This document shows positions 1 to 64,000 of a stretch of 64,000 nt of DNA, piece by piece. The stretch is taken from NCBI RefSeq assembly GCF_000190595.1, contig NC_015167.1:2345501-2409500 (forward strand), written 5' to 3'. The notes below the pieces were generated by a model, which did not search any database, was not told the DNA's origin, and saw only the letters and a list, made by a program, of their open reading frames with translations. Position numbers and translations under genes: made by a program. Position 1 is the first letter of the stretch. Each line of letters starts with the position of its first letter. This DNA comes from Cellulophaga lytica DSM 7489. Lineage in GTDB: Bacteria; Bacteroidota; Bacteroidia; Flavobacteriales; Flavobacteriaceae.

Positions 1-2377
1 CAAACTTACCACTTAACCTTTCTTTAATATAGTTGGCGTTTAAAATTGCTATTGATGTAGATTGTCTTAAGCCTTCTTCGCCTAGCATAACAATATAACC
101 GTAAGAAATTAAACAAACCAATGAGCTACCCCAAGGAGCAGAAGATATTGCCGTTATAGCTTTTTCTCCTCCGGTTTTAATTACTGGGTTGCCAGGTAAA
201 AACGGAACCAATTGTGGTGCAACACAGATAGGGCCAACACCAGGACCTCCACCGCCATGAGGAATAGCAAAAGTTTTATGTAAGTTAAGGTGGCAAACAT
301 CTGCGCCAATATTACCAGGGTTTGTTAAGCCAACTTGTGCATTCATATTAGCGCCATCCATATAAACTTGGCCACCATTGTCATGTATAAGTTGTGTAAC
401 TTCTTTAATAGAAGACTCAAAAACACCGTGTGTAGATGGGTATGTTACCATTAAGGCCGCTAAATTATCTTTATGTAATTCTGCTTTTTCTCTTAAGTCA
501 TTAACATCTATATTTCCGTAATCATCTGTTTTGGTAACTACAACTTTCATACCTGCCATTACAGCAGAGGCAGGGTTTGTACCGTGTGCAGAAGCAGGAA
601 TAAGACATATGTTTCTGTGCGCTTCGTTTCTAGACTCATGGTATGCTCTAATTACCATTAAACCTGCATATTCTCCTTGTGCGCCAGAGTTTGGTTGTAA
701 AGATGTTGCGGCAAAACCAGTAATTTCACTTAAATGATCTTCTAATCTTTTTAATAAAATTTGATATCCTTCTGCTTGGTCTACAGGAGCAAACGGATGA
801 ATGTTACCCCATTGTGCTGAGCTTAACGGAAGCATTTCTGATGCAGCATTTAGTTTCATAGTACAAGATCCTAAAGAAATCATAGAATGATTTAATGCTA
901 AATCTTTACGTTCTAATTTTTTTATGTAACGCATTAATTCTGTTTCTGAGTGATAAGAATTAAAAACTTCATTTTCTAAAAATGGAGTATTACGTTGTAA
1001 AGAAGAAGGAATAACAGTTTGTACATCTTCAGTAAATGAAGCAGTATTTTCAGCTTTATTAAGTTCTGCAAAACAAGCTGCTATAGCTTCAAAATCTTTT
1101 TTAGATGTAGCTTCATTAATAGATATAGATACGGTAGTATCATTAATATAGTTAAAGTTTATTTTTTTGCTTTCTGCAATTGTTTTTAATGCACTGGCAT
1201 CCTTAACTTCTATCTTAATTGTATCAAAATAAACAGTATTAAGTTGTTTAAAACCTAATTTTTCAATTGCTGTTGCAGTATTTATTGTAGTGTTGTGTAC
1301 TTTGTTAGCAATATACTCTAACCCTTTTGGACCGTGATATACAGCATACATACCAGCCATAACAGCTAGTAAAACTTGTGCTGTGCAAATATTAGATGTA
1401 GCCTTGTCTCTTTTAATATGTTGCTCTCTGGTTTGTAAGGCCATACGCAATGCTGGTTTACCATCTGTATCTTTGGTAACACCAATAATTCTGCCAGGAA
1501 TATTTCTTTTATAGGCTTCTTTTGTTGCAAAAAAAGCAGCATGTGGGCCACCGTATCCTAACGGAATACCAAAACGTTGTGTAGTACCAACAACAACATC
1601 TACTCCAAATTCTGCAGGAGCTTTAAGCTTTACTAAGCTTAATATATCTGCGGCAACGGCAACTTTTATGTTATTTTGGTTGCAATTATCTACAAAACTA
1701 GCATAGTCATTTACTTGTCCGTATTTACCTGGATATTGAAGTAAGGCACCAAAGAAATCTGCACCAAAAGTAAACTCTTCATGATTACCAATTACAAGTT
1801 CTATACCTATTGGTGTAGCACGTGTTTGTAATAATGATAATGTTTGTGGTAGTATTTCTTCAGAAACAAAAAACTTAACTACATTTTCCTTTTTCTGAGG
1901 TCTGCTACGTACATCAAAAAGCATAGCCATTGCTTCTGCAGCAGCTGTACTTTCATCTAATAATGATGCGTTAGCTAATTCCATACCTGTTAAATCACAA
2001 ACCATAGTTTGAAAATTTAATAAGGCTTCTAAACGGCCCTGAGCAATTTCTGCTTGGTAAGGCGTATAGGCAGTATACCAACCTGGGTTTTCTAGAATAT
2101 TTCTTTTAATAGGAGAGGGTAGTAGCCCTTCATTATATCCTAAACCAATGTAAGATTTAAAAACTTTATTCTTGTCTGCAAGTTCTTGTAAGTGCTCTAA
2201 ATACTCATTTTCACTTAAAGCTTCAGGTAAATTTAAGTTGTTTTTAAGCTTAATATCATCTGGGATGGTTTCATATATAAGCTGGTCTAAATTTTCAACT
2301 CCAACAGTTTTAAACATCTGCTGGTAATTATTTTCATTTATACCAATGTGTCTTAAGGCAAACAAATCTGTTCTCAT
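1..2377 (-). CDS. gcvP: glycine dehydrogenase (decarboxylating), P protein, C-terminus cut by window edge
   Basis: This encodes the P protein of the glycine cleavage system, a cytoplasmic PLP enzyme that decarboxylates glycine and passes the aminomethyl group to the lipoyl H protein. The frame runs open from ATG at 2377 to the left edge, giving 792 codons. Family members are about 950 residues, so roughly the last 155 are outside. The N-terminus (FALRHIG) is typical, and the PLP lysine lies in LHKTFAIPHGGGGPG at residue 701, followed by the usual ICVAPQLVPFLPG stretch. No frameshift or missing catalytic segment is seen. A TAATTTTG promoter element sits 30 nt upstream. It is transcribed alone here, divergently from the UbiA-like gene. 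Confidence 0.97.
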   Translation of the reverse strand, partial: MRTDLFALRHIGINENNYQQMFKTVGVENLDQLIYETIPDDIKLKNNLNLPEALSENEYLEHLQELADKNKVFKSYIGLGYNEGLLPSPIKRNILENPGWYTAYTPYQAEIAQGRLEALLNFQTMVCDLTGMELANASLLDESTAAAEAMAMLFDVRSRPQKKENVVKFFVSEEILPQTLSLLQTRATPIGIELVIGNHEEFTFGADFFGALLQYPGKYGQVNDYASFVDNCNQNNIKVAVAADILSLVKLKAPAEFGVDVVVGTTQRFGIPLGYGGPHAAFFATKEAYKRNIPGRIIGVTKDTDGKPALRMALQTREQHIKRDKATSNICTAQVLLAVMAGMYAVYHGPKGLEYIANKVHNTTINTATAIEKLGFKQLNTVYFDTIKIEVKDASALKTIAESKKINFNYINDTTVSISINEATSKKDFEAIAACFAELNKAENTASFTEDVQTVIPSSLQRNTPFLENEVFNSYHSETELMRYIKKLERKDLALNHSMISLGSCTMKLNAASEMLPLSSAQWGNIHPFAPVDQAEGYQILLKRLEDHLSEITGFAATSLQPNSGAQGEYAGLMVIRAYHESRNEAHRNICLIPASAHGTNPASAVMAGMKVVVTKTDDYGNIDVNDLREKAELHKDNLAALMVTYPSTHGVFESSIKEVTQLIHDNGGQVYMDGANMNAQVGLTNPGNIGADVCHLNLHKTFAIPHGGGGPGVGPICVAPQLVPFLPGNPVIKTGGEKAITAISSAPWGSSLVCLISYGYIVMLGEEGLRQSTSIAILNANYIKERLSGKF

Positions 2378-2407
2378 ATTCTAGAGTGTTTTTTATAAAA
2401 AGATGCG

Positions 2408-2415
2408 CAAAATTA
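2408..2415 (-). promoter_or_regulatory. -7 promoter element for gcvP
   Basis: TAATTTTG on the minus strand matches the Bacteroidota -7 consensus TAnnTTTG and lies 30 nt upstream of the gcvP ATG. No TTG is found at the ideal -33 spacing, so the assignment rests on the -7 motif and position only. Confidence 0.45.
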
Positions 2416-2500
2416 ATGATAATTTTTTTCAAAATTGCTAAATTCAAGAGTACTTCATCTAAAGTTTTTAACGAATAATTAATGTTATGAACAGTTTAGT

Positions 2501-2508
2501 TACATTTG
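2501..2508 (+). promoter_or_regulatory. -7 promoter element, probably giving a leaderless mRNA
   Basis: TACATTTG matches TAnnTTTG exactly and ends only 4 nt before the ATG at 2513. Because this element is centred near -7, the transcript would start at or just before the start codon. No -33 TTG is evident. Confidence 0.45.
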
Positions 2509-2512
2509 TGTA

Positions 2513-3337
2513 ATGAAGCTGGTAAAGCAAATTTTTAATTTTTACTTAGATGCAAGCATACATGTGGCTGCATCTGTGTTTTGTTTGCTAGAAATTACGG
2601 CACTTATTTTAGATATAACCATAAACCAAAACTTAGCTTATTTTTGTTTTTTTAGTACAATTGTGTGCTATAATTTTATAAAATATGGAGTAGAGGCAAA
2701 AAAATATGTTTTGGTTGCTAATAAGTATCATAAAAATATACAGGTGTTTAGTTTTATTGCATTAGCCTTTGCAGTTTACTTTTCATTTTTTCTACATAAA
2801 GATGTGTGGTATTGTATGGGAGCTTTGGGCTTATTTACGGGCTTGTATGCGGTGCCGGTTTTGCCAAATGCTAAAAACTTAAGAAGTTTTGGTGCATTAA
2901 AGGTATTTATGGTAGCTATTGTATGGGCAGGTGTAACGGTATTACTGCCGGTTTTGTCTGCCAATATGAGTTTAACTACAGACGTATGGATTGAAACTTT
3001 TCAGCGTTTTTTAATTGTGCTGGTTTTGTTAATGCCTTTTGAAATTAGAGATTTACAGTATGATTCTCCTGCGCTTAAAACCATACCACAAAGATTTGGA
3101 GTTATACATACTAAAATAGCAACAGGTATAGTGGTACTTATTTTCTTTTTTGTGACTTATTTAAAAGATACTATTACACCTTTAGATTTAATAGCAAAAG
3201 GTATATTGTTTATTAGCTTTGGCTTTTTAGTGCAATACACACAAGGTAAACAAGGAAAATATTTTGCTTCTTTTTGGGTAGAAGCTTTTCCTATATTTTG
3301 GTTTGTAATTGTATATGTTGCTAATTACTTTATTTAG
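2513..3337 (+). CDS. UbiA-like polytopic membrane protein with a degenerate first motif
   Basis: A 274-residue protein with about seven to eight hydrophobic segments, resembling the UbiA prenyltransferase superfamily. The second half carries a recognisable UbiA-type motif: EIRD at 177-180 with D184, then a T-x-P-x-x-FG stretch (residues 190-196). The LYAVPVLP...KNLR segment also looks UbiA-like. The first Asp-rich motif expected near residue 54 is replaced by CYNFIKYG, which lacks the aspartates that bind Mg-diphosphate. It may therefore be a catalytically altered member. Its 3' end overlaps the convergent zinc-finger gene by 8 nt. The substrate cannot be predicted. Confidence 0.7.
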   Translation: MKLVKQIFNFYLDASIHVAASVFCLLEITALILDITINQNLAYFCFFSTIVCYNFIKYGVEAKKYVLVANKYHKNIQVFSFIALAFAVYFSFFLHKDVWYCMGALGLFTGLYAVPVLPNAKNLRSFGALKVFMVAIVWAGVTVLLPVLSANMSLTTDVWIETFQRFLIVLVLLMPFEIRDLQYDSPALKTIPQRFGVIHTKIATGIVVLIFFFVTYLKDTITPLDLIAKGILFISFGFLVQYTQGKQGKYFASFWVEAFPIFWFVIVYVANYFI

Positions 3338-3563
3338 TAACCTCTTCTTGTAGTTTTTGTTTCATTTTAATCTTTTCTTGTTCGGATAAAGATTGCAAAT
3401 GTGCTTTTTCACAAAGCGATGTAAATTCTGTGTTTTTTCTAGAAAATTGAGGGCAAGTTTTACATATTGCAAGATGAATATATAAACTTATTTTTTCAAA
3501 AAAAGTAGCCTCTTTGTATTGTTTTTTGTTGCAGATTTTAGCTGCTTTTTCGCAAGAAATCAT
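3330..3563 (-). CDS. small zinc-finger protein paired with the sigma factor (anti-sigma-like)
   Basis: A cytoplasmic protein of 77 residues. It begins MISCEKAAK and carries an H-x3-C-x2-C cluster (LYIHLAICKTC), the arrangement of the zf-HC2 zinc finger of anti-sigma factors. There is no transmembrane segment, so it would be a soluble partner. ATG at 3563 is preferred: it follows the sigma stop codon by 2 nt, whereas the longer TTG start at 3575 would overlap that gene. Translational coupling to the sigma gene suggests it controls that sigma factor; this is inferred from position and the cysteine-histidine pattern. The C-terminus is a charged helix. Confidence 0.65.
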   Translation of the reverse strand: MISCEKAAKICNKKQYKEATFFEKISLYIHLAICKTCPQFSRKNTEFTSLCEKAHLQSLSEQEKIKMKQKLQEEVTK

Positions 3564-3565
3564 AA

Positions 3566-4114
3566 TTAAAACCAATTAGTATTTAAGCATCCCATTAAAG
3601 TAGTTCTAGCTCTATGGATTATTACCCATAGGTTAGACGCGTTAATGCCAAGTTCATTACAAATATCTTCTGTACTTACTCCTTGTATTGTTTTCATTTT
3701 AAAAACCAATGCTTGTTTCTTAGGCAATTTAGCAATACAATCTTGAATTGCAAGGCCTAATTCTGTATTTTCTAAATCACTGTTGTCTAACTTGCTATAT
3801 GGGTCAGCTACTTGTTCTTCTAGCCAATCTCCATCAGAGTCTATGTTAGAGTTGTACGTCATTCTAACCTCTGCTTTACCTTTGTTAGAATTTATTTTAC
3901 GGTAATGGTCTATCACTTTTCTTTTTAAAATAGCAATAAGCCACGTACGTTCAGCGGCATCTCCTTTGTAATTTTTAGCAGATTTTAATCCTGCAAAAAA
4001 AGTTTCTTGTACTAGATCTTTAGCAATTTCAGAATCGCTTACTCTAGCTACGGCATAATTAAATAGATAATCTGCGTAATTATCTACCCAAGTATCTGGA
4101 TTAAGGTGGTGCAT
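3566..4114 (-). CDS. RNA polymerase sigma-70 family (ECF-type) sigma factor
   Basis: The protein has the two ECF domains. Region 2 contains AKDLVQETFFAGL and the WLIAILKRKVIDHYRK segment that contacts the -10 region. Region 4 ends in a helix-turn-helix (EDICNELGINASNLWVIIHRAR). I place the start at ATG 4114 (182 residues), because an exact TAnnTTTG element lies just upstream at 4133-4140 and family members begin near the LNPDTWV segment. TTG codons at 4135 and 4180 are in-frame alternatives. It is the first gene of a two-gene operon with the zinc-finger protein. The regulon is unknown. Confidence 0.9.
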   Translation of the reverse strand: MHHLNPDTWVDNYADYLFNYAVARVSDSEIAKDLVQETFFAGLKSAKNYKGDAAERTWLIAILKRKVIDHYRKINSNKGKAEVRMTYNSNIDSDGDWLEEQVADPYSKLDNSDLENTELGLAIQDCIAKLPKKQALVFKMKTIQGVSTEDICNELGINASNLWVIIHRARTTLMGCLNTNWF

Positions 4115-4132
4115 TAGTTCTTGTTGATTTTT

Positions 4133-4140
4133 CAAATGTA
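4133..4140 (-). promoter_or_regulatory. -7 promoter element for the sigma/zinc-finger operon
   Basis: TACATTTG on the minus strand is an exact TAnnTTTG match ending 18 nt before ATG 4114. It is the main reason for choosing that start over the upstream TTG codons, which would lie inside or upstream of the promoter. Confidence 0.45.
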
Positions 4141-4186
4141 GGGGATTTTTAATTAATTTGTTTAGTTTTGAAGAAAACAAAATTTT

Positions 4187-4537
4187 ATGAGACCATTTTT
4201 AAATTCACTGTTTATACTACTGTTTTTAACTGCTTGTTCACAAAGTAAGTCAAAACATATCACAGAATTTTCACAAAATGATATAAAAAATGCTTTGTTA
4301 ATAGATGTACGTACTTCTGATGAGTACGGTTTGGGTCATTTAAAAAATGCAAAAAATGTAGATGTTTTGCAAAATACATTTGTAGCTTATTTTGATAGTA
4401 TACCAAAAACCAAAACAATATACGTGTATTGTAAAAGTGGTGGCAGAAGTGCTAAAGCAGCTGAAAAATTAGCAGCATTAGGTTATAATGCTATAAATTT
4501 AGAAGGTGGTTACGATGCTATAAAAAACAAAAAATAG
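4187..4537 (+). CDS. rhodanese-like domain lipoprotein
   Basis: A 116-residue protein with a short signal peptide and lipobox (LTAC, lipidated Cys17), followed by a single rhodanese domain. LIDVRTSDEY opens the domain, and the active-site loop is CKSGGRS with Cys82. Such exported single-domain rhodaneses are expected to handle sulfane sulfur or redox transfer in the periplasm, but the substrate is unknown. It is divergent from the sigma factor gene. Its stop is 1 nt from the stop of the convergent TIGR01777 gene, so no separate terminator fits between them. Confidence 0.88.
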   Translation: MRPFLNSLFILLFLTACSQSKSKHITEFSQNDIKNALLIDVRTSDEYGLGHLKNAKNVDVLQNTFVAYFDSIPKTKTIYVYCKSGGRSAKAAEKLAALGYNAINLEGGYDAIKNKK

Positions 4538-4538
4538 C

Positions 4539-5426
4539 TTATTTAATTAAGTTTTTTAAGGCAGCTTCTAAAGTAGCGTATTTAAATTTAAATCCGTTTT
4601 TTAGTAGTTTTTCAGGATAGACATTCATACTATTTAAAATTAAACTTGGCTCTGTGCCTATAATAAAACCACCTATTTTTAGCATCCAAGCAAATGCAGG
4701 TAAACCAAAAGGCACCTTAAGCGTTTTTCTTATGGTGGCCATTAACTTTTTGTTAGATTTTGCATCTGGTGCTGCAACAACAATAGGCCCTATAATTTTA
4801 GAGTTTTCTATTGCAAAATTTGTAATGGATACAAAGTCTTTAATATGTACCCAGCTTACCATTTGGTTTCCGTTACCTTGTTTACCTCCAAGTCCAAATT
4901 GAGCTATTTTTTTTAAAGGAACCAATGCACCACCATTTTTTCCAAAAACTAATGATATGCGCAAAGCTACTTTTCTTGTGTTGTAATTTTTTATACTACC
5001 AAAAGCTTTCTCCCAAGCTAAGCCTACATCTAACATAAAGTCTTCTCCGTTTTCTTCTTTGTTTGGGTGAGATATAGCTGCAGAAGAAGCATTTAACCAT
5101 ACTTTTGGAGGGGTGTCTACCAAATTTATAGCTTTGCCAAGCGCAAGAGTAGAATCTATTCTAGAGTTTAAAATAAGTTCTTTGTTTTTTTTAGTAAACC
5201 TACAGTCTACGGATTTGCCTGTTAAATTTATAAGTACATCTGCATTATTTAAACAAGTATGCCAAGTACCAATAGTTTTTGCATCCCATTGCACATAATT
5301 AATATTTTTGGTTTGGTAAGGTTTACTACGCGTTAGTACAACAATGGCTGTAAACTTACTAGCGTAAAAATCTAGTAACTCATTTCCTAAAAAACCTGTT
5401 CCGCCTGCAATTACTAGTTTACTCAT
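4539..5426 (-). CDS. TIGR01777 family NAD(P)-dependent oxidoreductase (YfcH-like)
   Basis: A 295-residue extended short-chain dehydrogenase/epimerase. The N-terminal Rossmann loop is GGTGFLG (residues 8-14). The family features ADVLINLTGKSVDCR, LNASSAAIS and VSWVHIKDF follow, and the C-terminal domain includes the NVYPEKLLKNGFKFKY segment typical of TIGR01777. The substrate of this family is unknown. It is the last gene of the six-gene operon that starts with the GbsR-type regulator at 8209 and lies 3 nt downstream of the small membrane protein gene. Confidence 0.9.
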   Translation of the reverse strand: MSKLVIAGGTGFLGNELLDFYASKFTAIVVLTRSKPYQTKNINYVQWDAKTIGTWHTCLNNADVLINLTGKSVDCRFTKKNKELILNSRIDSTLALGKAINLVDTPPKVWLNASSAAISHPNKEENGEDFMLDVGLAWEKAFGSIKNYNTRKVALRISLVFGKNGGALVPLKKIAQFGLGGKQGNGNQMVSWVHIKDFVSITNFAIENSKIIGPIVVAAPDAKSNKKLMATIRKTLKVPFGLPAFAWMLKIGGFIIGTEPSLILNSMNVYPEKLLKNGFKFKYATLEAALKNLIK

Positions 5427-5429
5427 ATA

Positions 5430-5828
5430 TTAATTATTAAAATAAATGGTGAAAAATACTGTAGATAAATATACCCAAAATACACTGAATATTATGTGTA
5501 TTATTGTTTCAAATTTTTTGCCTTTCCAAAGTTTTTTTGAGTACACAAAAAATTGAAAAAATAACCTAAATGTCCAAAATATAGCTAAGCCTAAAACAAC
5601 TTTATTTCCTAAAGTTGTTTCTATAAGTTCTGTTGCAGATGTTACACATAATAACCCCATTAAAAAAACGGTTAACGCAATAAAAAATGTATGCGTAGTC
5701 ATCATCTGCCTGTTTATTAACGCTAAGGTTTGCAATTCTATTTTCCAATTAAAATACTTTGGAAAAATAATGTGTACTAATGCTAAAACCATTAATAGCG
5801 TACCAATAATGTATATATGAATTTGCAT
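5430..5828 (-). CDS. small four-helix membrane protein, unknown function
   Basis: A protein of 132 residues with four predicted membrane segments: residues 4-22, about 46-66, 76-96 and 108-128. There is no signal peptide cleavage site. I recognise no named family. The charged loop between helices three and four (SKKLWKGKKFE) is probably cytoplasmic. It lies between the membrane-anchored methyltransferase and the TIGR01777 gene with gaps of 10 and 3 nt, so it is almost certainly co-transcribed and may act in the same membrane process. Confidence 0.8.
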   Translation of the reverse strand: MQIHIYIIGTLLMVLALVHIIFPKYFNWKIELQTLALINRQMMTTHTFFIALTVFLMGLLCVTSATELIETTLGNKVVLGLAIFWTFRLFFQFFVYSKKLWKGKKFETIIHIIFSVFWVYLSTVFFTIYFNN

Positions 5829-5838
5829 ATTTTTTTGT

Positions 5839-6591
5839 TTAATTGCTACAGTTAAAAACCGACATAAAGGGTGTAAATTTTACTTCTTCAATTTTAGAAA
5901 AGCCAGCATTTTTAAACGCATTCTTCCAAGTTTTTCGGCTAAAAAAATGAGTAAAACCAATAGAGAAGGCTAAGAAATTTGGTATATCTCTTAAATGTTC
6001 TACCATTATTATTTTTCCTTCTGGTTTACATATTCTTTTACATTCTTTTAAAAACGTTTCTTTTTCTTTATTGTTTCTTATTTCATGTGCTGCAGATAAT
6101 AAAAATACAAGGTCTGTACTATGGTCTTTAAGCGGAATTTTATTAGTTGTTATTTGCTTTGTGTTTGGGTATGTTAAGCTAACATTGCGCGCCCTTACAA
6201 TGGCAGGCTCTGTATGCTGTTTTTTATTGTAAAAATCGAATACTTTTATTTCTGATGTTGGAAATTTAGTCTGAAGAATAAAACTTGTTTCATCAAAACC
6301 AGCATTAATATTTACAATTTTTTTTACACTAGCATTGTCATTTATATGTGGTTGCAACCATTTAAAACTGTAGTAGCCGGAAAAATCGTAAACATATGCA
6401 GAAACTAGAAGAGGAGTTACTAAGCCATAAACAAATGCACTAATTGTAATCCATACTATTATAGTAGGTAGTTTTAGTAATAATATAACTGTTAATGCAA
6501 TGGCTAATACAAGTAAGCCAATAACATAAAAATGCCTGTTAAAACTTAAAATATTTAATACCCCTTGAAATTTTTTTCGGTTTGTTACCAT
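5839..6591 (-). CDS. membrane-anchored class I SAM-dependent methyltransferase-like protein
   Basis: From ATG 6591 the product is 250 residues. Two N-terminal membrane helices (about residues 20-70) are followed by a soluble class I methyltransferase-like domain. Motif I is atypical (KIVNINAGFDE rather than a glycine-rich loop). Later elements are clearer: STDLVFLLSAAHEIRN resembles the post-II region and ICKPEGKIIMVEHLRD resembles motif III. The ATG at 6591 overlaps the preceding DUF2071 stop by 7 nt; a longer start at 6639 would overlap much more. The weak motif I leaves activity uncertain. Confidence 0.75.
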   Translation of the reverse strand: MVTNRKKFQGVLNILSFNRHFYVIGLLVLAIALTVILLLKLPTIIVWITISAFVYGLVTPLLVSAYVYDFSGYYSFKWLQPHINDNASVKKIVNINAGFDETSFILQTKFPTSEIKVFDFYNKKQHTEPAIVRARNVSLTYPNTKQITTNKIPLKDHSTDLVFLLSAAHEIRNNKEKETFLKECKRICKPEGKIIMVEHLRDIPNFLAFSIGFTHFFSRKTWKNAFKNAGFSKIEEVKFTPFMSVFNCSN

Positions 6592-7319
6592 AATTCTAGT
6601 TTTCCTTTTTTCCAATAATATGGTATGTTTTTTATGCAAAAAGCATTAGCTAAAACAGCGTTTTTAAACCCGACTTCTTTTAAAAAATTAAAGTGATATT
6701 CATTGATATATATAGGAGATGGTTTCCAATTTTGCCGCACTCCTTCAATAATTAAAATGCTATTTTTTTCTTTATTGTACGTAAAAGTAAACGGTAATGG
6801 TCCTGCAAACCTACGTGCTTCTTTGTAGGTGCTAAAAGGTGAGTTTTTAGGCAGGTTAACATCGTTTAAGTTATTATTATAATCAATTTTAAAGTTTGAA
6901 TTTAAAGAGGTTATTTGTGTGTTTTTAAGTTCTTTTTTAATTGTAATGTCTGTTGTGGTGTAGTTGTAATGTGTAAAAATATTACCCATAAACTGCATTT
7001 TCTTTTTATTGGTTTCTGACTTTAAAATATACAATCCTCGTAAGCGCTTACCTGCCTTGTTAGTGTATGTAACAAAAACTCTATAGCCTATTAAAAAAAA
7101 GTTATTGCCCATAAATTTAGGCAACCCTTTAGGTCGTAAATCTTTTGTTTGTACCATTGCAACAGCTACAAAAGCCCATTTGTCTTTAAACGTGTCTAGT
7201 TGTAAGTGTTTTGGTATCCTGTGTGCTAATTCTTCTTTGGGAATGGCAAAAGTAAGTACAGTAGAGTTTGTAAAAAAAGCTTTAACCGCAAACGGATGAT
7301 TTTTTAATGATGCTACCAT
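6585..7319 (-). CDS. DUF2071 (YqjF-like) family protein
   Basis: A soluble 244-residue protein with features of DUF2071: TFAIPKEELAHRIPKHLQLDTF near the N-terminus, the WAFVAVAMVQTKDLRPKGLP stretch, YRVFVTY, then RGLYILKSETN in a beta-rich barrel. The biochemical function of the family is unknown. It sits 1 nt downstream of the DoxX-like gene and overlaps the methyltransferase gene, so translation is tightly coupled within the operon. Confidence 0.88.
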   Translation of the reverse strand: MVASLKNHPFAVKAFFTNSTVLTFAIPKEELAHRIPKHLQLDTFKDKWAFVAVAMVQTKDLRPKGLPKFMGNNFFLIGYRVFVTYTNKAGKRLRGLYILKSETNKKKMQFMGNIFTHYNYTTTDITIKKELKNTQITSLNSNFKIDYNNNLNDVNLPKNSPFSTYKEARRFAGPLPFTFTYNKEKNSILIIEGVRQNWKPSPIYINEYHFNFLKEVGFKNAVLANAFCIKNIPYYWKKGKLELW

Positions 7320-7320
7320 A

Positions 7321-7698
7321 CTAGTTTGTTTTTTTTAAATGAAATTCATTATAAAAGATCACACAAATTAAAAGTAAAGCAAAAACGATGTTGTATTTAC
7401 CCCAAAGCAATAACTCTGGCACTAGAGCAAATTCTAAAATATTCATTACACCTATTATTAGCATTTGTAGCATTGCGTTTACTCTAGATTTATACCCACT
7501 AAAAATCCAAACTGCCATAAAAATTTCTAATACTCCAATGCTAATTGTTAGGGGCTTAGCAAAACCATCACCTAAAATATTATCTACAATTTTTTGGTGT
7601 CTTGGAACTAAGTTTAGCACTTTGCACAATAACCCGTTTGCAAGCCAAATAAGCCCAATACCAATAGTTAATATTTTATTTAAGATGTTTTTTTGCAT
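7321..7698 (-). CDS. DoxX-like family membrane protein
   Basis: A 125-residue four-helix membrane protein of the DoxX-like type. It starts with a positively charged N-terminus and helix ILTIGIGLIWLANGL, has the PRHQKIV loop, a second helix (LTISIGVLEIFMAVWI), then two more helices, ending LKKTN. DoxX proteins are linked to membrane redox or sulfur metabolism, but this subgroup has no defined role. It is the second gene of the operon, 7 nt after the regulator and 1 nt before DUF2071. Confidence 0.85.
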   Translation of the reverse strand: MQKNILNKILTIGIGLIWLANGLLCKVLNLVPRHQKIVDNILGDGFAKPLTISIGVLEIFMAVWIFSGYKSRVNAMLQMLIIGVMNILEFALVPELLLWGKYNIVFALLLICVIFYNEFHLKKTN

Positions 7699-7705
7699 TG
7701 TTGGA

Positions 7706-8209
7706 TTAGCTAAAAATTTTTAAAATGGATTTTGTAATCCAGTTTTGCTGTTGATTAGCCATTTTATTTAAAAGACTATCTGCAGTCTCTGTTAACTCGC
7801 ACATAGCTTTAGTTTGTTTAATAAACACATCTGTTTCTTTTGTGCCATCGGGAGTTATATTGCTAACTTCTTTTAATACTTTTATGGTTGGTTGTAGCTC
7901 CCTTCGGCTACGTTCTTTAGCAATTATACGTGCTAATTCTTGCACATCTTTTTCAGTTGTAAAATATTCTTTACGTTCGCCGGCTTTAAACTCTTTACTA
8001 ACAATTCCCCAGTCTATAAGTTGTCTTAAGTTCATACTTGTGTTACCTCTAGAGATTTTTAATTCCTCCATAATTTCTTCCATAGAAAGTGGTTCTGAAG
8101 AAATAAATAAGAGCGACTGTATTTGTGCCATTGCTTTATTAATGCCCCAAAGAGTACCTAAACTACCCCAAGTGTTTATAAATTTAGATTTTGCTTCTGT
8201 GTAGTTCAT
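7706..8209 (-). CDS. GbsR/MarR family transcriptional regulator
   Basis: A 167-residue DNA-binding protein with a winged helix-turn-helix in the first half: FISSEPLSMEEIMEELKISRGNT is the recognition unit, followed by LRQLIDWGIVSKEFKAGERKEYFT as the wing. The C-terminal half is helical (TADSLLNKM) and probably dimerises. The GbsR group typically represses its own operon. It is the first gene of the six-gene operon, and an 18-bp near-palindrome lies just upstream of its -7 element. The effector is unknown. Confidence 0.9.
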   Translation of the reverse strand: MNYTEAKSKFINTWGSLGTLWGINKAMAQIQSLLFISSEPLSMEEIMEELKISRGNTSMNLRQLIDWGIVSKEFKAGERKEYFTTEKDVQELARIIAKERSRRELQPTIKVLKEVSNITPDGTKETDVFIKQTKAMCELTETADSLLNKMANQQQNWITKSILKIFS

Positions 8210-8234
8210 CTTTTAAAAAAACTTAAATTCACCA

Positions 8235-8242
8235 CAAATATA
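8235..8242 (-). promoter_or_regulatory. -7 promoter element of the GbsR operon
   Basis: TATATTTG on the minus strand matches TAnnTTTG and lies 25 nt upstream of the ATG at 8209. The adjacent palindrome at 8260-8277 occupies the place where the -33 element would lie. Confidence 0.5.
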
Positions 8243-8259
8243 TATTAAATATTTTAAAG

Positions 8260-8277
8260 TTTCAGTAATTATTGAAA
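8260..8277. promoter_or_regulatory. candidate GbsR-type operator (18-bp palindrome)
   Basis: TTTCAGTAATTATTGAAA is an inverted repeat with 8 of 9 positions matching between arms. Its inner edge is 17 nt upstream of the TATATTTG -7 element, so a dimer bound here would cover the -33 region and block RNA polymerase. This is the expected layout for autorepression by the regulator encoded at 7706-8209. Confidence 0.45.
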
Positions 8278-8384
8278 GTTTAATTATCTAACAATGTAAA
8301 ATAACTAACCTAGTACTGTTATTATTAAATAATACAATACTACGTTATTGTGGGTTTAGGGATAATTATAGTATTACTATAGCT

Positions 8385-10898
8385 CTAATAAATTGGAGTT
8401 TCACTATCTTCCTTATCAAAATCTCTTCTTAATCTATATTCATTCTTAGCTAGTGCTTTGAATTTAGACCATTTCATATTGTCTCCCCTAAATTTTGAAA
8501 ACCTATAAATTAATTGCTCTAAATTCAGATTCTTAAATTTATCAGACACTTGCTCTGTAAAATCACACCCATTAACACTCATAATTTTTAATTGGGTTAA
8601 TTCGGCTAATTCTACAGGTAATGGGGAATACCAAAACTTTTCTATTCCTAATACTCGTAAGGATTTCATTCCTCCTATCCATTTCGGAATTTGTCTTTTA
8701 GTATATGGTGCATTTATGTATAGGGTGTCTAAATTTAAGTCTGCAATGGTCTCTGGGTAAGTTTCAAATTCTTTACTAATGCTTTGTAACCATAAAAATT
8801 TAAGCGTTTTCCAACGTGATGCGGTAACTATAGCATTATAACCAAAATTTTCACACCATAAAACTTTAAAAGTTTCAATGTTAGGTACCTCTAAATTTTC
8901 TATAGATTGTATATCATTGTTATAAAATAATTTTAGCGTTTTTAGTTTATTTAAAGTAACCTTAGGAAATTCTGCAATACTTTCACAATCTTTAATTTCT
9001 AAAAACCTTATGTTAGGTGTATGTTCTAATAATAATTTAATAACACTAGTATTACCGTTAAAATTTGTAATTGTTAAGTTTTTTAAGTTAGGGTGTAAAT
9101 AAGTGGTTAAATCATTATTTTGTTGGGTATTACTTTTATTAAAATCAATGCTTAATGTTTCTAAATTACAAAGTGTTTTTAGTGCTGATCCTAAATCTTT
9201 TACGTTGCCGTTAAAATTAAATTCTTTAATATTTTCAGGGTTTCTAAAATTATTAAAATCTAAAATCTCATTTTTGCCATCATTAACATCGCCTAATTTC
9301 ATTTTTTTAGCACTTATTAGAGAATGAAATTTTTGTAATTCAGTTATAGGTGTTCTTACTAGCTCTATATTTTTTACTAAAAAATCTTCAGTTCCTGGCT
9401 TAACTTGTTTTATAAATTTAATGGTAAGATTATCTGTTTTTCTAGGTAAGTTATCTGTATTTAAAACTAGTGCTTCTGCACGGTGTACTGTTAAGGTTTT
9501 TAAATGCTTTATTTTAGAAAATGCTTGAGGAAAATTAGCAACATCAGCATTTGTTATTTTACCCTTAACAGGATTATATATTCCGTATACAAGAACGTCT
9601 TTTAGATTTTTACACTCGTGGATATCCTCTAAAACCCATTCTAAATTATGTGCTAATCTATATGCAAGCGTATCCAATTTTTTAAAAGCAGACAGTGTAT
9701 ATGCACTTTTTTGTTTTGGAGCATCGCACATAATTTCTATATCTTTTAAATTAGGAAAAAATAAGGCGTTATCTAATACAAAACTTAGAAGTTTTTGATT
9801 TCGGATAACAATACTTTTTAACTTAGTTGCAGACATTTCTCCATAAGGTATAAACGCTACATGCAAACTTTTAAAACGCTTAATATTTGGTCCAAAAATA
9901 AATGCAGCAGGAACTTTCTTTAATTTTGGTAAAGAAACTGCCTCAAAAAACTCTAACCTTTTAAATTCACTAACAGATGCAGGAAATTGTTCTAACTCCC
10001 TCATACCACTTAGCCTTAATGTTTTTAGTTTTGGCAAGTAACCAAGTGTTTCTGGTAAAGCAGTTAGATTTTTAAGCCTAAAAAGCTCTAATTTTGTTAA
10101 ACTTGCTGGGAGCTCTACATTAGAGAGGTCTTTTACTTCAAAAGAGCCCATTCTTAAATGCTTTAAACTAGTAAGTTCTGTAAGCCAAGTAAAGTTAACT
10201 ATGTTAGGGTTAGGATCGTCATCACCAAAAGGAAAACTCCCTCTAAACTCCAACTTTTTAAGTGTTTTTAACTTGGTCATTCCTATAGGAATCCAGACAA
10301 GGTTTGGTGCTGCTAGTATAAACTCTTTTAAGTTAACTAATCGTTCTAGTTCTTCTGGTATGTATTTATAATCAATGTCAAGTTCAAGTTTCTCTAATGA
10401 AGTAAGTTGCGTTATGTTGTTTACAACGTTACTAAAACCTTCTTTCTGTCTAGAGGTGCTAATTGTTAATTCTTTAATACCATTAAACTGACCTAAAAGA
10501 CGTGGTGTTTCTATGAAAAGTTCAATAACCTCTTTACTTCTATATTCAAGCGAAAGCGTTAAACGCTCACAAACAAGTTTATATAATTTAAAAAGGTCTA
10601 AATCTTTTGAAAGTAGGCCGTACTCCAATATAGATTCCAGTTTCTTGTCAAAAGCTTTAGAATCTTTTGTTGTAGTTATTTTTTTTCGACTCTTAAAGGC
10701 TATTTGCAAAGCCTCTGGAGCCTGTTTTTTTATAATGTTAGCACACTCCGTTCTAATTTGCTTGTTTTTAGTAGATTTCGCAAGTACAAAAATCTCGTAA
10801 TAAAAATCTTCTGGGTAATTTTTGCAAGCTTTAATATTTTTAAAAGATGATTCCTCTTCAAAAAAGTTGAAACCGAATTCGTGATTAGCAATTATCAT
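8385..10898 (-). CDS. large cytoplasmic leucine-rich repeat protein
   Basis: An 837-residue protein without signal peptide or membrane segment. The first ~130 residues are helical and charged. After that come many irregular leucine-rich repeats (for example LTSLEKLELDI, LKTLKKLEFRG, LPASLTKLELFRLKNL, LPKLKTLRLSGM), continuing to about residue 810. It ends in a short basic and acidic tail (residues 800-837). LRRs normally bind proteins. It is divergent from the DUF4132 giant gene (222 nt apart), and another LRR protein lies at 20260-22005, so the two may serve the same system. There is no enzymatic domain that I recognise. Confidence 0.88.
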   Translation of the reverse strand: MIIANHEFGFNFFEEESSFKNIKACKNYPEDFYYEIFVLAKSTKNKQIRTECANIIKKQAPEALQIAFKSRKKITTTKDSKAFDKKLESILEYGLLSKDLDLFKLYKLVCERLTLSLEYRSKEVIELFIETPRLLGQFNGIKELTISTSRQKEGFSNVVNNITQLTSLEKLELDIDYKYIPEELERLVNLKEFILAAPNLVWIPIGMTKLKTLKKLEFRGSFPFGDDDPNPNIVNFTWLTELTSLKHLRMGSFEVKDLSNVELPASLTKLELFRLKNLTALPETLGYLPKLKTLRLSGMRELEQFPASVSEFKRLEFFEAVSLPKLKKVPAAFIFGPNIKRFKSLHVAFIPYGEMSATKLKSIVIRNQKLLSFVLDNALFFPNLKDIEIMCDAPKQKSAYTLSAFKKLDTLAYRLAHNLEWVLEDIHECKNLKDVLVYGIYNPVKGKITNADVANFPQAFSKIKHLKTLTVHRAEALVLNTDNLPRKTDNLTIKFIKQVKPGTEDFLVKNIELVRTPITELQKFHSLISAKKMKLGDVNDGKNEILDFNNFRNPENIKEFNFNGNVKDLGSALKTLCNLETLSIDFNKSNTQQNNDLTTYLHPNLKNLTITNFNGNTSVIKLLLEHTPNIRFLEIKDCESIAEFPKVTLNKLKTLKLFYNNDIQSIENLEVPNIETFKVLWCENFGYNAIVTASRWKTLKFLWLQSISKEFETYPETIADLNLDTLYINAPYTKRQIPKWIGGMKSLRVLGIEKFWYSPLPVELAELTQLKIMSVNGCDFTEQVSDKFKNLNLEQLIYRFSKFRGDNMKWSKFKALAKNEYRLRRDFDKEDSETPIY

Positions 10899-10921
10899 AA
10901 GGCAGTTTAATTTTAATGTTA

Positions 10922-10929
10922 CAAACCTA
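10922..10929 (-). promoter_or_regulatory. -7 promoter element for the LRR gene
   Basis: TAGGTTTG on the minus strand matches TAnnTTTG and ends 23 nt before the ATG at 10898. No ideal -33 TTG is visible. Confidence 0.4.
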
Positions 10930-10975
10930 AAATATTTACAGGTAGGTTTTATAACGGTATTCAGTTAGGCTAAAA

Positions 10976-10995
10976 TATCCCATAATTCAGGGATA
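10976..10995. promoter_or_regulatory. inverted repeat in the LRR/DUF4132 divergent promoter region
   Basis: TATCCC and GGGATA form a 6-bp inverted repeat with an 8-nt spacer in the 222-bp region between the divergent LRR and DUF4132 genes. It stands out in otherwise AT-only sequence. It could be an operator shared by both genes, but nothing else supports this. Confidence 0.25.
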
Positions 10996-11120
10996 AAAAA
11001 TGTTTGTAGTCTTAATAATTTGCGAAAGTTTTAAGATTAAATAAAATAAGAACATAAAGACTTAGTTTATATTTAAAACATAGTAAACAAAGCCTAAATT
11101 TATAAAAGAATATTACCTAT

Positions 11121-14100
11121 ATGATTCCATTTGAAAAAGCACAAGCGTATATTAAAAAGTATAAAAAAGAAGAATTAACAGACGCAGATTTTGAACAGTT
11201 TTCATATCCATATCAAGTGTTGGGTATGATTGTGGCAGATGTGCTTAACCCACGACAAAGACACGAGACTGTAACTATTTTCTCTAATGTGTTTGATGAT
11301 GAAACTACCGTAAACCCATGGGCAACTGAAGAAGGTATACGCTTAGGTTCTTTTTTGTTTGGAGATATACAATCTCCTTTTTTACCAGTGTTATGGAGTA
11401 TGTTTAATGCCTTGCCTTACCAAAACGGGTATAGTAGAAGAGCTTTTAGAACAAAACCAAACACAGATCATTTATATAATAAGTTAGAGTATTTTAAACG
11501 TCTTTTATATGCTAACCGTAGTGGTTTTGGCTATTTGTCATTAAAAGAACAATTTCAGTATTCTACGTATTTTGATAATAGACACAGTTATTTTTTTGCT
11601 GTTGTATTGGAGTTTAAGGGTGAGTTGGTAGATGAGGTTGTAAAAGATATTATACAGGGCGAAGATGAAATTGGTGGTATAAGTAGGGATATAATTAAAG
11701 GTTTATTACTTACAAAAAAAGAGGCGTATTGGGAGTTGGTAGCTAAACTTTTGCTTGCAGCACAACGCCAAGAAGGGTTAAGGCAAACTATTTTAGAATC
11801 TATTGATACTACCAGTTTGGGAGCTCTAAAATATATGATGAATGTAATTTTAGAGCATGATTTAACTCGTTTTAGTAGTGTAGTTAGAGCAGTAGACACG
11901 TGGTTTGGATTTGGTTGGGAAGCTCCTAAAAAATCTACAATAAAAAGAGTTTTAGAATTAAGTAGAGATCATATTTTAGATTTAAAAAATATTGAAGACT
12001 GTTTAACTAGTAATGATAATTTAGAAATTTATATAGGTCTTTGGGCTATTGGTTTAATAAATGTAGATGCTGCTAACCAAAAAGCATTAGAGTTGGTTTA
12101 TAAAACAGATAGTTTAGAGAAAAAAATACTGTGTCTGTATTTTGTAAGTCAAACGCAGCGTACCCAGAATTCTATTGTTGATTATTATAAAAAAGAACTA
12201 GGCAATAACCCTGCATTAGATTATTGGTTAACTGTTAATTTACCTGTTTTAGAAATAGATAATGATCTTTTTAGTCGAATTGAAAAAATAGCAACGAGTC
12301 TACCAAAAGATGGTAAGGTGTATGAAGGAATGGTTTTTTCTTGGCTAAATTTTACAGTTACACCAAACTATTTTTATAATTTTTTAATCAAGCATGCTTC
12401 AGAAGAGCAATTAATTTTGTTATCTAATGATTTAGCAAAGCTGCCATCAGAAATTAGAGAAAGTTATATTAGAAAAATTTTCCCAAACCATTATACATAT
12501 TCTTTTGGATATAGTTACGGAAGAACAAAACCAAAAATGCTTGTACTATCTAAAGATGCATGGCGAAGAGAATTAGCGCACCAAGCAGTTAAAGATAGAA
12601 ATGAGTCTGTAATGTCTACGGGTCTAACGGTTTTTCATCATATGCCTTTATACCAAAAAGAATTAGATATTATAGAGGATTTATTTGGACGTAAAAACAA
12701 AACTTTACGCTCTGGGTTAATAAAACTTGTAATTAAGCAGCCAGAAAAAGTATTTAAGCAAACTACGCAAAATTTAATCACATCTAAAAGTGTAGATAGG
12801 CGCTTAGCTGCATTAGAAATACTAACAATTGTAGATGAAGAGGAGAAATACCCAGACTTTATAGAAGAACAAATAACACTGTTTAAAGAACGCCCTAAAT
12901 TTACAAAGAACGAAAGTGTATTTTTAGATAAGTTTTCTAAAACAAAAGTAGGGTATACGTTTAGTAATGGTTTTGGAGCTGTAGACTATAACAACTTAAC
13001 ACCTTTATATACACCACAGGTAAATTTTGAAGAGCCTAAAAGTTTATTTGATAAACTTGGTTTTACACCATCAAAATTTAAGTTCAAAAAATTTATAGAT
13101 GATGAAAAAATTGTAACTCAAATAAATAAGTTAATAAATCTTATACATGAAAATAGAAATTATGAGTACCAGTTTGAGGCTTATGATGGAGAAACAGGTA
13201 CAACATTAATTGCAAATGGTATTCATAACATAAAAAGAATTCAAGAAATTGTTACGCCAGAAGTACATTTAAAAAATGTTCCTTTAGCAGATCTTTGGAT
13301 AAAGTGGTATGAAGAAAGTGGCCTTAATGATTTTGAAATGTATATGGCCATACGCTACATTAATAGAGTTAATGCTCCTTATGGTAATTATGATAAATTA
13401 GAAGATTATGTACAAAAATATGTACCTAATTTAGAAGCTATAAATGTAGACGCATCAGACCGTAGTTATTACAGTGTAAATTCTAAATACACAAAAGTAT
13501 TAAACCTGTTACTTAATGCTTACGCAGATATGCCAGCATTATTTAGCTTTAAGTTAAGCTTATGGGAAGATGTTATTGCTAATTTTCCAGAGAAATTAAA
13601 AACAACTAAATTTTCATACAAAGGGTATATGTATGACAATTACAACTGGGTAAGTGTTGTAGATGGTTTGGTTTGTGTTATCAATCAAGATGAATTAACT
13701 GAGTATGGTACATTAGAACAACTAAAAAAATACTGGGATATAAAAATGTATTTGGCTGCACAATACATAGGGTATCCAAAGGTAATAACAAACATTAAAG
13801 ACATTACAGATAAAAAAATACAAGACAGAGGTTTGGTATTGCCGTATTTAGATATTTCTTTAGTGTTGTATCAAAAAAATATAATTAATAAAGACGATCT
13901 TCTTTTTCAGGCACTATACTTATCAGAACTAATGTCTATTTTAGATGGGGTGCAAAATTACAGACTACGTAACGGTAGTTTAGATGTAGCATTGGTTCCA
14001 AAAGGTGTTCTTGCAGAGCTTAAAGCAAATATACTTTCTGTAGAGTTAGAGCGTGGAGATTTAGCAACAGATGCATCAGAATATATTTCTTCTCTTTATA

Positions 14101-16109
14101 AAGTAGAAGGTGTAGACTATGTTTTTAAAGTACTACAACGCATGGGTAAAGATACTTTTGAGCGTGGTTATAGCTATTATGGAGACAGTAAAAGATCTAA
14201 GTTTAGCTCTATCTTAAAAAAGAGTGTGTTAAAAGAAACCGAAACTTATACAGACTTTGCAGCACTAGCAAATGAAACTAAAATTCCTAAAAAACGTTTA
14301 GTAGAGCTTGCTTGTTACGCAACGCAATGGGCAGGTTTTGTAGGTGAGTATCTTGGGTTAGAAAAATTAGAAGATGCAGTTTGGTGGTTTCAAGCACATG
14401 CATCAGAATATATGAGTAGCGAAAAAGAAACCATTATTTCTAGGTATTCTAATATTCCAAAGTCCGACTTTGCAATTGGAGCTATAGACATAGACTGGTT
14501 TAATAAAGTGTATAAAAGTATAGGCAAAGCCAACTGGAAAATTTTACATGAAGCAGCCAAATATATTACAGATGGTAATGGGCACAGACAAGTAAAACTA
14601 TACTCTAGTGTAATGCTTGGCGAAGTAAAAATTACAGAGACCTTAAAAAAAATAAAGGAAAAAAGAGATAAAGACTATGTACGTGCTTTAGGCTTAATTC
14701 CGCTTAGTAAAACTATTCCAGAAAAAGATTTATTAAAACGCTACAACTTGTTGCAACAGTTTTTAAAAGAAAGCAAGCAGTTTGGTGCACAACGTCAAGA
14801 GAGCGAGAAAAATGCAGTAGAAATTGCGTTAGACAACCTGTCTAGAAACGCAGGTTTTCAAGACCGCGTACGCTTTAGTTGGGCTATGGAGAGTAAAGCA
14901 ACTTTAGCAATAATGGAAAACGCCGTTTTAAAGTTTGATGATGCAGTTATAGAACTGGTAATTACAGAAGATGGCAAAACAGATATTTTAGTAACTAAAG
15001 GCAATAAAAAACAAAAATCTATACCTGCTAAGTATAAAAAAGACAAGCAAGTATTGGCCTTAAAAGAAGGCAAGTCTTACTTATCTAAACAATACAGTAG
15101 AACCCGTTTGTCTTTAGAAAATGCAATGGTAAATGAAGATGAGTTTACAGCAGCAGAGATTCAAAAAATAATGCAACACCCAATAGTTAAAGTTATGCTT
15201 AGCAAATTGGTGTTGTTTGCTCCAGAAAAAGAATTTTCTGGTTTTTATACAGACGGAGTATTAACAGATACAGAAGGTAAAAAGCATCAATTGCAAGATG
15301 ATGATGTTTTGGTAATTGCACACCCATCTCACCTATACAAAGCCGTACAGTGGGACTTGTACCAAAAACACCTATTTGCAGAGCGTTTGGTACAGCCGTT
15401 TAAGCAGGTATTTAGAGAGTTATACTTGGTTACTAAAGATGAGCTAGAGCTTGGTGCAAAGTCAGAGCGTTACCAAGGACACCAAATTCAGCCTAAAAAA
15501 ACAGTAGCATTATTGCGTAGCAGAGGTTGGACGGTAAGTCATGAAGACGGGTTACAAAAAGTATATCATAAAAAAGGCTTTATGGCAACAATGTATGCTA
15601 TGGCAGACTGGTTTTCTCCAGCAGATATAGAGGCACCAACCTTAGAGCACATTGTATTTTATTCCTTAGAAAATTACAAGCCAATTCCGTTAAAAGACGT
15701 GCCATCTGTAGTTTTTAGTGAAATTATGAGAGACATAGACCTTGTGGTTAGTGTTGCTCACGTAGGTGGTGTAGACCCAGAAGCTAGCCATAGCACTATG
15801 CAAATGCGAGCAGCATTGGCAACCGAGTCTGCACAGCTTTTTAAACTTAAAAACATTACAGTTAAAGAGCGCCACATATTGGTAGCAGGTACTTTGGGCG
15901 AGTATAGCATACATTTAGGAAGCGGACAAGTAAGTAAAAACGGCTTACAATTATCTATAATTCCGGTTCACAGTCAGCACAGAGGACGTATGTTTTTACC
16001 CTTTGTAGACGACGATCCAAAATCGGCAGAAATTATTTCTAAAATGAAGCTTTTATCAGAAGACAACAAAATACAAGATCCAACCATTTTAGCACAAATT
16101 AATAGCTAA
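11121..16109 (+). CDS. giant DUF4132 / MolR-like protein
   Basis: A soluble protein of 1662 residues without signal peptide. The first ~1000 residues look like helical repeats. The C-terminal third has the features I associate with DUF4132 proteins (E. coli MolR type): YVRALGLIPLSK, RFSWAMESKATL, VLVIAHPSHLY, then the strongly conserved end GGVDPEASHSTMQMRAAL, YSIHLGSG, HSQHRGRMFLPFVDDDP and AEIISKMKLLSEDNKIQDPTIL. The function of the family is unknown; some members occur with MoxR ATPase and VWA proteins, neither of which is visible here. The 138-residue gene downstream, after a REP-like element, may be its partner. Confidence 0.85.
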   Translation: MIPFEKAQAYIKKYKKEELTDADFEQFSYPYQVLGMIVADVLNPRQRHETVTIFSNVFDDETTVNPWATEEGIRLGSFLFGDIQSPFLPVLWSMFNALPYQNGYSRRAFRTKPNTDHLYNKLEYFKRLLYANRSGFGYLSLKEQFQYSTYFDNRHSYFFAVVLEFKGELVDEVVKDIIQGEDEIGGISRDIIKGLLLTKKEAYWELVAKLLLAAQRQEGLRQTILESIDTTSLGALKYMMNVILEHDLTRFSSVVRAVDTWFGFGWEAPKKSTIKRVLELSRDHILDLKNIEDCLTSNDNLEIYIGLWAIGLINVDAANQKALELVYKTDSLEKKILCLYFVSQTQRTQNSIVDYYKKELGNNPALDYWLTVNLPVLEIDNDLFSRIEKIATSLPKDGKVYEGMVFSWLNFTVTPNYFYNFLIKHASEEQLILLSNDLAKLPSEIRESYIRKIFPNHYTYSFGYSYGRTKPKMLVLSKDAWRRELAHQAVKDRNESVMSTGLTVFHHMPLYQKELDIIEDLFGRKNKTLRSGLIKLVIKQPEKVFKQTTQNLITSKSVDRRLAALEILTIVDEEEKYPDFIEEQITLFKERPKFTKNESVFLDKFSKTKVGYTFSNGFGAVDYNNLTPLYTPQVNFEEPKSLFDKLGFTPSKFKFKKFIDDEKIVTQINKLINLIHENRNYEYQFEAYDGETGTTLIANGIHNIKRIQEIVTPEVHLKNVPLADLWIKWYEESGLNDFEMYMAIRYINRVNAPYGNYDKLEDYVQKYVPNLEAINVDASDRSYYSVNSKYTKVLNLLLNAYADMPALFSFKLSLWEDVIANFPEKLKTTKFSYKGYMYDNYNWVSVVDGLVCVINQDELTEYGTLEQLKKYWDIKMYLAAQYIGYPKVITNIKDITDKKIQDRGLVLPYLDISLVLYQKNIINKDDLLFQALYLSELMSILDGVQNYRLRNGSLDVALVPKGVLAELKANILSVELERGDLATDASEYISSLYKVEGVDYVFKVLQRMGKDTFERGYSYYGDSKRSKFSSILKKSVLKETETYTDFAALANETKIPKKRLVELACYATQWAGFVGEYLGLEKLEDAVWWFQAHASEYMSSEKETIISRYSNIPKSDFAIGAIDIDWFNKVYKSIGKANWKILHEAAKYITDGNGHRQVKLYSSVMLGEVKITETLKKIKEKRDKDYVRALGLIPLSKTIPEKDLLKRYNLLQQFLKESKQFGAQRQESEKNAVEIALDNLSRNAGFQDRVRFSWAMESKATLAIMENAVLKFDDAVIELVITEDGKTDILVTKGNKKQKSIPAKYKKDKQVLALKEGKSYLSKQYSRTRLSLENAMVNEDEFTAAEIQKIMQHPIVKVMLSKLVLFAPEKEFSGFYTDGVLTDTEGKKHQLQDDDVLVIAHPSHLYKAVQWDLYQKHLFAERLVQPFKQVFRELYLVTKDELELGAKSERYQGHQIQPKKTVALLRSRGWTVSHEDGLQKVYHKKGFMATMYAMADWFSPADIEAPTLEHIVFYSLENYKPIPLKDVPSVVFSEIMRDIDLVVSVAHVGGVDPEASHSTMQMRAALATESAQLFKLKNITVKERHILVAGTLGEYSIHLGSGQVSKNGLQLSIIPVHSQHRGRMFLPFVDDDPKSAEIISKMKLLSEDNKIQDPTILAQINS

Positions 16110-16123
16110 TTTAAAAATAATAA

Positions 16124-16213
16124 GGGCGTTCCCCACTTAAGGTGGGGCGGGCTTTTGTTGCAAGTCCTCGTGCTATCGCACTGTGGGCTTTACACGCCAA
16201 TCCCTAACGCGCC
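16124..16213. repeat. GC-rich REP-like intergenic repeat element
   Basis: About 90 bp between the DUF4132 gene and the 138-residue gene, far richer in G+C than the surroundings. It contains nested inverted repeats: the outer ends GCGTT and AACGC pair, an inner hairpin CCCCAC-TTAAG-GTGGGG follows, and a second hairpin GTGC-TATC-GCAC sits in the middle, with GGGCTT and CAATCCCTAACGCG near the end. The whole could fold as a branched structure. The arrangement resembles intergenic repeats I remember from flavobacterial genomes. Only this copy is in the window. It may also act as a terminator or attenuator within the operon. Confidence 0.6.
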
Positions 16214-16231
16214 AAAAAACTATAAATACGT

Positions 16232-16648
16232 ATGCCACAACTAACACTACAACTTAAAAGACTAGGTAAAAAAAAGGTAAAACAAATACCATTAACCTTA
16301 GACGCAACTCCTAATAACTTGCAACAGTTATTGGTAGGTTGTGTAAAAAACCAAGTAGAAGCTTTTAATAAAAAAAGAGTAGAGGTTAATGTAGTTGGTT
16401 TTTTAAGTCCGGCAGAAATACAAGAACAAGCCCAGAGTGGTAAAGTAGATTTTGGCGATTTAGCAAATAAAGATTTAGCTGTAGAACAAGAAGCTATAGA
16501 TAATGTACTACTTGCTTTTAAAGACGGTCTTTTTGTTGTTTTTGTAGATGGTGATGAAGTTACCAGTTTAGATACTCCTTTACAATTAACAAAAGACAGT
16601 GTTGTAGCCTTTATACGTATGACGTTTTTGGTTGGCACTTACTGGTAG
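16232..16648 (+). CDS. small conserved-looking protein next to DUF4132, unknown function
   Basis: A soluble 138-residue protein with no signal peptide. The N-terminal half has a beta-hairpin followed by a helix (LTLQLKRLGKK, then NLQQLLVGCVKNQVEAFNKK). The C-terminal half is beta-rich and ends with LAFKDGLFVVFVDGDEV and FIRMTFLVGTYW. I do not know a named family, but proteins with this DGLFVVFVD/FIRMTFL ending occur, as I recall, beside DUF4132 genes. It lies 122 nt downstream of the giant gene in the same direction, so a partnership is inferred. Confidence 0.7.
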   Translation: MPQLTLQLKRLGKKKVKQIPLTLDATPNNLQQLLVGCVKNQVEAFNKKRVEVNVVGFLSPAEIQEQAQSGKVDFGDLANKDLAVEQEAIDNVLLAFKDGLFVVFVDGDEVTSLDTPLQLTKDSVVAFIRMTFLVGTYW

Positions 16649-16689
16649 TTTTTCGTATAAAGTAAACGTTTTAATTATAAAAAAAGATA

Positions 16690-17196
16690 ATGAAAAAAAT
16701 AGTTCTTCTTCTACTTGTATTAAACTTTGGTTGTATGAAAAACATAGCTAAACTGCCTAAGTCTGCTGAAATCACTGTGAAATATAGGGTTTTAGATGAA
16801 GAAATAAGCCCTAATAATACAAATTGCGCTAACAAAGTTGTTCCATATTTACAAATGAAGGACCACGATTGTTCATTTAAAATAGAAGAATTTGAGTTTG
16901 ATATTGAACGTAAATATGTACTTAACAAGAATGGAAGTTTAAAAGAGTACTGGCGATACTTGGCAGAAGGACCATTAACCTATTCTATGCAGCAACTAAA
17001 TGGAGATCTAAAGTTTAAGTCACACGAAAAACTAAATAATTTTAATATAATAGTAAAAGAAGATAGAACAGCAATTATAGACAACAATACTATCTTTAAA
17101 ATTGAAAGAATTTTTGAAAAAGAAAAGCTAATTTTAATTGAAAAAGGGAACAAAAATATTTTGGGAGGTAGAAGAATTTTGTATGCCTATAAGTAA
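16690..17196 (+). CDS. putative lipoprotein, unknown function
   Basis: A 168-residue protein with a short signal peptide ending in a lipobox (LNFGC, lipidated Cys15). The mature part is charged and beta-rich, with two further cysteines (residues 46 and 60, NCANKV and HDCSFK) that could form a disulfide. I recognise no family. It is 41 nt downstream of the DUF4132 partner gene and 26 nt upstream of the endonuclease V gene, so it may be part of the same transcript. Confidence 0.65.
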   Translation: MKKIVLLLLVLNFGCMKNIAKLPKSAEITVKYRVLDEEISPNNTNCANKVVPYLQMKDHDCSFKIEEFEFDIERKYVLNKNGSLKEYWRYLAEGPLTYSMQQLNGDLKFKSHEKLNNFNIIVKEDRTAIIDNNTIFKIERIFEKEKLILIEKGNKNILGGRRILYAYK

Positions 17197-17222
17197 GGCC
17201 AACTTAAAAAGAAACAAATATT

Positions 17223-17726
17223 ATGATTTTAGCCTTTGATACTTATTACTACAATAATAAAGCAAAAACAGTAGGTGTTAGCTTTAATAATTGGTTAGAT
17301 GATACTGTTTTTGAAATAAAGGAAGAAATTATAGAAGATGTGCCGGACTATGAACCGGGTGCATTTTATAAAAGAGAATTACCTTGTATTTTAAGTTTGC
17401 TTAAACAGTATAACTTAGAAGATGTTGAGTTAGTAATAGTAGATAGTTATGTTTTATTAGATGATGACGGAAAATTAGGTTTAGGCGGACATTTATATAA
17501 TAGTCTAGATAAAAAAAATCCTATTGTTGGTGTTGCAAAATCTAGTTTTCATTTAAATAAAACAAACAGTAAGCCTCTTTTAAGGGGAGACAGTATAAAG
17601 CCACTTTACATATCTGCTATAGGTATAAATTTAGATGAGGCTTATGAGTTAGTTAAATCTATGCACGGTAATTACAGAATGCCAACCTTATTGCAGATTT
17701 TAGATACCAAAACAAAAGAAAAATAA
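17223..17726 (+). CDS. endonuclease V family protein (short form)
   Basis: A 167-residue protein that matches the endonuclease V core, which cleaves near deaminated bases such as inosine. The candidate metal ligands are in order: Asp6 (LAFDTYY), Glu52 (YKRELPCIL) and Asp74 (VIVDSY). The wedge tyrosine of the PYIP motif corresponds to Tyr43 (PDYEPG). GLGGHLY and the IVGVAKS segment follow, and the C-terminus has MHGNYRMPTLL. It is shorter than the ~220-residue E. coli Nfi but all core segments are present. Whether it acts on DNA or RNA cannot be told. Its position among hypothetical genes is unusual for a repair gene. Confidence 0.85.
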   Translation: MILAFDTYYYNNKAKTVGVSFNNWLDDTVFEIKEEIIEDVPDYEPGAFYKRELPCILSLLKQYNLEDVELVIVDSYVLLDDDGKLGLGGHLYNSLDKKNPIVGVAKSSFHLNKTNSKPLLRGDSIKPLYISAIGINLDEAYELVKSMHGNYRMPTLLQILDTKTKEK

Positions 17727-17841
17727 TTACACTATTACTCTGTTTTTTAGACTTTTCTAAAAAGTAATATCCCTGAAAAAAGGGGTTTATATAACAATGT
17801 ATTGCTGTAAATTGCGATCAATTAATTGGTGTGCAATTGTT

Positions 17842-18362
17842 ATGGTAAAGAATAAAATTGTTTTAATGTTTTTATTTATTGTTAGCATAGTATGTGCACA
17901 GCAAAAAACAGAAGACGTTTCTTTAAAAGAAATGAAACAAGTATGGGCTACTTTTTTATCAACCTTAAAAACAAAAGACACTGTAAAGTTTAAGCAATTA
18001 TCTGCTTCTAAAATTAGATGTTATAACTGTTTAGAGAATACTCTAAAAGAGCAAAAGAAATTGGCTTACTCTAGAGATAATGATGAGGATTGGTATACTA
18101 AAATTTATGAGCAAGATATTTATATTCCTATAACAAAATTTTTAGCAGAAGATTACAACCTAATTTTTGGACATCACTTTATTGGACTTTTAGCAGAAAG
18201 CGAAACTATTTATGTAAACCACGCAATAGAAGCGGTTAATTACATAGAGGTTTTAGTAACTACCACTAAACCAACTAAGTTTCATGAAGGTGGCCAAATA
18301 CATTTAGATTTGTAAAACAAAACAAAATTTGGGTTTTAGATGAACTAAGTACAATTCCTTAA
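17842..18362 (+). CDS. secreted protein of unknown function with an apparent C-terminal frameshift
   Basis: From ATG 17842 a signal peptide (MVKNKIVLMFLFIVSIVCAQ) is followed by a helical domain containing a C-x2-C pair (RCYNCLE). The uninterrupted frame stops at 18315 after HLDL. The -1 frame from about 18303 continues with a plausible C-terminus (FVKQNKIWVLDELSTIP) ending at 18362. One missing T in the CATTTAGA run would explain this, restoring HFRFVKQ. It may be a real frameshift mutation or a sequencing error; the run is not a classical slippery heptamer. An upstream ATG at 17797 would place residues before the signal peptide and is less likely. Confidence 0.65.
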
Positions 18363-18373
18363 AAAAATAAAAT

Positions 18374-18892
18374 ATGGTAGAAGTAAAATCTTTAGTAATG
18401 GCTATAATTAGCTTTTTTATACAAGGAGAAGTTCCTCTTGTTAGTACAGATACAGTGTTTTTTGTAGATGTAGAGTCTAAAACAATAACTATAGAGCAAC
18501 ATAATTTATCTACAATTAAAGGGCAAGAAGAAGCTGCTACTGTTGGTTTAAAATTAGCTATGGAACAAACATCTTTAGACGACTCTTTACAAGGTTTAAC
18601 ATTAATATCTAAAAAGATCTATGAAAAAGATAATACGCTTAATGCAACCATAAAATTAAATTACAATTCTATAAAATACATTACATCTTTAGGGTTTCAT
18701 TTAAATACAGATGGTACGTATGCTTATTATAAAAATAATACAATAGAGTTACTAACTGATAATGGAGTAGAAGAGGAGCATCAATATAATTTTAAAGCAG
18801 ATCAAAATATAAAATTTAAAATAACACCAATTATTTATAAAGACGTTAAACTAATTTCTTTAGCTCCAGCTTGGAATAAAAAACAATATTAA
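18374..18892 (+). CDS. hypothetical protein
   Basis: A protein of 172 residues. The first ~25 contain a hydrophobic stretch (SLVMAIISFFI) that could be a weak signal or anchor. The rest is predicted to be mixed alpha/beta with a long acidic C-terminal half. I recognise no family or catalytic motif. It lies 11 nt after the restored end of the frameshifted secreted protein gene and 10 nt before the two-helix membrane protein gene, so the three form an operon-like row. Confidence 0.6.
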   Translation: MVEVKSLVMAIISFFIQGEVPLVSTDTVFFVDVESKTITIEQHNLSTIKGQEEAATVGLKLAMEQTSLDDSLQGLTLISKKIYEKDNTLNATIKLNYNSIKYITSLGFHLNTDGTYAYYKNNTIELLTDNGVEEEHQYNFKADQNIKFKITPIIYKDVKLISLAPAWNKKQY

Positions 18893-18902
18893 TACAGTAG
18901 TA

Positions 18903-19298
18903 ATGAAATCAGAAGAAAATAAACTATCAGAGTTACAGAGAATACCAGAAACAAAGCTTAACGTGGTATTAGAAGAATATCTAAAATTTATGTCTAGTAC
19001 AAAGTACATTCGCTATGTTCTGCTGCTTTTTGGTGCATTAGTGTTGTTATATAATGTATTTATAGCTGGCAAATCATATTCTTACTCAGATTATAACACT
19101 ATAAAAACATCTGTTATTTTAATATGCTGCATATTTATAATAGTATTATTGGTTTTTGCAGGTGTTTATTTTACTAAACAATTAAAAGTAAAAGGGAAGT
19201 TAAAAGAAATAGCAGAGTATAATAATCTAGACTTTAAAAAGGTACGTAAAGAATTTAATATTTATGTAAAAGAGGCCTTAGGAGGATATCCAATATAG
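18903..19298 (+). CDS. small two-helix membrane protein, unknown function
   Basis: A 131-residue protein with two membrane helices (about residues 36-58, YVLLLFGALVLLYNVFIAG, and 73-95, ILICCIFIIVLLVFAGVYF). The N-terminal ~35 residues and the C-terminal ~35 are charged and probably cytoplasmic, with GKLKEIAEYNNLDFKKVRKEF forming a helix. No family is recognised. It sits 10 nt after the preceding gene and 35 nt before the lipoprotein gene. Confidence 0.65.
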   Translation: MKSEENKLSELQRIPETKLNVVLEEYLKFMSSTKYIRYVLLLFGALVLLYNVFIAGKSYSYSDYNTIKTSVILICCIFIIVLLVFAGVYFTKQLKVKGKLKEIAEYNNLDFKKVRKEFNIYVKEALGGYPI

Positions 19299-19333
19299 TT
19301 AAAAATAAAAAATAACCACAAAACACTAACCTT

Positions 19334-20218
19334 ATGAAAAAAAATACAATAATATGCTTAGCTATTACAACAATATTATTAACGTTATCTGCATCATGTA
19401 GTTTTAACAAATCTGTAAAAAAAAACTTTAGTATAGGTTTAATCACTAAAGGAGATGGTATAAATGTAGATGAGGTAGAAGTTACTTTAGATGACCACAT
19501 CCTAGACGATAATACATTAATTTATGGTAAAACATTAGTAACAACCTTTAAGTCTGTAGATGGTTTTACAGAAGAAAACGGAAAATACTACCCAAATTTA
19601 GCGGTATCTTTAGTTTCTAAAGTAGGAGACACAGTTTTAAAACAGGCTAATTTATTGCCAAATTCTAACAAAGGTTTAAATTTAGATATGAAAGATTTAA
19701 GAGGGCAAGTTAGTTTTGCAAACCCTATTTTTTCTGACAAAACCTACACATTGGTATATACATTAACAGATCTAAAAGGAGAAGGAGTATTAACATCTAC
19801 TATGGATGTTGAGCTGGTTAAAGACCCAGATATTAAGATTGATGCAGAAAAACTAGTGTATAAAGAGTCTTATTTGTTTTCTCCAGAGCGTAAGTCTATG
19901 ATTACCAACAGAAAAGTTGGGTTTAATGATAAAATGTTGTTTATATTTGAAGGCCTTAAAGGATTTACTAATAAAAATGGTGCTGTAGAACTGGGTATGA
20001 CAATGGTTGTTAAAGATGATGACGGCCGTGTTATATTAGACCAACCAGATCTATTTTTAAACCAAAAAGTTAACCCAGCACTGGTAGAACAATCAATACA
20101 GGCTTCTTTAATTTTAACTAAAGGAGCTATTAGTAACCCTGTAAAATGGCAAGTGAAAATTTGGGATAAAAATAGTGATGCAACAATTACAGCCAAAACC
20201 TTTTTAGAGGTAGAGTAA
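19334..20218 (+). CDS. putative lipoprotein with beta-rich domains, unknown function
   Basis: A 294-residue protein with a signal peptide and lipobox (LSASC, lipidated Cys22). The mature part is beta-rich and may hold two Ig-like halves: GKTLVTTFKSVDGFTEENG and MLFIFEGLKGFTNKNG look like repeats of one another, and FANPIFSDKTYTLVYTLTD pairs with ISNPVKWQVKIWDKN. I recognise no named family. It is the last lipoprotein before the second LRR gene (41 nt). Confidence 0.65.
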   Translation: MKKNTIICLAITTILLTLSASCSFNKSVKKNFSIGLITKGDGINVDEVEVTLDDHILDDNTLIYGKTLVTTFKSVDGFTEENGKYYPNLAVSLVSKVGDTVLKQANLLPNSNKGLNLDMKDLRGQVSFANPIFSDKTYTLVYTLTDLKGEGVLTSTMDVELVKDPDIKIDAEKLVYKESYLFSPERKSMITNRKVGFNDKMLFIFEGLKGFTNKNGAVELGMTMVVKDDDGRVILDQPDLFLNQKVNPALVEQSIQASLILTKGAISNPVKWQVKIWDKNSDATITAKTFLEVE

Positions 20219-20259
20219 TTTGTAGTATTACGCAAGAATAAATTAAACACAACTAACCA

Positions 20260-22005
20260 TTGGAAGAATTAATTTTAGATGCATTATTTCAAGACTTTAA
20301 AGAAAGAGAAGTTTTGAAGGTTTCACCTTTTGGAGATATTTTTTTTAAGGAAGATGACTTAAAAGGAGGAAAAGTGTATTCCGTTTGTCAAATTTTACCT
20401 CCAACCAGACCAGTAGATAATCCAGCAAAAAAAGGAGAATTTATGTTTTTATGTCAGGTTATTGCTTTTGATGAGGATACTTTTCAGCAGTTTTTAACTG
20501 TAAAAAGAAAGTCCTTTTTTTTTAAACGCAATGTGCCAGAACAAATACAAAATTTATACGATGCTTTAATTACTAGGTTTGGGTTACGGTTAGAGCTTAA
20601 AAAGAGATTAGGAAAAACTAGCAAAGACCAAGTTTACGGCTATTGTGCATCAGACCCATATAACAGTACAAACCCCAATGCAGAAAAGGTAGATTTGTCT
20701 GTATACCATAAGGAGGTTTTAAAATATATAGAGAAAAACCCAAGGCAATTTTATTCAGATATTTGGGAGTTAAATAGTGAAAATGATTTTGGACTAGCAA
20801 CCCAAAAATTATACTATGGTTATGGTTTTGAGTTGCCACGTGGTATTTTTGAGTGTAACAACCTAAGATGTTTAGCAGTGTCTAATCAAACTGTAAAAGA
20901 TTTATATCCAGGTATTTTAAAGTTAAAATCACTTAATGAGCTAACCTTGCGTAATGTTAGCTTAATGGCTCCAGACTTAATTAATAAACTTTATAAGTTT
21001 AAGTATTTAGTGTCATTAACAATTTCTAGAGATGGAGATTATTACAGTGTGCCATTAAATGGTTTGCCTCCAAAATTAGAACAAATAAATAGTCTAAAAT
21101 ATTTAGATTTCTCAGGTAATAAAAGTCCGCTTTGGTCTTCTGTTGTTAAAATTACGGGCTTAAAAACCCTTAATTTATCTAATACATCATTAACTAGAAT
21201 AACATCAAGAATAAAAAACCTAAACCGTTTAGAAGAGTTAGATTTGTCTAACAACAAAATAACAGAACTGCCAGAGAGCTTGGTTACTTTAAAGCGTTTA
21301 AAAGTATTAAGGTTAAATAATAATCCGCTTTTAACGTTGCCAAATTGGATAGGGAAACTTAAGCAATTAGAGGTTTTAGATTTGCAAGAAACACAACTTA
21401 CTACACTGCCAGATAGTATTTATAACCTTACCAATTTAAAAGAACTTAATTTAAGGAAAAACCCTTTTAAAGATTTGCCACAGTCATTAGTTAAAATACC
21501 TATGAATGTATTAAAACTAGAAATGCAAAATAAGGCATTGTTTAGTGAAGAGGTTAAGCTAAAGTTAGAACAATTACCAGATGGTGATTGCTATTTTGAG
21601 TCTGACTTTAACTTTAAATTAATGGTAATAAATAAGTTAATGTACATAGATGAGGTTTTGTATCCTAAATTTAATGTTCATTTTTTTGCCAAAAATTATA
21701 AAGATCGTACTATAAATATTGAGGAAGAAGGGTATAAAATAATACCAGAAGTTGCAGCTTATTTTAAAAAGTTACCAATTCCGTCATCATTATTGTTGGA
21801 TATTGTAGAGTTACAACCAGATGGAGGAGATGAAATTTACGCCCAATTAATTCCGTTTTGGAGCGGAGAAGATAACAGTTTTGATGTAAAATCTATAGCT
21901 GACATTAAATATTTACCAAGTTTAAAAGTTACCAATTCTATGAATTTTTCAGATGAATTAGTTGCACAGTTAGAGGCAAAAAATATAACGGTAAAACGTT
22001 ATTAA
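20260..22005 (+). CDS. LRR protein with C-terminal DUF6892-like domain
   Basis: A 581-residue cytoplasmic protein starting at TTG 20260; no ATG precedes it in frame. Residues 1-190 are of unknown fold. Residues ~200-420 are leucine-rich repeats, at their best from LEELDLSNNKITELP to LKELNLRKNPFKDLP. Residues ~450-581 resemble DUF6892: VINKLMYIDEVLYPKF, EEEGYKIIPEVAAYFKKLPI, ELQPDGGDEIYAQLIPFWSGEDN. No enzymatic function is known for that domain. It shares the LRR theme with the 837-residue protein at 8385-10898, and together they flank the DUF4132 cluster. Confidence 0.8.
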   Translation: MEELILDALFQDFKEREVLKVSPFGDIFFKEDDLKGGKVYSVCQILPPTRPVDNPAKKGEFMFLCQVIAFDEDTFQQFLTVKRKSFFFKRNVPEQIQNLYDALITRFGLRLELKKRLGKTSKDQVYGYCASDPYNSTNPNAEKVDLSVYHKEVLKYIEKNPRQFYSDIWELNSENDFGLATQKLYYGYGFELPRGIFECNNLRCLAVSNQTVKDLYPGILKLKSLNELTLRNVSLMAPDLINKLYKFKYLVSLTISRDGDYYSVPLNGLPPKLEQINSLKYLDFSGNKSPLWSSVVKITGLKTLNLSNTSLTRITSRIKNLNRLEELDLSNNKITELPESLVTLKRLKVLRLNNNPLLTLPNWIGKLKQLEVLDLQETQLTTLPDSIYNLTNLKELNLRKNPFKDLPQSLVKIPMNVLKLEMQNKALFSEEVKLKLEQLPDGDCYFESDFNFKLMVINKLMYIDEVLYPKFNVHFFAKNYKDRTINIEEEGYKIIPEVAAYFKKLPIPSSLLLDIVELQPDGGDEIYAQLIPFWSGEDNSFDVKSIADIKYLPSLKVTNSMNFSDELVAQLEAKNITVKRY

Positions 22006-22007
22006 AA

Positions 22008-22069
22008 AAAGCAACTTTCTAAATTTGCGAGCAGTTTAGCTACTGTGTGCAAATTCAAAAAATTGCTTT
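22008..22069. terminator. nested inverted repeat, probable bidirectional terminator
   Basis: The outer arms AAAGCAA and TTGCTTT enclose an inner stem (AATTTGC and GCAAATT, then CAGT and ACTG after a mismatched step). It lies between the convergent LRR/DUF6892 gene and the LLM oxidoreductase gene, with A-rich and T-rich flanks. Confidence 0.5.
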
Positions 22070-22092
22070 ATCAAAACAAAAAAAACTTACTT

Positions 22093-23109
22093 TTATTTCT
22101 TTTCTAAATTTATTTCATTCATTATTTCTGCAAATAATTTGTATGATTTTATACGGTCTGTATGATTGTAAATATTAGTTACAGCAATAAGCTCATTAAC
22201 TTGCGTTTGTTCTAAAAATTCTTTAACCTGTTTTTTTACAGTTGCTTTGCTTCCTATAAAAGAATACTTTAACATTTGGTCTACAGCAGGGTGTTTAAAC
22301 ATTTGTCGTAAATCATCAGTCATTTTTACAGGAGGTAACATAAAATCTCTTTGATTGGTAAGTAAACCAACAATAATTTTAAGTAAAGATGTAGATATGT
22401 TTTCTGCTTCTTCATCTGTATCTGCCACAATAACATTTACACCAGCCATTGTATAAGGTGCTTTTAATGTAGTAGAAGGTGTAAATTCTTCGTTGTAAAT
22501 TTTTAAAGCATCGTGTAGCTTAGCAGTAGCAAAATGGCTAGCAAAAGCATAAGGCAAGCCTTTTCTAGATGATAAATGTGCACTGTCTGTACTAGAGCCT
22601 AAAATATATAAAGGAACATGAACACCTTCTGCAACAGTAGCTCTAACTTTAGAGTTCTTGTTATCTGCAGAAAAATATTGTTGTATTTGTGCTACTTCTT
22701 CAGGGAAAGAGTGTGCTGCCTGTGTATGGTTTGGTCTTATGGCGTGTGCCGTTTCAGGGTCTGTTCCAGGAGCTCTACCCAAACCTAAATCTATACGGTT
22801 TTGGTACAGTGTACCAAGTGTGCCAAACTGTTCTGCAACAATTAAAGGTGAGTGGTTTGGTAGCATAATACCACCAGATCCTACACGTATTGTTTTTGTG
22901 TTTTCTGCAACATTACCAATTAAAACTGCAGTAGCAGAACTACCAATAGTTATAGAGTTATGATGCTCTGCAAGCCAAAAACGCTTGTAACCAAAGGTTT
23001 CGGCATTTTGCGCAAGATCTACGCTATTTTTAAATGTAGTTTGTAAAGAATTACCCTTAGATACTATGGCAAGTTCTAAAACCGAGTATGCTATTTTTTT
23101 TGATGACAT
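22093..23109 (-). CDS. LLM class flavin-dependent oxidoreductase (luciferase-like)
   Basis: A 338-residue TIM-barrel flavoprotein of the bacterial luciferase-like family, MsnO8-type. Landmarks are YSVLELAIV near the N-terminus, KRFWLAEHHN, IRVGSGGIMLPNHSPL, RIDLGLGRAPGTDP and FIGSKATVKKQV near the C-terminus. Members use reduced FMN to oxidise small molecules; the substrate cannot be predicted. It is a monocistronic gene, convergent with the LRR gene across a hairpin. Upstream lies a 343-bp region shared with the DUF4494 gene in which I see only a TACTTTTG element on the minus strand (23224-23231), rather far from the start. Confidence 0.9.
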   Translation of the reverse strand: MSSKKIAYSVLELAIVSKGNSLQTTFKNSVDLAQNAETFGYKRFWLAEHHNSITIGSSATAVLIGNVAENTKTIRVGSGGIMLPNHSPLIVAEQFGTLGTLYQNRIDLGLGRAPGTDPETAHAIRPNHTQAAHSFPEEVAQIQQYFSADNKNSKVRATVAEGVHVPLYILGSSTDSAHLSSRKGLPYAFASHFATAKLHDALKIYNEEFTPSTTLKAPYTMAGVNVIVADTDEEAENISTSLLKIIVGLLTNQRDFMLPPVKMTDDLRQMFKHPAVDQMLKYSFIGSKATVKKQVKEFLEQTQVNELIAVTNIYNHTDRIKSYKLFAEIMNEINLEKK

Positions 23110-23452
23110 TTTTTTCTGTTTGTTGCTGTTATTTTAAGAAAGTAACAGTTTTTTTGGACTTTATTTTGTCGTACTAAAGACCTATTAATTACACCTATAT
23201 AGTTGAGTGTAAATTATGTACTACAAAAGTACAATTAAGCAATAAATAACACGGCTATTTTAAGATGTGTTATGACTTATTTAAGTCAAGTTTAGGAATA
23301 ATGCAGAAACTATTTTAAAAGTTTAGCGCTCAACTGTCTTGTAATAAGAATACTACGTTTTTTATATTTAAATTGTGAATATCTATTTGCGTAATTACAA
23401 TCTATTTTTTTTAGTAACGGTTATATTTGGCTTCCCAAAAAAAATAAAAATT
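23110..23452. other. 343-bp divergent intergenic region
   Basis: AT-rich sequence between the LLM oxidoreductase and DUF4494 genes. It holds a palindrome GTACTACAAAAGTAC (23217-23231) containing a minus-strand TACTTTTG, and a plus-strand TATATTTG at 23422-23429. No convincing coding sequence is visible on either strand. Confidence 0.5.
23422..23429 (+). promoter_or_regulatory. -7 promoter element for the DUF4494 gene
   Basis: TATATTTG matches TAnnTTTG and ends 23 nt upstream of ATG 23453. It supports the shorter start: the longer frame from 23375 would begin upstream of this promoter. Confidence 0.5.
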
Positions 23453-24034
23453 ATGAGCGCAACTTGGTACGAATGCAAAGTAAAATATAGAAAAATGAGC
23501 GACACTGGAGCTCAAAAAGTAACAACAGAACCTTATTTGGTAGATGCAATTTCTTATACAGAGGCAGAAACTAGAATTAATGAGGAAATGAAAGCATACA
23601 TTAGTGATGAGTTTAAAATAACAAACATAAAAGTTGCAAATTTTGCAGAAATTCATCCGTTTGAAAATACAGACCGTTGGTTTAAAAGTAAAGTTTCTTT
23701 AATTGCTTTTGATGAGGAAAGTGGTAAAGAACGTAAAACAAACATGTATTTATTGGTACAAGCTAACGATGTTAAAGAAGCTTACGATAATACCGTTGCT
23801 GTAATGAAAGACACTATGGGTGAATATACTATACCTGCAATTACGGAGTCTCCTATTATGGATGTTTTTCCTTACTTTTCTGGTGAAGAAGGAGAACTAG
23901 ATCGTATTCATAGATTTAACGAGATAAAAGATTCTGTTCCTGAGGTTGAAGAAACAGAAGAGGCTAAAGAAATTTTAGAAGATGAAGCGTTAGCACTTGT
24001 TAGTGCAGACGTAGATTTAGATGAAGAAGAGTAG
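23453..24034 (+). CDS. DUF4494 domain-containing protein
   Basis: From ATG 23453 the protein has 193 residues and begins MSATWYECKVKYRK, the standard opening of DUF4494 proteins. The domain continues with VDAISYTEAETRINEEM and the IHPFENTDRWFKSKV stretch. The C-terminus is a long acidic tail. DUF4494 occurs across Bacteroidota chromosomes and phages; its function is unknown. The upstream in-frame start at 23375 adds a hydrophobic leader foreign to the family. The gene ends at a strong hairpin. Confidence 0.88.
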   Translation: MSATWYECKVKYRKMSDTGAQKVTTEPYLVDAISYTEAETRINEEMKAYISDEFKITNIKVANFAEIHPFENTDRWFKSKVSLIAFDEESGKERKTNMYLLVQANDVKEAYDNTVAVMKDTMGEYTIPAITESPIMDVFPYFSGEEGELDRIHRFNEIKDSVPEVEETEEAKEILEDEALALVSADVDLDEEE

Positions 24035-24060
24035 TAATTAGTTACTCTTTTATAAATAAA

Positions 24061-24097
24061 AAAACCAGGATAATAAGTAAATTATTATCCTGGTTTT
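24061..24097. terminator. bidirectional rho-independent terminator
   Basis: A perfect 15-bp stem (AAAACCAGGATAATA pairing with TATTATCCTGGTTTT) with a 7-nt loop lies between the convergent DUF4494 and M3 peptidase genes. A-runs and T-runs flank it on both strands. Confidence 0.9.
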
Positions 24098-24119
24098 TAT
24101 GTTTTAAGTTTATTGTAAT

Positions 24120-26135
24120 TTACAATAAGCCTGCTCTTTCTAATAAAGCTTCAACTTTTGGTTCTGCACCTCTAAAACGTTTGTATAAAACCATTGGGTT
24201 TTCTGTGCCTCCTTTAGACAATACATTGTCTTTAAATTTAGTAGCTACGTCTTTGTTAAAAATCCCTTCTTCTTTAAAGTAAGCAAATGCATCGGCATCT
24301 AAAACTTCTGCCCATTTGTAACTGTAATACCCAGAAGAATATCCTCCTTGGAAAATATGAGAAAAAGCAGTGCTCATACAAGTTTCTGCTGTGCTAGGGT
24401 ATAAATCTGTGCCTGTAAACGCTTTATCTTCTTGTGCTTTTACATTTGTAAAGTTTGTTGGGTCTACACCGTGCCAAGACATATCTAACAGGCCAAAACT
24501 TAGTTGGCGTAAGGTTTGCATACCTTCTTGAAAAGTAGCAGATTCTTTTATTTTTTGAACCAACTCCATTGGTATAACTTCACCTGTTTGGTAATGAGTA
24601 GCAAAAAGCTCTAAGGCTTCTTTTTCATAACACCAGTTTTCTAAAACCTGACTTGGTAACTCTACAAAATCCCAATACACAGATGTGCCAGATAAGCTAG
24701 AATAAGTGGTGTTTGCTAGCATACCGTGTAAACCGTGACCAAACTCATGAAACAATGTAGTAACCTCGTTAAAAGTTAATAACGATGGTTTAGTGTTTGT
24801 AGGTTTTGTAAAATTACATACGTTAGATATATGCGGACGTACGTTTACACCATCTTTTATATATTGTGGTTTGTAAGACGTCATCCAAGCACCACCACGC
24901 TTGCCAGATCTTGGGTGAAAATCTGCGTAAAATAAAGATACAAAAGTATTTTCTGCGTCAAACACCTCATATGTTTTTACGTCTTCATGGTATTTGTCTA
25001 CATTGGTAACTTCTTTAAATTGTAAGCCAAATAATTTTTCGGCTACTTTAAAAACACCAGCAATTACATTTTCTAGTTTAAAGTAAGGTTTTAGTATTTC
25101 ATCATCTAAATTAAAGAGTTTTTGCTTTAGTTTTTCTGAGTAATAAGCACCATCCCATTTTTGTAATTGGTCTATACCATCTAATTCCTTAGCAAAATCT
25201 TCAAGCTGTTTAAACTCGCGTTCAGCAGCTGGTTTTGCTTTTTCTAATAATTCGTTTAAAAAAGAATGTACTTTTTCTGGCGTTTCAGCCATACGTTCTT
25301 CTAGTACAAAATTTGCGTGTGTTGCATACCCAAGTAAATTGGCACGCTCGTGGCGTAATTTTGCTATTTTTAATACATTTTCTTGGTTGTCTAACTCATC
25401 ACCTTTAAACGCTTTACTGCCAAAGGCTAATGATAATTTTTTACGAAGTTCTCTGTTTTTAGCATACTTCATAAAAGGTATATAGCTAGGATAATCTAAT
25501 GTTATTAACCAACCATCTAAATCTTTAGATTTGGCTAGTTGCGCAGCAGCTTCTTTTTCTCCTTCTGGCAAACCATCTAAATCTTCTTCATTAGTTAAAT
25601 GCATTTTAAATTTATTGGTTTCTGCCAATACATTTTCTCCAAACTTTAGTTTAAGTTTAGATAATTCTGCATCTATTTCTCTAAGTCTAGTTTTTTTATC
25701 TTCAGCCAAGTTTGCTCCGTTTCTGCTAAACCCTTTGTACCTTTTGTCTAACAATGTTTGTTGCTCTACAGTTAGATCTAAATTGTCTTTTTGCTCATAA
25801 ACAGCTTTAACTCTTTTAAATAAAGCTTCGTTTAAAGTAATATCATTACCAAACTCAGACAATAAAGGAGAAACTTCTTGTGCTATTTTCTGAATTTTTT
25901 CATTAGTTTCCGCAGAATTTAAATTAAAAAATACGCTTGAAATACGGTCTAATTGCTGACCAGCAAAATCTAGAGCTTCAATAGTATTGGTAAACGTAGG
26001 AACTTCTTTATTTTCTGTAATAGCGTCTATTTCTGCTCTTGCATCTGTCATAGCTTGTGTAAAAGCAGGCATAAAATGCTCGTTTTCTATTTGGGAAAAC
26101 GGTGCAGTATCAAAAGGGGATAATAATGGATTCAT
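24120..26135 (-). CDS. M3 family metallopeptidase (peptidyl-dipeptidase Dcp / oligopeptidase A type)
   Basis: A 671-residue zinc metallopeptidase with the HExxH motif in TTLFHEFGHGLHGML and downstream SGTSVYWDFVELPSQ, which provides the third zinc ligand glutamate region. The C-terminal FSHIFQGGYSSGYYSYKWAEVLDADAF segment is typical. It begins without a signal peptide (MNPLLSPFDTAPFSQI), so it is cytoplasmic and probably degrades oligopeptides. The length fits Dcp (~680). Whether it is closer to Dcp or PrlC cannot be settled by eye. It is monocistronic, with a TAACTTTG promoter element upstream. Confidence 0.95.
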   Translation of the reverse strand: MNPLLSPFDTAPFSQIENEHFMPAFTQAMTDARAEIDAITENKEVPTFTNTIEALDFAGQQLDRISSVFFNLNSAETNEKIQKIAQEVSPLLSEFGNDITLNEALFKRVKAVYEQKDNLDLTVEQQTLLDKRYKGFSRNGANLAEDKKTRLREIDAELSKLKLKFGENVLAETNKFKMHLTNEEDLDGLPEGEKEAAAQLAKSKDLDGWLITLDYPSYIPFMKYAKNRELRKKLSLAFGSKAFKGDELDNQENVLKIAKLRHERANLLGYATHANFVLEERMAETPEKVHSFLNELLEKAKPAAEREFKQLEDFAKELDGIDQLQKWDGAYYSEKLKQKLFNLDDEILKPYFKLENVIAGVFKVAEKLFGLQFKEVTNVDKYHEDVKTYEVFDAENTFVSLFYADFHPRSGKRGGAWMTSYKPQYIKDGVNVRPHISNVCNFTKPTNTKPSLLTFNEVTTLFHEFGHGLHGMLANTTYSSLSGTSVYWDFVELPSQVLENWCYEKEALELFATHYQTGEVIPMELVQKIKESATFQEGMQTLRQLSFGLLDMSWHGVDPTNFTNVKAQEDKAFTGTDLYPSTAETCMSTAFSHIFQGGYSSGYYSYKWAEVLDADAFAYFKEEGIFNKDVATKFKDNVLSKGGTENPMVLYKRFRGAEPKVEALLERAGLL

Positions 26136-26177
26136 TAATTGTATACTTTGTGTGTAAATTAGTGTTTTATGTTATAA

Positions 26178-26185
26178 CAAAGTTA
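26178..26185 (-). promoter_or_regulatory. -7 promoter element for the M3 peptidase
   Basis: TAACTTTG on the minus strand matches TAnnTTTG and ends 42 nt upstream of the ATG at 26135. No ideal -33 TTG is evident. Confidence 0.4.
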
Positions 26186-26289
26186 TTAATTAAAAAACGA
26201 ATATTTTACTAGCTCTATTTTTATTCTAGCATAGCTAATTACAACTATTAAAATACAATTTAAAAATAAGTTAACATTGTAAATATAAG

Positions 26290-26316
26290 TTGTCTTTTAA
26301 ATAAAAAATATGTTTG
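26290..26316 (+). promoter_or_regulatory. promoter of the Crp/Fnr gene (-33 TTG and -7 TATGTTTG)
   Basis: TTG at 26290-26292 and TATGTTTG at 26309-26316 are 16 nt apart, close to the 17-23 nt reported for flavobacterial promoters. The element ends 20 nt before ATG 26337. It is the most complete promoter read in the window. Confidence 0.55.
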
Positions 26317-26336
26317 CTTTTTTTAATAGTTAGATA

Positions 26337-26951
26337 ATGATTTGTAAAAAACTAAAGGATGAGGATTTTAAAATTTTGTATGATTTTTTTAATAACTCAT
26401 ATAAAATAAATGAAGAAATATTTAATGTTGTTAAGAGTTTTTGTATAAAAAGGGTTTATCAAAAAGGGGAATGTATACTTAAAGGAGGAGAGATAGAGCA
26501 ATATTCTAATGTTGTAATTAAAGGTGTAGTGCATCAATACATTGTTGATATTGATAAGGAAGTAACGACAAATTTAACCCCGGCAGGTTTAGGTTTTAAT
26601 AGTTTAGTGAGCTACGTTAATCAAGTGCCTACAGAAGAAATACAAGAAGCATTAACTGATGTTGAATTAATAAGTTTAAAGAAAGAGCATATAGAAGAAA
26701 TACTTAAAAATTATAATGAAATAGGAATTCTTCTATACAGACTGCATGAAGATATATTGTTAGACAGAGAAAATAGAATGCATTTGCTACAATATAGGAG
26801 TGCAGCAAAACGATTTAAATATTTTTATGAAAATGTAGAAAGGTCTAAATTAATTATACAGCATACACCAGATAAGCATATAGCTAGGTATTTAAAAATG
26901 AATCCGCAACAGTACAGTAAGGAAAAAAATATTTTTTATAAAAGTTTATAA
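26337..26951 (+). CDS. Crp/Fnr family transcriptional regulator
   Basis: A 204-residue protein with an N-terminal cyclic-nucleotide-binding-like beta barrel (KRVYQKGECILKGGEIEQYSNVVIKGVVHQY) and a C-terminal helix-turn-helix reduced to HTPDKHIARYLKMNPQQYSKEKN. This matches the Bacteroidota subgroup that lacks the classical cAMP-binding residues and FNR cysteines. A ligand is therefore not predicted. It is followed 80 nt downstream by the Ig-like/LRR lipoprotein gene in the same direction, which it may regulate. Confidence 0.85.
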   Translation: MICKKLKDEDFKILYDFFNNSYKINEEIFNVVKSFCIKRVYQKGECILKGGEIEQYSNVVIKGVVHQYIVDIDKEVTTNLTPAGLGFNSLVSYVNQVPTEEIQEALTDVELISLKKEHIEEILKNYNEIGILLYRLHEDILLDRENRMHLLQYRSAAKRFKYFYENVERSKLIIQHTPDKHIARYLKMNPQQYSKEKNIFYKSL

Positions 26952-27031
26952 GCAATAGTTATCTGTACATAACTTATTGTTGATCTGAAATAGTTTGTTT
27001 TGTCCTATTAAAAAATCTAAACAAAACATTT

Positions 27032-28576
27032 ATGAAATTCCCAAATTTTACCATACTACTTTTAACCATACTACTGTTTTTTGGTTGTTCTAAGGAAGAA
27101 GACAAACTACCACCAGATCCTGTAAAAGGAGATTTACAAATTTTAAGCTTTCAGTTTTTAGCAGATAACAACTCTTCAATATCAAATGACGTAATAGGTG
27201 AAATTAATGAAGATGAAAATAAAATTTATTTAAGTTTACCATTTAATACATCTGTAACTTCATTAACTCCAACAATAACAATTACTAATGGTGCTACAAT
27301 CACCCCTGGTAATAATAAAACACAAGATTTTTTAGAACCTATAGATTATGTGCTTTCTAAAGCTGGGCTTAACAACGTTACTTATTCAGTTATTGTAACT
27401 TTAGAAGAAGAGCAAGAAGAAAGTGATGCTTCAATTTTAAACTTTTCTTTTTTAAAGGAAAATAATGCTAGTTTATCTGATAATTATGAAGCTGTAATTG
27501 AAAATAATGAGATTAAATTACAAATATCAGAAAAAGAAGATTTACAGAGCATTATTCCAATAATTGAAATTTCCGAAGGAGCTACAATATCACCAACAAT
27601 TGATACTGGTATAGACTTTAGAAATGATGTTGTATTTACTGTAACCTCTGAAAACGGTGAAGTACAAAAAGAGTATACAGTAAAAATAGTAAGGTTAAGG
27701 AGTGTTAAGGATGTTGTTAAATTTGAGGTTACTATTGATGATAAAGCATTTGAAGCAATTATTAATAATGATTTAAATGAGATTAGATTGAAAGTTCCTG
27801 AAGGTACAGATATTACCAGCTTAACTCCAGAAACTCAATTGTCAGATAAAGCTGAAGTCTCACCTTTAAGTGGAACATCTCAAAATTTTTCTAATCCTGT
27901 TATTTATACAGTAACAGCTGAAGATGGTTCAGAAAAAGAATATACTGTTTATGTGGGTTTTTTAAGTCCTTTAGAGTCAGATAGGCAGTTTTTAGAAGAA
28001 TTGTATAACGTAAACGAAGCTTATAACTCACCATCATTTTATTTAGATTGGGATTTAGAGGCCTCTACAATGCAAAACTGGGAAGGCGTTACAATTGTTG
28101 ATGGTAGAGTGTCAAAACTTGTGATTTCTGGAGTAAGCATCAATGAAATTCCTGTTAGCATAACCGCTTTAAATCAATTAAAAACCTTAACTATTTCTGG
28201 AAAAAGTTTAGCTATTTTACCACCAGAAATAGGGAGCTTAGAACATTTAGATACATTGACTTTATACGATAATCAGTTAACAAGTTTACCCATAGAAATA
28301 GGAAACCTACAGTCTTTAAAAGGATTATTTTTAAGAAATAATTTATTAGAACAATTACCTGTAGAATTAGGAAACTTAAATAATTTATCAATTTTAGAAG
28401 TTCAAAATAATAATTTAAACAAATTACCAGTAGAAATTTCTAATATTCCTAATTTGCTGTTGTTAAATATTACCAATAACCCTTTAACAGAAATACCACA
28501 AGAAATATGTGAAATGACCACAGAAGGAGGAAGACAGATTACAATTTCAAAAGATACTGACGATGAATGCAAGTAA
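27032..28576 (+). CDS. surface lipoprotein with three DUF5018-like repeats and LRRs
   Basis: A 514-residue protein with signal peptide and lipobox (LLFFGC, Cys19). After it come three Ig-like repeats of about 85-90 residues (about 35-125, 133-222 and 224-310), each with a pattern like TSLTPTITITNGATITP and ending in YTVTAEDGSEKEYTV. A spacer with WDLEASTMQNWEGV follows, then about five leucine-rich repeats (EIGSLEHLDTLTLYDNQLTSLP). This is a binding-type surface protein; its ligand is unknown. It overlaps no gene, but the M43 protease start is only 11 nt from its stop, so the two are probably co-transcribed. Confidence 0.85.
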   Translation: MKFPNFTILLLTILLFFGCSKEEDKLPPDPVKGDLQILSFQFLADNNSSISNDVIGEINEDENKIYLSLPFNTSVTSLTPTITITNGATITPGNNKTQDFLEPIDYVLSKAGLNNVTYSVIVTLEEEQEESDASILNFSFLKENNASLSDNYEAVIENNEIKLQISEKEDLQSIIPIIEISEGATISPTIDTGIDFRNDVVFTVTSENGEVQKEYTVKIVRLRSVKDVVKFEVTIDDKAFEAIINNDLNEIRLKVPEGTDITSLTPETQLSDKAEVSPLSGTSQNFSNPVIYTVTAEDGSEKEYTVYVGFLSPLESDRQFLEELYNVNEAYNSPSFYLDWDLEASTMQNWEGVTIVDGRVSKLVISGVSINEIPVSITALNQLKTLTISGKSLAILPPEIGSLEHLDTLTLYDNQLTSLPIEIGNLQSLKGLFLRNNLLEQLPVELGNLNNLSILEVQNNNLNKLPVEISNIPNLLLLNITNNPLTEIPQEICEMTTEGGRQITISKDTDDECK

Positions 28577-28587
28577 CAAACTCACTA

Positions 28588-29493
28588 ATGAAAAAGTTTA
28601 TAATTGTTTTTAGTATAGTACTTATTTACGCATGCAGTAAAACAGATGCAGCGGACAATATACCAGACGTAGTACCTGATGATGAAATTATTACCATACC
28701 CGTGGTTGTTCATATTGTTAATTATGCTCCAAATCCTTTTGATATTAGTGATGAAAAGATTTTTTCACAAATAGCTGTACTCAATAAAGATTTTAGAAAG
28801 CGAAATGTAGATGTTACTAATGTACCTGATGAGTTTGTTCATTTAGCGGCAGATACTAAAATTCAGTTTAAATTAGCAGTTATTGATCCTTTAGGTAACG
28901 CAACAACAGGCATAATAAGATCATCTAGCGAGGTTACAGGTTGGGACGGAAAGACATCTGTGTTTGATGAAACAGCAATAGAAAATTTTAAACTTTATTA
29001 TTCAGATAAAGGAGGCCAAGATGCTTGGCAAAAAAACTATTTAAATATATGGGTTGCAGATTTAAGTGATCGTCATGGTAATTTGGGTCTAGGAGGTTAT
29101 GCAACTTTTCCTGGAGCAGACCCAAGAATAGATGGTGTTGTAATAGATCCAAGAGTATTTGGAACCTTACCTCCTTTAATTAAAAATTTTGATTTAGGAA
29201 GAACGTTAACTCATGAAATAGGTCATTGGCTTAATTTACTACATATTTATGGTAAAGACGGAGATTGTGAAGAGGGTGATTTAATAGATGATACTCCCAC
29301 TCAAAAATCACAATATTTAGGTGTGCCTAGTTATCCTCAAAATTCATGCGAAACAAATGATATGTATATGAATTTTATGGACAGGGTTAATGACAATGCA
29401 ATGTATATGTTTACCCACGGTCAAAAAAAAAGAATGCGTTCTGTATTTAATAAAAATAAAGCAAGGAGGTCTTTGTATATAAGCTCAAAATAA
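28588..29493 (+). CDS. M43 family (pappalysin-like) zinc metalloprotease, lipoprotein
   Basis: From ATG 28588 the protein has 301 residues with signal peptide and lipobox (LIYAC, Cys16). The catalytic HExxHxxxxxH motif is HEIGHWLNLLH (His209, Glu210, His213, His219). The Met-turn region is YMNFMDR. Typical M43 segments are IPVVVHIV near the N-terminus, KNYLNIWVADL, and the end FTHGQKKRMRSVF. The start at 28567 overlaps the preceding gene and adds seven residues before the signal peptide, so 28588 is preferred. It presumably cleaves extracellular proteins; coupling to the LRR lipoprotein suggests a shared surface role. Confidence 0.92.
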   Translation: MKKFIIVFSIVLIYACSKTDAADNIPDVVPDDEIITIPVVVHIVNYAPNPFDISDEKIFSQIAVLNKDFRKRNVDVTNVPDEFVHLAADTKIQFKLAVIDPLGNATTGIIRSSSEVTGWDGKTSVFDETAIENFKLYYSDKGGQDAWQKNYLNIWVADLSDRHGNLGLGGYATFPGADPRIDGVVIDPRVFGTLPPLIKNFDLGRTLTHEIGHWLNLLHIYGKDGDCEEGDLIDDTPTQKSQYLGVPSYPQNSCETNDMYMNFMDRVNDNAMYMFTHGQKKRMRSVFNKNKARRSLYISSK

Positions 29494-29786
29494 TTGTAAA
29501 CAAAACATTTATATTAATTGAGAGGTAATCTTTTTACATAAAATTTTATTCTAATTCAAAAGATAAAGGTGAGAAGGTAATCCCAGGTTTTGGAAAAATA
29601 GAGAGTTATTACAAAAAAATACTTATCCTGAAATATTTAAATTTGATATAAGCATTAATTTTTACTTCTTGGAAGGAAGGTGCACCATAAACACAAAATT
29701 TGTAAGGTTCATGATGTAGTTTTAACATAAGATGTTCTTCATAAAAAATCTAAAGGAAATAGTTATTTAAGAATACAATAAAATAA
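29494..29786. other. 326-bp region after the M43 gene, holding a decayed reading frame
   Basis: This spacer between the convergent M43 gene and purE holds a minus-strand gene remnant (29546-29749) and a terminator hairpin (29787-29816). Nothing else is visible. Confidence 0.5.
29546..29749 (-). pseudogene. possible decayed gene fragment
   Basis: A single minus-strand frame from about 29749 to a stop at 29546 reads as protein-like sequence (for example HHEPYKFCVYGAPSFQEV, and PKPGITFSPLSFELE at the end) but is broken in the middle by two consecutive TAA codons, with another stop before the first ATG (29728). It looks like the C-terminal remnant of a lost gene. I do not recognise the family, and chance cannot be excluded. 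Confidence 0.3.
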
Positions 29787-29816
29787 AAAAGCAAGTACAG
29801 TAATGTACTTGCTTTT
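29787..29816. terminator. bidirectional rho-independent terminator
   Basis: A perfect 12-bp stem (AAAAGCAAGTAC pairing with GTACTTGCTTTT) with a 6-nt loop lies just after the purE stop. It ends the purKE transcript and could also stop transcription from the M43 side. Confidence 0.85.
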
Positions 29817-29819
29817 AAT

Positions 29820-30305
29820 TTATTTGTTTATGCTTTTAGCTCCTTCAATAACTTTTTGTTTTAATCCTTCTTTGTAAAAAATAACTTTATCTAACACACA
29901 TTTATCTGACGCTCCAATAATTTGTGCAGCTAAAATACCTGCGTTTTTTGCACCATTTAAAGCAACAGTTGCAACTGGTACACCACCTGGCATTTGTAAA
30001 ATAGACAAAACAGAATCCCAACCATCTATAGAGTTGCTACTTTTTACAGGAACACCAATAACTGGTAAAGGAGACATAGATGCTACCATACCTGGTAAAT
30101 GTGCAGCACCACCAGCACCAGCAATAATAACACTATAACCATTTGTATGTGCATTTTTGCTAAAGTCGAATAATTTTTCTGGGGTACGGTGAGCAGAAAC
30201 AATATCTACATCTACCTCAATATCAAAACCTTTTAAAATATCTATTGCGTCTTGCATTACAGGAAGGTCACTTGTGCTTCCCATTACTACGGCTACTTTG
30301 CTCAT
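29820..30305 (-). CDS. purE: N5-carboxyaminoimidazole ribonucleotide mutase
   Basis: A 161-residue class I PurE that converts N5-CAIR to CAIR in purine synthesis. The signature begins at the N-terminus with VVMGSTSDLPVM, followed by SAHRTPEKLFDF with the catalytic histidine, IIAGAGGAAHLPGM and the GVPVKSSNSIDGWDSVLSILQMPGGVPVATVA stretch. The length is normal. It is the second gene of a two-gene operon, 3 nt after purK, the enzyme that makes its substrate. Confidence 0.97.
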   Translation of the reverse strand: MSKVAVVMGSTSDLPVMQDAIDILKGFDIEVDVDIVSAHRTPEKLFDFSKNAHTNGYSVIIAGAGGAAHLPGMVASMSPLPVIGVPVKSSNSIDGWDSVLSILQMPGGVPVATVALNGAKNAGILAAQIIGASDKCVLDKVIFYKEGLKQKVIEGAKSINK

Positions 30306-30308
30306 AAT

Positions 30309-31463
30309 TTATTCGCTTATTACTTTAATTGTATTTTTTACTTGCTCTGCTATTTCACGAGCCTTATCTATATCTTTATTTACAATAGTTACGTGTCCCA
30401 TTTTACGAAAAGGTCTTGTTTCCTTTTTGCCGTAAATATGTGGTGTAACTCCTTCTAATTTTAAAATGTCTTCCATATTTTGGTACACTACATTGCCAGT
30501 ATACCCTTCTGCGCCAACAAGGTTTACCATAATACCAGCTACTTTACTTTTTGTATCGCCTAATGGCAAACCAAGTATAGCACGTATATGTTGTTCAAAC
30601 TGGTTGGTGTAGCTAGCTTCAATACTATAATGTCCACTATTGTGTGGTCTAGGGGCAACCTCATTCACTAATATTTCATCCTCATTTGTTTGAAACATTT
30701 CTACAGCCAATAAACCAACGTGTTTAATTTTATCTGCTACTTGCAAAGCCACTTTTTGTGCTTTTTGGGCAACAGCGTCTGGTATTCTAGCCGGACAAAT
30801 AACATATTCTACCTGGTTGGCTTCTGGGTGAAACTCCATTTCTACCACAGGGTATGTTTTAACTTCTCCGTTACTACTACGAGCAACAATTACAGCAAGT
30901 TCGTTTTTAAACGGTACCATATCTTCTGCAATACACTCTACATTTGGCAAACCTTCTAAGTCAGAAAAATTACGTACAACTTTAACACCTTGGCCATCAT
31001 AACCAAACTGTGCACATTTCCAAACAAACGGAAAACTTAACCCTCCATTTTCTATACTGTCTTTAATTTCACTGGTGTAAGCAAACCTGTGAAAATCTGC
31101 AGTAGGTATATTATTGTCTACGTAAAATAATTTTTGAGTAGCCTTATTATGTATAATTCGCAAAGCACTAGTTGGTGGGTATACTTTTTTACCTTCGTCT
31201 TCTAATTTTTCAAGCGCAGATAAATTTACGTTTTCAATTTCAATAGTAAGTATGTCTACCGTTTTACCAAAATTGTAAACGGTGTCAAAATCTAAAATAT
31301 TACCCTTAACAAATTGATTGCAAGCTATGCTAGATGGTGCATCTTCTGAAGCCTCTAAAACCTTGGTAAATATGTCTAGTTTACGGGTTTCATAAAGCAT
31401 CATTTTTCCTAATTGGCCACCACCTAAGATGCCCAGTTTAAAATCTGAAGAAAAAAAGTTCAT
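30309..31463 (-). CDS. purK: 5-(carboxyamino)imidazole ribonucleotide synthase
   Basis: An ATP-grasp enzyme of 384 residues from ATG 31463 that makes N5-CAIR from AIR, bicarbonate and ATP. GILGGGQLGKMM is the N-terminal Gly-rich loop. The ATP-grasp core includes FPFVWKCAQFGYDGQG and the metal-binding EVAPRPHNSGHYSIEA. The upstream ATG at 31508 adds 15 residues unlike the family. The start chosen here lies 34 nt downstream of a TATTTTTG promoter element, and the gene is divergent from hpt-adk. Confidence 0.97.
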   Translation of the reverse strand: MNFFSSDFKLGILGGGQLGKMMLYETRKLDIFTKVLEASEDAPSSIACNQFVKGNILDFDTVYNFGKTVDILTIEIENVNLSALEKLEDEGKKVYPPTSALRIIHNKATQKLFYVDNNIPTADFHRFAYTSEIKDSIENGGLSFPFVWKCAQFGYDGQGVKVVRNFSDLEGLPNVECIAEDMVPFKNELAVIVARSSNGEVKTYPVVEMEFHPEANQVEYVICPARIPDAVAQKAQKVALQVADKIKHVGLLAVEMFQTNEDEILVNEVAPRPHNSGHYSIEASYTNQFEQHIRAILGLPLGDTKSKVAGIMVNLVGAEGYTGNVVYQNMEDILKLEGVTPHIYGKKETRPFRKMGHVTIVNKDIDKAREIAEQVKNTIKVISE

Positions 31464-31497
31464 TTTTGTAATTTTAGCAGTATTGTTAACTTGGTAA

Positions 31498-31505
31498 CAA
31501 AAATA
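31498..31505 (-). promoter_or_regulatory. -7 promoter element for purKE
   Basis: TATTTTTG on the minus strand matches TAnnTTTG and ends 34 nt before the purK ATG at 31463. It lies within the longer purK frame, which argues against the 31508 start. Confidence 0.5.
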
Positions 31506-31558
31506 CACTTAAATCTTAAAACTGCTCTTGTATATCCTAAAAAGAGAAATCAAAATGG

Positions 31559-31566
31559 TATATTTG
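31559..31566 (+). promoter_or_regulatory. -7 promoter element for hpt-adk
   Basis: TATATTTG matches TAnnTTTG and ends 24 nt upstream of the TTG start at 31591. It faces the purK promoter element about 53 bp away. Confidence 0.5.
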
Positions 31567-31590
31567 CGCTTTTACTAAAAGAACATTCAA

Positions 31591-32697
31591 TTGATTAAGC
31601 TACACGACAAATATTTTAGACCTTATTTAACAGAGCAAGAAATATTAGCTGCAGTTAAAAAAATTGCAGGTCAGATTGCCGAAGACTATAAAAACGAGAC
31701 TCCGGTATTTATTGGTGTACTTAATGGTTCTTTTATGTTTGTAGCAGATTTATTAAAAGAGTACCAACACAATTGTGAGGTTTCTTTTGTTAGATTAAGC
31801 TCTTACAGTGGCTTGTCTTCTACAGGTATTGTAGAAACACTTATAGACGTGTCTGATACTATAGAAGGTAGAAGCGTAATAATACTAGAAGATGTTATAG
31901 ATACTGGCCGTACTGTAAAACAACTAGTGCATATGTTTAGCAATAGTAATGTAAAGGAGTTTAAAATTGCAACATTATTTTACAAACCATCTGTATATTC
32001 TGGAGAGTATAATATAGACTATGTAGGTATAGAAATACCAAATAAATTTATTGTAGGTTACGGGCTAGATTATAATGAGCTTGGTAGAAACCTAAGAGAA
32101 GTGTATCAACTAAATCAAAATAATATGATAAATCTTGTACTATTCGGGAAACCGGGAGCTGGCAAGGGCACACAGGCAAATTTTTTAAAAGAACAGTACA
32201 ATTTAAAACATATTTCTACAGGAGATGTGTTTCGTTACAATATAAAAAATGGTACAGAATTAGGTACGTTGGCAAAATCTTTTATAGATAAGGGTGAGTT
32301 GGTACCAGATGAGGTAACTATAAATATGTTAAAGGAAGAAGTAGAAAAAAATCCTGATGCTAGTGGATTTATTTTTGATGGTTTCCCAAGAACAACAGCA
32401 CAAGCAGAAGCATTAGATAACTTTTTATCTACTAAAGATATGAAGATAGATGCAACTATTGCTTTAGATGCTAATGATGAAGTTTTAATACAGCGTTTAT
32501 TAGAGCGTGGTAAAGTTAGCGGTAGATCTGATGACCAAGACGAAAGTAAAATTCGTAACAGGTTTGAAGAGTACAACCAAAAAACAGCTCCTTTACAAGC
32601 GTATTATAACAAGCAAGGTAAGTTTCATACCGTTAATGGTATAGGAGAAATAAAAGAAATTACAACTAGGCTAAGTAAAGTAATAGATACTTTATAA
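31591..32697 (+). CDS. hypoxanthine phosphoribosyltransferase-adenylate kinase fusion
   Basis: A 368-residue fusion of two nucleotide enzymes. Residues 1-~175 are a hypoxanthine/guanine phosphoribosyltransferase with the PRPP loop EDVIDTGRT (100-108). Residues ~179-368 are a complete adenylate kinase: P-loop GKPGAGKGT (186-194), ISTGDVFR, and FDGFPRTTAQAE, with the short form of the lid (no zinc-type insertion). The gene starts at TTG 31591. Met179 (32125) could in principle give a free adenylate kinase. Linking purine salvage to AMP phosphorylation in one polypeptide is the notable point. It is followed 38 nt later by obg. Confidence 0.95.
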   Translation: MIKLHDKYFRPYLTEQEILAAVKKIAGQIAEDYKNETPVFIGVLNGSFMFVADLLKEYQHNCEVSFVRLSSYSGLSSTGIVETLIDVSDTIEGRSVIILEDVIDTGRTVKQLVHMFSNSNVKEFKIATLFYKPSVYSGEYNIDYVGIEIPNKFIVGYGLDYNELGRNLREVYQLNQNNMINLVLFGKPGAGKGTQANFLKEQYNLKHISTGDVFRYNIKNGTELGTLAKSFIDKGELVPDEVTINMLKEEVEKNPDASGFIFDGFPRTTAQAEALDNFLSTKDMKIDATIALDANDEVLIQRLLERGKVSGRSDDQDESKIRNRFEEYNQKTAPLQAYYNKQGKFHTVNGIGEIKEITTRLSKVIDTL

Positions 32698-32735
32698 CCT
32701 AAACACTTATTATATTAATTCCATAACCTAAAACA

Positions 32736-33737
32736 ATGACCGAGGGTAATTTTGTAGACTATGTAAAGATGACGGTTTCTTCTGGTAACGGAGGTAAAGG
32801 CTCTGTGCACTTGCATAGAGAAAAGTATATTACCAAGGGTGGTCCAGATGGTGGTGATGGTGGCCGTGGTGGTCATATTATTTTACGTGGTAATAAAAAC
32901 TTATGGACTTTATTAAATTATAAAGTACAAAGGCATTTTAAAGCCGGACACGGAGAACACGGTAGTAAAGGCCGTAGTACAGGAGCAGATGGCGAAGACG
33001 TTTTTATGGATGTACCATTAGGTACCGTAGTTAGAAATACAGAAACTAACGAAATTGTTTTAGAAGTTACTGAACACGGAGAAGAAGTTATACTACTTAA
33101 AGGTGGTTTAGGTGGCCGTGGTAACTGGCACTTTAAAAGTAGTACCAACCAAACACCAAGGTATGCACAACCTGGTTTACCTGGAGAAGAAATGCAAATT
33201 ACCTTAGAGCTAAAAGTATTAGCAGATGTTGGTTTAGTTGGTTTTCCTAATGCAGGTAAATCTACGTTGCTATCTGTATTAACTTCTGCAAAACCTAAAA
33301 TTGCAGATTATGAGTTTACTACATTAAAACCAAACTTAGGAATTGTAAAGTACAGAGACTTTCAGAGTTTTGTAATGGCAGATATTCCTGGTATTATAGA
33401 GGGTGCTGCAGAAGGTAAAGGCCTAGGTCATTACTTTTTAAGACATATAGAGCGTAATGCTACATTATTATTTTTAATACCTGCAGATAGTAAAGATATT
33501 GGTAAGGAGTACAGAATACTTTTAAATGAACTTAAAAGGTATAATCCAGAACTTATAGATAAAGAACGTTTTGTAGTAATTTCTAAAAGTGATATGCTAG
33601 ATGATGAACTTATTGCAGAAATGAGTGCAGAGTTAGATAAAGATTTAGACGGTGCTACTTATATGTTTATTTCTTCTGTTGCACAACAAGGATTACAAGA
33701 GTTAAAAGATAAATTGTGGCAACAGCTAAACAATTAA
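32736..33737 (+). CDS. obg: GTPase Obg (CgtA)
   Basis: A 333-residue ribosome-associated GTPase. The N-terminal Obg fold is glycine-rich ([28 protein letters not shown]). The G domain has G1 [10 protein letters not shown]2 TTLKPNLG, G3 DIPGIIEGA, and G4 SKSD, with the switch sequences typical of Obg. It lacks a C-terminal extension, which is common in Bacteroidota. Obg acts in 50S subunit maturation and growth control. It follows the hpt-adk gene by 38 nt and is probably in one operon with it. Confidence 0.97.
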
Positions 33738-33756
33738 TGAGTTACATTGTAGGGTA

Positions 33757-33776
33757 TTATTAAATCTTTTTAATAA
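33757..33776. terminator. weak AT-only hairpin after obg
   Basis: TTATTAAA and TTTAATAA form an 8-bp stem with a 4-nt loop, 20 nt after the obg stop. It is composed only of A and T, so its use as a terminator is doubtful. Confidence 0.25.
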
Positions 33777-33839
33777 CTTTAAAAGACCATACCTCTTATT
33801 TATACCGTATAATAAGTAAGATTAATTAAATACATACTA

Positions 33840-34364
33840 ATGAAAAACTACATATCTCTACTATTTATTATACTGTTGGTTTCATGCAATACTGTACGTG
33901 TAAATTATGATTATGATAAAGATTTAGACTTTACAGCGTATACTACTTATGGTTTTTATAGAGATATGAATACTGGTTTAAATGATTTAGATACCAAGCG
34001 CCTATTAAATGCTATAGAAGATGTTATGCGCACCAAAGGTTTTAAATTGGCAGAAGAACCAGAACTTTATATTAACATTACTGCACAAGTATATAAAGGA
34101 GCACCAAGCAACTCTGTTGGTGTTGGCTTAGGTGGTGGCGGTAACAATATTGGTGGCGGCCTATCTGTAGGAGTTCCAATTGGTGGTGCCCAGTTGCAAC
34201 GCGAAATTACCTTTGACTTTATAGACGTACAACGAGATGCTTTGGTTTGGCAAGCTGTAAGTGTTAGTGGTTATAAAGAAAACCAAACCCCAGAAGCCAA
34301 AGAACTTAAACTACTGCAAATAGTAGAAAAAGCACTAAGTAAATACCCGCCTAAGGTAAAATAG
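33840..34364 (+). CDS. DUF4136 family lipoprotein
   Basis: A 174-residue lipoprotein with a lipobox (LLVSC, Cys16). The domain resembles DUF4136: YDYDKDLDFTAYTTYGFY at the N-terminus, GFKLAEEPELYINITAQVYKG in the middle, then a glycine-rich loop (GVGLGGGGNNIGGG) and ITFDFIDVQRDALVWQAV. The function of the family is unknown; members are envelope proteins. It lies 103 nt after obg, probably as its own transcription unit. Confidence 0.85.
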   Translation: MKNYISLLFIILLVSCNTVRVNYDYDKDLDFTAYTTYGFYRDMNTGLNDLDTKRLLNAIEDVMRTKGFKLAEEPELYINITAQVYKGAPSNSVGVGLGGGGNNIGGGLSVGVPIGGAQLQREITFDFIDVQRDALVWQAVSVSGYKENQTPEAKELKLLQIVEKALSKYPPKVK

Positions 34365-34438
34365 TTGTTAGTTTGTTTGCTGCAAACTAAGTAGTTATGT
34401 ACTGCAAATACAGCAATTTCAATTCAATTCTTCAAAAT

Positions 34439-34466
34439 TACCGTTCGCAATTCTTAAATTACCGTT
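34439..34466 (+). promoter_or_regulatory. tandem LytTR operator, copy 1
   Basis: TACCGTT occurs at 34439-34445 and again at 34460-34466, exactly 21 bp apart in the same orientation, the two-helical-turn spacing of known LytTR binding sites. The second half-site is followed by nnTCATAAA, as in copy 2. It lies 36 nt upstream of the -7-like TACCTTTA. Confidence 0.65.
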
Positions 34467-34502
34467 TGTCATAAAACGGATTTTTTTAGGGATAAGTTGC
34501 TA

Positions 34503-34510
34503 TACCTTTA
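34503..34510 (+). promoter_or_regulatory. -7 promoter element for the first small membrane protein
   Basis: TACCTTTA differs from TAnnTTTG at the last base only. It starts exactly 36 nt after the second half-site of LytTR operator copy 1, the same distance as in copy 2. Confidence 0.45.
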
Positions 34511-34553
34511 CATCATAATTAAACAACTAATAATAACCTTAAATTTTAGTATT

Positions 34554-34688
34554 ATGAAAAATAGAATAGCAATCATCAAAAAAGCAGAACAAATTAAAGC
34601 CTTATTAATATGTAGCATTATAGCAATAGTGCCAGTATACCACGTAGGCTACAAATTAGGCGGTGCTATTGTACAGTTATTTGTGTAA
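34554..34688 (+). CDS. 44-residue single-pass membrane protein, LytTR locus copy 1
   Basis: From ATG 34554 a 44-residue product has a basic N-terminus (MKNRIAIIKKAEQIKA), one membrane helix, and a C-terminus with HVGYKLGGAIVQLF. This ending matches the LGYNFGKLLYYLGF end of the second small protein. An upstream in-frame ATG at 34497 would lie upstream of the -7 element and is rejected. No family is known to me. Expression is probably controlled by the LytTR regulator encoded 1.7 kb downstream, through operator copy 1. It might be a signal, an inhibitor or an envelope-stress effector. Confidence 0.6.
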   Translation: MKNRIAIIKKAEQIKALLICSIIAIVPVYHVGYKLGGAIVQLFV

Positions 34689-34711
34689 TAAACCAAGGTG
34701 TTAACGTGTAT

Positions 34712-34739
34712 TACCGTTTAGGTTTTAAATACTACCGTT
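34712..34739 (+). promoter_or_regulatory. tandem LytTR operator, copy 2
   Basis: TACCGTT at 34712-34718 and 34733-34739, again exactly 21 bp apart and followed by nnTCATAAA. It lies 36 nt upstream of the -7 element TATTTTTG, the same spacing as copy 1. Confidence 0.65.
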
Positions 34740-34775
34740 CATCATAAATTACCTAAAAAGACATTTAAACTATTT

Positions 34776-34783
34776 TATTTTTG
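34776..34783 (+). promoter_or_regulatory. -7 promoter element for the second small membrane protein
   Basis: TATTTTTG matches TAnnTTTG exactly. The predicted transcript would carry a leader of about 90 nt that contains the TCATCAATCAA repeats. Confidence 0.5.
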
Positions 34784-34785
34784 AA

Positions 34786-34852
34786 TCATCAATCAAAAAA
34801 CAAATCATCAATCAATCAACAACAGTTCATTAATAAATAGTTCATCAATCAA
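34786..34852 (+). repeat. three direct repeats of TCATCAATCAA in the mRNA leader
   Basis: The 11-mer TCATCAATCAA occurs exactly at 34786-34796, 34805-34815 and 34842-34852, all within the predicted leader of the second small membrane protein gene. The leader has almost no G and is probably unstructured. It could help translation start or bind a protein; the function is unknown. Confidence 0.6.
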
Positions 34853-34879
34853 AATCATCATTTTTAAAAACTAACAGTT

Positions 34880-35014
34880 ATGCAGAAACCAACAACCCAA
34901 ACCCAAAAAGTAAATACAATTGCTTATGGTATTTTAATTAGCACTTTTGCACTTGCACTACTTTTTGGTTTAGGTTACAACTTTGGTAAACTTTTGTACT
35001 ACTTAGGATTTTAA
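34880..35014 (+). CDS. 44-residue single-pass membrane protein, LytTR locus copy 2
   Basis: ATG 34880 opens a 44-residue product with a polar N-terminus (MQKPTTQTQKVNT), one membrane helix (YGILISTFALALLFGLGY) and the end LGYNFGKLLYYLGF. Length, topology and the GYxxG C-terminus match the protein at 34554-34688, suggesting distant paralogues. Its promoter carries LytTR operator copy 2. It is too short for standard gene calling and is easily missed. No family is known to me. Confidence 0.6.
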   Translation: MQKPTTQTQKVNTIAYGILISTFALALLFGLGYNFGKLLYYLGF

Positions 35015-35057
35015 AAACAACTAATCAACTATTAACCATCAATCTAAAAAAAACATT

Positions 35058-35111
35058 ATGATACTACTAGCAGAATTATTGATTGTCGTAATTTTAAACA
35101 TTATCGCTTAA
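35058..35111 (+). CDS. 17-residue hydrophobic peptide, doubtful
   Basis: ATG 35058 opens a frame for MILLAELLIVVILNIIA, a single hydrophobic helix, 50 nt upstream of the kinase gene. Its codons give a plausible membrane peptide, and its start context (CATTATG) resembles that of the first small protein. At this length chance is likely, so it is listed only because of its place in the locus. Confidence 0.25.
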   Translation: MILLAELLIVVILNIIA

Positions 35112-35161
35112 ACAAAAATATATAGCCTTTACAGCGTATTAATGTATTAGAATAAAATTTA

Positions 35162-36250
35162 ATGAAACTTATAAATAACTGGAAATACTGGGTTTTTGCC
35201 TTAATAGGGTGGTTGGTTTTAATACTATCTACACTAACTTTTGACAAAGTCTCATACGGATTAGAATATGCAAACCAAAATGAATATTACGGTTATATAG
35301 GTTACTTAATAGGAGAAGGTATTGCATGTGGCTTACTAGCATATGCAATGTCTTTTATATTGTTATATTATATAGAAAAGCACATTACATTTGGGAACCT
35401 TAAAAAACGAAATGTAGTTAGTTTGGTATTGCTTTTTATTGGAGTTCAAATAATATACTCTTTAATTTTATGGCCAATGTTAGATGTGGTTCAGAGTATT
35501 TCTAGTTTTGAATCAGAGAAAAGCTTAACAGACTCTATAAATTGGTTTATGCGTTTAACAAATATACCATTCTTTTCTGCAATGTTTGTGATATGGATTT
35601 TTATAGTATTAGTAATAAAAGCTTATGACTACAACAAAAATATTACGTTAAAACAGTTTAAACTAGAGGGGAGTTTAAAAGAATCGCAATTAAACTCTTT
35701 AAAAGGACAAATTAATCCTCATTTTATGTTTAATAGCTTAAATAATATTAGAGGATTAATGTTAGAAGATGTTGGTAAGTCTAGAGAAATGCTTACAAAA
35801 CTGTCTGAAATGCTTAGATATTCATTAATTAAGAACGATGTAAATTCTATTGCTTTAGAAGAAGAGTTAGATATGGTAGAAAACTATATTGCTTTGTCTA
35901 AAATTCAGTTTGAAGATAGATTAGAATTTGTAAAAGAAGTAGATCCTAATTCGCTTTCTGTGTCCATACCTCCAATGATTATACAGTTATTGGTAGAAAA
36001 TGCGGCAAAGCACGGTATCGCTAATTTAATTAAAGGAGGCACAATAACGTTAATAACTAACAGAACCCATGATTATTTACATATAATAGTACGTAATACG
36101 GGTAAATTAAAAATAGCAAAAGGTTCTACGCAATTAGGGCTTAAAAATATAAAACAACGACTACGGTTGTTATACGGAAACTTAGCAGAGTTTTCTATAG
36201 GTGAAGTAAATGAAGAGGTAGTAGCAAATATTAAAATACCAATGGTATGA
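35162..36250 (+). CDS. LytS-type sensor histidine kinase
   Basis: A 362-residue membrane kinase. Four membrane helices (about residues 10-24, 45-70, 85-104, 137-154) precede a short linker and a His_kinase domain of the LytS family: phospho-acceptor His187 in KGQINPHFMFNSLNN, then VENAAKHG as the N-box and QLGLKNIKQRL as the G-box. It has no separate sensor domain, so the signal is probably sensed in the membrane. Its stop overlaps the start of the regulator gene by 4 nt. The kinase likely phosphorylates that regulator, and the small membrane proteins upstream are candidate inputs or outputs. Confidence 0.93.
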   Translation: MKLINNWKYWVFALIGWLVLILSTLTFDKVSYGLEYANQNEYYGYIGYLIGEGIACGLLAYAMSFILLYYIEKHITFGNLKKRNVVSLVLLFIGVQIIYSLILWPMLDVVQSISSFESEKSLTDSINWFMRLTNIPFFSAMFVIWIFIVLVIKAYDYNKNITLKQFKLEGSLKESQLNSLKGQINPHFMFNSLNNIRGLMLEDVGKSREMLTKLSEMLRYSLIKNDVNSIALEEELDMVENYIALSKIQFEDRLEFVKEVDPNSLSVSIPPMIIQLLVENAAKHGIANLIKGGTITLITNRTHDYLHIIVRNTGKLKIAKGSTQLGLKNIKQRLRLLYGNLAEFSIGEVNEEVVANIKIPMV

Positions 36251-36996
36251 GTATGATTAAAGCAGTTATAGTTGAAGATTCTAGATTGGCTAGAAACGAG
36301 TTAAAAGAATTGATTAAAAACCACGGCGATATAGAAATTGTTGGGGAGGCAGAGAATGTAGATGAAGGTTATAAATTAATTAATGAAACCCAACCAGACT
36401 TATTGTTTTTGGATATTAATATGCCAGAAAAAGATGGATTTGAGCTCTTAGAAATGTTAGATAAGGTGCCAATTACAGTGTTTACTACAGCTTTTGATGA
36501 ATATGCCATTAAATCTTTTGAGTATAATGCCTTAGATTACATTTTAAAACCTATAAACGCTAAGCGTTTTGCAAAAGCTATAGAAAAAGTTAAGGCACAA
36601 CTAGAGGGGGCTACAACAGAAAATGGCCAAGAGAATGCAACCAATGAAGCTAAAGAAAAACTAACAGAAAGTAGTCAGATTTTTATAAAAGATGGAGACA
36701 AATGTTGGTTGGTTAAAATAGGAGATATCTCTTTGTTTGAAATAGTGGGTAATTATACACGTGTTTATTTTAAAGGAGAAAAACCAATGTTGTATAAGTC
36801 TTTAAACCAAGTTGAAGAAAAATTACCAGAGCATAACTTTTTTAGGGTTAACAGGCAACAGATTATAAATGTAAATTACATTGCTAATGTTGTACCGTGG
36901 TTTAATGGTAAACTTAAATTAACAATGAACTCTGGTGAAGAAGTAGAGGTGTCTAGAAGACAGTCTTATATTTTTAAAGATAAAATGAGTATTTAA
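36247..36996 (+). CDS. LytTR family response regulator
   Basis: A 249-residue regulator. The receiver domain (1-~120) has Asp10/11-type acidic residues (VEDSRLAR), phospho-acceptor Asp56 (LLFLDINMP), and the switch segment YILKPINAKRF. A charged linker follows and the C-terminal LytTR DNA-binding domain (about 150-249) contains FEIVGNYTRVYF, FFRVNRQQIINVNYI and VEVSRRQSYIFKDK. LytTR domains bind tandem TACCGTT-like sites about 21 bp apart; two such sites occur 1.5-1.8 kb upstream. ATG 36247 overlaps the kinase stop; ATG 36253 is an alternative. Confidence 0.95.
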   Translation: MSMIKAVIVEDSRLARNELKELIKNHGDIEIVGEAENVDEGYKLINETQPDLLFLDINMPEKDGFELLEMLDKVPITVFTTAFDEYAIKSFEYNALDYILKPINAKRFAKAIEKVKAQLEGATTENGQENATNEAKEKLTESSQIFIKDGDKCWLVKIGDISLFEIVGNYTRVYFKGEKPMLYKSLNQVEEKLPEHNFFRVNRQQIINVNYIANVVPWFNGKLKLTMNSGEEVEVSRRQSYIFKDKMSI

Positions 36997-37006
36997 AAAA
37001 GATGCT

Positions 37007-37048
37007 AAAAAGTAATGACTAAATTGTGGGGAAAAACCACTACTTTTT
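37007..37048 (+). terminator. probable terminator of the LytTR operon
   Basis: AAAAAGTA and TACTTTTT enclose an inner GTGG-loop-CCAC hairpin, 11 nt after the regulator stop. The stem is interrupted by an unpaired stretch on the left side, so the fold is less certain than the others. Confidence 0.45.
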
Positions 37049-37182
37049 ATACATCTCTTCAGGAAATTAGCCATTAAGTAGGCTTGTATATTTTTACTAT
37101 CTAATAGTGTATAATTGTATACCTACTTTAAAGTTAATTAAAAATATTTACTTTTTAGTATAAAGTATTGTAAAACAATAAA

Positions 37183-38640
37183 TTATAACATTGGTGATAA
37201 CAGTTTTGCTATTTTATCTCCTAATCTAATATACCAAGGTCTATTAATCCATTTTTCTTTGTCTATTTGTTCTGCATCTAATAGATCGTTGTAAAAAGTT
37301 TTGGTTAATTCAGTAGCAATTTCTTCATCATACACAATAGCGTTAACCTCAAAATTAAGTTCAAAGCTTCTGTTGTCCATATTAGCCGTACCAACAATAG
37401 CTATTTTTTTATCTGTAACTATAGTTTTTGCATGTACAAACCCTTTTTTATAGCGGTAAACTTCTACGCCTGCATTTAATATTTCTCTGTAATATGCTCT
37501 AGAAGCAGCGTTTACTAAAAGGGTGTCTGACTCATAAGGTACAAGTAGTTTAACTTTTAACCCGCTCATTGCAGCAATGTTTAAAGCATCTAATAAACTT
37601 TCTCCAGGTATAAAATAAGGTGTGGTAATTAGTATTTCTTCCTCAGCTAAATAAATGGCTTGTAAAATAGAATATAAAATTGTTGGTGAGTTAGAGTCTG
37701 GTCCGCTAGCAGCAATTTGTACCAGTTTTGTATCTGTGTATGCAAATGAATTAAAAGGTACATACATCTCTTTCTCTAAAATTAAATTTTGGTTAGAGCA
37801 AGAGTTCCAGTCCGATAAAAATATATACTGTAAATAAGTTACCGCCGGACCTTCTAATTTTAAGTGCGTATCTCTCCAAAAAACGGCATCTGTGGTTTGG
37901 GTAGAGTTTACATAATTATCACTTACATTTATACCTCCAACAAAACCAATTTTACCATCTATAACAATAATTTTTCTGTGGTTGCGGTAATTAAGACTAT
38001 TAGCAAAAGCTATTAACTTTATTTTGTAAAAAGGTACAGCTTCAATACCAGCATCTCTTAATCTTTTACTAAGCGTTTTTCTTATTTCAGAACTACCATA
38101 ATCATCATAAATAAACCTAATTTTAACACCTTCTTTTGCTTTTTTTAGAAGGAGTTTTTCTATGGTATTACCAATTTTATCGTCTCTAAAAATATAATAT
38201 TCTATGTGTATATGATGCTGGGCTTTTTCAATAGCTTTTAAAACTTCCGGAAATTTATTTTCACCATTGAGTAAAAGTTTTACAGTATTGTTATTTGTAA
38301 GCGGACTAGCAGTATCTTTCAATAATAAGTTAACCAATTCTGATCTGCTTTTTGCAGGCTCATTACCATTTTCTAAAACTTCTTTAGAGTGTGCTATTAT
38401 TTCTTTTTCTAAAACTTTTCTTTGTTTAGAGTCTAACAAAAATTTGTTAGCATACATTTTATGTTTTCTGTAATTTATACCAAATGAGAAATAAATAATA
38501 ATACCTAAAAAAGGCAAAAACACTGCGCCTAATAAATAAGCAAGTGTTTTTGTAGTGCCTCTAGTATCATAAATTATACGCAAACATGTAAATAATAATA
38601 AAAGTGCGTATAGTATTTCTAACAACAATATCCAGTTCAT
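37183..38640 (-). CDS. cls: cardiolipin synthase
   Basis: A 485-residue membrane enzyme that joins two phosphatidylglycerols to make cardiolipin. Two N-terminal membrane helices (about residues 3-25 and 33-55) are followed by two phospholipase D domains. The HKD motifs are in HRKIIVIDGKIGFVGG and HAKTIVTDKKIAIVGTANMD. All expected residues are present and the length fits the family. The gene starts 10 nt downstream of an inverted repeat that recurs before the alpha-2-macroglobulin gene, its upstream neighbour on the same strand. Confidence 0.95.
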   Translation of the reverse strand: MNWILLLEILYALLLLFTCLRIIYDTRGTTKTLAYLLGAVFLPFLGIIIYFSFGINYRKHKMYANKFLLDSKQRKVLEKEIIAHSKEVLENGNEPAKSRSELVNLLLKDTASPLTNNNTVKLLLNGENKFPEVLKAIEKAQHHIHIEYYIFRDDKIGNTIEKLLLKKAKEGVKIRFIYDDYGSSEIRKTLSKRLRDAGIEAVPFYKIKLIAFANSLNYRNHRKIIVIDGKIGFVGGINVSDNYVNSTQTTDAVFWRDTHLKLEGPAVTYLQYIFLSDWNSCSNQNLILEKEMYVPFNSFAYTDTKLVQIAASGPDSNSPTILYSILQAIYLAEEEILITTPYFIPGESLLDALNIAAMSGLKVKLLVPYESDTLLVNAASRAYYREILNAGVEVYRYKKGFVHAKTIVTDKKIAIVGTANMDNRSFELNFEVNAIVYDEEIATELTKTFYNDLLDAEQIDKEKWINRPWYIRLGDKIAKLLSPML

Positions 38641-38646
38641 AAAAAA

Positions 38647-38667
38647 CAGTTTATCTTGTTAAGATAA
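38647..38667. promoter_or_regulatory. shared 14-bp element before cls (perfect inverted repeat)
   Basis: On the minus strand TCTTAACAAGATAA (38651-38664) lies exactly 10 nt before the cls ATG. It is part of a perfect 7-bp inverted repeat (TTATCTT-GTT-AAGATAA). The identical 14-mer at the same distance from the start precedes the alpha-2-macroglobulin gene. Confidence 0.5.
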
Positions 38668-38690
38668 GCAATACATTTGTTTAACGTCTA

Positions 38691-41600
38691 TTATTTGTTA
38701 ACAGAAACTCGTACGCCTTCACTATGGCTACTAAATTCTGGAGCATACATACTTTGTATTGTTGTAATACCATTACTAAAATCACCCGCGTTATTTACAC
38801 GCAAGTTATACTCAAAAACATACACTCCTTTAGGTAAATAGTCAAAAAAGAAATTAGTGCTAGCATCTTTAGTACTTTCATAATAACCTAAACCATCTTG
38901 CCATTTGTATCTAGATAGTATATTTACAGGTTCTAATCCAGAGGCTCTCATATCTTTCATATGAACAAATTCCATTGCTCTGTCTGCTCTAAGCTCTATA
39001 CGTACTTTAACCAAATCACCTACAGCAAGTTTTGTGTTTTTTGTTATTTCAGATAACTGCTCGCCAGTATTGGTATTCTTTTGTAAGAACAGTTTTTTAG
39101 CTAATTTTAGTGGTGTTTCTGCAGATGTTATTTTGTCTAAATTTTCAAAATACTGCCAATACATAGCTCCCCAAGCAATACCGTTACCTTTTTTGGTGAT
39201 TTGTACATCTGCCATATTTGGTTCTATTTCTTTACCGCTCCAACTAGTTTTGTAGTAACCTGTACCAGCTTCTACTTTAACATTATCTAGCTTACTAGGG
39301 TCTATTTTTTTATCAGCTACTAAAACATCTACTGCATCTGTTACAGAAAGCCAATCACTACCTTGTAACAGCAAAGCATAAACAGCTTCTGTTGTAGCTT
39401 TTGTTGTTTTCCATTGGTTAGTTTGTTTGTTTTTAAGTAACCAAATTTTAAGATTGTCAATTGTTTTAGTGTCATTCTCAATTTCTGTAAAAGCTTCAAT
39501 TAATAATGACTGGGTTTCTATTGGTGCTTGGTACCAATACCAAGAACTGGTGTTTTCTTTCCAATACATACCCAATTCATCTGAAGTAATGCTGTTTTGT
39601 TTTAAAGATTTTAAAATCTTTTTAGCAGTAGCAGCTTCATCCATTCTATGCAAACTTAACGCAAGCAAGCCTTTGTTGTATAAACTGCGCTTGGTCCAGT
39701 ATTTTTTAGCTTGCCCTTTGTAATATGCAGTAACTTCTCTTGTTTTTTTAGACGCTTTAACATCCGGATAAAAACTACGCATATATAAATAATGTAGTTG
39801 CATATTACTTAAATGGTCACTGTTTAAGTTAGAGCTATGTTTTTTCATATACTCATACTCACTTACAAATTCATTATCTAGGTAGGTAATAGCTTTTGTA
39901 ATCATTTGCGCAACATCTTTGTCTTTTTTATTCAATGCTTTTAAGGCATCTAAATGCCCAAAACCAGCAATAATATGTTGCGTTATATACCTACTTTCAT
40001 TACCACCGTTAAACCAAGCCCAAGCACCATTATTGGTTTGGTTGTTTGCTAATTTACGAACCACTGCTGCTTGTTCACTTTTCATTTTATTTAAATTAAA
40101 AAGTAAAGCAATACGTTTTTTTTGTTCTGTTTCAGATTGTGCATCTCGTAACCAAGGAGTTTCTTGAATTAAAATTGATTTTAATTCCTGGTTCTTTTCT
40201 AAATTACTTAACAATGCATCAGAATTTGCCCATTGCTTAAAAACTTCCTGTATTTTAGGAGTACTATTTGCAATATGGCTAGCCAATGTATTTGCATAAT
40301 ACCTAGAGAATAACTGCTCATTACACTCGTGCGGATACTCCATTAAGTATGGTAATGCCTGCACAGCATACCAAGCCGGATTAGATGTAATTTCTAAACT
40401 TAATTTATGGTTTGTTAATGTTGTAGATGTATTATTTTTTAATTTGTCTAAGCTGAATTTTTTAGTTTGATTGCTTCTTACCCACATTGGTAAAGTTTCT
40501 GTTACCAACATTCTATTGGTAAGTACAGGAAGTAAGTTTTGCTCACCATCACTAAAATTACCTGCTTTGGCAATAACCGTATATTGTACAGCCTGAAGAT
40601 TTTTAGGAATTTCTATAGTCCATGAAACCTGAGTGTTGCCTTTTGCATCTACAGAGAAGTTATTTTCTGTAGTAGATGTAATTAATGTAGCTGTAATATT
40701 TTTACCAGTAACAGCATCTTTAAGCTCTAAAGTGGCTGCACCAGATAATTTTTTGTCTGTTATATTGGCAATTTTAGAGCTAAAAATAAGCTTGTCTCCT
40801 TCACGTAAAAAACGTGGAGCATTTGGCATAACCATTAGCTCTTTTTGTGTTACAGTTTGCAGTGTTGTTACAGCACTTTCTAAACTCTTGGTATGTGCTA
40901 ATAACTGCAATTTCCATTTAGTTAATGCTTCTGGTGTTGTGAAATTAAATGAAACATTACCCTCTTTATCTGTTTGTAAATGAGGAAAAAAGAATGCTGT
41001 TTCTTGTAAGTTTTTTCTAATCTTAACTTCTTCTTTTTTAGCAGGAACAGATGCAGGAGCAGTGCTATCTTTTTTAGATTCTACAGGACTACTCATGGCA
41101 TCATCTAATGCGCCAGAAGCACTTTCCTCTACTACAACTATTTCTTCAGTATCTTCTGCTACCATTTCCATAGCAACAGGTGATGTAGATTTTCTCATCA
41201 TAGACCTGCGGTTATAATAAGAGTTACCTATGTACAAGTCATACCATTTAAAAGAGTCATAATCTTGACCTTTATATAGGTATTTATAGGGTTCGTTAGT
41301 ATAAACTCTAAACGAATTTGAAGAGAAACTTACATATGCATTAGTCCTTGTTTTTGAGGAGTGTGTTTGGTAGTTTATTGGGTAAAAGTACCAGTTATGA
41401 CCTCTAAATTCATCTAAAGAAGCATCATACATACTGGCAAGTATTTCTGCAGCAACCTTATCTCCTTTAGGACCTTTAATTTTAAATTTCCAAGTTTCAT
41501 CTGTACCTGGTTTAATTTTATCTCTAAAGGTTACTGTTTCTATTTCTAAAGATGTACTTGGGTAAGGCACATTAATATATACTATACCATCATTATAAGA

Positions 41601-44600
41601 GTTGTATGCAGTAAAAGAGTAATTAATAGATAAACCACCCATATCTTCTTTAGTTATTGGCAATTTAATTGTTTTAGAGTTGTTGTTAAGTGTCACTATT
41701 TTTGTTTCTACAGGCTTATTACCTCTGTCTATGTATAAAGTAACATACAATGGTGTAGCTGCTGATAACAATTTAACTTCTACATTATCTCCAACACTGT
41801 AACTGTTTTTATCAATTTTTATATTAAAAAGTTCATTGTCTGCAGTAGTTTTATCTTTTGCACTGTACAAGCTTGTTATAGCTTTATCTGTAACTGTTTG
41901 TCCAAATTTGTCTTTTGTTTCTAGTTCTATAATATATTTTCCTGAATCCCATTTTTTAATAGTTGGTAAATTAACTATAGCAGATTTTTCAGTATCAAAA
42001 GTAGTGCTCCATAATAGTGGACCCTTGTCCCAATCTTTTGGTTGTTGTTTTTTATATATTTCATTAGGAAATTTGTCATTAAAAATATCCTCATCCATCT
42101 TATAGTCAGGTGCAGACCAAGGTCTACTACGTTTAACATTTTTAGGCGCCTGTAATTTATATATTTTTAAAGATCCTTTTGCTGCAGCAAATTGTCCGTT
42201 TAAATTGCTTGTGTTTACATATAGTACACTGTCTTTTTTTGTTTTGTCTATTTGCGAGTTTACATTTATAGTGGCGTTTAAACTATGGTAACCAACATTA
42301 ACTACAGTTGTTGTACTTTTTGTTTCGCCATTAATATCTGTAACATCTGCAGTAATTTCATAATTAAAAACAGGTAAGTTTTCTTTATTGGCACTTTTTT
42401 CTGGTATAGCCTTAAATGTAATTTGGTAATTACCATTAGCATCTGTAGTTGTTTCTCCGTGTTTAATTTCTTGTGGTGTGCTATTATAGTAAGGCATTCT
42501 CCAATAGTACCAGATAGGGTACCTAACTAATCTTTTTACAGTGTATACAACTTTAGCGTCACTAATTGTACTACCAGCAAAAGCATTGGCTGTACCGTTT
42601 ACCGTTACCATATCATTAACCTTGTAAGTCTCTGTAACAGGTTTAAAAGTTGTTGTAAATTTTGGACGTTTGTATTCTTCTACACTTATATAGCTAGTAC
42701 TATTTATTTTATTAGGAGTAGAAATTGCTTCTATAGTAAAATTACCTGTTAAGCCATTGCTTGGTAATATAAATTCACCGCAAAAAGAGCCGTATTCATT
42801 TGTAGTTAATTCTAAAGTTTTTACAGCTTGGTAGTTAACATCTTTTAATGTTACCGTAAACTTAGCGTTTTTTAATACTGTAGATTTATTGTTTTTCTGT
42901 TGTACTGCTATCCCTTTAAAATAAACAGGTTGTCCTGGTCTATAAATACTACGATCTGTAAATAAAAAGGCATTGTTATATTCTGTATTTTTATTTCTGT
43001 TGGCTTTAGTGTATACATTATACGTACCAAATGTAGCGTAATCATCATTACTACTAACCTTAAGTTTTATATTACGCCATCTTTCTTTTGTTTTATGAAT
43101 GGTAACTATACCTAAACTATTGGTTTTAAATTTTGCGTGTTGCACAGGGTCATCATACGTTTTGTGGTACTCAAACTTAACAGTTGCATTAGCAATTGGT
43201 TTGCCGTTAGCCCTCTCTACTACCTGAAAATAATCTTCTGTATCTGTAGATGTATTTACAACAGCCATATCTGTAACTTGTATGGTACTATAACCAAATG
43301 TTTTGGTTAGTTTAGTTGGCTCTGCAAGTATAAGTAATTGGTTAACATTTAAACTAGGTATAATAACCTCAATGGTGTGATTTTGATAGTCTTTTTCGTT
43401 TTTTAATTTTGTTTTCCAAGTTTTTACACTTTTAAGCTTTTTTATAAACTGTAGCTTTTTATCATTTTCATAAATTGTGTCTAACGTATATAATTGCTTG
43501 TCTGAAATAGTATAGGCTGTAAAATTTAAATCGTCTACGTTTTTATAACGTACAAGAACCTTAGCGGGTTTATTGGCTTGTATATAGCTTTCTGTAGTTA
43601 TGCTTAACTGACTTCTTTTTATTGATGTAATTAGGTCGTTGCACATTTCTGCGGCTCTACTTTTAGGAAACTTTGCTATTACAGTTTCACAAACTTTAAT
43701 AGCATCATTTTTTTTCCATTTGTTTTCTTGCTCAGCGCTAAAAGGTTGGTAAGTATCACCTTGATTATTGTAGTATGTTGCAATGTTGTAATTGTATAAA
43801 CCAGAAACGGCATTGCTTTTAAATACGTTAACCATTTTTTTTAAGGTAGATAAGTAGTATTTATCTTTCTCTAAAAAAACAGCATTTGAGTATACAAAAT
43901 TTAAACGTTCTAAATCTACTTCAGCAAAAGCCTCTGGTGAAGCATCGTTTTTATGAAAATCTAATAAATTTTGATATACTTTTAAGGCTCTGGCTTTTAA
44001 TGATGTTTTATCGTCTTCGTTAATAGGTAAGCTAATAAAATCTGTTCCACTACAAAGCATATTTTGGTCATCAATCTCAAACTTATCAGCAGGTCTTGTA
44101 ATGTTACTTTCATCTGTTTTATAAAACTCTAATGCAGTATGAGATAAAAGGTCAAACAAGGTAGGCCTGTATATTTCAGAATCTTTTCTGTTGTTTAATA
44201 ACAAGTCAAATTCAGTTACTTTTATGTTTTGTAATGTGCTACTATTTTCTAATGATGCCTTAAAATGTGTGTCAATTTCATAAAACAATGTAGTTAAGTC
44301 CCAAGTTCTAAAATCTACACTATCTATTTTAGTTTCAGTTGTAGTTCTATTGTAAAATCGATACCTATTTTGTCTAAAATATTGTAAATATAAATTAGCT
44401 AAATAACTGTGCAAAACGTTTTTTGTTGGAGAATCACTTTTAGCAATTTCAGATTTAAAATTATTTATAATAGTTAACACAGCATTTTCCTCTAAAACCA
44501 TTGCATATTTAGAGATGTACAACAATGCCTTTATATTTTGTGGCGAGTTACCTTCTTTTTTTGCTTTGGCAGCAATTAGCTGTACTGTTTCTAAGGCAGA

Positions 44601-44726
44601 TTTAGTCATTGTAGACTTTTCGTGCTTTTCTACGGTTTTCCAAAGTGCGTTAAAACTGTTGTTTTCTTGTGCCATTGCTATGTTTGCAAATAAAATTAGA
44701 ACTATAATTGACGTTAAGTTTTTCAT
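38691..44726 (-). CDS. bacterial alpha-2-macroglobulin family protein
   Basis: A 2011-residue exported protein with a signal peptide (VLILFANIAMAQ). MG-type beta domains occupy the middle (for example DRSIYRPGQPVYFKGI), followed by the bait-like acidic/serine region with EEIVVVEESASG and the A2M family segment TEALTKWKLQLLAHTKS. The complement-like domain carries PHECNEQ with Cys1468 and Gln1471, so a thioester of C-x-E-Q type is possible. Bacterial A2Ms are thought to trap attacking proteases at the envelope. No penicillin-binding protein gene of the usual PBP1c partner lies beside it. It shares an upstream 14-bp element with cls. Confidence 0.93.
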   Translation of the reverse strand: MKNLTSIIVLILFANIAMAQENNSFNALWKTVEKHEKSTMTKSALETVQLIAAKAKKEGNSPQNIKALLYISKYAMVLEENAVLTIINNFKSEIAKSDSPTKNVLHSYLANLYLQYFRQNRYRFYNRTTTETKIDSVDFRTWDLTTLFYEIDTHFKASLENSSTLQNIKVTEFDLLLNNRKDSEIYRPTLFDLLSHTALEFYKTDESNITRPADKFEIDDQNMLCSGTDFISLPINEDDKTSLKARALKVYQNLLDFHKNDASPEAFAEVDLERLNFVYSNAVFLEKDKYYLSTLKKMVNVFKSNAVSGLYNYNIATYYNNQGDTYQPFSAEQENKWKKNDAIKVCETVIAKFPKSRAAEMCNDLITSIKRSQLSITTESYIQANKPAKVLVRYKNVDDLNFTAYTISDKQLYTLDTIYENDKKLQFIKKLKSVKTWKTKLKNEKDYQNHTIEVIIPSLNVNQLLILAEPTKLTKTFGYSTIQVTDMAVVNTSTDTEDYFQVVERANGKPIANATVKFEYHKTYDDPVQHAKFKTNSLGIVTIHKTKERWRNIKLKVSSNDDYATFGTYNVYTKANRNKNTEYNNAFLFTDRSIYRPGQPVYFKGIAVQQKNNKSTVLKNAKFTVTLKDVNYQAVKTLELTTNEYGSFCGEFILPSNGLTGNFTIEAISTPNKINSTSYISVEEYKRPKFTTTFKPVTETYKVNDMVTVNGTANAFAGSTISDAKVVYTVKRLVRYPIWYYWRMPYYNSTPQEIKHGETTTDANGNYQITFKAIPEKSANKENLPVFNYEITADVTDINGETKSTTTVVNVGYHSLNATINVNSQIDKTKKDSVLYVNTSNLNGQFAAAKGSLKIYKLQAPKNVKRSRPWSAPDYKMDEDIFNDKFPNEIYKKQQPKDWDKGPLLWSTTFDTEKSAIVNLPTIKKWDSGKYIIELETKDKFGQTVTDKAITSLYSAKDKTTADNELFNIKIDKNSYSVGDNVEVKLLSAATPLYVTLYIDRGNKPVETKIVTLNNNSKTIKLPITKEDMGGLSINYSFTAYNSYNDGIVYINVPYPSTSLEIETVTFRDKIKPGTDETWKFKIKGPKGDKVAAEILASMYDASLDEFRGHNWYFYPINYQTHSSKTRTNAYVSFSSNSFRVYTNEPYKYLYKGQDYDSFKWYDLYIGNSYYNRRSMMRKSTSPVAMEMVAEDTEEIVVVEESASGALDDAMSSPVESKKDSTAPASVPAKKEEVKIRKNLQETAFFFPHLQTDKEGNVSFNFTTPEALTKWKLQLLAHTKSLESAVTTLQTVTQKELMVMPNAPRFLREGDKLIFSSKIANITDKKLSGAATLELKDAVTGKNITATLITSTTENNFSVDAKGNTQVSWTIEIPKNLQAVQYTVIAKAGNFSDGEQNLLPVLTNRMLVTETLPMWVRSNQTKKFSLDKLKNNTSTTLTNHKLSLEITSNPAWYAVQALPYLMEYPHECNEQLFSRYYANTLASHIANSTPKIQEVFKQWANSDALLSNLEKNQELKSILIQETPWLRDAQSETEQKKRIALLFNLNKMKSEQAAVVRKLANNQTNNGAWAWFNGGNESRYITQHIIAGFGHLDALKALNKKDKDVAQMITKAITYLDNEFVSEYEYMKKHSSNLNSDHLSNMQLHYLYMRSFYPDVKASKKTREVTAYYKGQAKKYWTKRSLYNKGLLALSLHRMDEAATAKKILKSLKQNSITSDELGMYWKENTSSWYWYQAPIETQSLLIEAFTEIENDTKTIDNLKIWLLKNKQTNQWKTTKATTEAVYALLLQGSDWLSVTDAVDVLVADKKIDPSKLDNVKVEAGTGYYKTSWSGKEIEPNMADVQITKKGNGIAWGAMYWQYFENLDKITSAETPLKLAKKLFLQKNTNTGEQLSEITKNTKLAVGDLVKVRIELRADRAMEFVHMKDMRASGLEPVNILSRYKWQDGLGYYESTKDASTNFFFDYLPKGVYVFEYNLRVNNAGDFSNGITTIQSMYAPEFSSHSEGVRVSVNK

Positions 44727-44736
44727 TACCTGTATG

Positions 44737-44750
44737 TTATCTTGTTAAGA
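44737..44750. promoter_or_regulatory. shared 14-bp element before the alpha-2-macroglobulin gene
   Basis: On the minus strand TCTTAACAAGATAA lies exactly 10 nt before the ATG at 44726, as before cls. Here the inverted repeat is incomplete, but the 14-mer is identical. Confidence 0.5.
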
Positions 44751-44979
44751 CTTATGAATCTAAATCTGCATTAAAAGTACTAACAAAAATGAGCTTTATA
44801 GTACAACTATGCAATTAAGAATGCGTTAACTTACCCTTTAAGTGAGTAAAGTCATCTAAACAAATCAAAAGTAGTACCATTCTAAGTTTTTTACATCCCA
44901 ATTTACCGTGTAATTGTCTGCAGTGTTTATTTTTTTTATACCTATTTGTATTGTTATCTTTACGGCAATAATTTTACGT

Positions 44980-46338
44980 ATGAAAATTCATTTTATAGCC
45001 ATTGGCGGAAGTGCAATGCACAATTTGGCATTAGCCTTAGAACACAAAGGATACACAATTACAGGTAGTGATGATGTTATTTTTGAACCTTCTAAAAGTA
45101 GGTTAGAGGCTAAAGGATTACTACCAGAATCTTTTGGTTGGTTTGCAGATAAAATTACGGCAGATATAGATGCTGTTATTTTAGGTATGCACGCTAAAGC
45201 AGATAATCCAGAGCTTTTAAAAGCAAAAGAATTAGGACTTACTATTTATTCTTACCCTGAATTTTTATACGAGCAAAGTAAAAATAAAACAAGAGTTGTT
45301 ATTGGTGGTAGCCACGGAAAAACAACTATAACTTCTATGATTCTGCACGTGCTTAATTACCACGGTAGAGAAGTAGATTATATGGTAGGCGCACAGTTAG
45401 ATGGTTTTGATAGAATGGTGCACTTAACAGAAGAAAACGACTTTATAATTTTAGAGGGAGATGAGTACTTGTCTTCTCCTATTGATAGAAGACCTAAGTT
45501 TCATTTATACAAACCTAACATTGCCTTGTTAAGTGGTATTGCTTGGGACCATATTAACGTTTTTCCTACGTTTGAAAATTATGTAGAACAATTTAAAATT
45601 TTTGTAGATAGTATTGTTAAAGGCGGAAGCATTACTTACAATGAAGAAGATGCAGAAGTAGTTAAAGTTGTAGAAGCTTCTGAAAACCCTATACGCAAAC
45701 TAGCATACTCTACACCAGAATATACTATAGAAGACGGAGAAACTTTGTTAGAAACCCCAGAAGGTCCAATGCCAATAGAAGTTTTTGGTAAACACAACCT
45801 AAGTAATTTGGCAGGTGCTAAATGGATTTGCCAGAACATAGGTATAGATGAGGACGATTTTTACGAAGCAATAGCAACTTTTAAAGGAGCCTCTAAAAGA
45901 TTAGAAAAAATAGCGGAAAGTAAAACTTGTGTTGCTTACAAAGATTTTGCACACTCGCCAAGTAAAGTGGCAGCTACTACAAAAGCAGTAAAAGAACAAT
46001 ACGGAAACAGAAAATTAATTGCTTTTTTAGAGTTGCATACTTATAGTAGTTTTAATCCAGAGTTTTTAAAAGAATATAAAGGAGCATTAGATGCTGCAGA
46101 TGAAGCAGTGGTTTTTTATATTCCAGAATCTGTGGCTATTAAAAAACTAGACCCAGTTAGTCCACAACAAATTAAAGATGCTTTTAAAAGGGACGATTTG
46201 CAAATTTTAACTAATGCAGAGGAATTTAAAACCCTTGTGCATAAACAAGATTACAACAACTCTGCTGTTTTGTTTATGAGTTCTGGTAACTACGGAGGCT
46301 TAAATCTTAATGAGTTTAAAGAAATTATAGAAGCCTAA
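44980..46338 (+). CDS. mpl: UDP-N-acetylmuramate:L-alanyl-gamma-D-glutamyl-meso-diaminopimelate ligase
   Basis: A Mur ligase of 452 residues from ATG 44980 that reattaches the recycled murein tripeptide to UDP-MurNAc. The N-terminal IHFIAIGGSAMHNLAL and the ATP loop GGSHGKTTITSM are clear, with EGDEYLSSPIDRRPKF and the C-terminal YKDFAHSPSKV and ELHTYSSF typical of Mpl rather than MurC. An upstream start at 44914 would add a hydrophobic stretch absent from the family. It is divergent from the alpha-2-macroglobulin gene. Its presence indicates cell-wall recycling. Confidence 0.93.
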   Translation: MKIHFIAIGGSAMHNLALALEHKGYTITGSDDVIFEPSKSRLEAKGLLPESFGWFADKITADIDAVILGMHAKADNPELLKAKELGLTIYSYPEFLYEQSKNKTRVVIGGSHGKTTITSMILHVLNYHGREVDYMVGAQLDGFDRMVHLTEENDFIILEGDEYLSSPIDRRPKFHLYKPNIALLSGIAWDHINVFPTFENYVEQFKIFVDSIVKGGSITYNEEDAEVVKVVEASENPIRKLAYSTPEYTIEDGETLLETPEGPMPIEVFGKHNLSNLAGAKWICQNIGIDEDDFYEAIATFKGASKRLEKIAESKTCVAYKDFAHSPSKVAATTKAVKEQYGNRKLIAFLELHTYSSFNPEFLKEYKGALDAADEAVVFYIPESVAIKKLDPVSPQQIKDAFKRDDLQILTNAEEFKTLVHKQDYNNSAVLFMSSGNYGGLNLNEFKEIIEA

Positions 46339-46367
46339 TTTTTTATTTTTTAGGCAAGTACATCATA

Positions 46368-46404
46368 AAGTTTAGATATTTTCGTTAAAAGAATATCTAA
46401 ACTT
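46368..46404. promoter_or_regulatory. 13-bp perfect inverted repeat just before the start codon
   Basis: AAGTTTAGATATT and AATATCTAAACTT are perfectly complementary, separated by 11 nt, and end 4 nt before the ATG at 46409. No T-run follows, so it is not a normal terminator for mpl. It could be an operator for a dimeric regulator or an mRNA hairpin that hides the start. Confidence 0.55.
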
Positions 46405-46408
46405 ACTT

Positions 46409-48505
46409 ATGTATATTTCTCCTGTTGACCTTTTAGGAATATCACTAGACCAATTAATGAACTTGGATAGCCGAGGAATTATTAGACTAGAGAAGACATT
46501 AAAAATACAAAGATTGCGTTCTGGCGCTAATGCTTACAATCCAGAGCAGGTAAGTAGCATAATAAAACAACTCTCTAACGAAGAACAAAAAAAGTCTGTT
46601 TACTTTGTAGAAAAACACAGGTATTTAAAAGAATTTATTACCACTGGTAATGATAGCGGAGAAAAAACATTTGTAATAGATGCTGTCTTAATAGCCAAAA
46701 CACCAAATATAAAAGAGTTTTTAGAACCATATTTTGAAGCTTATTTTATGAAAATGGTAAAAACGGACTTTGCTGCAAAAAAGTACGATACTATTATTAA
46801 AGCAATGCAGCATAAAGAGCTTTTTACAGATCATTTATTAAGCACATATTACCGTTATATAAAATCACAAGCAGATATTATTACCGAAAAAGTAAAAATA
46901 TCTTCTAACGGAGATCTAATAAGTAGGTGTCCGGAGGTTACTTATAAAACATATATTCATTTACTAAATACGGTTTCTTTAGGTGTAATTACCAAGTCTA
47001 AGGCAGACTATGTAAATGCTATGATAGACTATTACAATATTACTAAAAATGCATATCAAGAGTTTCCCAGAGTACAAAGGGCGTTTCGTAATTTTAAGCT
47101 CATAGAGGTAGCCAATCAAGAAACAAAAGATTTTTATATAAAAGTAGCCAACCATGTAGGTAGCCAACACTGGGCTTCTCAACAGCAGCAGCATACATCT
47201 ACCAGAAGAGATACCAAAAAAAGTAAAGGGTCATCTTTTTCTAGCTTAAAAGCAATTGGAATTGTTATTGGGATTATGATATTTCTAGTAAGAGTGGGGC
47301 GTATTTTTACATCGTCTTCATCATCATCAACAAATTACTCTACATATAGTTCTCCTAATTATAAAATTCCAACTTTAGAGTTTTCTTACGAGGATGATAA
47401 AACCGCATTTTACTCAGACTTAATACACAAAGCAGAAAATGATAGTTTAGATATAAATAACAAAATAATTATAAAATCCGGAACTACACCGTACGCAGCT
47501 TCTTTTAAAAGTAATGAAGGACTAAGATCTGGTGATTTTATAAAAGTACTAAACAAAAGAACTAGGCCTTTTATTCTTTTTGAGCATTTTAACGTTATAA
47601 AACCAGATTACGCAGCTTATACCAGGCCAAATGACTCTTTTAAAATAATGAATAAAAATTATTTAGAAGAATTGGTTTTTTATATGGGTGATGATTTTGT
47701 GGGCAACGAAAGTTTAAAACGAGAAACCTATGGATCATCTACAAAATTAAGTGCTAGTAAAAAGTACTTTAAAAGTGTAAATGAAAAAGAACTGAGCTTT
47801 TTAAAAAATAAATACATTATAGATAGTTTAGGAACAAATCCTAATATTGTTGTTTATGATGATGATATTGTTTTTACAGATGTGTTTTACCATTTAGAAC
47901 CTCATAAAATTTTACCTCCAGAGGTTGAAGAAGTAGAAGAAACTATAATTATGGATAGTGAACCACATAGATATTATGAAGAACCTAGTGAAACTGTTTC
48001 AAGAAAAAATAAGGCGCCATTTTTTGTAAACTTATTTAAAGGAGAAGATGTTAGTACTTTAAAATGGAGCTTAAAGAATTTAAAAACAGGGGCAAACCCT
48101 TTTCCTAAAATATTTAAGAGTATTAGAAGTAATTCTATTACTGGCTATGAGGTTGTTGTTAATAATACTAGTGCAGAAGACGTTATCCTTTTTGGTGTAA
48201 ACACAGCGTTAAGTAGAGATCAGTCTACCTATATAAAAAAGAATACTTCTGTAACTTTAAACTTGCATGATGAAGATGATACATTATATATTTATATGGG
48301 ATCTTATTTTTATCAGCATAAAGATTTTGATGTGAATTCTACCATAAACTCTCCCAACGGATTTTTTAAGAACTCGTCTAAAATAGGTAAAGACTTATCT
48401 AAGAAAAGCTTTACCATTACATATTTGGGTGTAAACCCCAGAATAAATATAACTCCTTTTGGAGTAACCTTAGTGGATATTGAGTATGATGAAAATAAGA
48501 GTTGA
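46409..48505 (+). CDS. large single-pass membrane protein, unknown function
   Basis: A 698-residue protein with no signal peptide. Residues 1-~260 are helical and soluble (FVEKHRYLKEF, TYYRYIKSQ). A basic serine-rich linker leads to one membrane helix (about 283-297, AIGIVIGIMIFLV), followed by a serine-rich stretch and a beta-rich C-terminal ~400 residues with proline-rich acidic insert (EPHKILPPEVEEVEE). No named family is recognised. It is convergent with the Hsp70 gene across a strong terminator. Function is unknown; the cytoplasmic half may interact with chaperones, but only proximity suggests this. Confidence 0.75.
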   Translation: MYISPVDLLGISLDQLMNLDSRGIIRLEKTLKIQRLRSGANAYNPEQVSSIIKQLSNEEQKKSVYFVEKHRYLKEFITTGNDSGEKTFVIDAVLIAKTPNIKEFLEPYFEAYFMKMVKTDFAAKKYDTIIKAMQHKELFTDHLLSTYYRYIKSQADIITEKVKISSNGDLISRCPEVTYKTYIHLLNTVSLGVITKSKADYVNAMIDYYNITKNAYQEFPRVQRAFRNFKLIEVANQETKDFYIKVANHVGSQHWASQQQQHTSTRRDTKKSKGSSFSSLKAIGIVIGIMIFLVRVGRIFTSSSSSSTNYSTYSSPNYKIPTLEFSYEDDKTAFYSDLIHKAENDSLDINNKIIIKSGTTPYAASFKSNEGLRSGDFIKVLNKRTRPFILFEHFNVIKPDYAAYTRPNDSFKIMNKNYLEELVFYMGDDFVGNESLKRETYGSSTKLSASKKYFKSVNEKELSFLKNKYIIDSLGTNPNIVVYDDDIVFTDVFYHLEPHKILPPEVEEVEETIIMDSEPHRYYEEPSETVSRKNKAPFFVNLFKGEDVSTLKWSLKNLKTGANPFPKIFKSIRSNSITGYEVVVNNTSAEDVILFGVNTALSRDQSTYIKKNTSVTLNLHDEDDTLYIYMGSYFYQHKDFDVNSTINSPNGFFKNSSKIGKDLSKKSFTITYLGVNPRINITPFGVTLVDIEYDENKS

Positions 48506-48522
48506 TAAAACCACTAAGCATA

Positions 48523-48566
48523 AAAAAAGAAGGGCTGAATTAAAATTAATTCAGCCCTTCTTTTTT
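48523..48566. terminator. bidirectional rho-independent terminator
   Basis: A perfect 21-bp complementary stem region (with a 2-nt centre, so effectively a little shorter) built around GAAGGGCTGAATT, flanked by A-runs and T-runs, between the convergent 698-residue protein and Hsp70 genes. Confidence 0.9.
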
Positions 48567-48588
48567 ATTAAATACCGTACACCTAGTT

Positions 48589-51084
48589 TTAACTTAAACC
48601 AGTTTTGTCTTGGTTGTTAAATGACGTTTTTGGCGTGTCATCTGGTAGCATACTAGCAAGCTGATATACTACTTGTTTTAAAACCTTATATTGTTTGTTT
48701 TCTAAAGCTTTATCTCCTTCTGCAATTAACATATTTGCTTTTTGCTGATCTGGGTAATTATCTAAAGTTTTATAATGGAAAAAAGGTCCTATAAAGTTAG
48801 ATTCGTCTGCGGTAAAAATAGCATTTCTAATAACCCGTAGTTCTTCAATTTTAGAACGTATTAAGTATTTGTTTCCAGAGTTTATAAATGATTTTTCGTT
48901 GGCAATTACTTTATTAAATTGGGCTGTATAATATTCACTATTATTTTCAGATAAAGATTGCTTTACAGCTAAAACAGAAGTTTTGTATTCTTCAATATCA
49001 TTATCTAATTCTTTATGCCTAGTTAATAAATCAAACTGTTGTATTAAGCTTCTTTTTTCATTGTCAATTTTAAATTTAGCATCAGTAACATCTGTGTCTG
49101 CTAATAATGTTAACTGTATTTGTAACTCTATTAAAGCGTGCTCTATAGTTTTAAATTTTTGCAATAACTCATAGTTCTCTGCATATTCTGGCTTAGCTTT
49201 TTCTTGTTCAATTTTTTGGGTAACTACTCTAATTTCATTCTCCATTTTAGAGCTGCTAATGTACCTTTCTGTTGGTTTAAAGGAGTTACTAAACTCTTGG
49301 TCACAACTTGTTAAAAATATATCTACATCAATATCTCTAGATTCAGATACAGAGATGTTTAATTCTATATCTGTTCCTTTAATTAAGTCTTGTTCTAATT
49401 GTTTACCAGTAATTTCTATATAACCAATAGATAAACCAGAGCTAGGTAAACCATTACCATCACCTTCTACAATATTAATTTGTAATTTTTCATCACTATC
49501 TTTTAAAATAGTTTTGGAGGCAGATTTGTAAATTGTTTTTTTAAGAGGAAGAACAGTGTTTTTATTAAAAATAGCTTCAAGCCTTGTTACACTATACTGT
49601 ATATCATCTATCTCTAAACAAATATCATTAGGTAGTAATTGTCCTTGTATGTTGTATTTGCCTTGGTTAATATGTATGTCATCTGTAGAAAAAAGAACTT
49701 CTTGTTGCGTATTGTAAATTTTTAAATTAAAGGTGTTTACTTGTCCTTCTAATAAATCTACAAATACATTTACATTGTTTTCTAGTGTAACAAGTCCGGT
49801 ATCATAACCACCATCTTTTCTTGTAATACGGTAAAAACCTTGTGTAGGCTTATGTAGTGTAAATGCAATTAGCTCTTCTGCATCTTTTGTGTTTTTTTCA
49901 AAAATTAAATTAACAAGAGGTTGCTTTTCACTGGTTGCCGCTGTAGTAGTGCTAGTTGGTTGACTAATTTTTTCTTGTTTTAATGTAGATATTTTTGTGC
50001 CAGCATAATATGCAGCGCCAATGCCTACAGCTGCAGTAGGGTCTACACTAGTATCTATAGCAATTTTTAGGTTATTTTGCACTTGTTCTCTAACATACGG
50101 TATAAGCGTACTGCCGCCAACCATAATAATTTTTTCTACATCTGTATTGGCTAGGTTATTATTGTTAAGTATTTTTTTAGAAAAATTAATAGTGTGTTCT
50201 ACCAAAGGAGCAAGTAAATTATTAAAATCTGCTCTGCTAACCTCTACACTGGTGTAAATATCTTTGTCTGGGTAATCTATATCTATTTCTGTGGTTTCAA
50301 ACCTAGAGAGTTCTTTTTTTGCTTCTTCTGCTCTAAATAAGAGTTCAAAATATAATTTTTGTAGCGGATTGTTAGGCTCTTTAAACTTGTCCAAAAGTTT
50401 GGTTTCATTTAAAATAGGTTCTAATTTAGGAACAAGAAGTTTTTCAATTATTAGGTTGTCTATGTCCATACCTCCTAAAAAGTTATCACCTTCATTGTCC
50501 AAAACATTCATTTCTCTCTGGTTAATCTCTAACAAGGCAACATCAAAAGTACCACCGCCAAAATCATATATAAGCCATTTTTTTGTATCGCTTAATTCTA
50601 AATTGTTTTTATTGGCAAAGGCTAAACTGGCAGCAATAGGTTCTTGCAGTAAATACACTTCTTTAAAACCCGCTTGCTGGCCAGCGGTTTTAGTTGCGTT
50701 AGATTGTATGGTGTCAAAAGAAGATGGAATAGTAATAACCGCTTCATGTAACTCTTCTCCTGTATGTATAAAGTTTTTAAGTTCTTTTAATACATAAGCG
50801 CTAAGCTCTATAGGAGATACATCTTTGTTGATACTTTTAGCAAAGTAACGGTCTGTAGTACCCATTTTTCTTTTAAAACAGGTAAAAACATTTAAGGGAT
50901 CTTTCTCTAATAAATCTCTGGCTTTATCTCCAACTAAAATTCTACTACCTCTAAAGGCAACAGCAGATGCAAGGGTTTGTTTTTGACCAATAGGGTTTTT
51001 AAAAACCTCTAATAATCCGTTTTCATATTTAGCAATTAAACTATTTGTTGTACCTAAGTCTATTCCAAAATTTACTGTTTTCAT
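48589..51084 (-). CDS. Hsp70 family protein (non-canonical DnaK homologue)
   Basis: An 831-residue protein with a complete actin-like ATPase domain: DLGTTNSLIAKYENG at the start, YDFGGGTFDVALLEI, and VGGSTLIPYVREQ. After about residue 370 the sequence departs from DnaK: a beta-rich region (~400-620) and then a long helical, coiled-coil-like region (~620-780). The lid and EEVD-like tail are absent. This suggests a dedicated partner rather than the general chaperone. It is translated 6 nt after the 97-residue GrpE-like gene in the same operon. Confidence 0.88.
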   Translation of the reverse strand: MKTVNFGIDLGTTNSLIAKYENGLLEVFKNPIGQKQTLASAVAFRGSRILVGDKARDLLEKDPLNVFTCFKRKMGTTDRYFAKSINKDVSPIELSAYVLKELKNFIHTGEELHEAVITIPSSFDTIQSNATKTAGQQAGFKEVYLLQEPIAASLAFANKNNLELSDTKKWLIYDFGGGTFDVALLEINQREMNVLDNEGDNFLGGMDIDNLIIEKLLVPKLEPILNETKLLDKFKEPNNPLQKLYFELLFRAEEAKKELSRFETTEIDIDYPDKDIYTSVEVSRADFNNLLAPLVEHTINFSKKILNNNNLANTDVEKIIMVGGSTLIPYVREQVQNNLKIAIDTSVDPTAAVGIGAAYYAGTKISTLKQEKISQPTSTTTAATSEKQPLVNLIFEKNTKDAEELIAFTLHKPTQGFYRITRKDGGYDTGLVTLENNVNVFVDLLEGQVNTFNLKIYNTQQEVLFSTDDIHINQGKYNIQGQLLPNDICLEIDDIQYSVTRLEAIFNKNTVLPLKKTIYKSASKTILKDSDEKLQINIVEGDGNGLPSSGLSIGYIEITGKQLEQDLIKGTDIELNISVSESRDIDVDIFLTSCDQEFSNSFKPTERYISSSKMENEIRVVTQKIEQEKAKPEYAENYELLQKFKTIEHALIELQIQLTLLADTDVTDAKFKIDNEKRSLIQQFDLLTRHKELDNDIEEYKTSVLAVKQSLSENNSEYYTAQFNKVIANEKSFINSGNKYLIRSKIEELRVIRNAIFTADESNFIGPFFHYKTLDNYPDQQKANMLIAEGDKALENKQYKVLKQVVYQLASMLPDDTPKTSFNNQDKTGLS

Positions 51085-51090
51085 ACTTAC

Positions 51091-51384
51091 TTATTCTACT
51101 ATTGCTACCCCTTTTTGTATTATTATTAGTTGGTCATTCTCTTTTTTGTAAATAATAGGTTTTAACACCTTCGTAATTTTAGATTCTGGTCCCAAACTAT
51201 TCATTAAAGTAGCGTCAATATCGGTTCTAGATTCTGAAAACTTTTCGCCTAACGGATTTTTTATAAAAAAACCTTGTTCTTCAATATCATGAAATAAACG
51301 TTTTAGGTTTCTGTTAAACAAAGTAATATTATTTTTTATACTTTTTTGTTCAATCTCGTAAAGCTGATTCAGAATTTCTTTCAT
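51091..51384 (-). CDS. small GrpE-like partner of the Hsp70 protein
   Basis: A 97-residue soluble protein with an N-terminal helix (MKEILNQLYEIEQKSIKNN) and a C-terminal beta-rich end (LKPIIYKKENDQLIIIQKGVAIVE). That end resembles the beta domain of the nucleotide-exchange factor GrpE, although it is much shorter than GrpE and lacks the long coiled coil. It is the first gene of the operon and precedes Hsp70 by 6 nt. A role as nucleotide-exchange factor is inferred from the C-terminus and the operon. Confidence 0.6.
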   Translation of the reverse strand: MKEILNQLYEIEQKSIKNNITLFNRNLKRLFHDIEEQGFFIKNPLGEKFSESRTDIDATLMNSLGPESKITKVLKPIIYKKENDQLIIIQKGVAIVE

Positions 51385-51458
51385 TGTAATATTTATTTAT
51401 AGAAGTAACGTTTTAATACACAAATACGTATGTTGCCAAAGATTATTATCTTTAACAA

Positions 51459-52157
51459 ATGCAAAACCAACCACAATCCTTTTCTATTAAGAATTGGTCT
51501 AACGATGATAAACCTAGAGAAAAATTATCACAAAAAGGAAAATCTGTATTGTCTGATGCGGAACTTATAGCAATATTAATTGGCTCTGGAAGCAGAAATG
51601 AAAGTGCTGTAGAACTATCTAAAAGAATATTAGGCTCTGTAAATAATAATTTAAACGACTTAGGAAAGCTATCTATAAATCAGCTAATGCAGTTTAAAGG
51701 TATTGGAGAGGCAAAAGCAATTACTATTACCGCAGCTTTAGAAATAGGCAGACGTAGAAGAGAAGAAGGAGAAAAAAAGGTGGAGAAAATAGGAAGTAGT
51801 AAAGATGTTTTTAACTTGTTACAACCTGTGCTAGGAGAATTACCGCATGAAGAATTTTGGATTATTTACCTTAATAACTCCAATAAGGTTATACACCAAG
51901 CACAACTAAGTAAAGGTGGTATAACTGGTACTTTAGTAGATGTAAGGTTGGTGTTAAAACAAGCCTTAGAAATAGGAGCAATAGGCTTAATTTTGGCACA
52001 TAACCACCCGTCTGGAGGCCTAAAACCAAGTACTGCAGATAAGCAAATTACAGAGAAACTAAAAAATGCAGCAGCAGCTTTAGATATGAAAGTTTTAGAC
52101 CATATTATTATTACTCAAAGAGAATACTTTAGCTTTGCAGATGATAATTTATTGTAA
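51459..52157 (+). CDS. radC: RadC family protein (JAB/MPN domain)
   Basis: A 232-residue protein with a helix-hairpin-helix (FKGIGEAKAITITAALEIGRR) and a C-terminal JAMM metal-binding site: the acidic residue in PHEEFW, and HNHPSGGLKPSTAD. It matches the usual RadC length. A DNA repair role was proposed historically, but the precise activity is not settled. It is divergent from the GrpE-like/Hsp70 operon, with a small palindrome (AAAGAT-TATT-ATCTTT) between them. Confidence 0.95.
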   Translation: MQNQPQSFSIKNWSNDDKPREKLSQKGKSVLSDAELIAILIGSGSRNESAVELSKRILGSVNNNLNDLGKLSINQLMQFKGIGEAKAITITAALEIGRRRREEGEKKVEKIGSSKDVFNLLQPVLGELPHEEFWIIYLNNSNKVIHQAQLSKGGITGTLVDVRLVLKQALEIGAIGLILAHNHPSGGLKPSTADKQITEKLKNAAAALDMKVLDHIIITQREYFSFADDNLL

Positions 52158-52195
52158 AATAAAAACATACACTATATAAATAGCTAAAATCCAAA

Positions 52196-53491
52196 ATGTT
52201 ACTAATCTACACACATAAAATAACACCACGTTTCACGTATATAATGAAACACCTTTTTGGTAAAATATTGGGAGTAGAGGTTACATTAACAACTAAAGTA
52301 GAAGATTTTATAAAGCACTCTGGAGCTAAAATTACGTACAGTAAGCAACCATTACAAAACGAATTTTTTATACGTAGTAATGATTTGCTGTACCAACAAG
52401 GAATAACAGATTTAGAGATTAATATTGGAGATTGGGATGGCACACCTTGTTTTTTTGCTACTGGAGAACGTAGTAACATTCCGTTTGATGTTTTTGCAGC
52501 AAGTTTTTACTTAATTTCTAGGTATGAAGAGTATTTGCCACACGTTAAAGATGAGCACGGTAGGTACCCTGTAAAAGATAGTTTAGCATACAAATACAAT
52601 TTTTTAGAGCAACCTGTAGTAGATATTTGGATGTATAAAGTGCTAGATGCTTTACTAGTACAATTTCCAGATTTAGTCTATAAAAAAAGAGCTTACCAGT
52701 ATACATCTATAATAGACGTAACCACATCTCATTGTTATGCCCATAGAGGAATTATGCGTAGCTTGGGAGGTTTGTTTTTAGATGTATTTACCTTAAAATT
52801 TAAGCGAGTTTTTCAGAGAGTATCTGTATGGTTTAACCCCAAAAAAGATCCTTATAATAATTTTGATTACCTTATAAATTTACACAAAGCAAATACTGTA
52901 AAAAGTATGTTCTTTTTTCAGTTTGCAAACTATTCTACTTTTGATAAAAATGTATCTACCACAAACAATAAGTTTAAATACTTAATTAAATCTGTGGCAG
53001 ATTATAGTGTTGTGTCTTTAGCGGCATCTTACAATTCTTTTTCTAACTTAGAAATTTTAAAAGAAGAAAAACGCAAATTAGCAGCTGTAATTAACAGACC
53101 TATAAAATATGTGCGTTTTAGATACAATAGGGTAGAAATACCCGCAACATATAAGGCTTTGGTAGATGCAGATTTTAGAGAAGATTTTACAATGGGTTAT
53201 ACGCATTGTATGGGGTTTAGGGCAGGTACTTGTTCCCCTTTTTCTTTCTATGATATCCATTTAGAGTCTCAGCAGCCAATAAAAATTCATCCGTTTGCTG
53301 TGCACAATTATTCACTTATTACGTTAAAAAACGAAAAAGCAATTTTTAAAAAGTTAGATGCTTTGTACCACCAATTGCATAAAGTTAATGGTACGCTGGT
53401 TACCATATTTTCTAACGAATTGCTAGGCGGTAAACAGCGTTTTAATTGGATGAATATATACGAAACAATACTAAAAAAATACAATGTATAA
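52196..53491 (+). CDS. polysaccharide deacetylase-like family protein
   Basis: A 431-residue protein opening MLLIYTHKITPRFTYI, as in the flavobacterial DUF7033/polysaccharide deacetylase-like group. The N-terminal half resembles an associated domain (FDVFAASFYLISRYEEYL). The C-terminal half has the deacetylase barrel segments SIIDVTTSHCYAHRG, FFFQFANYS, and a late TMGYTHCMGFRAG. The catalytic Asp and His positions appear altered relative to classical NodB domains. The family occurs near cell-surface glycan genes. It overlaps the YjjG-type gene by 8 nt. Confidence 0.8.
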   Translation: MLLIYTHKITPRFTYIMKHLFGKILGVEVTLTTKVEDFIKHSGAKITYSKQPLQNEFFIRSNDLLYQQGITDLEINIGDWDGTPCFFATGERSNIPFDVFAASFYLISRYEEYLPHVKDEHGRYPVKDSLAYKYNFLEQPVVDIWMYKVLDALLVQFPDLVYKKRAYQYTSIIDVTTSHCYAHRGIMRSLGGLFLDVFTLKFKRVFQRVSVWFNPKKDPYNNFDYLINLHKANTVKSMFFFQFANYSTFDKNVSTTNNKFKYLIKSVADYSVVSLAASYNSFSNLEILKEEKRKLAAVINRPIKYVRFRYNRVEIPATYKALVDADFREDFTMGYTHCMGFRAGTCSPFSFYDIHLESQQPIKIHPFAVHNYSLITLKNEKAIFKKLDALYHQLHKVNGTLVTIFSNELLGGKQRFNWMNIYETILKKYNV

Positions 53492-54173
53492 AGAATTAGT
53501 AACCGATGTTTTTTTTGATCTAGATCACACACTTTGGGATTTTGAAAAAAACTCTGCACTTACATTTACCAAAATATTAGAAGATAATAAAATTGGTGTT
53601 AAAGTTGAAGATTTTTTAACTGCATACGTGCCAATTAATCATCAGTACTGGAAATTGTTTAGAGAAGAAAAAATATCCAAAGCAGATTTGCGTTTTCAAC
53701 GATTGCAAACCACCTTTAACTCCATAAACTACAAGGCAACAGATGCAGAAATTAATTTACTTGCAGCAGAGTATATTAATCATTTATCATCTTACAACCA
53801 CTTATTTCCTTATGCTATAGAAATTTTGCAACACTTAAAACCAAACTATAAATTACACATTATTACAAATGGTTTTCAGGAAGTGCAAAACAAAAAAATA
53901 AAAAACGCTAAGTTACACACCTTTTTTGATGTGATAATTGATTCAGAAATGGCAGGTGTAAAAAAACCAGACCCTTATATTTTTGAGCTTGCTTTGCAAA
54001 AAGCTAATGCAAAACCAGAACAATCCTTAATGATAGGTGATAGTTTAGAGGCAGATATTTTAGGAGCAAAATCGGTAGGTTTACATGCGCTTCATTTTAA
54101 TGCTCACCAAGAGCCATTACATAACCATTGTAGCATAATTAACTCTTTAGATGAAATAAAAATGTATTTGTAG
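53484..54173 (+). CDS. YjjG-family noncanonical pyrimidine nucleotidase (HAD)
   Basis: A 229-residue HAD hydrolase. Motif I is FFDLDHTLWDF, motif II ITNGFQE, motif III is in the GVKKPDPYIF lysine region, and motif IV is MIGDSLEADILGAKSVG. The WDFEKN signature is characteristic of YjjG nucleotidases that dephosphorylate unusual pyrimidine nucleotides. It overlaps the upstream deacetylase-like gene by 8 nt, so it is translated from the same message. Confidence 0.93.
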   Translation: MYKELVTDVFFDLDHTLWDFEKNSALTFTKILEDNKIGVKVEDFLTAYVPINHQYWKLFREEKISKADLRFQRLQTTFNSINYKATDAEINLLAAEYINHLSSYNHLFPYAIEILQHLKPNYKLHIITNGFQEVQNKKIKNAKLHTFFDVIIDSEMAGVKKPDPYIFELALQKANAKPEQSLMIGDSLEADILGAKSVGLHALHFNAHQEPLHNHCSIINSLDEIKMYL

Positions 54174-54210
54174 AGTTATGTTTTTACCATTGTTACACAA
54201 ATACTTAAAA

Positions 54211-54753
54211 ATGAAAAGTCCCCACTATTTATTTGCTGTTCTATTTTTGTGTTTATCATTTGTGTCTTGTATAGATGAACAAGACTTTAACCAAACTGAT
54301 GATATTATTATAGAACCTACTGTAGAAGCCAGTATATTTTACTTTGAAACTACAGAAGATTTAATAAATTCTAACCCTTCATCATTCTATACAAACGATT
54401 TTAATTTTGATGCCTTTAAGGAGGATTATATATCAGACCGTGTTATAGAGTGTACTATTACATATCAATTAGAAAATACAACAAGTAAACCTGTTAGTGT
54501 GGTTATAGAGCTTATTGATGATGGTGGTAATGTATTAGATACTACAGTTTTAAATATCGGAGCAGAATCTGCTACAACTACAGATTTAGATGTGCTTTAT
54601 GGTGGTACAGGTAAACCATTAGATATTATAAGAAATACTTCTGCTTTGCGTTTATCTGCTCAAAATTTAGGAGATAATACAAGCGTATCTAGCAATGCCG
54701 ACCCAAAACTAATTTTTAGATCTAGTGCTAAATTAAAAATTGGTGTAAGATGA
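54211..54753 (+). CDS. lipoprotein, unknown function
   Basis: From ATG 54211 a 180-residue protein has a signal peptide and lipobox (SFVSC, Cys20), followed by a beta-rich domain. An upstream ATG at 54178 would precede the signal peptide with 11 extra residues and is less likely. No named family is recognised. Its stop overlaps the start of the DUF5723 gene by 4 nt (ATGA), so they are translationally coupled. This suggests that the two act together at the outer membrane. Confidence 0.7.
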   Translation: MKSPHYLFAVLFLCLSFVSCIDEQDFNQTDDIIIEPTVEASIFYFETTEDLINSNPSSFYTNDFNFDAFKEDYISDRVIECTITYQLENTTSKPVSVVIELIDDGGNVLDTTVLNIGAESATTTDLDVLYGGTGKPLDIIRNTSALRLSAQNLGDNTSVSSNADPKLIFRSSAKLKIGVR

Positions 54754-56168
54754 TAAATAGATATGCAACACTTTTGTTTTTTGTGTGTGCCACATTTGGT
54801 TTTTCGCAAAATAAGCAAATAATGTACGACTTTAAAGAGGTGCCACAAGCTATGCTTTTAAATCCGGGTATAGAAACAGGTTTAAATATGTATGTTGGTG
54901 TGCCCTTATTGTCTGGTATTTCTTTTCAGGCAGGATCTAGTGGTGCTTCTGTAAACGATTTTTTTGCTAATGATGGTTTAGATATAAACGATAAAATTAG
55001 AGAACGTGCATTGTATGGTATGAAACCATCTGATGATTTAAGCGGTACTTACCACTTAGAAATTTTAAACGTTGGATTTAGAAGCAGAAAAAATCCAGAT
55101 AATTTTTACTCTTTTGGTATTTATAATGAAGGTGATGCTATTGGGTATTGGTTTAAAGATTATGCCATTTTAGGTTTTGAGGGAAATGCAGACAGGTTAA
55201 ATCAAAGGTTTGATTTGTCTCACTTAAAAACAAGAGGAGAAATGGTAAACGTTTTTCATTTTGGTGTAAATAAGCGTGTAAACAACAGACTTATAGTAGG
55301 TGCAAGAGCTAAATTATACTCAAGCATTTTTTCATTTAAATCTACTAAAAATAAAGGGTATTTTGTAACCACAGAAGGTCAAAATAACTTATTAGCCTCT
55401 ACTTTAGTTGCAGATATGCAACTGCAAACATCTGGTTTAAATAGCATAGAAGAAGCTAATGACAATGGTAATTTAGGTAGTGTTATTACAAAAAGAGGTT
55501 TGTTGGGCGGAGATTTAGGTGTTGGTGTAGACTTAGGGTTTACCTACCAATTAAACAGAAACACAACAGTTACTGCTAGTATTTTAGACTTAGGTTTTAT
55601 AATGAATTCTACAGATGTTAAAAATTATACTTTAAAAGGACAAGCTACAGTAGAAGGCGTAGAGGTAATTTTACCAGATGCTTTAGCAGATCCATCAAGA
55701 GATTTTTGGCAAGATTTGGTAGATGAGGTAGATGGATTAATACCGTACGAAGAAAATCAAGATTCATATATAAGTTTTAGGCCAACTAAACTTTATGGCT
55801 CTATACGTTACAATTTTGGAGAACAAGATAGAAGTATGCAAGATTGTGATTGTAAAGCCGGTGGTAGTAAAGGTAGCTTAGGTTTTCCTAATGCTGTAGG
55901 CGGACAATTATATGTAATTAACAGACCAAGAGGGCCACAAGTGGCATTAACTGGTTTTTACCAAAGAAATTTTGGAAAAGCAATTAGCTTAAAAACAACT
56001 TACACGGTAGACAAGTTTTCATATACAAACATAGGTTTTGGAGCAAATCTTAACTTAGGCCCAGTAAACCTATATGCAATGGCAGATAATTTAATTGCAT
56101 ATAAAAATTTAGCAGCTTCACAGTACGCATCTTTTCAATTAGGAATTAATGTTATATCTTGGCGTTAA
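54750..56168 (+). CDS. DUF5723 family outer-membrane beta-barrel protein
   Basis: A 472-residue exported protein with signal peptide (LLFFVCATFGFSQ). Its repeated amphipathic strands, the PQAMLLNPGIETGLNMYVG opening and the VGGQLYVINRPRGPQVALTGF segment match DUF5723 proteins, which are FadL/PorV-like barrels of Bacteroidota. A CDCKAGG insert is present. The substrate is unknown. It sits in a four-gene envelope operon with the lipoprotein before and the 260-residue secreted protein after. Confidence 0.85.
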   Translation: MINRYATLLFFVCATFGFSQNKQIMYDFKEVPQAMLLNPGIETGLNMYVGVPLLSGISFQAGSSGASVNDFFANDGLDINDKIRERALYGMKPSDDLSGTYHLEILNVGFRSRKNPDNFYSFGIYNEGDAIGYWFKDYAILGFEGNADRLNQRFDLSHLKTRGEMVNVFHFGVNKRVNNRLIVGARAKLYSSIFSFKSTKNKGYFVTTEGQNNLLASTLVADMQLQTSGLNSIEEANDNGNLGSVITKRGLLGGDLGVGVDLGFTYQLNRNTTVTASILDLGFIMNSTDVKNYTLKGQATVEGVEVILPDALADPSRDFWQDLVDEVDGLIPYEENQDSYISFRPTKLYGSIRYNFGEQDRSMQDCDCKAGGSKGSLGFPNAVGGQLYVINRPRGPQVALTGFYQRNFGKAISLKTTYTVDKFSYTNIGFGANLNLGPVNLYAMADNLIAYKNLAASQYASFQLGINVISWR

Positions 56169-56182
56169 ATTTACTTAGTCCT

Positions 56183-56965
56183 ATGAAACAGTTACTTTTT
56201 AGCACAATTTTTATGTGCTCATTTTTTTTATCAGCTCAAAATTTTAACGAATATAAATACATAATTGTTCCTAAAAAATTTAATGCTTTTAAAGAGGAAG
56301 ATCAATATAGAACAAGTGCATTGGTTAAGTTTCTGTTTGATAAAAAGGGGTATAATGTTGTATATGATGACGCTATGCCACAAGATTTAAAATCTAACAG
56401 ATGTTTAGGTTTAACAGTAGATTTAAAAGATGAGTCTAATATGTTTACTACAAAAGCAGGTTTGTTACTAAAAGACTGTAATGCAGACCAAGTTTTTAAA
56501 ACTACAATTGCAAAGAGTAAACAAAAAGAATATCAAAAAGCCTATAATGAAGCTATTAGAAGTGCATTTAAATCTTTTAATACAATAACTTATAATTACA
56601 CACCTAAGCAACAAGAAAAGCAAAATAACCAAACTTTGGTTGTGAGTTATGAAGGTGATGTAGAAGAGGTTAAGGAAAAAACAGTAGCTCCGGCTCCCGT
56701 TAAAAAACAAGTTGTTGCAGTTGCTAAAGCAGAAGAGTCTGTTCTAGAAGGTGTTTTATATGCACAACAGATTAGCAATGGTTACCAATTGGTAGATAGT
56801 ACTCCTAAAATTGAATACAAAATGTATAAAACTACAGTACAAAATGTATTTTTGGCAACTAATAATGATATTAACGGAATAGTAGTATCTAAAAACGGCA
56901 AATGGTTTTTTGAGTATTACCAAGGAGATAAATTACAATCTAAAGAATTAAACATAAAGTTTTAA
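56183..56965 (+). CDS. secreted protein, unknown function
   Basis: From ATG 56183 a 260-residue protein with signal peptide (FSTIFMCSFFLSAQ) and a mature part with the YKYIIVPKKFNAFKEEDQYRTS opening seen in small flavobacterial envelope proteins. A lysine/glutamine-rich linker at about 140-180 separates two halves. The alternative ATG at 56159 lies inside the DUF5723 gene and adds eight residues. It follows the DUF5723 gene by 14 nt and its 3' end is 2 nt from the convergent rarA gene. Confidence 0.75.
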   Translation: MKQLLFSTIFMCSFFLSAQNFNEYKYIIVPKKFNAFKEEDQYRTSALVKFLFDKKGYNVVYDDAMPQDLKSNRCLGLTVDLKDESNMFTTKAGLLLKDCNADQVFKTTIAKSKQKEYQKAYNEAIRSAFKSFNTITYNYTPKQQEKQNNQTLVVSYEGDVEEVKEKTVAPAPVKKQVVAVAKAEESVLEGVLYAQQISNGYQLVDSTPKIEYKMYKTTVQNVFLATNNDINGIVVSKNGKWFFEYYQGDKLQSKELNIKF

Positions 56966-56967
56966 TT

Positions 56968-58245
56968 CTAAAGTTCATATTTATCTTTCCACCTATTTTT
57001 TAAAAATTCTTTAATAGTTCGTTCTCGGTTATTATTTCCAGGAATGTAAAAAGAACTACCTGATAACTCATCAGGTAAAAATTCTGCTGCTACAAAGTTA
57101 TTTTCATAATTGTGGGCATATTGGTAGTCTTTACCATAACCAATATCTTTCATTAATTTGGTGGGAGCATTACGCAAAGCAAGCGGTACAGATAAATCTC
57201 CTGTTTGTTTAACAACCTGCTGTGCTTTTCCTATAGCAGCATAACTGGCGTTACTTTTAGCAGATGTAGCTAAATATATAGCACATTGGCTAAGTATAAT
57301 TCGTGCTTCTGGGTAACCAATTGTACTAACAGCTTGAAAAGTGGTATTAGCCATAACCAAAGCAGTAGGGTTAGCATTGCCAATATCTTCAGACGCAGCA
57401 ATAAGCATTCTTCGAGCAATAAATTTTACATCTTCGCCTCCTTCAATCATACGAGCTAACCAATACACAGCACCGTTAGGGTCACTACCACGAATAGATT
57501 TTATAAAAGCAGAAACAATATCATAATGTTGCTCTCCTGTTTTGTCGTATAAAACAGTGTTTTTTTGTACTTTGCTTAGTACCAATTCATCAGTAATAAC
57601 AACATCTTCTGTGTCTTCAGAATTTATAACTAGCTCAAACATATTTAACAGCTTTCTGCCGTCACCTCCAGAGAGTCTTAACAAAGCTTCTGTTTCTTTT
57701 AGTTCAATTTTCTTCTTTTGTAGCTGTGCATCTTGTCGTATTGCACGTTCAAGCAAAGTAACCAAGTCGTGCTTATCAAAAGGTTTTAAAATATAAACCT
57801 GACACCTGCTTAAAAGTGCAGGTATAACTTCAAAACTAGGATTTTCAGTTGTAGCCCCAATTAAGGTAACCCAACCCTTTTCTACAGCTGCCAGTAAAGA
57901 ATCTTGCTGAGATTTACTAAATCGATGAATTTCATCAATAAATAAAATGGGATTTTTAGTAGTAAATAAACCGCCGCTTTTTTTTGCTTTTTCTATAACC
58001 TCTCTAACATCTTTTACCCCACTACTAATAGCACTTAGTGTGTAAAAAGGCCTGTCTATTTCATTAGCTATAATATTAGCTAAAGTGGTTTTACCAGTAC
58101 CAGGAGGTCCCCAAAGAATTAAAGAAGGTAATATACCTCTTTTAATTTGTTGGGTTAGTGTGCCATTATCACCAACTAAGTGGGTCTGACTCACATATTC
58201 TGTTAACGTTTTTGGTCTTACTCTTTCTGCTAAAGGCTCATTCAT
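56968..58245 (-). CDS. rarA: replication-associated recombination protein A (AAA+)
   Basis: A 425-residue clamp-loader-like AAA+ ATPase that acts at stalled replication forks. Walker A is [13 protein letters not shown], Walker [17 protein letters not shown], sensor 1 [13 protein letters not shown], and the C-terminal tetramerisation part has AIGKAQQ and [12 protein letters not shown]. The length is normal. It is divergent from the rhomboid gene (89 nt) and convergent with the secreted protein gene. Confidence 0.96.
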
Positions 58246-58334
58246 ACCACAAAAATAAAAAGAATCTAAATGACAATTTAGCAGATTTATATTTTTTGGC
58301 TAAATCATTGCGTTATTGTAGTAAATTAGTGTTA

Positions 58335-59081
58335 ATGACAGACAATAATTACTTTAAATTCTCCAATTCGGTATTATTAGTGCCAATAATAGCAGTACTT
58401 AGTATTTGGACGGTCTATTGGGTAGAATTACAATTTAAAATTAATTTTAACCATTTTGGAGTGTATCCAAGAACACTTAGCGGAATTAAAGGTGTTTTTT
58501 TTAGTCCGTTTATACATGGGTCATTAAAGCATTTGTATAGTAATACATTGCCATTGGTGGTGTTAAGTGCCGCTCTTGTTTATTTTTATAAACCAGTAGC
58601 TTTTAAAGTATTATTTTATGGTACACTATTGTCTGGTTTAATTACTTGGGTAATTGGTAGACCATCTTACCATATTGGAGCAAGTGGAGTTATTTACTTA
58701 CTAGCTAGTTTTATATTTTTTAAAGGTGTTTTTGCAAAACATTTTAGACTAATTGCACTTTCTTTATTTGTTGTATTTGTTTACGGTAGTATGCTTTGGT
58801 ATATTTTACCAATAAAAGAAGGTATATCTTGGGAAGGCCATTTAGGCGGATTTATTACAGGGTTGTTTTTTGCATACTTTTTAAAGGCAGATATTCCTAT
58901 ACCCAAAAAATATGCTTGGGAAGAGGATAGCTACAATGAGGAAGCAGATGAGTTTTTACGTCATTTTGATGAAGATGGTAATTTTATAGAATCTACTCCT
59001 GAATCAGAACCTGAAACCGATTTAGATACTACAAGTCCAATTAAAATTACTTACCACTATAAAGAAAACAAAGAAGAGTAG
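58335..59081 (+). CDS. rhomboid family intramembrane serine protease
   Basis: From ATG 58335 a 248-residue protein with six membrane segments. The catalytic dyad is Ser117 (HIGASGVIY) and His169 (WEGHLGGFITG). The loop with HGSLKHLYSN (His61, Asn70) matches the oxyanion-hole region. The C-terminal ~65 residues are acidic and cytoplasmic. A longer frame from 58158 would overlap rarA and add unrelated residues. Substrates are unknown. Confidence 0.92.
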   Translation: MTDNNYFKFSNSVLLVPIIAVLSIWTVYWVELQFKINFNHFGVYPRTLSGIKGVFFSPFIHGSLKHLYSNTLPLVVLSAALVYFYKPVAFKVLFYGTLLSGLITWVIGRPSYHIGASGVIYLLASFIFFKGVFAKHFRLIALSLFVVFVYGSMLWYILPIKEGISWEGHLGGFITGLFFAYFLKADIPIPKKYAWEEDSYNEEADEFLRHFDEDGNFIESTPESEPETDLDTTSPIKITYHYKENKEE

Positions 59082-59087
59082 CATAAT

Positions 59088-59825
59088 TTATGCTAAGCGT
59101 TGCCTTACAGCTTCATATAAAAACACACCACAAGCAACAGAAACGTTTAATGATTCTATTTCGCCTAATAATGGCAATTTAGCAGTATGGTCTGCTGCTT
59201 TTAATATTGATGGAGAAATACCTACATCTTCTGATCCCATAATTATTGCAGAAGCTTCTTTAAAAGAAACATCGTAAATTGTGTTTTCCGTTTTTTCTGA
59301 GGCAGCAATAATTTTTACTCCAGATGCCTGTAAATAATGTACAGCGTCTTTAATGTGGTTAACTTTTGCAATTGGAACTTTAAAGGCCGCTCCGGCAGAT
59401 GTTTTTATGGTATCTGCAGTTACAGGTGCAGCACCTTTTTTCTGAATAATTATACCATCTACACCAGTACACTCTGCGGTTCTAATAATGGCACCAAAAT
59501 TACGTACATCAGATAATTGATCTAGAAGTAGAAAAAGAGGAGCTTCTTTTTTTTGAATAACGCTTTCAACTAATTCTTCAAAATTATGAAACGTGATAGG
59601 AGATATGTTAGCAACTACACCTTGGTGATTATTTTTTGTTAGCCTGTTTAGTTTTTCAACAGGTACATAAGAAATGCTAATTCCTTTTTTTCTGGCTAAA
59701 TTTTCTAGTTCTCTAAAAAGATCACCTTTTAATCCCTTTTGAACAAAAATTTTATCTAGAGCTTCATTAGCATTAATGGCTTCTATAATAGCTCTAATAC
59801 CATAAATTTGGGTAGTTTTTTCCAT
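59088..59825 (-). CDS. rlmB: 23S rRNA (guanosine-2'-O)-methyltransferase RlmB
   Basis: A 245-residue SpoU-type methyltransferase that modifies G2251 of 23S rRNA. The N-terminal substrate-binding part has IYGIRAIIEAINANEAL. The knotted SPOUT domain carries LLDQLSDVRNFGAIIRTAECTGVDGII, IIMGSEDVGISPSIL and LPLLGEIESLNVSVACGVFLYEA. All three SpoU motifs are intact. Its -7 element ends 4 nt before the ATG, predicting a leaderless or nearly leaderless mRNA. Its upstream neighbour ends at a terminator. Confidence 0.95.
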   Translation of the reverse strand: MEKTTQIYGIRAIIEAINANEALDKIFVQKGLKGDLFRELENLARKKGISISYVPVEKLNRLTKNNHQGVVANISPITFHNFEELVESVIQKKEAPLFLLLDQLSDVRNFGAIIRTAECTGVDGIIIQKKGAAPVTADTIKTSAGAAFKVPIAKVNHIKDAVHYLQASGVKIIAASEKTENTIYDVSFKEASAIIMGSEDVGISPSILKAADHTAKLPLLGEIESLNVSVACGVFLYEAVRQRLA

Positions 59826-59829
59826 TTGG

Positions 59830-59837
59830 CAAAGGTA
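59830..59837 (-). promoter_or_regulatory. -7 promoter element for rlmB, probably leaderless
   Basis: TACCTTTG on the minus strand matches TAnnTTTG and ends 4 nt before the ATG at 59825, as for the gene at 2513. Confidence 0.5.
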
Positions 59838-59843
59838 TAAAAA

Positions 59844-59869
59844 AAACCTGCGGAAATCTCCGCAGGTTT
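59844..59869 (-). terminator. terminator of the SusC-SusD operon
   Basis: AAACCTGCGGA and TCCGCAGGTTT form an 11-bp stem with a 4-nt loop; on the minus strand a run of T follows. It lies between the SusD stop and the rlmB promoter. Confidence 0.9.
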
Positions 59870-59901
59870 AGATATTAAATAGGATTTATTTTTCTAATTA
59901 A

Positions 59902-61497
59902 TTAGTTTACATCCCAAAATAATTTACTTGTAATTAAATCACCATTAGAAAGGCCTTGGGCAGCAGCATTTCTGTTTTCCCCATTTAAAGTTTGTAGTAA
60001 TTGCGGGTACCTTAAACGAAAAGGTAAGTCATCTACAGAAGGGTCTACAGGTCCAGGTTCAAAAATATAACTAGTTAATGGGTCATCTGTATTTTGTTCA
60101 TCAACTTGAACTTGAGGTAAAGTGATTAATTCATTAGGTTGAATTAATGTATTTGGAAAACCTGTTCTTCTGTATTCTGTGTATGCTTGGTGAGCTTGCA
60201 TATATAAAGCAATGTATTTTTGGTTTAATACATTTGCTTGATTAGCAGCAGGCAAACTTGATACAAAAGTAGTAATGTCTGCTGTAGGAACTCCCCATTT
60301 TTCCATACTTGCAGTTACACCATTTTCATAATTAGTTTGTGACCAACCATTACGTTCAGAAATTAAGAATTCTACCTCTGCATATTCCATTAGAACTTCT
60401 TTGTAGTTTGGTTTTAGAACGTTACTGCTAGGATAAGAATACGCAATGTTTCTTAAAAAATTAGTATTTCTAAAAGCATAAGGAATACCTACATAGTCAT
60501 CAAAGTTTTCTGTAACAACTGCAGTTCCATCTTTAACTTTTGCTATTCCTTCTGAAATTGGTACAGCCATTTTAAATAATCTAGGGTCAGGATTAAAGTT
60601 TCCTCTTTCTCCTTTTAGTAACTCTATAAATGGTGCTGCAACAGCAAAATCTGTTCTGTCAATGAATGAATCCCACAATGGTGAAGAATTAGCATCAGCA
60701 GTGTCGTAAGATTGTGCAGCATTATCATCATTAGATGTCATAACTCCACTAGCAATAGCTGCATCAAAAGCAGTTTCATATGTTGCATTATCCACACCTT
60801 TTATAGTTGTAGCTACTCTTAGGATTAAAGAATTGGCAAACTTTTTCCACTTTGTTGCATCTCCACCATAAATGTTATCACCACTGTTAAAAACTACAGC
60901 ACCTTCATTAATCATATCAGCAGACTCTCTTAATTCTTTTAGTATATCCATATAGATATCTTCTTGAGCAGCAAAAACAGGTGTAGCTGTTTCCTCTAGC
61001 TTTAAAGCTTGAAAGGTTTCGTTATCAGAACCATAAGAATAGTAAGGAACATCCCCAAAGAAATTTGTTAGCTCGTAAAACATATAAGAAAGCATAATAC
61101 GAGAAGCGGCTATTTGATTATCATTATCGCCATATGCAGCAGCAAGGCCTCTTGTTTCTTCATTTGTATTTTGATCTAATATAGCTTTAAAATCTGTAGC
61201 AACTAAATATGTGTTGCGGTATATAGATTCTGCAGAAGATTCACGGTATAGATATCTGTCTTCATCAGCATAAGCAGTTTGTCCCCAGTACTGAACCCAA
61301 GGAAGAGTTAATCTTCCTTCATTAAATGCATCTCTAGAGAAATCTGTGAATTGTTTAGTAGCACTAGCAAAAATATTACTAGTAGGTACTACCTCTGGGT
61401 TGTTTGGATTCTCATTAATTTCTGCTAAATCTTGGTCACAGGAATTAAAAGTAATTGCCAATACAACTGCTAATAATAGTATAAATTTATTTTTCAT
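59902..61497 (-). CDS. SusD/RagB-like outer-membrane lipoprotein
   Basis: A 531-residue surface lipoprotein with signal peptide and lipobox (TFNSC, Cys20). It matches the SusD-like group seen with SusC barrels: LAEINENPNNPE near the start, ALKLEETATPVF, the GDATKWKKFANSLILRVATT helix, and LMEYAEVEFLISERNGW. SusD caps the SusC transporter and captures substrate, usually an oligosaccharide or peptide. No glycanase or protease lies nearby, so the substrate cannot be named. It follows susC by 4 nt on the same strand. Confidence 0.95.
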   Translation of the reverse strand: MKNKFILLLAVVLAITFNSCDQDLAEINENPNNPEVVPTSNIFASATKQFTDFSRDAFNEGRLTLPWVQYWGQTAYADEDRYLYRESSAESIYRNTYLVATDFKAILDQNTNEETRGLAAAYGDNDNQIAASRIMLSYMFYELTNFFGDVPYYSYGSDNETFQALKLEETATPVFAAQEDIYMDILKELRESADMINEGAVVFNSGDNIYGGDATKWKKFANSLILRVATTIKGVDNATYETAFDAAIASGVMTSNDDNAAQSYDTADANSSPLWDSFIDRTDFAVAAPFIELLKGERGNFNPDPRLFKMAVPISEGIAKVKDGTAVVTENFDDYVGIPYAFRNTNFLRNIAYSYPSSNVLKPNYKEVLMEYAEVEFLISERNGWSQTNYENGVTASMEKWGVPTADITTFVSSLPAANQANVLNQKYIALYMQAHQAYTEYRRTGFPNTLIQPNELITLPQVQVDEQNTDDPLTSYIFEPGPVDPSVDDLPFRLRYPQLLQTLNGENRNAAAQGLSNGDLITSKLFWDVN

Positions 61498-61501
61498 TTT
61501 C

Positions 61502-64000
61502 TTAGAATTTTAATTGTAAGTTTAATCCATAGCTTTTAGTTGATGGTAAAGAACCACCTTCAGAACCTTGGATGTTTCCACTTCCAGAAGTAGCTACTTC
61601 TGGGTCAAAGTTATCATTGTCTAATCCCCACACACCTAAGTTTCTTCCAAAAGCAGAAATGTTTACAGCAGAAATACCAGTGTTTTTTAATAGGTTAGAT
61701 GGTAATTTATAACTTAAACTAACCTCCCTTAATTTTACGTAATCGGCATTAAATACATTGGCTGCATCTGCTCCAAAATAATAATCTGTACCTTCCTGCT
61801 GTGCAGATATTACTTGGGTATTTGGAGCTGTATTTGTTACAACATAATCTCCATTAGCATCATAAGTAATAGTACCCGTTACACCTTCTAAAACGGTACC
61901 AACTTCTCTTTTGTTGTTTGTTGCTGTTTGTTCTAATATACCAGAGTAGTTACCCCATATATTTGTTAGAGACCTGTACTTACCACCTTTTTGTACATCT
62001 ATTAAAAATCCTAAACTAAGGTTTTTGTAACGGAAACTATTTTTAAAGCCCATATTGTAATCAGGAAGAATTGATCCTAAGTTTTCTACATTTTGAGTTT
62101 CTGCGTAGCTACCGTTTGCATTTACAACCTTGTTACCTTGATCATCAAAAACAAAATTTGTACCTCTAATTACTCCATATGATTCCCCTACAACAGCATT
62201 TATTGATACTGAATTAAAAGGAAAAGATGCAATTTGTAAAGATTCTACACCGTCAATTATTTCAAGTAATTCGTTGTCATTTTTTGAGAAATTCCAAGTG
62301 AAATCCCAAGAAAAATCTTCAGTTTGTATTGGAGTTATATTAACTAAAGCTTCTATACCTCTGTTTCTCAAAACACCTGCATTTGTAAATGTAGAGTTGT
62401 AACCTGTTGAAGGGTCAACTGTTACAGGAGTTATCAAGTCGCTAGTTTCTTCATTGTAGTAAGTTAGATCAAAACTAAGGCGATTTTTTAAGAAAGCCAT
62501 TTCTAAACCTACTTCATAAGTCTGCTTTAATTCTGGACGTAAATTTGGATTTTGGCTTATACCATTTGTACTAAATGGTACATCTCCTAAAAATGGAATA
62601 TCAGCTACAAATGTAGTTGCTAACTGGTAAGGGTCAGTATCACTACCTACTTCTGCATAACCACCACGTATTTTACCAAATGACAACCAATCTGCTTTAA
62701 TTAAATTAGAAAACACAATACTACCGTTTACACCTGGGTAAAAGAAAGAATTATCATTTTCAGGAAGTGTTGATGACCAATCACTACGACCAACAACTGT
62801 TAAATAAGCAAAGTTGTCATATCCTAAAGAAACAGATCCGTAAACACTGTTTACTCTTTTGTAAGAGTCATATTCTGTTGCCTGAGCAGGGTCTGATGAG
62901 TTACTAATGTTGTAAAGTCCAGGTACAACCAAACCTCCCGAAGTAGTTGCAGATAATCTATGAAATTCATTATCCCTACGGTTTGTACCTATAAATGAGT
63001 TAACACTAAATTTATCATCCATAAATTTTTTGTCAAAATGTAGTCTAGCCTCGTAATTTATTTCTTGGAAATCTCTATCCGTTTCAGTATAAAATGCTGG
63101 TGATTGAGAGCCAACTGCTCTACGATCATTTATTCTAAAGTCATAAGTATCTGCATATATTTTAGCAACTACATATAATTCATCTGTAAAATTATAAGTT
63201 GCACCTATATTACCATACCAACGTGTACGTTTATCTTCTGATGTATTTTCATACAATGTCCAGTATGGGTTGTCTGAGTATCTAGGGCTTCCATCTTCTG
63301 CAGAAACTCTATTCCAGCTACGTTGAGTACCGTCTTCTCTTTTATATTTTTTTAAACGTTCAAAATCTAAAGACGTTTGACCAAATTGATACATCTGCTG
63401 AACTACACCAGATCCTGTATAACCTGAGGCTGGCCTATTAAATCCGTCAGTAATTGTTAAGTTAACAAGTGCATCTACTTTCAACTTATCTGTTAATTGA
63501 CTTGTAGCGTTAAAGTTAACAGAGCTTTTATTTAACTCAGAATTAGGAACAATACCAGTAGTACTTGTTTTATTAGCACTTAAACGTACTGTAGATTTTT
63601 CTGTTCCTTGTGAAAAAGATACTCCGTTATTATAAGTTACACCAGTATTCCAAAAAGAATCTTTATCATTTTTAGGAGCAACCCATGGCCTTGTTTGTAA
63701 ATAATCATCACTAAACTCAGGATCAAAAGCATCCCAATGCAATACTTGTTGACCTTCATATCTTGGCCCCCAAGATTCATCTGTACCATAATCAACAACA
63801 TTATACACAGTACCATTAATAGTTGTAGTTCCAAAACCAACTTGACCTATAGTGCTTGCATCACCAGCACCACCACCGTATAAGTTTTGTACTTTAGGAA
63901 GAATATTAACTTTGTCAAATGTAATACCAGAGTTTATTGTTATTTGTGCTTTTCCTTTTTTTCCAGACTTCGTTGTTATAAGGATAACACCATTACTTGC
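61502..64000 (-). CDS. SusC/RagA TonB-linked outer-membrane transporter, N-terminus cut by window edge
   Basis: The frame is open from the right edge to 61502, giving 832 residues; about 150-200 N-terminal residues (signal peptide, carboxypeptidase-like domain, part of the plug) are outside. At the edge the plug end reads ASNGVILITTKSG, the SusC signature. The barrel follows, with RGIEALVNI and NADYVKLREVSLSYKLPSNLL, ending YGLNLQLKF. A GTG at 63808 is internal, not the start. It is partnered with the SusD gene 4 nt downstream and depends on TonB for energy. Confidence 0.95.
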   Translation of the reverse strand, partial: ASNGVILITTKSGKKGKAQITINSGITFDKVNILPKVQNLYGGGAGDASTIGQVGFGTTTINGTVYNVVDYGTDESWGPRYEGQQVLHWDAFDPEFSDDYLQTRPWVAPKNDKDSFWNTGVTYNNGVSFSQGTEKSTVRLSANKTSTTGIVPNSELNKSSVNFNATSQLTDKLKVDALVNLTITDGFNRPASGYTGSGVVQQMYQFGQTSLDFERLKKYKREDGTQRSWNRVSAEDGSPRYSDNPYWTLYENTSEDKRTRWYGNIGATYNFTDELYVVAKIYADTYDFRINDRRAVGSQSPAFYTETDRDFQEINYEARLHFDKKFMDDKFSVNSFIGTNRRDNEFHRLSATTSGGLVVPGLYNISNSSDPAQATEYDSYKRVNSVYGSVSLGYDNFAYLTVVGRSDWSSTLPENDNSFFYPGVNGSIVFSNLIKADWLSFGKIRGGYAEVGSDTDPYQLATTFVADIPFLGDVPFSTNGISQNPNLRPELKQTYEVGLEMAFLKNRLSFDLTYYNEETSDLITPVTVDPSTGYNSTFTNAGVLRNRGIEALVNITPIQTEDFSWDFTWNFSKNDNELLEIIDGVESLQIASFPFNSVSINAVVGESYGVIRGTNFVFDDQGNKVVNANGSYAETQNVENLGSILPDYNMGFKNSFRYKNLSLGFLIDVQKGGKYRSLTNIWGNYSGILEQTATNNKREVGTVLEGVTGTITYDANGDYVVTNTAPNTQVISAQQEGTDYYFGADAANVFNADYVKLREVSLSYKLPSNLLKNTGISAVNISAFGRNLGVWGLDNDNFDPEVATSGSGNIQGSEGGSLPSTKSYGLNLQLKF

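What the first reader, a model, noticed from the sequence alone, without database searches (positions are those of the whole stretch)
34439..36996. Self-contained LytTR circuit: two tiny membrane proteins with duplicated, identically phased operators
Seen: TACCGTT pairs at 34439/34460 and 34712/34733, each exactly 21 bp apart. Each is followed by nnTCATAAA and lies exactly 36 nt upstream of a -7-type element (TACCTTTA, TATTTTTG), before a 44-residue membrane protein. A LytS kinase and LytTR regulator follow. Known: LytTR regulators bind tandem TACnnTT-type sites about 21 bp apart. Inferred: the regulator controls both small proteins, which may feed back on the kinase or act as membrane effectors. 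I know of no description of such a locus.
Basis: partly seen in the sequence, partly recalled or inferred. Interest (0 to 1): 0.85.

Follow-up and report, generated by a model that had tools for sequence, protein, structure and literature searches.

The report
Regulator circuit with 17-residue membrane peptide

Summary
Two TACCGTT-N14-TACCGTT sites (34439, 34712) lie exactly 36 nt before TAnnTTT elements, ahead of two 44-residue membrane proteins; they are the only exact matches in the 3.77-Mb genome. Comparison supports the regulatory reading: in 80 loci with a related kinase the full 36-mer site (up to 2 mismatches) occurs 83 times, all on the sense strand, and in 47 of 66 peptide-linked sites TAnnTTT is exactly 36 nt away. 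The best conserved product was missed: a 17-residue hydrophobic ORF (35058-35111) with counterparts upstream of 79 of 80 kinases, under purifying selection (pN/pS 0.24), polar at positions 3, 6, 10 and 14. The two 44-residue proteins belong to a patchier GxxxG group. The circuit is not self-contained: a third site in this genome, and tandem arrays in sister species, precede ankyrin-repeat proteins; others precede S9-type hydrolases. The kinase is a predicted four-helix His_kinase without the LytS 5TMR domain. Best reading: a LytTR regulon of small membrane proteins that feed back on the kinase or act on the membrane. Binding, expression and translation were not tested.

The parts
34439..34474 (+). 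operator 1: TACCGTTCG-N12-TACCGTTTGTCATAA
   Evidence: sequence; 0 mismatches to the consensus site drawn from relatives
34503..34510 (+). -7-type promoter element TACCTTTA, 36 nt after operator 1
   Evidence: TAnnTTT at exactly 36 nt in 47 of 66 peptide-linked sites and 55 of 58 genus sites
34554..34688 (+). P0001, 44-residue single-span membrane protein with GxxxG (GYKLG)
   Evidence: (window vs L032: 18 synonymous, 11 nonsynonymous changes); a similar 46-residue protein follows its own operator in genome G026, L205
34712..34747 (+). operator 2: TACCGTTTA-N12-TACCGTTCATCATAA
34776..34783 (+). -7-type promoter element TATTTTTG, 36 nt after operator 2
34880..35014 (+). P0002, 44-residue single-span membrane protein with GLGYNFGKLLY tail (GxxxG)
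   Evidence: (window vs L032: 14 synonymous, 13 nonsynonymous changes); proteins with such a tail in 22 of 80 loci
35058..35111 (+).
   Evidence: sequence; counterparts in 79 of 80 loci; pN/pS 0.24 across relatives
35162..36250 (+). membrane histidine kinase (Pfam His_kinase PF06580), four long helices predicted in the membrane part
36247..36996 (+). response regulator, Response_reg + LytTR domains
   Evidence: a relative is found in 80 of 80 loci, directly behind the kinase in 78

Best explanation
This is probably an autoregulated LytTR two-component locus. The membrane kinase phosphorylates the LytTR regulator, which binds tandem sites (period 21 bp) placed 36 nt upstream of the -7 element and switches on very small membrane proteins: a 17-residue single helix that accompanies this kinase in many Flavobacteriaceae, and lineage-specific 37-46-residue single-span GxxxG proteins such as the two 44-residue ones here. 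Because the tiny ORF ends 50 nt before the kinase gene, the regulator probably also raises its own operon. The small proteins stay in the cytoplasmic membrane. Most likely (about 45%) at least the 17-residue peptide packs against the kinase's four-helix domain and tunes it; next (about 35%) it acts on the membrane itself as an effector. Shown here: sites, spacing, coding selection, linkage to this kinase subfamily. Inferred: binding, activation, operon structure, membrane location, feedback.
For: Sites: 83 full sites with up to 2 mismatches in 80 loci, both strands searched, all 83 on the sense strand; 60 directly precede a tiny ORF, plus L062 (an earlier out-of-frame ATG hid it) and L081 (GTG start). 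In 66 of 78 loci a site with up to 3 mismatches lies upstream of the tiny ORF, at 94-126 nt in 65 of the 66 (the two controls never got below 6 mismatches). TAnnTTT is exactly 36 nt on in 47 of 66 and in 55 of 58 genus sites. Linkage: tiny ORF within 1.5 kb in 77 of 80 loci against 4 on the reverse strand and a mean of 1.15 in 20 mononucleotide shuffles. Same fixed rule and 1.5 kb: 9 of 13 family orthologues (site with up to 3 mismatches in 8), against 0 of 29 homologues from other families of the class and 0 of 7 weaker kinases of the family; looser reading and longer stretches give a tiny ORF in 13 of 13 and an operator in 12 of 13. Coding: changes at codon positions 1/2/3 are 190/36/352, pN/pS 0.24 over 55 close pairs of 47 distinct ORFs. 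Anatomy: polar residues at positions 3, 6, 10, 14 in 0.52/0.97/0.81/0.95 of 58 distinct peptides and at most 0.12 elsewhere. The kinase model has four long helices joined by short loops and no extra outside domain, so its input may well come through the membrane.
Against: No binding, expression, translation or localisation data. In 12 of 78 loci no site with up to 3 mismatches lies upstream of the chosen tiny ORF, and a few of these ORFs (L048, L049, L051, L056) look different and may be chance. In Cellulophaga the peptide has E at position 6 where 40 of 47 have K, and no compensating charge in the kinase was evident (inspection). Two kinase types with different membrane helices (L031-like, L066-like) both have the peptide, which is hard to square with a precise fit. 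Operators also precede ankyrin-repeat and S9 hydrolase genes, so the regulon is wider than kinase feedback. The helical moment exceeds shuffles only weakly (0.287 vs 0.198; 18% of shuffles reach it). The kinase model is moderate (pLDDT 77.9, pTM 0.50).
Confidence: 0.7

Rival explanations
1. The tiny peptide and the GxxxG proteins are outputs, not feedback parts: membrane-active stress effectors that change membrane potential, fluidity or an envelope complex, in the manner of E. coli YohP, or hydrophobic-peptide toxins.
For: The sites also precede ankyrin-repeat proteins and S9-type hydrolases, with no sign of a feedback role. The peptide is kept with two different kinase membrane domains. YohP, 27 residues, changes membrane fluidity and potential (abstract of PMC12719787).
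Against: Linkage to one kinase subfamily and not to other kinases of the family or class. For the toxin version: no antisense promoter-like site in 78 loci, but the scan has little power (2 of 78 on the sense strand).
Confidence: 0.35
2. The 17-residue ORF is a secreted signal: a pheromone read by the kinase, as in Agr or Com systems, whose regulators are also LytTR.
For: LytTR systems with peptide pheromones are known (recalled); a peptidase-like gene lies behind the same kind of operator in several genera.
Against: The peptide is a bare hydrophobic helix without a leader or obvious cleavage motif. Exporter genes were not searched for.
Confidence: 0.1
3. The tiny ORF is a leader peptide that controls downstream genes in cis through its translation.
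For: In 60 of 83 cases it is the first ORF after the operator.
Against: Its start-to-start distance to the kinase gene runs from 59 to 2324 nt, and in the window it comes third; selection acts on its amino acids; no Rfam match in 33800-37200.
Confidence: 0.07
4. Chance repeats and chance ORFs in AT-rich DNA.
For: At up to 2 mismatches the bare pair is as common as its backward control in the genome, and the full site at up to 3 mismatches nearly so (8 vs 6).
Against: The comparative results with controls.
Confidence: 0.01

Closest known systems
BtsS/BtsR and YpdA/YpdB (E. coli LytS/LytTR systems)
   Same: Membrane kinase plus LytTR regulator; direct-repeat operator; the BtsR model is the best NCBIfam match of the regulator. 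LytTR sites are two repeats of 9-11 nt separated by 11-13 nt (passage of PMC4847170), which fits period 21.
   Different: Those systems respond to pyruvate and drive transporter genes (passages of PMC5552118 and PMC10653868). This kinase shows no 5TMR-LYT domain, and the regulator scores 172.5 against BtsR's cut-off of 246. The putative targets here are tiny membrane proteins.
MgrB-PhoQ, SafA, UgtS (small-protein control of a sensor kinase)
   Same: Small membrane proteins that act on a kinase (abstract and opening passages of PMC10576120); MgrB belongs to the regulon of its own kinase (start of abstract of PMC8404706, listing).
   Different: Those have 34-65 residues and act on a kinase with a periplasmic domain; here 17 residues, a four-helix kinase model, and no interaction shown.
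YohP, a tiny stress membrane protein
   Same: Tiny membrane protein (abstract of PMC12719787).
   Different: 27 residues, in E. coli; the abstract read names no LytTR regulator.
LytSR-LrgAB of staphylococci (recalled)
   Same: LytTR system next to small membrane-protein genes that it activates (recalled).
   Different: LrgA and LrgB are multi-span (recalled); similarity was not tested here.

Membership tests
LytTR response regulator | Response_reg plus LytTR DNA-binding domain | tested here: met
   PF00072 4e-21, PF04397 1.8e-24, both over cut-off
LytTR operator | two repeats of 9-11 nt with 11-13 nt between | tested here: met
   TACCGTTCR / TACCGTTNR, period 21, 12 nt between 9-nt repeats; definition from a passage of PMC4847170
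LytTR operator | bound by the regulator | not testable with these tools
   only co-occurrence: 11 of 14 genomes with the orthologue vs 3 of 135 without
LytS-type kinase | 5TMR-LYT input domain | tested here: not met
   no such Pfam hit at E up to 1; four long helices in the membrane part of the model; definition from passages of PMC10653868
His_kinase (PF06580) family | His_kinase domain | tested here: met
   1.3e-25, 89.9 bits, cut-off 25.2
BtsR equivalog | NF008677 score over cut-off | tested here: not met
   172.5 bits, cut-off 246
type I toxin-antitoxin peptide | antisense RNA antitoxin | tested here: inconclusive
   no promoter-like site on the antisense strand in 78 loci, but only 2 of 78 on the sense strand, so little power; no Rfam match
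small-protein kinase regulator (MgrB-like) | direct interaction with and effect on the kinase | not testable with these tools
   only genomic linkage

The most novel reading that the evidence does not exclude
The 17-residue peptide is, to my knowledge, the smallest dedicated partner of a two-component kinase: one bare helix with a polar stripe (positions 3, 6, 10, 14) that docks into a four-helix kinase lacking an outside sensor domain and reports on the state of the membrane, while the regulator drives amplified operator cassettes of secreted ankyrin-repeat proteins as its output.
Probability: 0.3. Interest if true: 0.88.

Novelty: new variant of a known kind. Interest (0 to 1): 0.72.

Why it matters
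Most genome annotation drops ORFs this short (general knowledge), yet this one is under selection and kept with one kinase subfamily across many genera. It gives a likely promoter, regulator and peptide in marine bacteria in which small-protein control of a kinase, or a minimal membrane effector, can be tested directly. The 36-nt operator-to-promoter rule and the ankyrin and hydrolase targets outline a regulon of a regulator whose signal is unknown.

Tried and rejected
Not informative: the bare pattern at up to 2 mismatches in the genome; the combined pattern TCATA plus tiny ORF in 395 order genomes (18 hits against 11 for the control; one, L137, matches the L108 upstream region; the other 17 were not examined). 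Rfam search of 33800-37200: nothing. My first regular expression for the regulator was too strict (10 of 80); tblastn found it in 80 of 80, in two of them 732 and 1005 nt further on. In one search the window's tiny ORF was read one base off, so its comparison with L031-L033 there is void; 35058-35111 is checked. A look for compensating charges in the kinase for the K6-to-E6 change gave nothing clear. The tiny-ORF test differed, so I repeated it with one rule.

Negative rows: tiny ORF not found in L043 (two operators kept); no operator with up to 3 mismatches upstream of 5 of 80 kinases; with the one fixed rule and 1.5 kb, 4 of 13 family orthologues miss the tiny ORF: two lie more than 2 kb upstream (L208, L212), two begin ML or MM (L202, L207). 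Under looser rules a 16-residue hydrophobic ORF turned up beside 1 of 7 weaker family kinases (L217) and a 21-residue one beside 1 of the 12 other own-genome kinases (L157). For 7 of those 12 less than 500 nt upstream were held, and recognised only 9 of them. L129 was not examined. Only the best 80 of 561 relatives were kept, and that list was itself capped. Literature: the listings show no paper on this locus; absence is claimed only for those searches of open-licence papers.
Full report
WHAT IS THERE. The window lies in a 3.77-Mb single-contig genome; the nearest named relative of its kinase is from Cellulophaga omnivescoria (95% identity), so this is a Cellulophaga or close kin. The order is an Obg-type GTPase gene (32736-33737, named from recall), a DUF4136 protein (33840-34364), operator 1, a 44-residue membrane protein (P0001), operator 2, a second 44-residue membrane protein (P0002), a 17-residue hydrophobic ORF (35058-35111), a kinase and a LytTR regulator. 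The two operators are TACCGTT repeats with period 21, each followed by nnTCATAAA and, exactly 36 nt after the second repeat, by TACCTTTA or TATTTTTG.

MORE THAN CHANCE. The exact pair occurs twice in the genome, both times here; six more have one mismatch; at up to two mismatches the 76 matches do not exceed the backward control of 80. The fuller site, learned from relatives, TWCCRYTYR-N12-WACCRYTNRTCATAA, occurs three times in this genome at up to one mismatch against zero for its control (own-genome row); at up to three mismatches it is 8 against 6.

RELATIVES. A search with the kinase gave 80 loci, the best of 561 in a capped list. In the 1.5 kb upstream, the TACCGTT pair with at most two mismatches in total was found in 45 of 80 loci at spacing 21 and in 0 to 8 at other spacings. 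Over whole loci and both strands the full site with at most two mismatches occurs 83 times, every time on the sense strand; 60 directly precede a tiny hydrophobic ORF. The other 23 precede 44- or 45-residue proteins (6, in L031-L033), a short remnant in L034, other small membrane proteins (6), larger proteins (8, of which three begin like the S9-type hydrolase), and two tiny ORFs that the script missed (L062, an earlier out-of-frame ATG; L081, a GTG start). Upstream of the tiny ORF a site with at most three mismatches was found in 66 of 78 loci, and TAnnTTT began exactly 36 nt after it in 47 of these and 35 nt after it in 2; kinase-coding and reverse-strand controls never got below 6 mismatches.

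THE TINY PEPTIDE. With a fixed rule (16-26 residues, hydrophobic, M-[IVF]-x-[ILVF], no proline) it was found in 78 of 80 loci; within 1.5 kb in 77 of 80, against 4 on the reverse strand and a mean of 1.15 in 20 mononucleotide shuffles. L081 has it with a GTG start, so 79 of 80; in L043 none was found. A few of the 78 (L048, L049, L051, L056) look different and may be chance. Among 47 distinct 17-codon versions, 55 close pairs differ 190, 36 and 352 times at codon positions 1, 2 and 3, with pN/pS 0.24; the pairs are not independent. In 58 distinct peptides polar residues sit at positions 3, 6, 10 and 14 (0.52, 0.97, 0.81, 0.95) and hardly elsewhere (at most 0.12), a stripe along one face of a helix. 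Cellulophaga has E instead of the usual K at position 6.

THE 44-RESIDUE PROTEINS. Between the window and Cellulophaga fucicola (L032) P0001 shows 18 synonymous and 11 nonsynonymous changes and P0002 14 and 13, over about 28-30 synonymous and 102-104 nonsynonymous sites, which points to purifying selection. Twelve such proteins that I picked from different loci, P0001 and P0002 among them, share two invariant glycines forming GxxxG near the C terminus, a motif known for helix packing (recalled). Proteins with a P0002-like tail occur in 22 of 80 loci, and a P0001-like protein with its own operator occurs in another genus (G026, L205). In L034 the operator and the tiny ORF are kept while no intact 44-residue ORF remains.

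LINKAGE TO ONE KINASE SUBFAMILY. In 149 family genomes, 14 have a kinase at E up to 1e-125; the next match is a tandem paralogue at 2e-95 and the rest are at 7e-70 or weaker. With one fixed rule and 1.5 kb upstream, the tiny ORF is found in 9 of the 13 orthologues outside the own genome and a site with up to three mismatches in 8; in 7 weaker family kinases 0 and 0; in 29 homologues from other families of the class 0 and 0 (one locus had only 775 nt). With longer stretches and looser rules it is 13 of 13 and 12 of 13 for the orthologues, and 1 of 7 weaker kinases has a loosely similar short ORF. An operator search made without reference to the kinase found 17 sites in the 149 genomes against 2 for the control; of the 14 outside the own genome 9 precede a tiny ORF, 2 an S9-type hydrolase, 2 neither, and 1 was not examined. 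This genome has 13 His_kinase proteins and 18 LytTR domains; of its three full sites at up to one mismatch two are at this locus.

THE REGULON IS WIDER. The third site of the own genome (contig position 691,646) precedes two tandem ankyrin-repeat proteins that begin like secreted proteins (by eye). In 18 genomes of the genus 77 sites with up to two mismatches were found against 5 for the control. In L249-L252 the kinase locus itself holds four to seven operator-plus-ankyrin cassettes, mostly 606 to 639 bp apart; in L249, L250 and L252 then follow an operator with a 45- or 46-residue GxxxG protein, an operator with a tiny ORF, and the kinase; two kinases in tandem are seen in L250, L251, L253 and L265 (the output was cut, so L254-L257 were seen only in part). 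Of 58 sites in the 18 fetched regions 35 precede ankyrin-repeat proteins, 8 tiny ORFs, 6 GxxxG proteins and 3 S9-type hydrolases; 3 precede other genes and 3 none found; 55 of 58 have TAnnTTT at 36 nt (the regions were chosen around sites). So in the window's clade the ankyrin part lies elsewhere but has its own operator.

HOW IT PROBABLY WORKS. Shown: the sites, their spacing, the selected ORFs, the linkage. Inferred: the regulator binds the tandem sites just upstream of the core promoter and activates; the small proteins are membrane helices; the operon feeds itself, since the tiny ORF ends 50 nt before the kinase gene. The predicted kinase has four long helices in its first half (7-33, 39-74, 82-113, 134-181) with loops of about 5 to 20 residues (pLDDT 77.9, pTM 0.50) and no extra outside domain, so a membrane-embedded partner is a natural source of its signal. 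I put about 45% on feedback on the kinase and about 35% on a membrane effector. Against the first: two kinase types with different membrane helices share the peptide.

KNOWN KINDS. Two-repeat LytTR operators are known (PMC4847170, passages); small proteins that tune a kinase are known (PMC10576120, abstract and opening passages); tiny membrane stress proteins are known (PMC12719787, abstract). The kinase does not meet the published definition of LytS (5TMR-LYT domain; PMC10653868, passages; Pfam scan), and the regulator is below the BtsR cut-off. The operator resembles the E. coli BtsR motif as I recall it; no call confirmed that motif (searches did not show it). A 17-residue partner with its own operator was not seen in the listings of the papers searched. 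I therefore call it a new variant of a known kind.

The tiny-ORF and site controls were repeated with one rule; statements on exporters, secretion and the toxin test were weakened.

Noticed in passing
L249, L250, L251, L252 (sister species); own genome contig position 691646 (L258): Tandem cassettes of LytTR-type operator plus a 127-130-residue ankyrin-repeat protein with a secretion-like start, four to seven in a row; in the window's clade a pair lies elsewhere, behind one operator, next to a gene resembling nqrF (named from recall).
   Followed up: partly
L206, L201, L202, L249, L251, L252, L253: A 750-790-residue protein with an N-terminal GSWKGTL stretch lies upstream of the small-protein genes, mostly behind its own operator; the L206 copy matches Peptidase_S9, the others were not scanned.
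   Followed up: partly
L208, L212, L043: A protein of about 655 residues (EISR-W-TS near its start) lies behind the same kind of operator or in the same stretch; the L208 copy has no Pfam match at E up to 0.1.
   Followed up: no
L250, L251, L253, L265: Sister species have two related kinases in tandem at this locus, the window only one.
   Followed up: no
many of loci L066-L110: Proteins of about 64-73 residues with two hydrophobic stretches lie in the small-protein region upstream of the kinase; the two examples scanned have no Pfam match.
   Followed up: no
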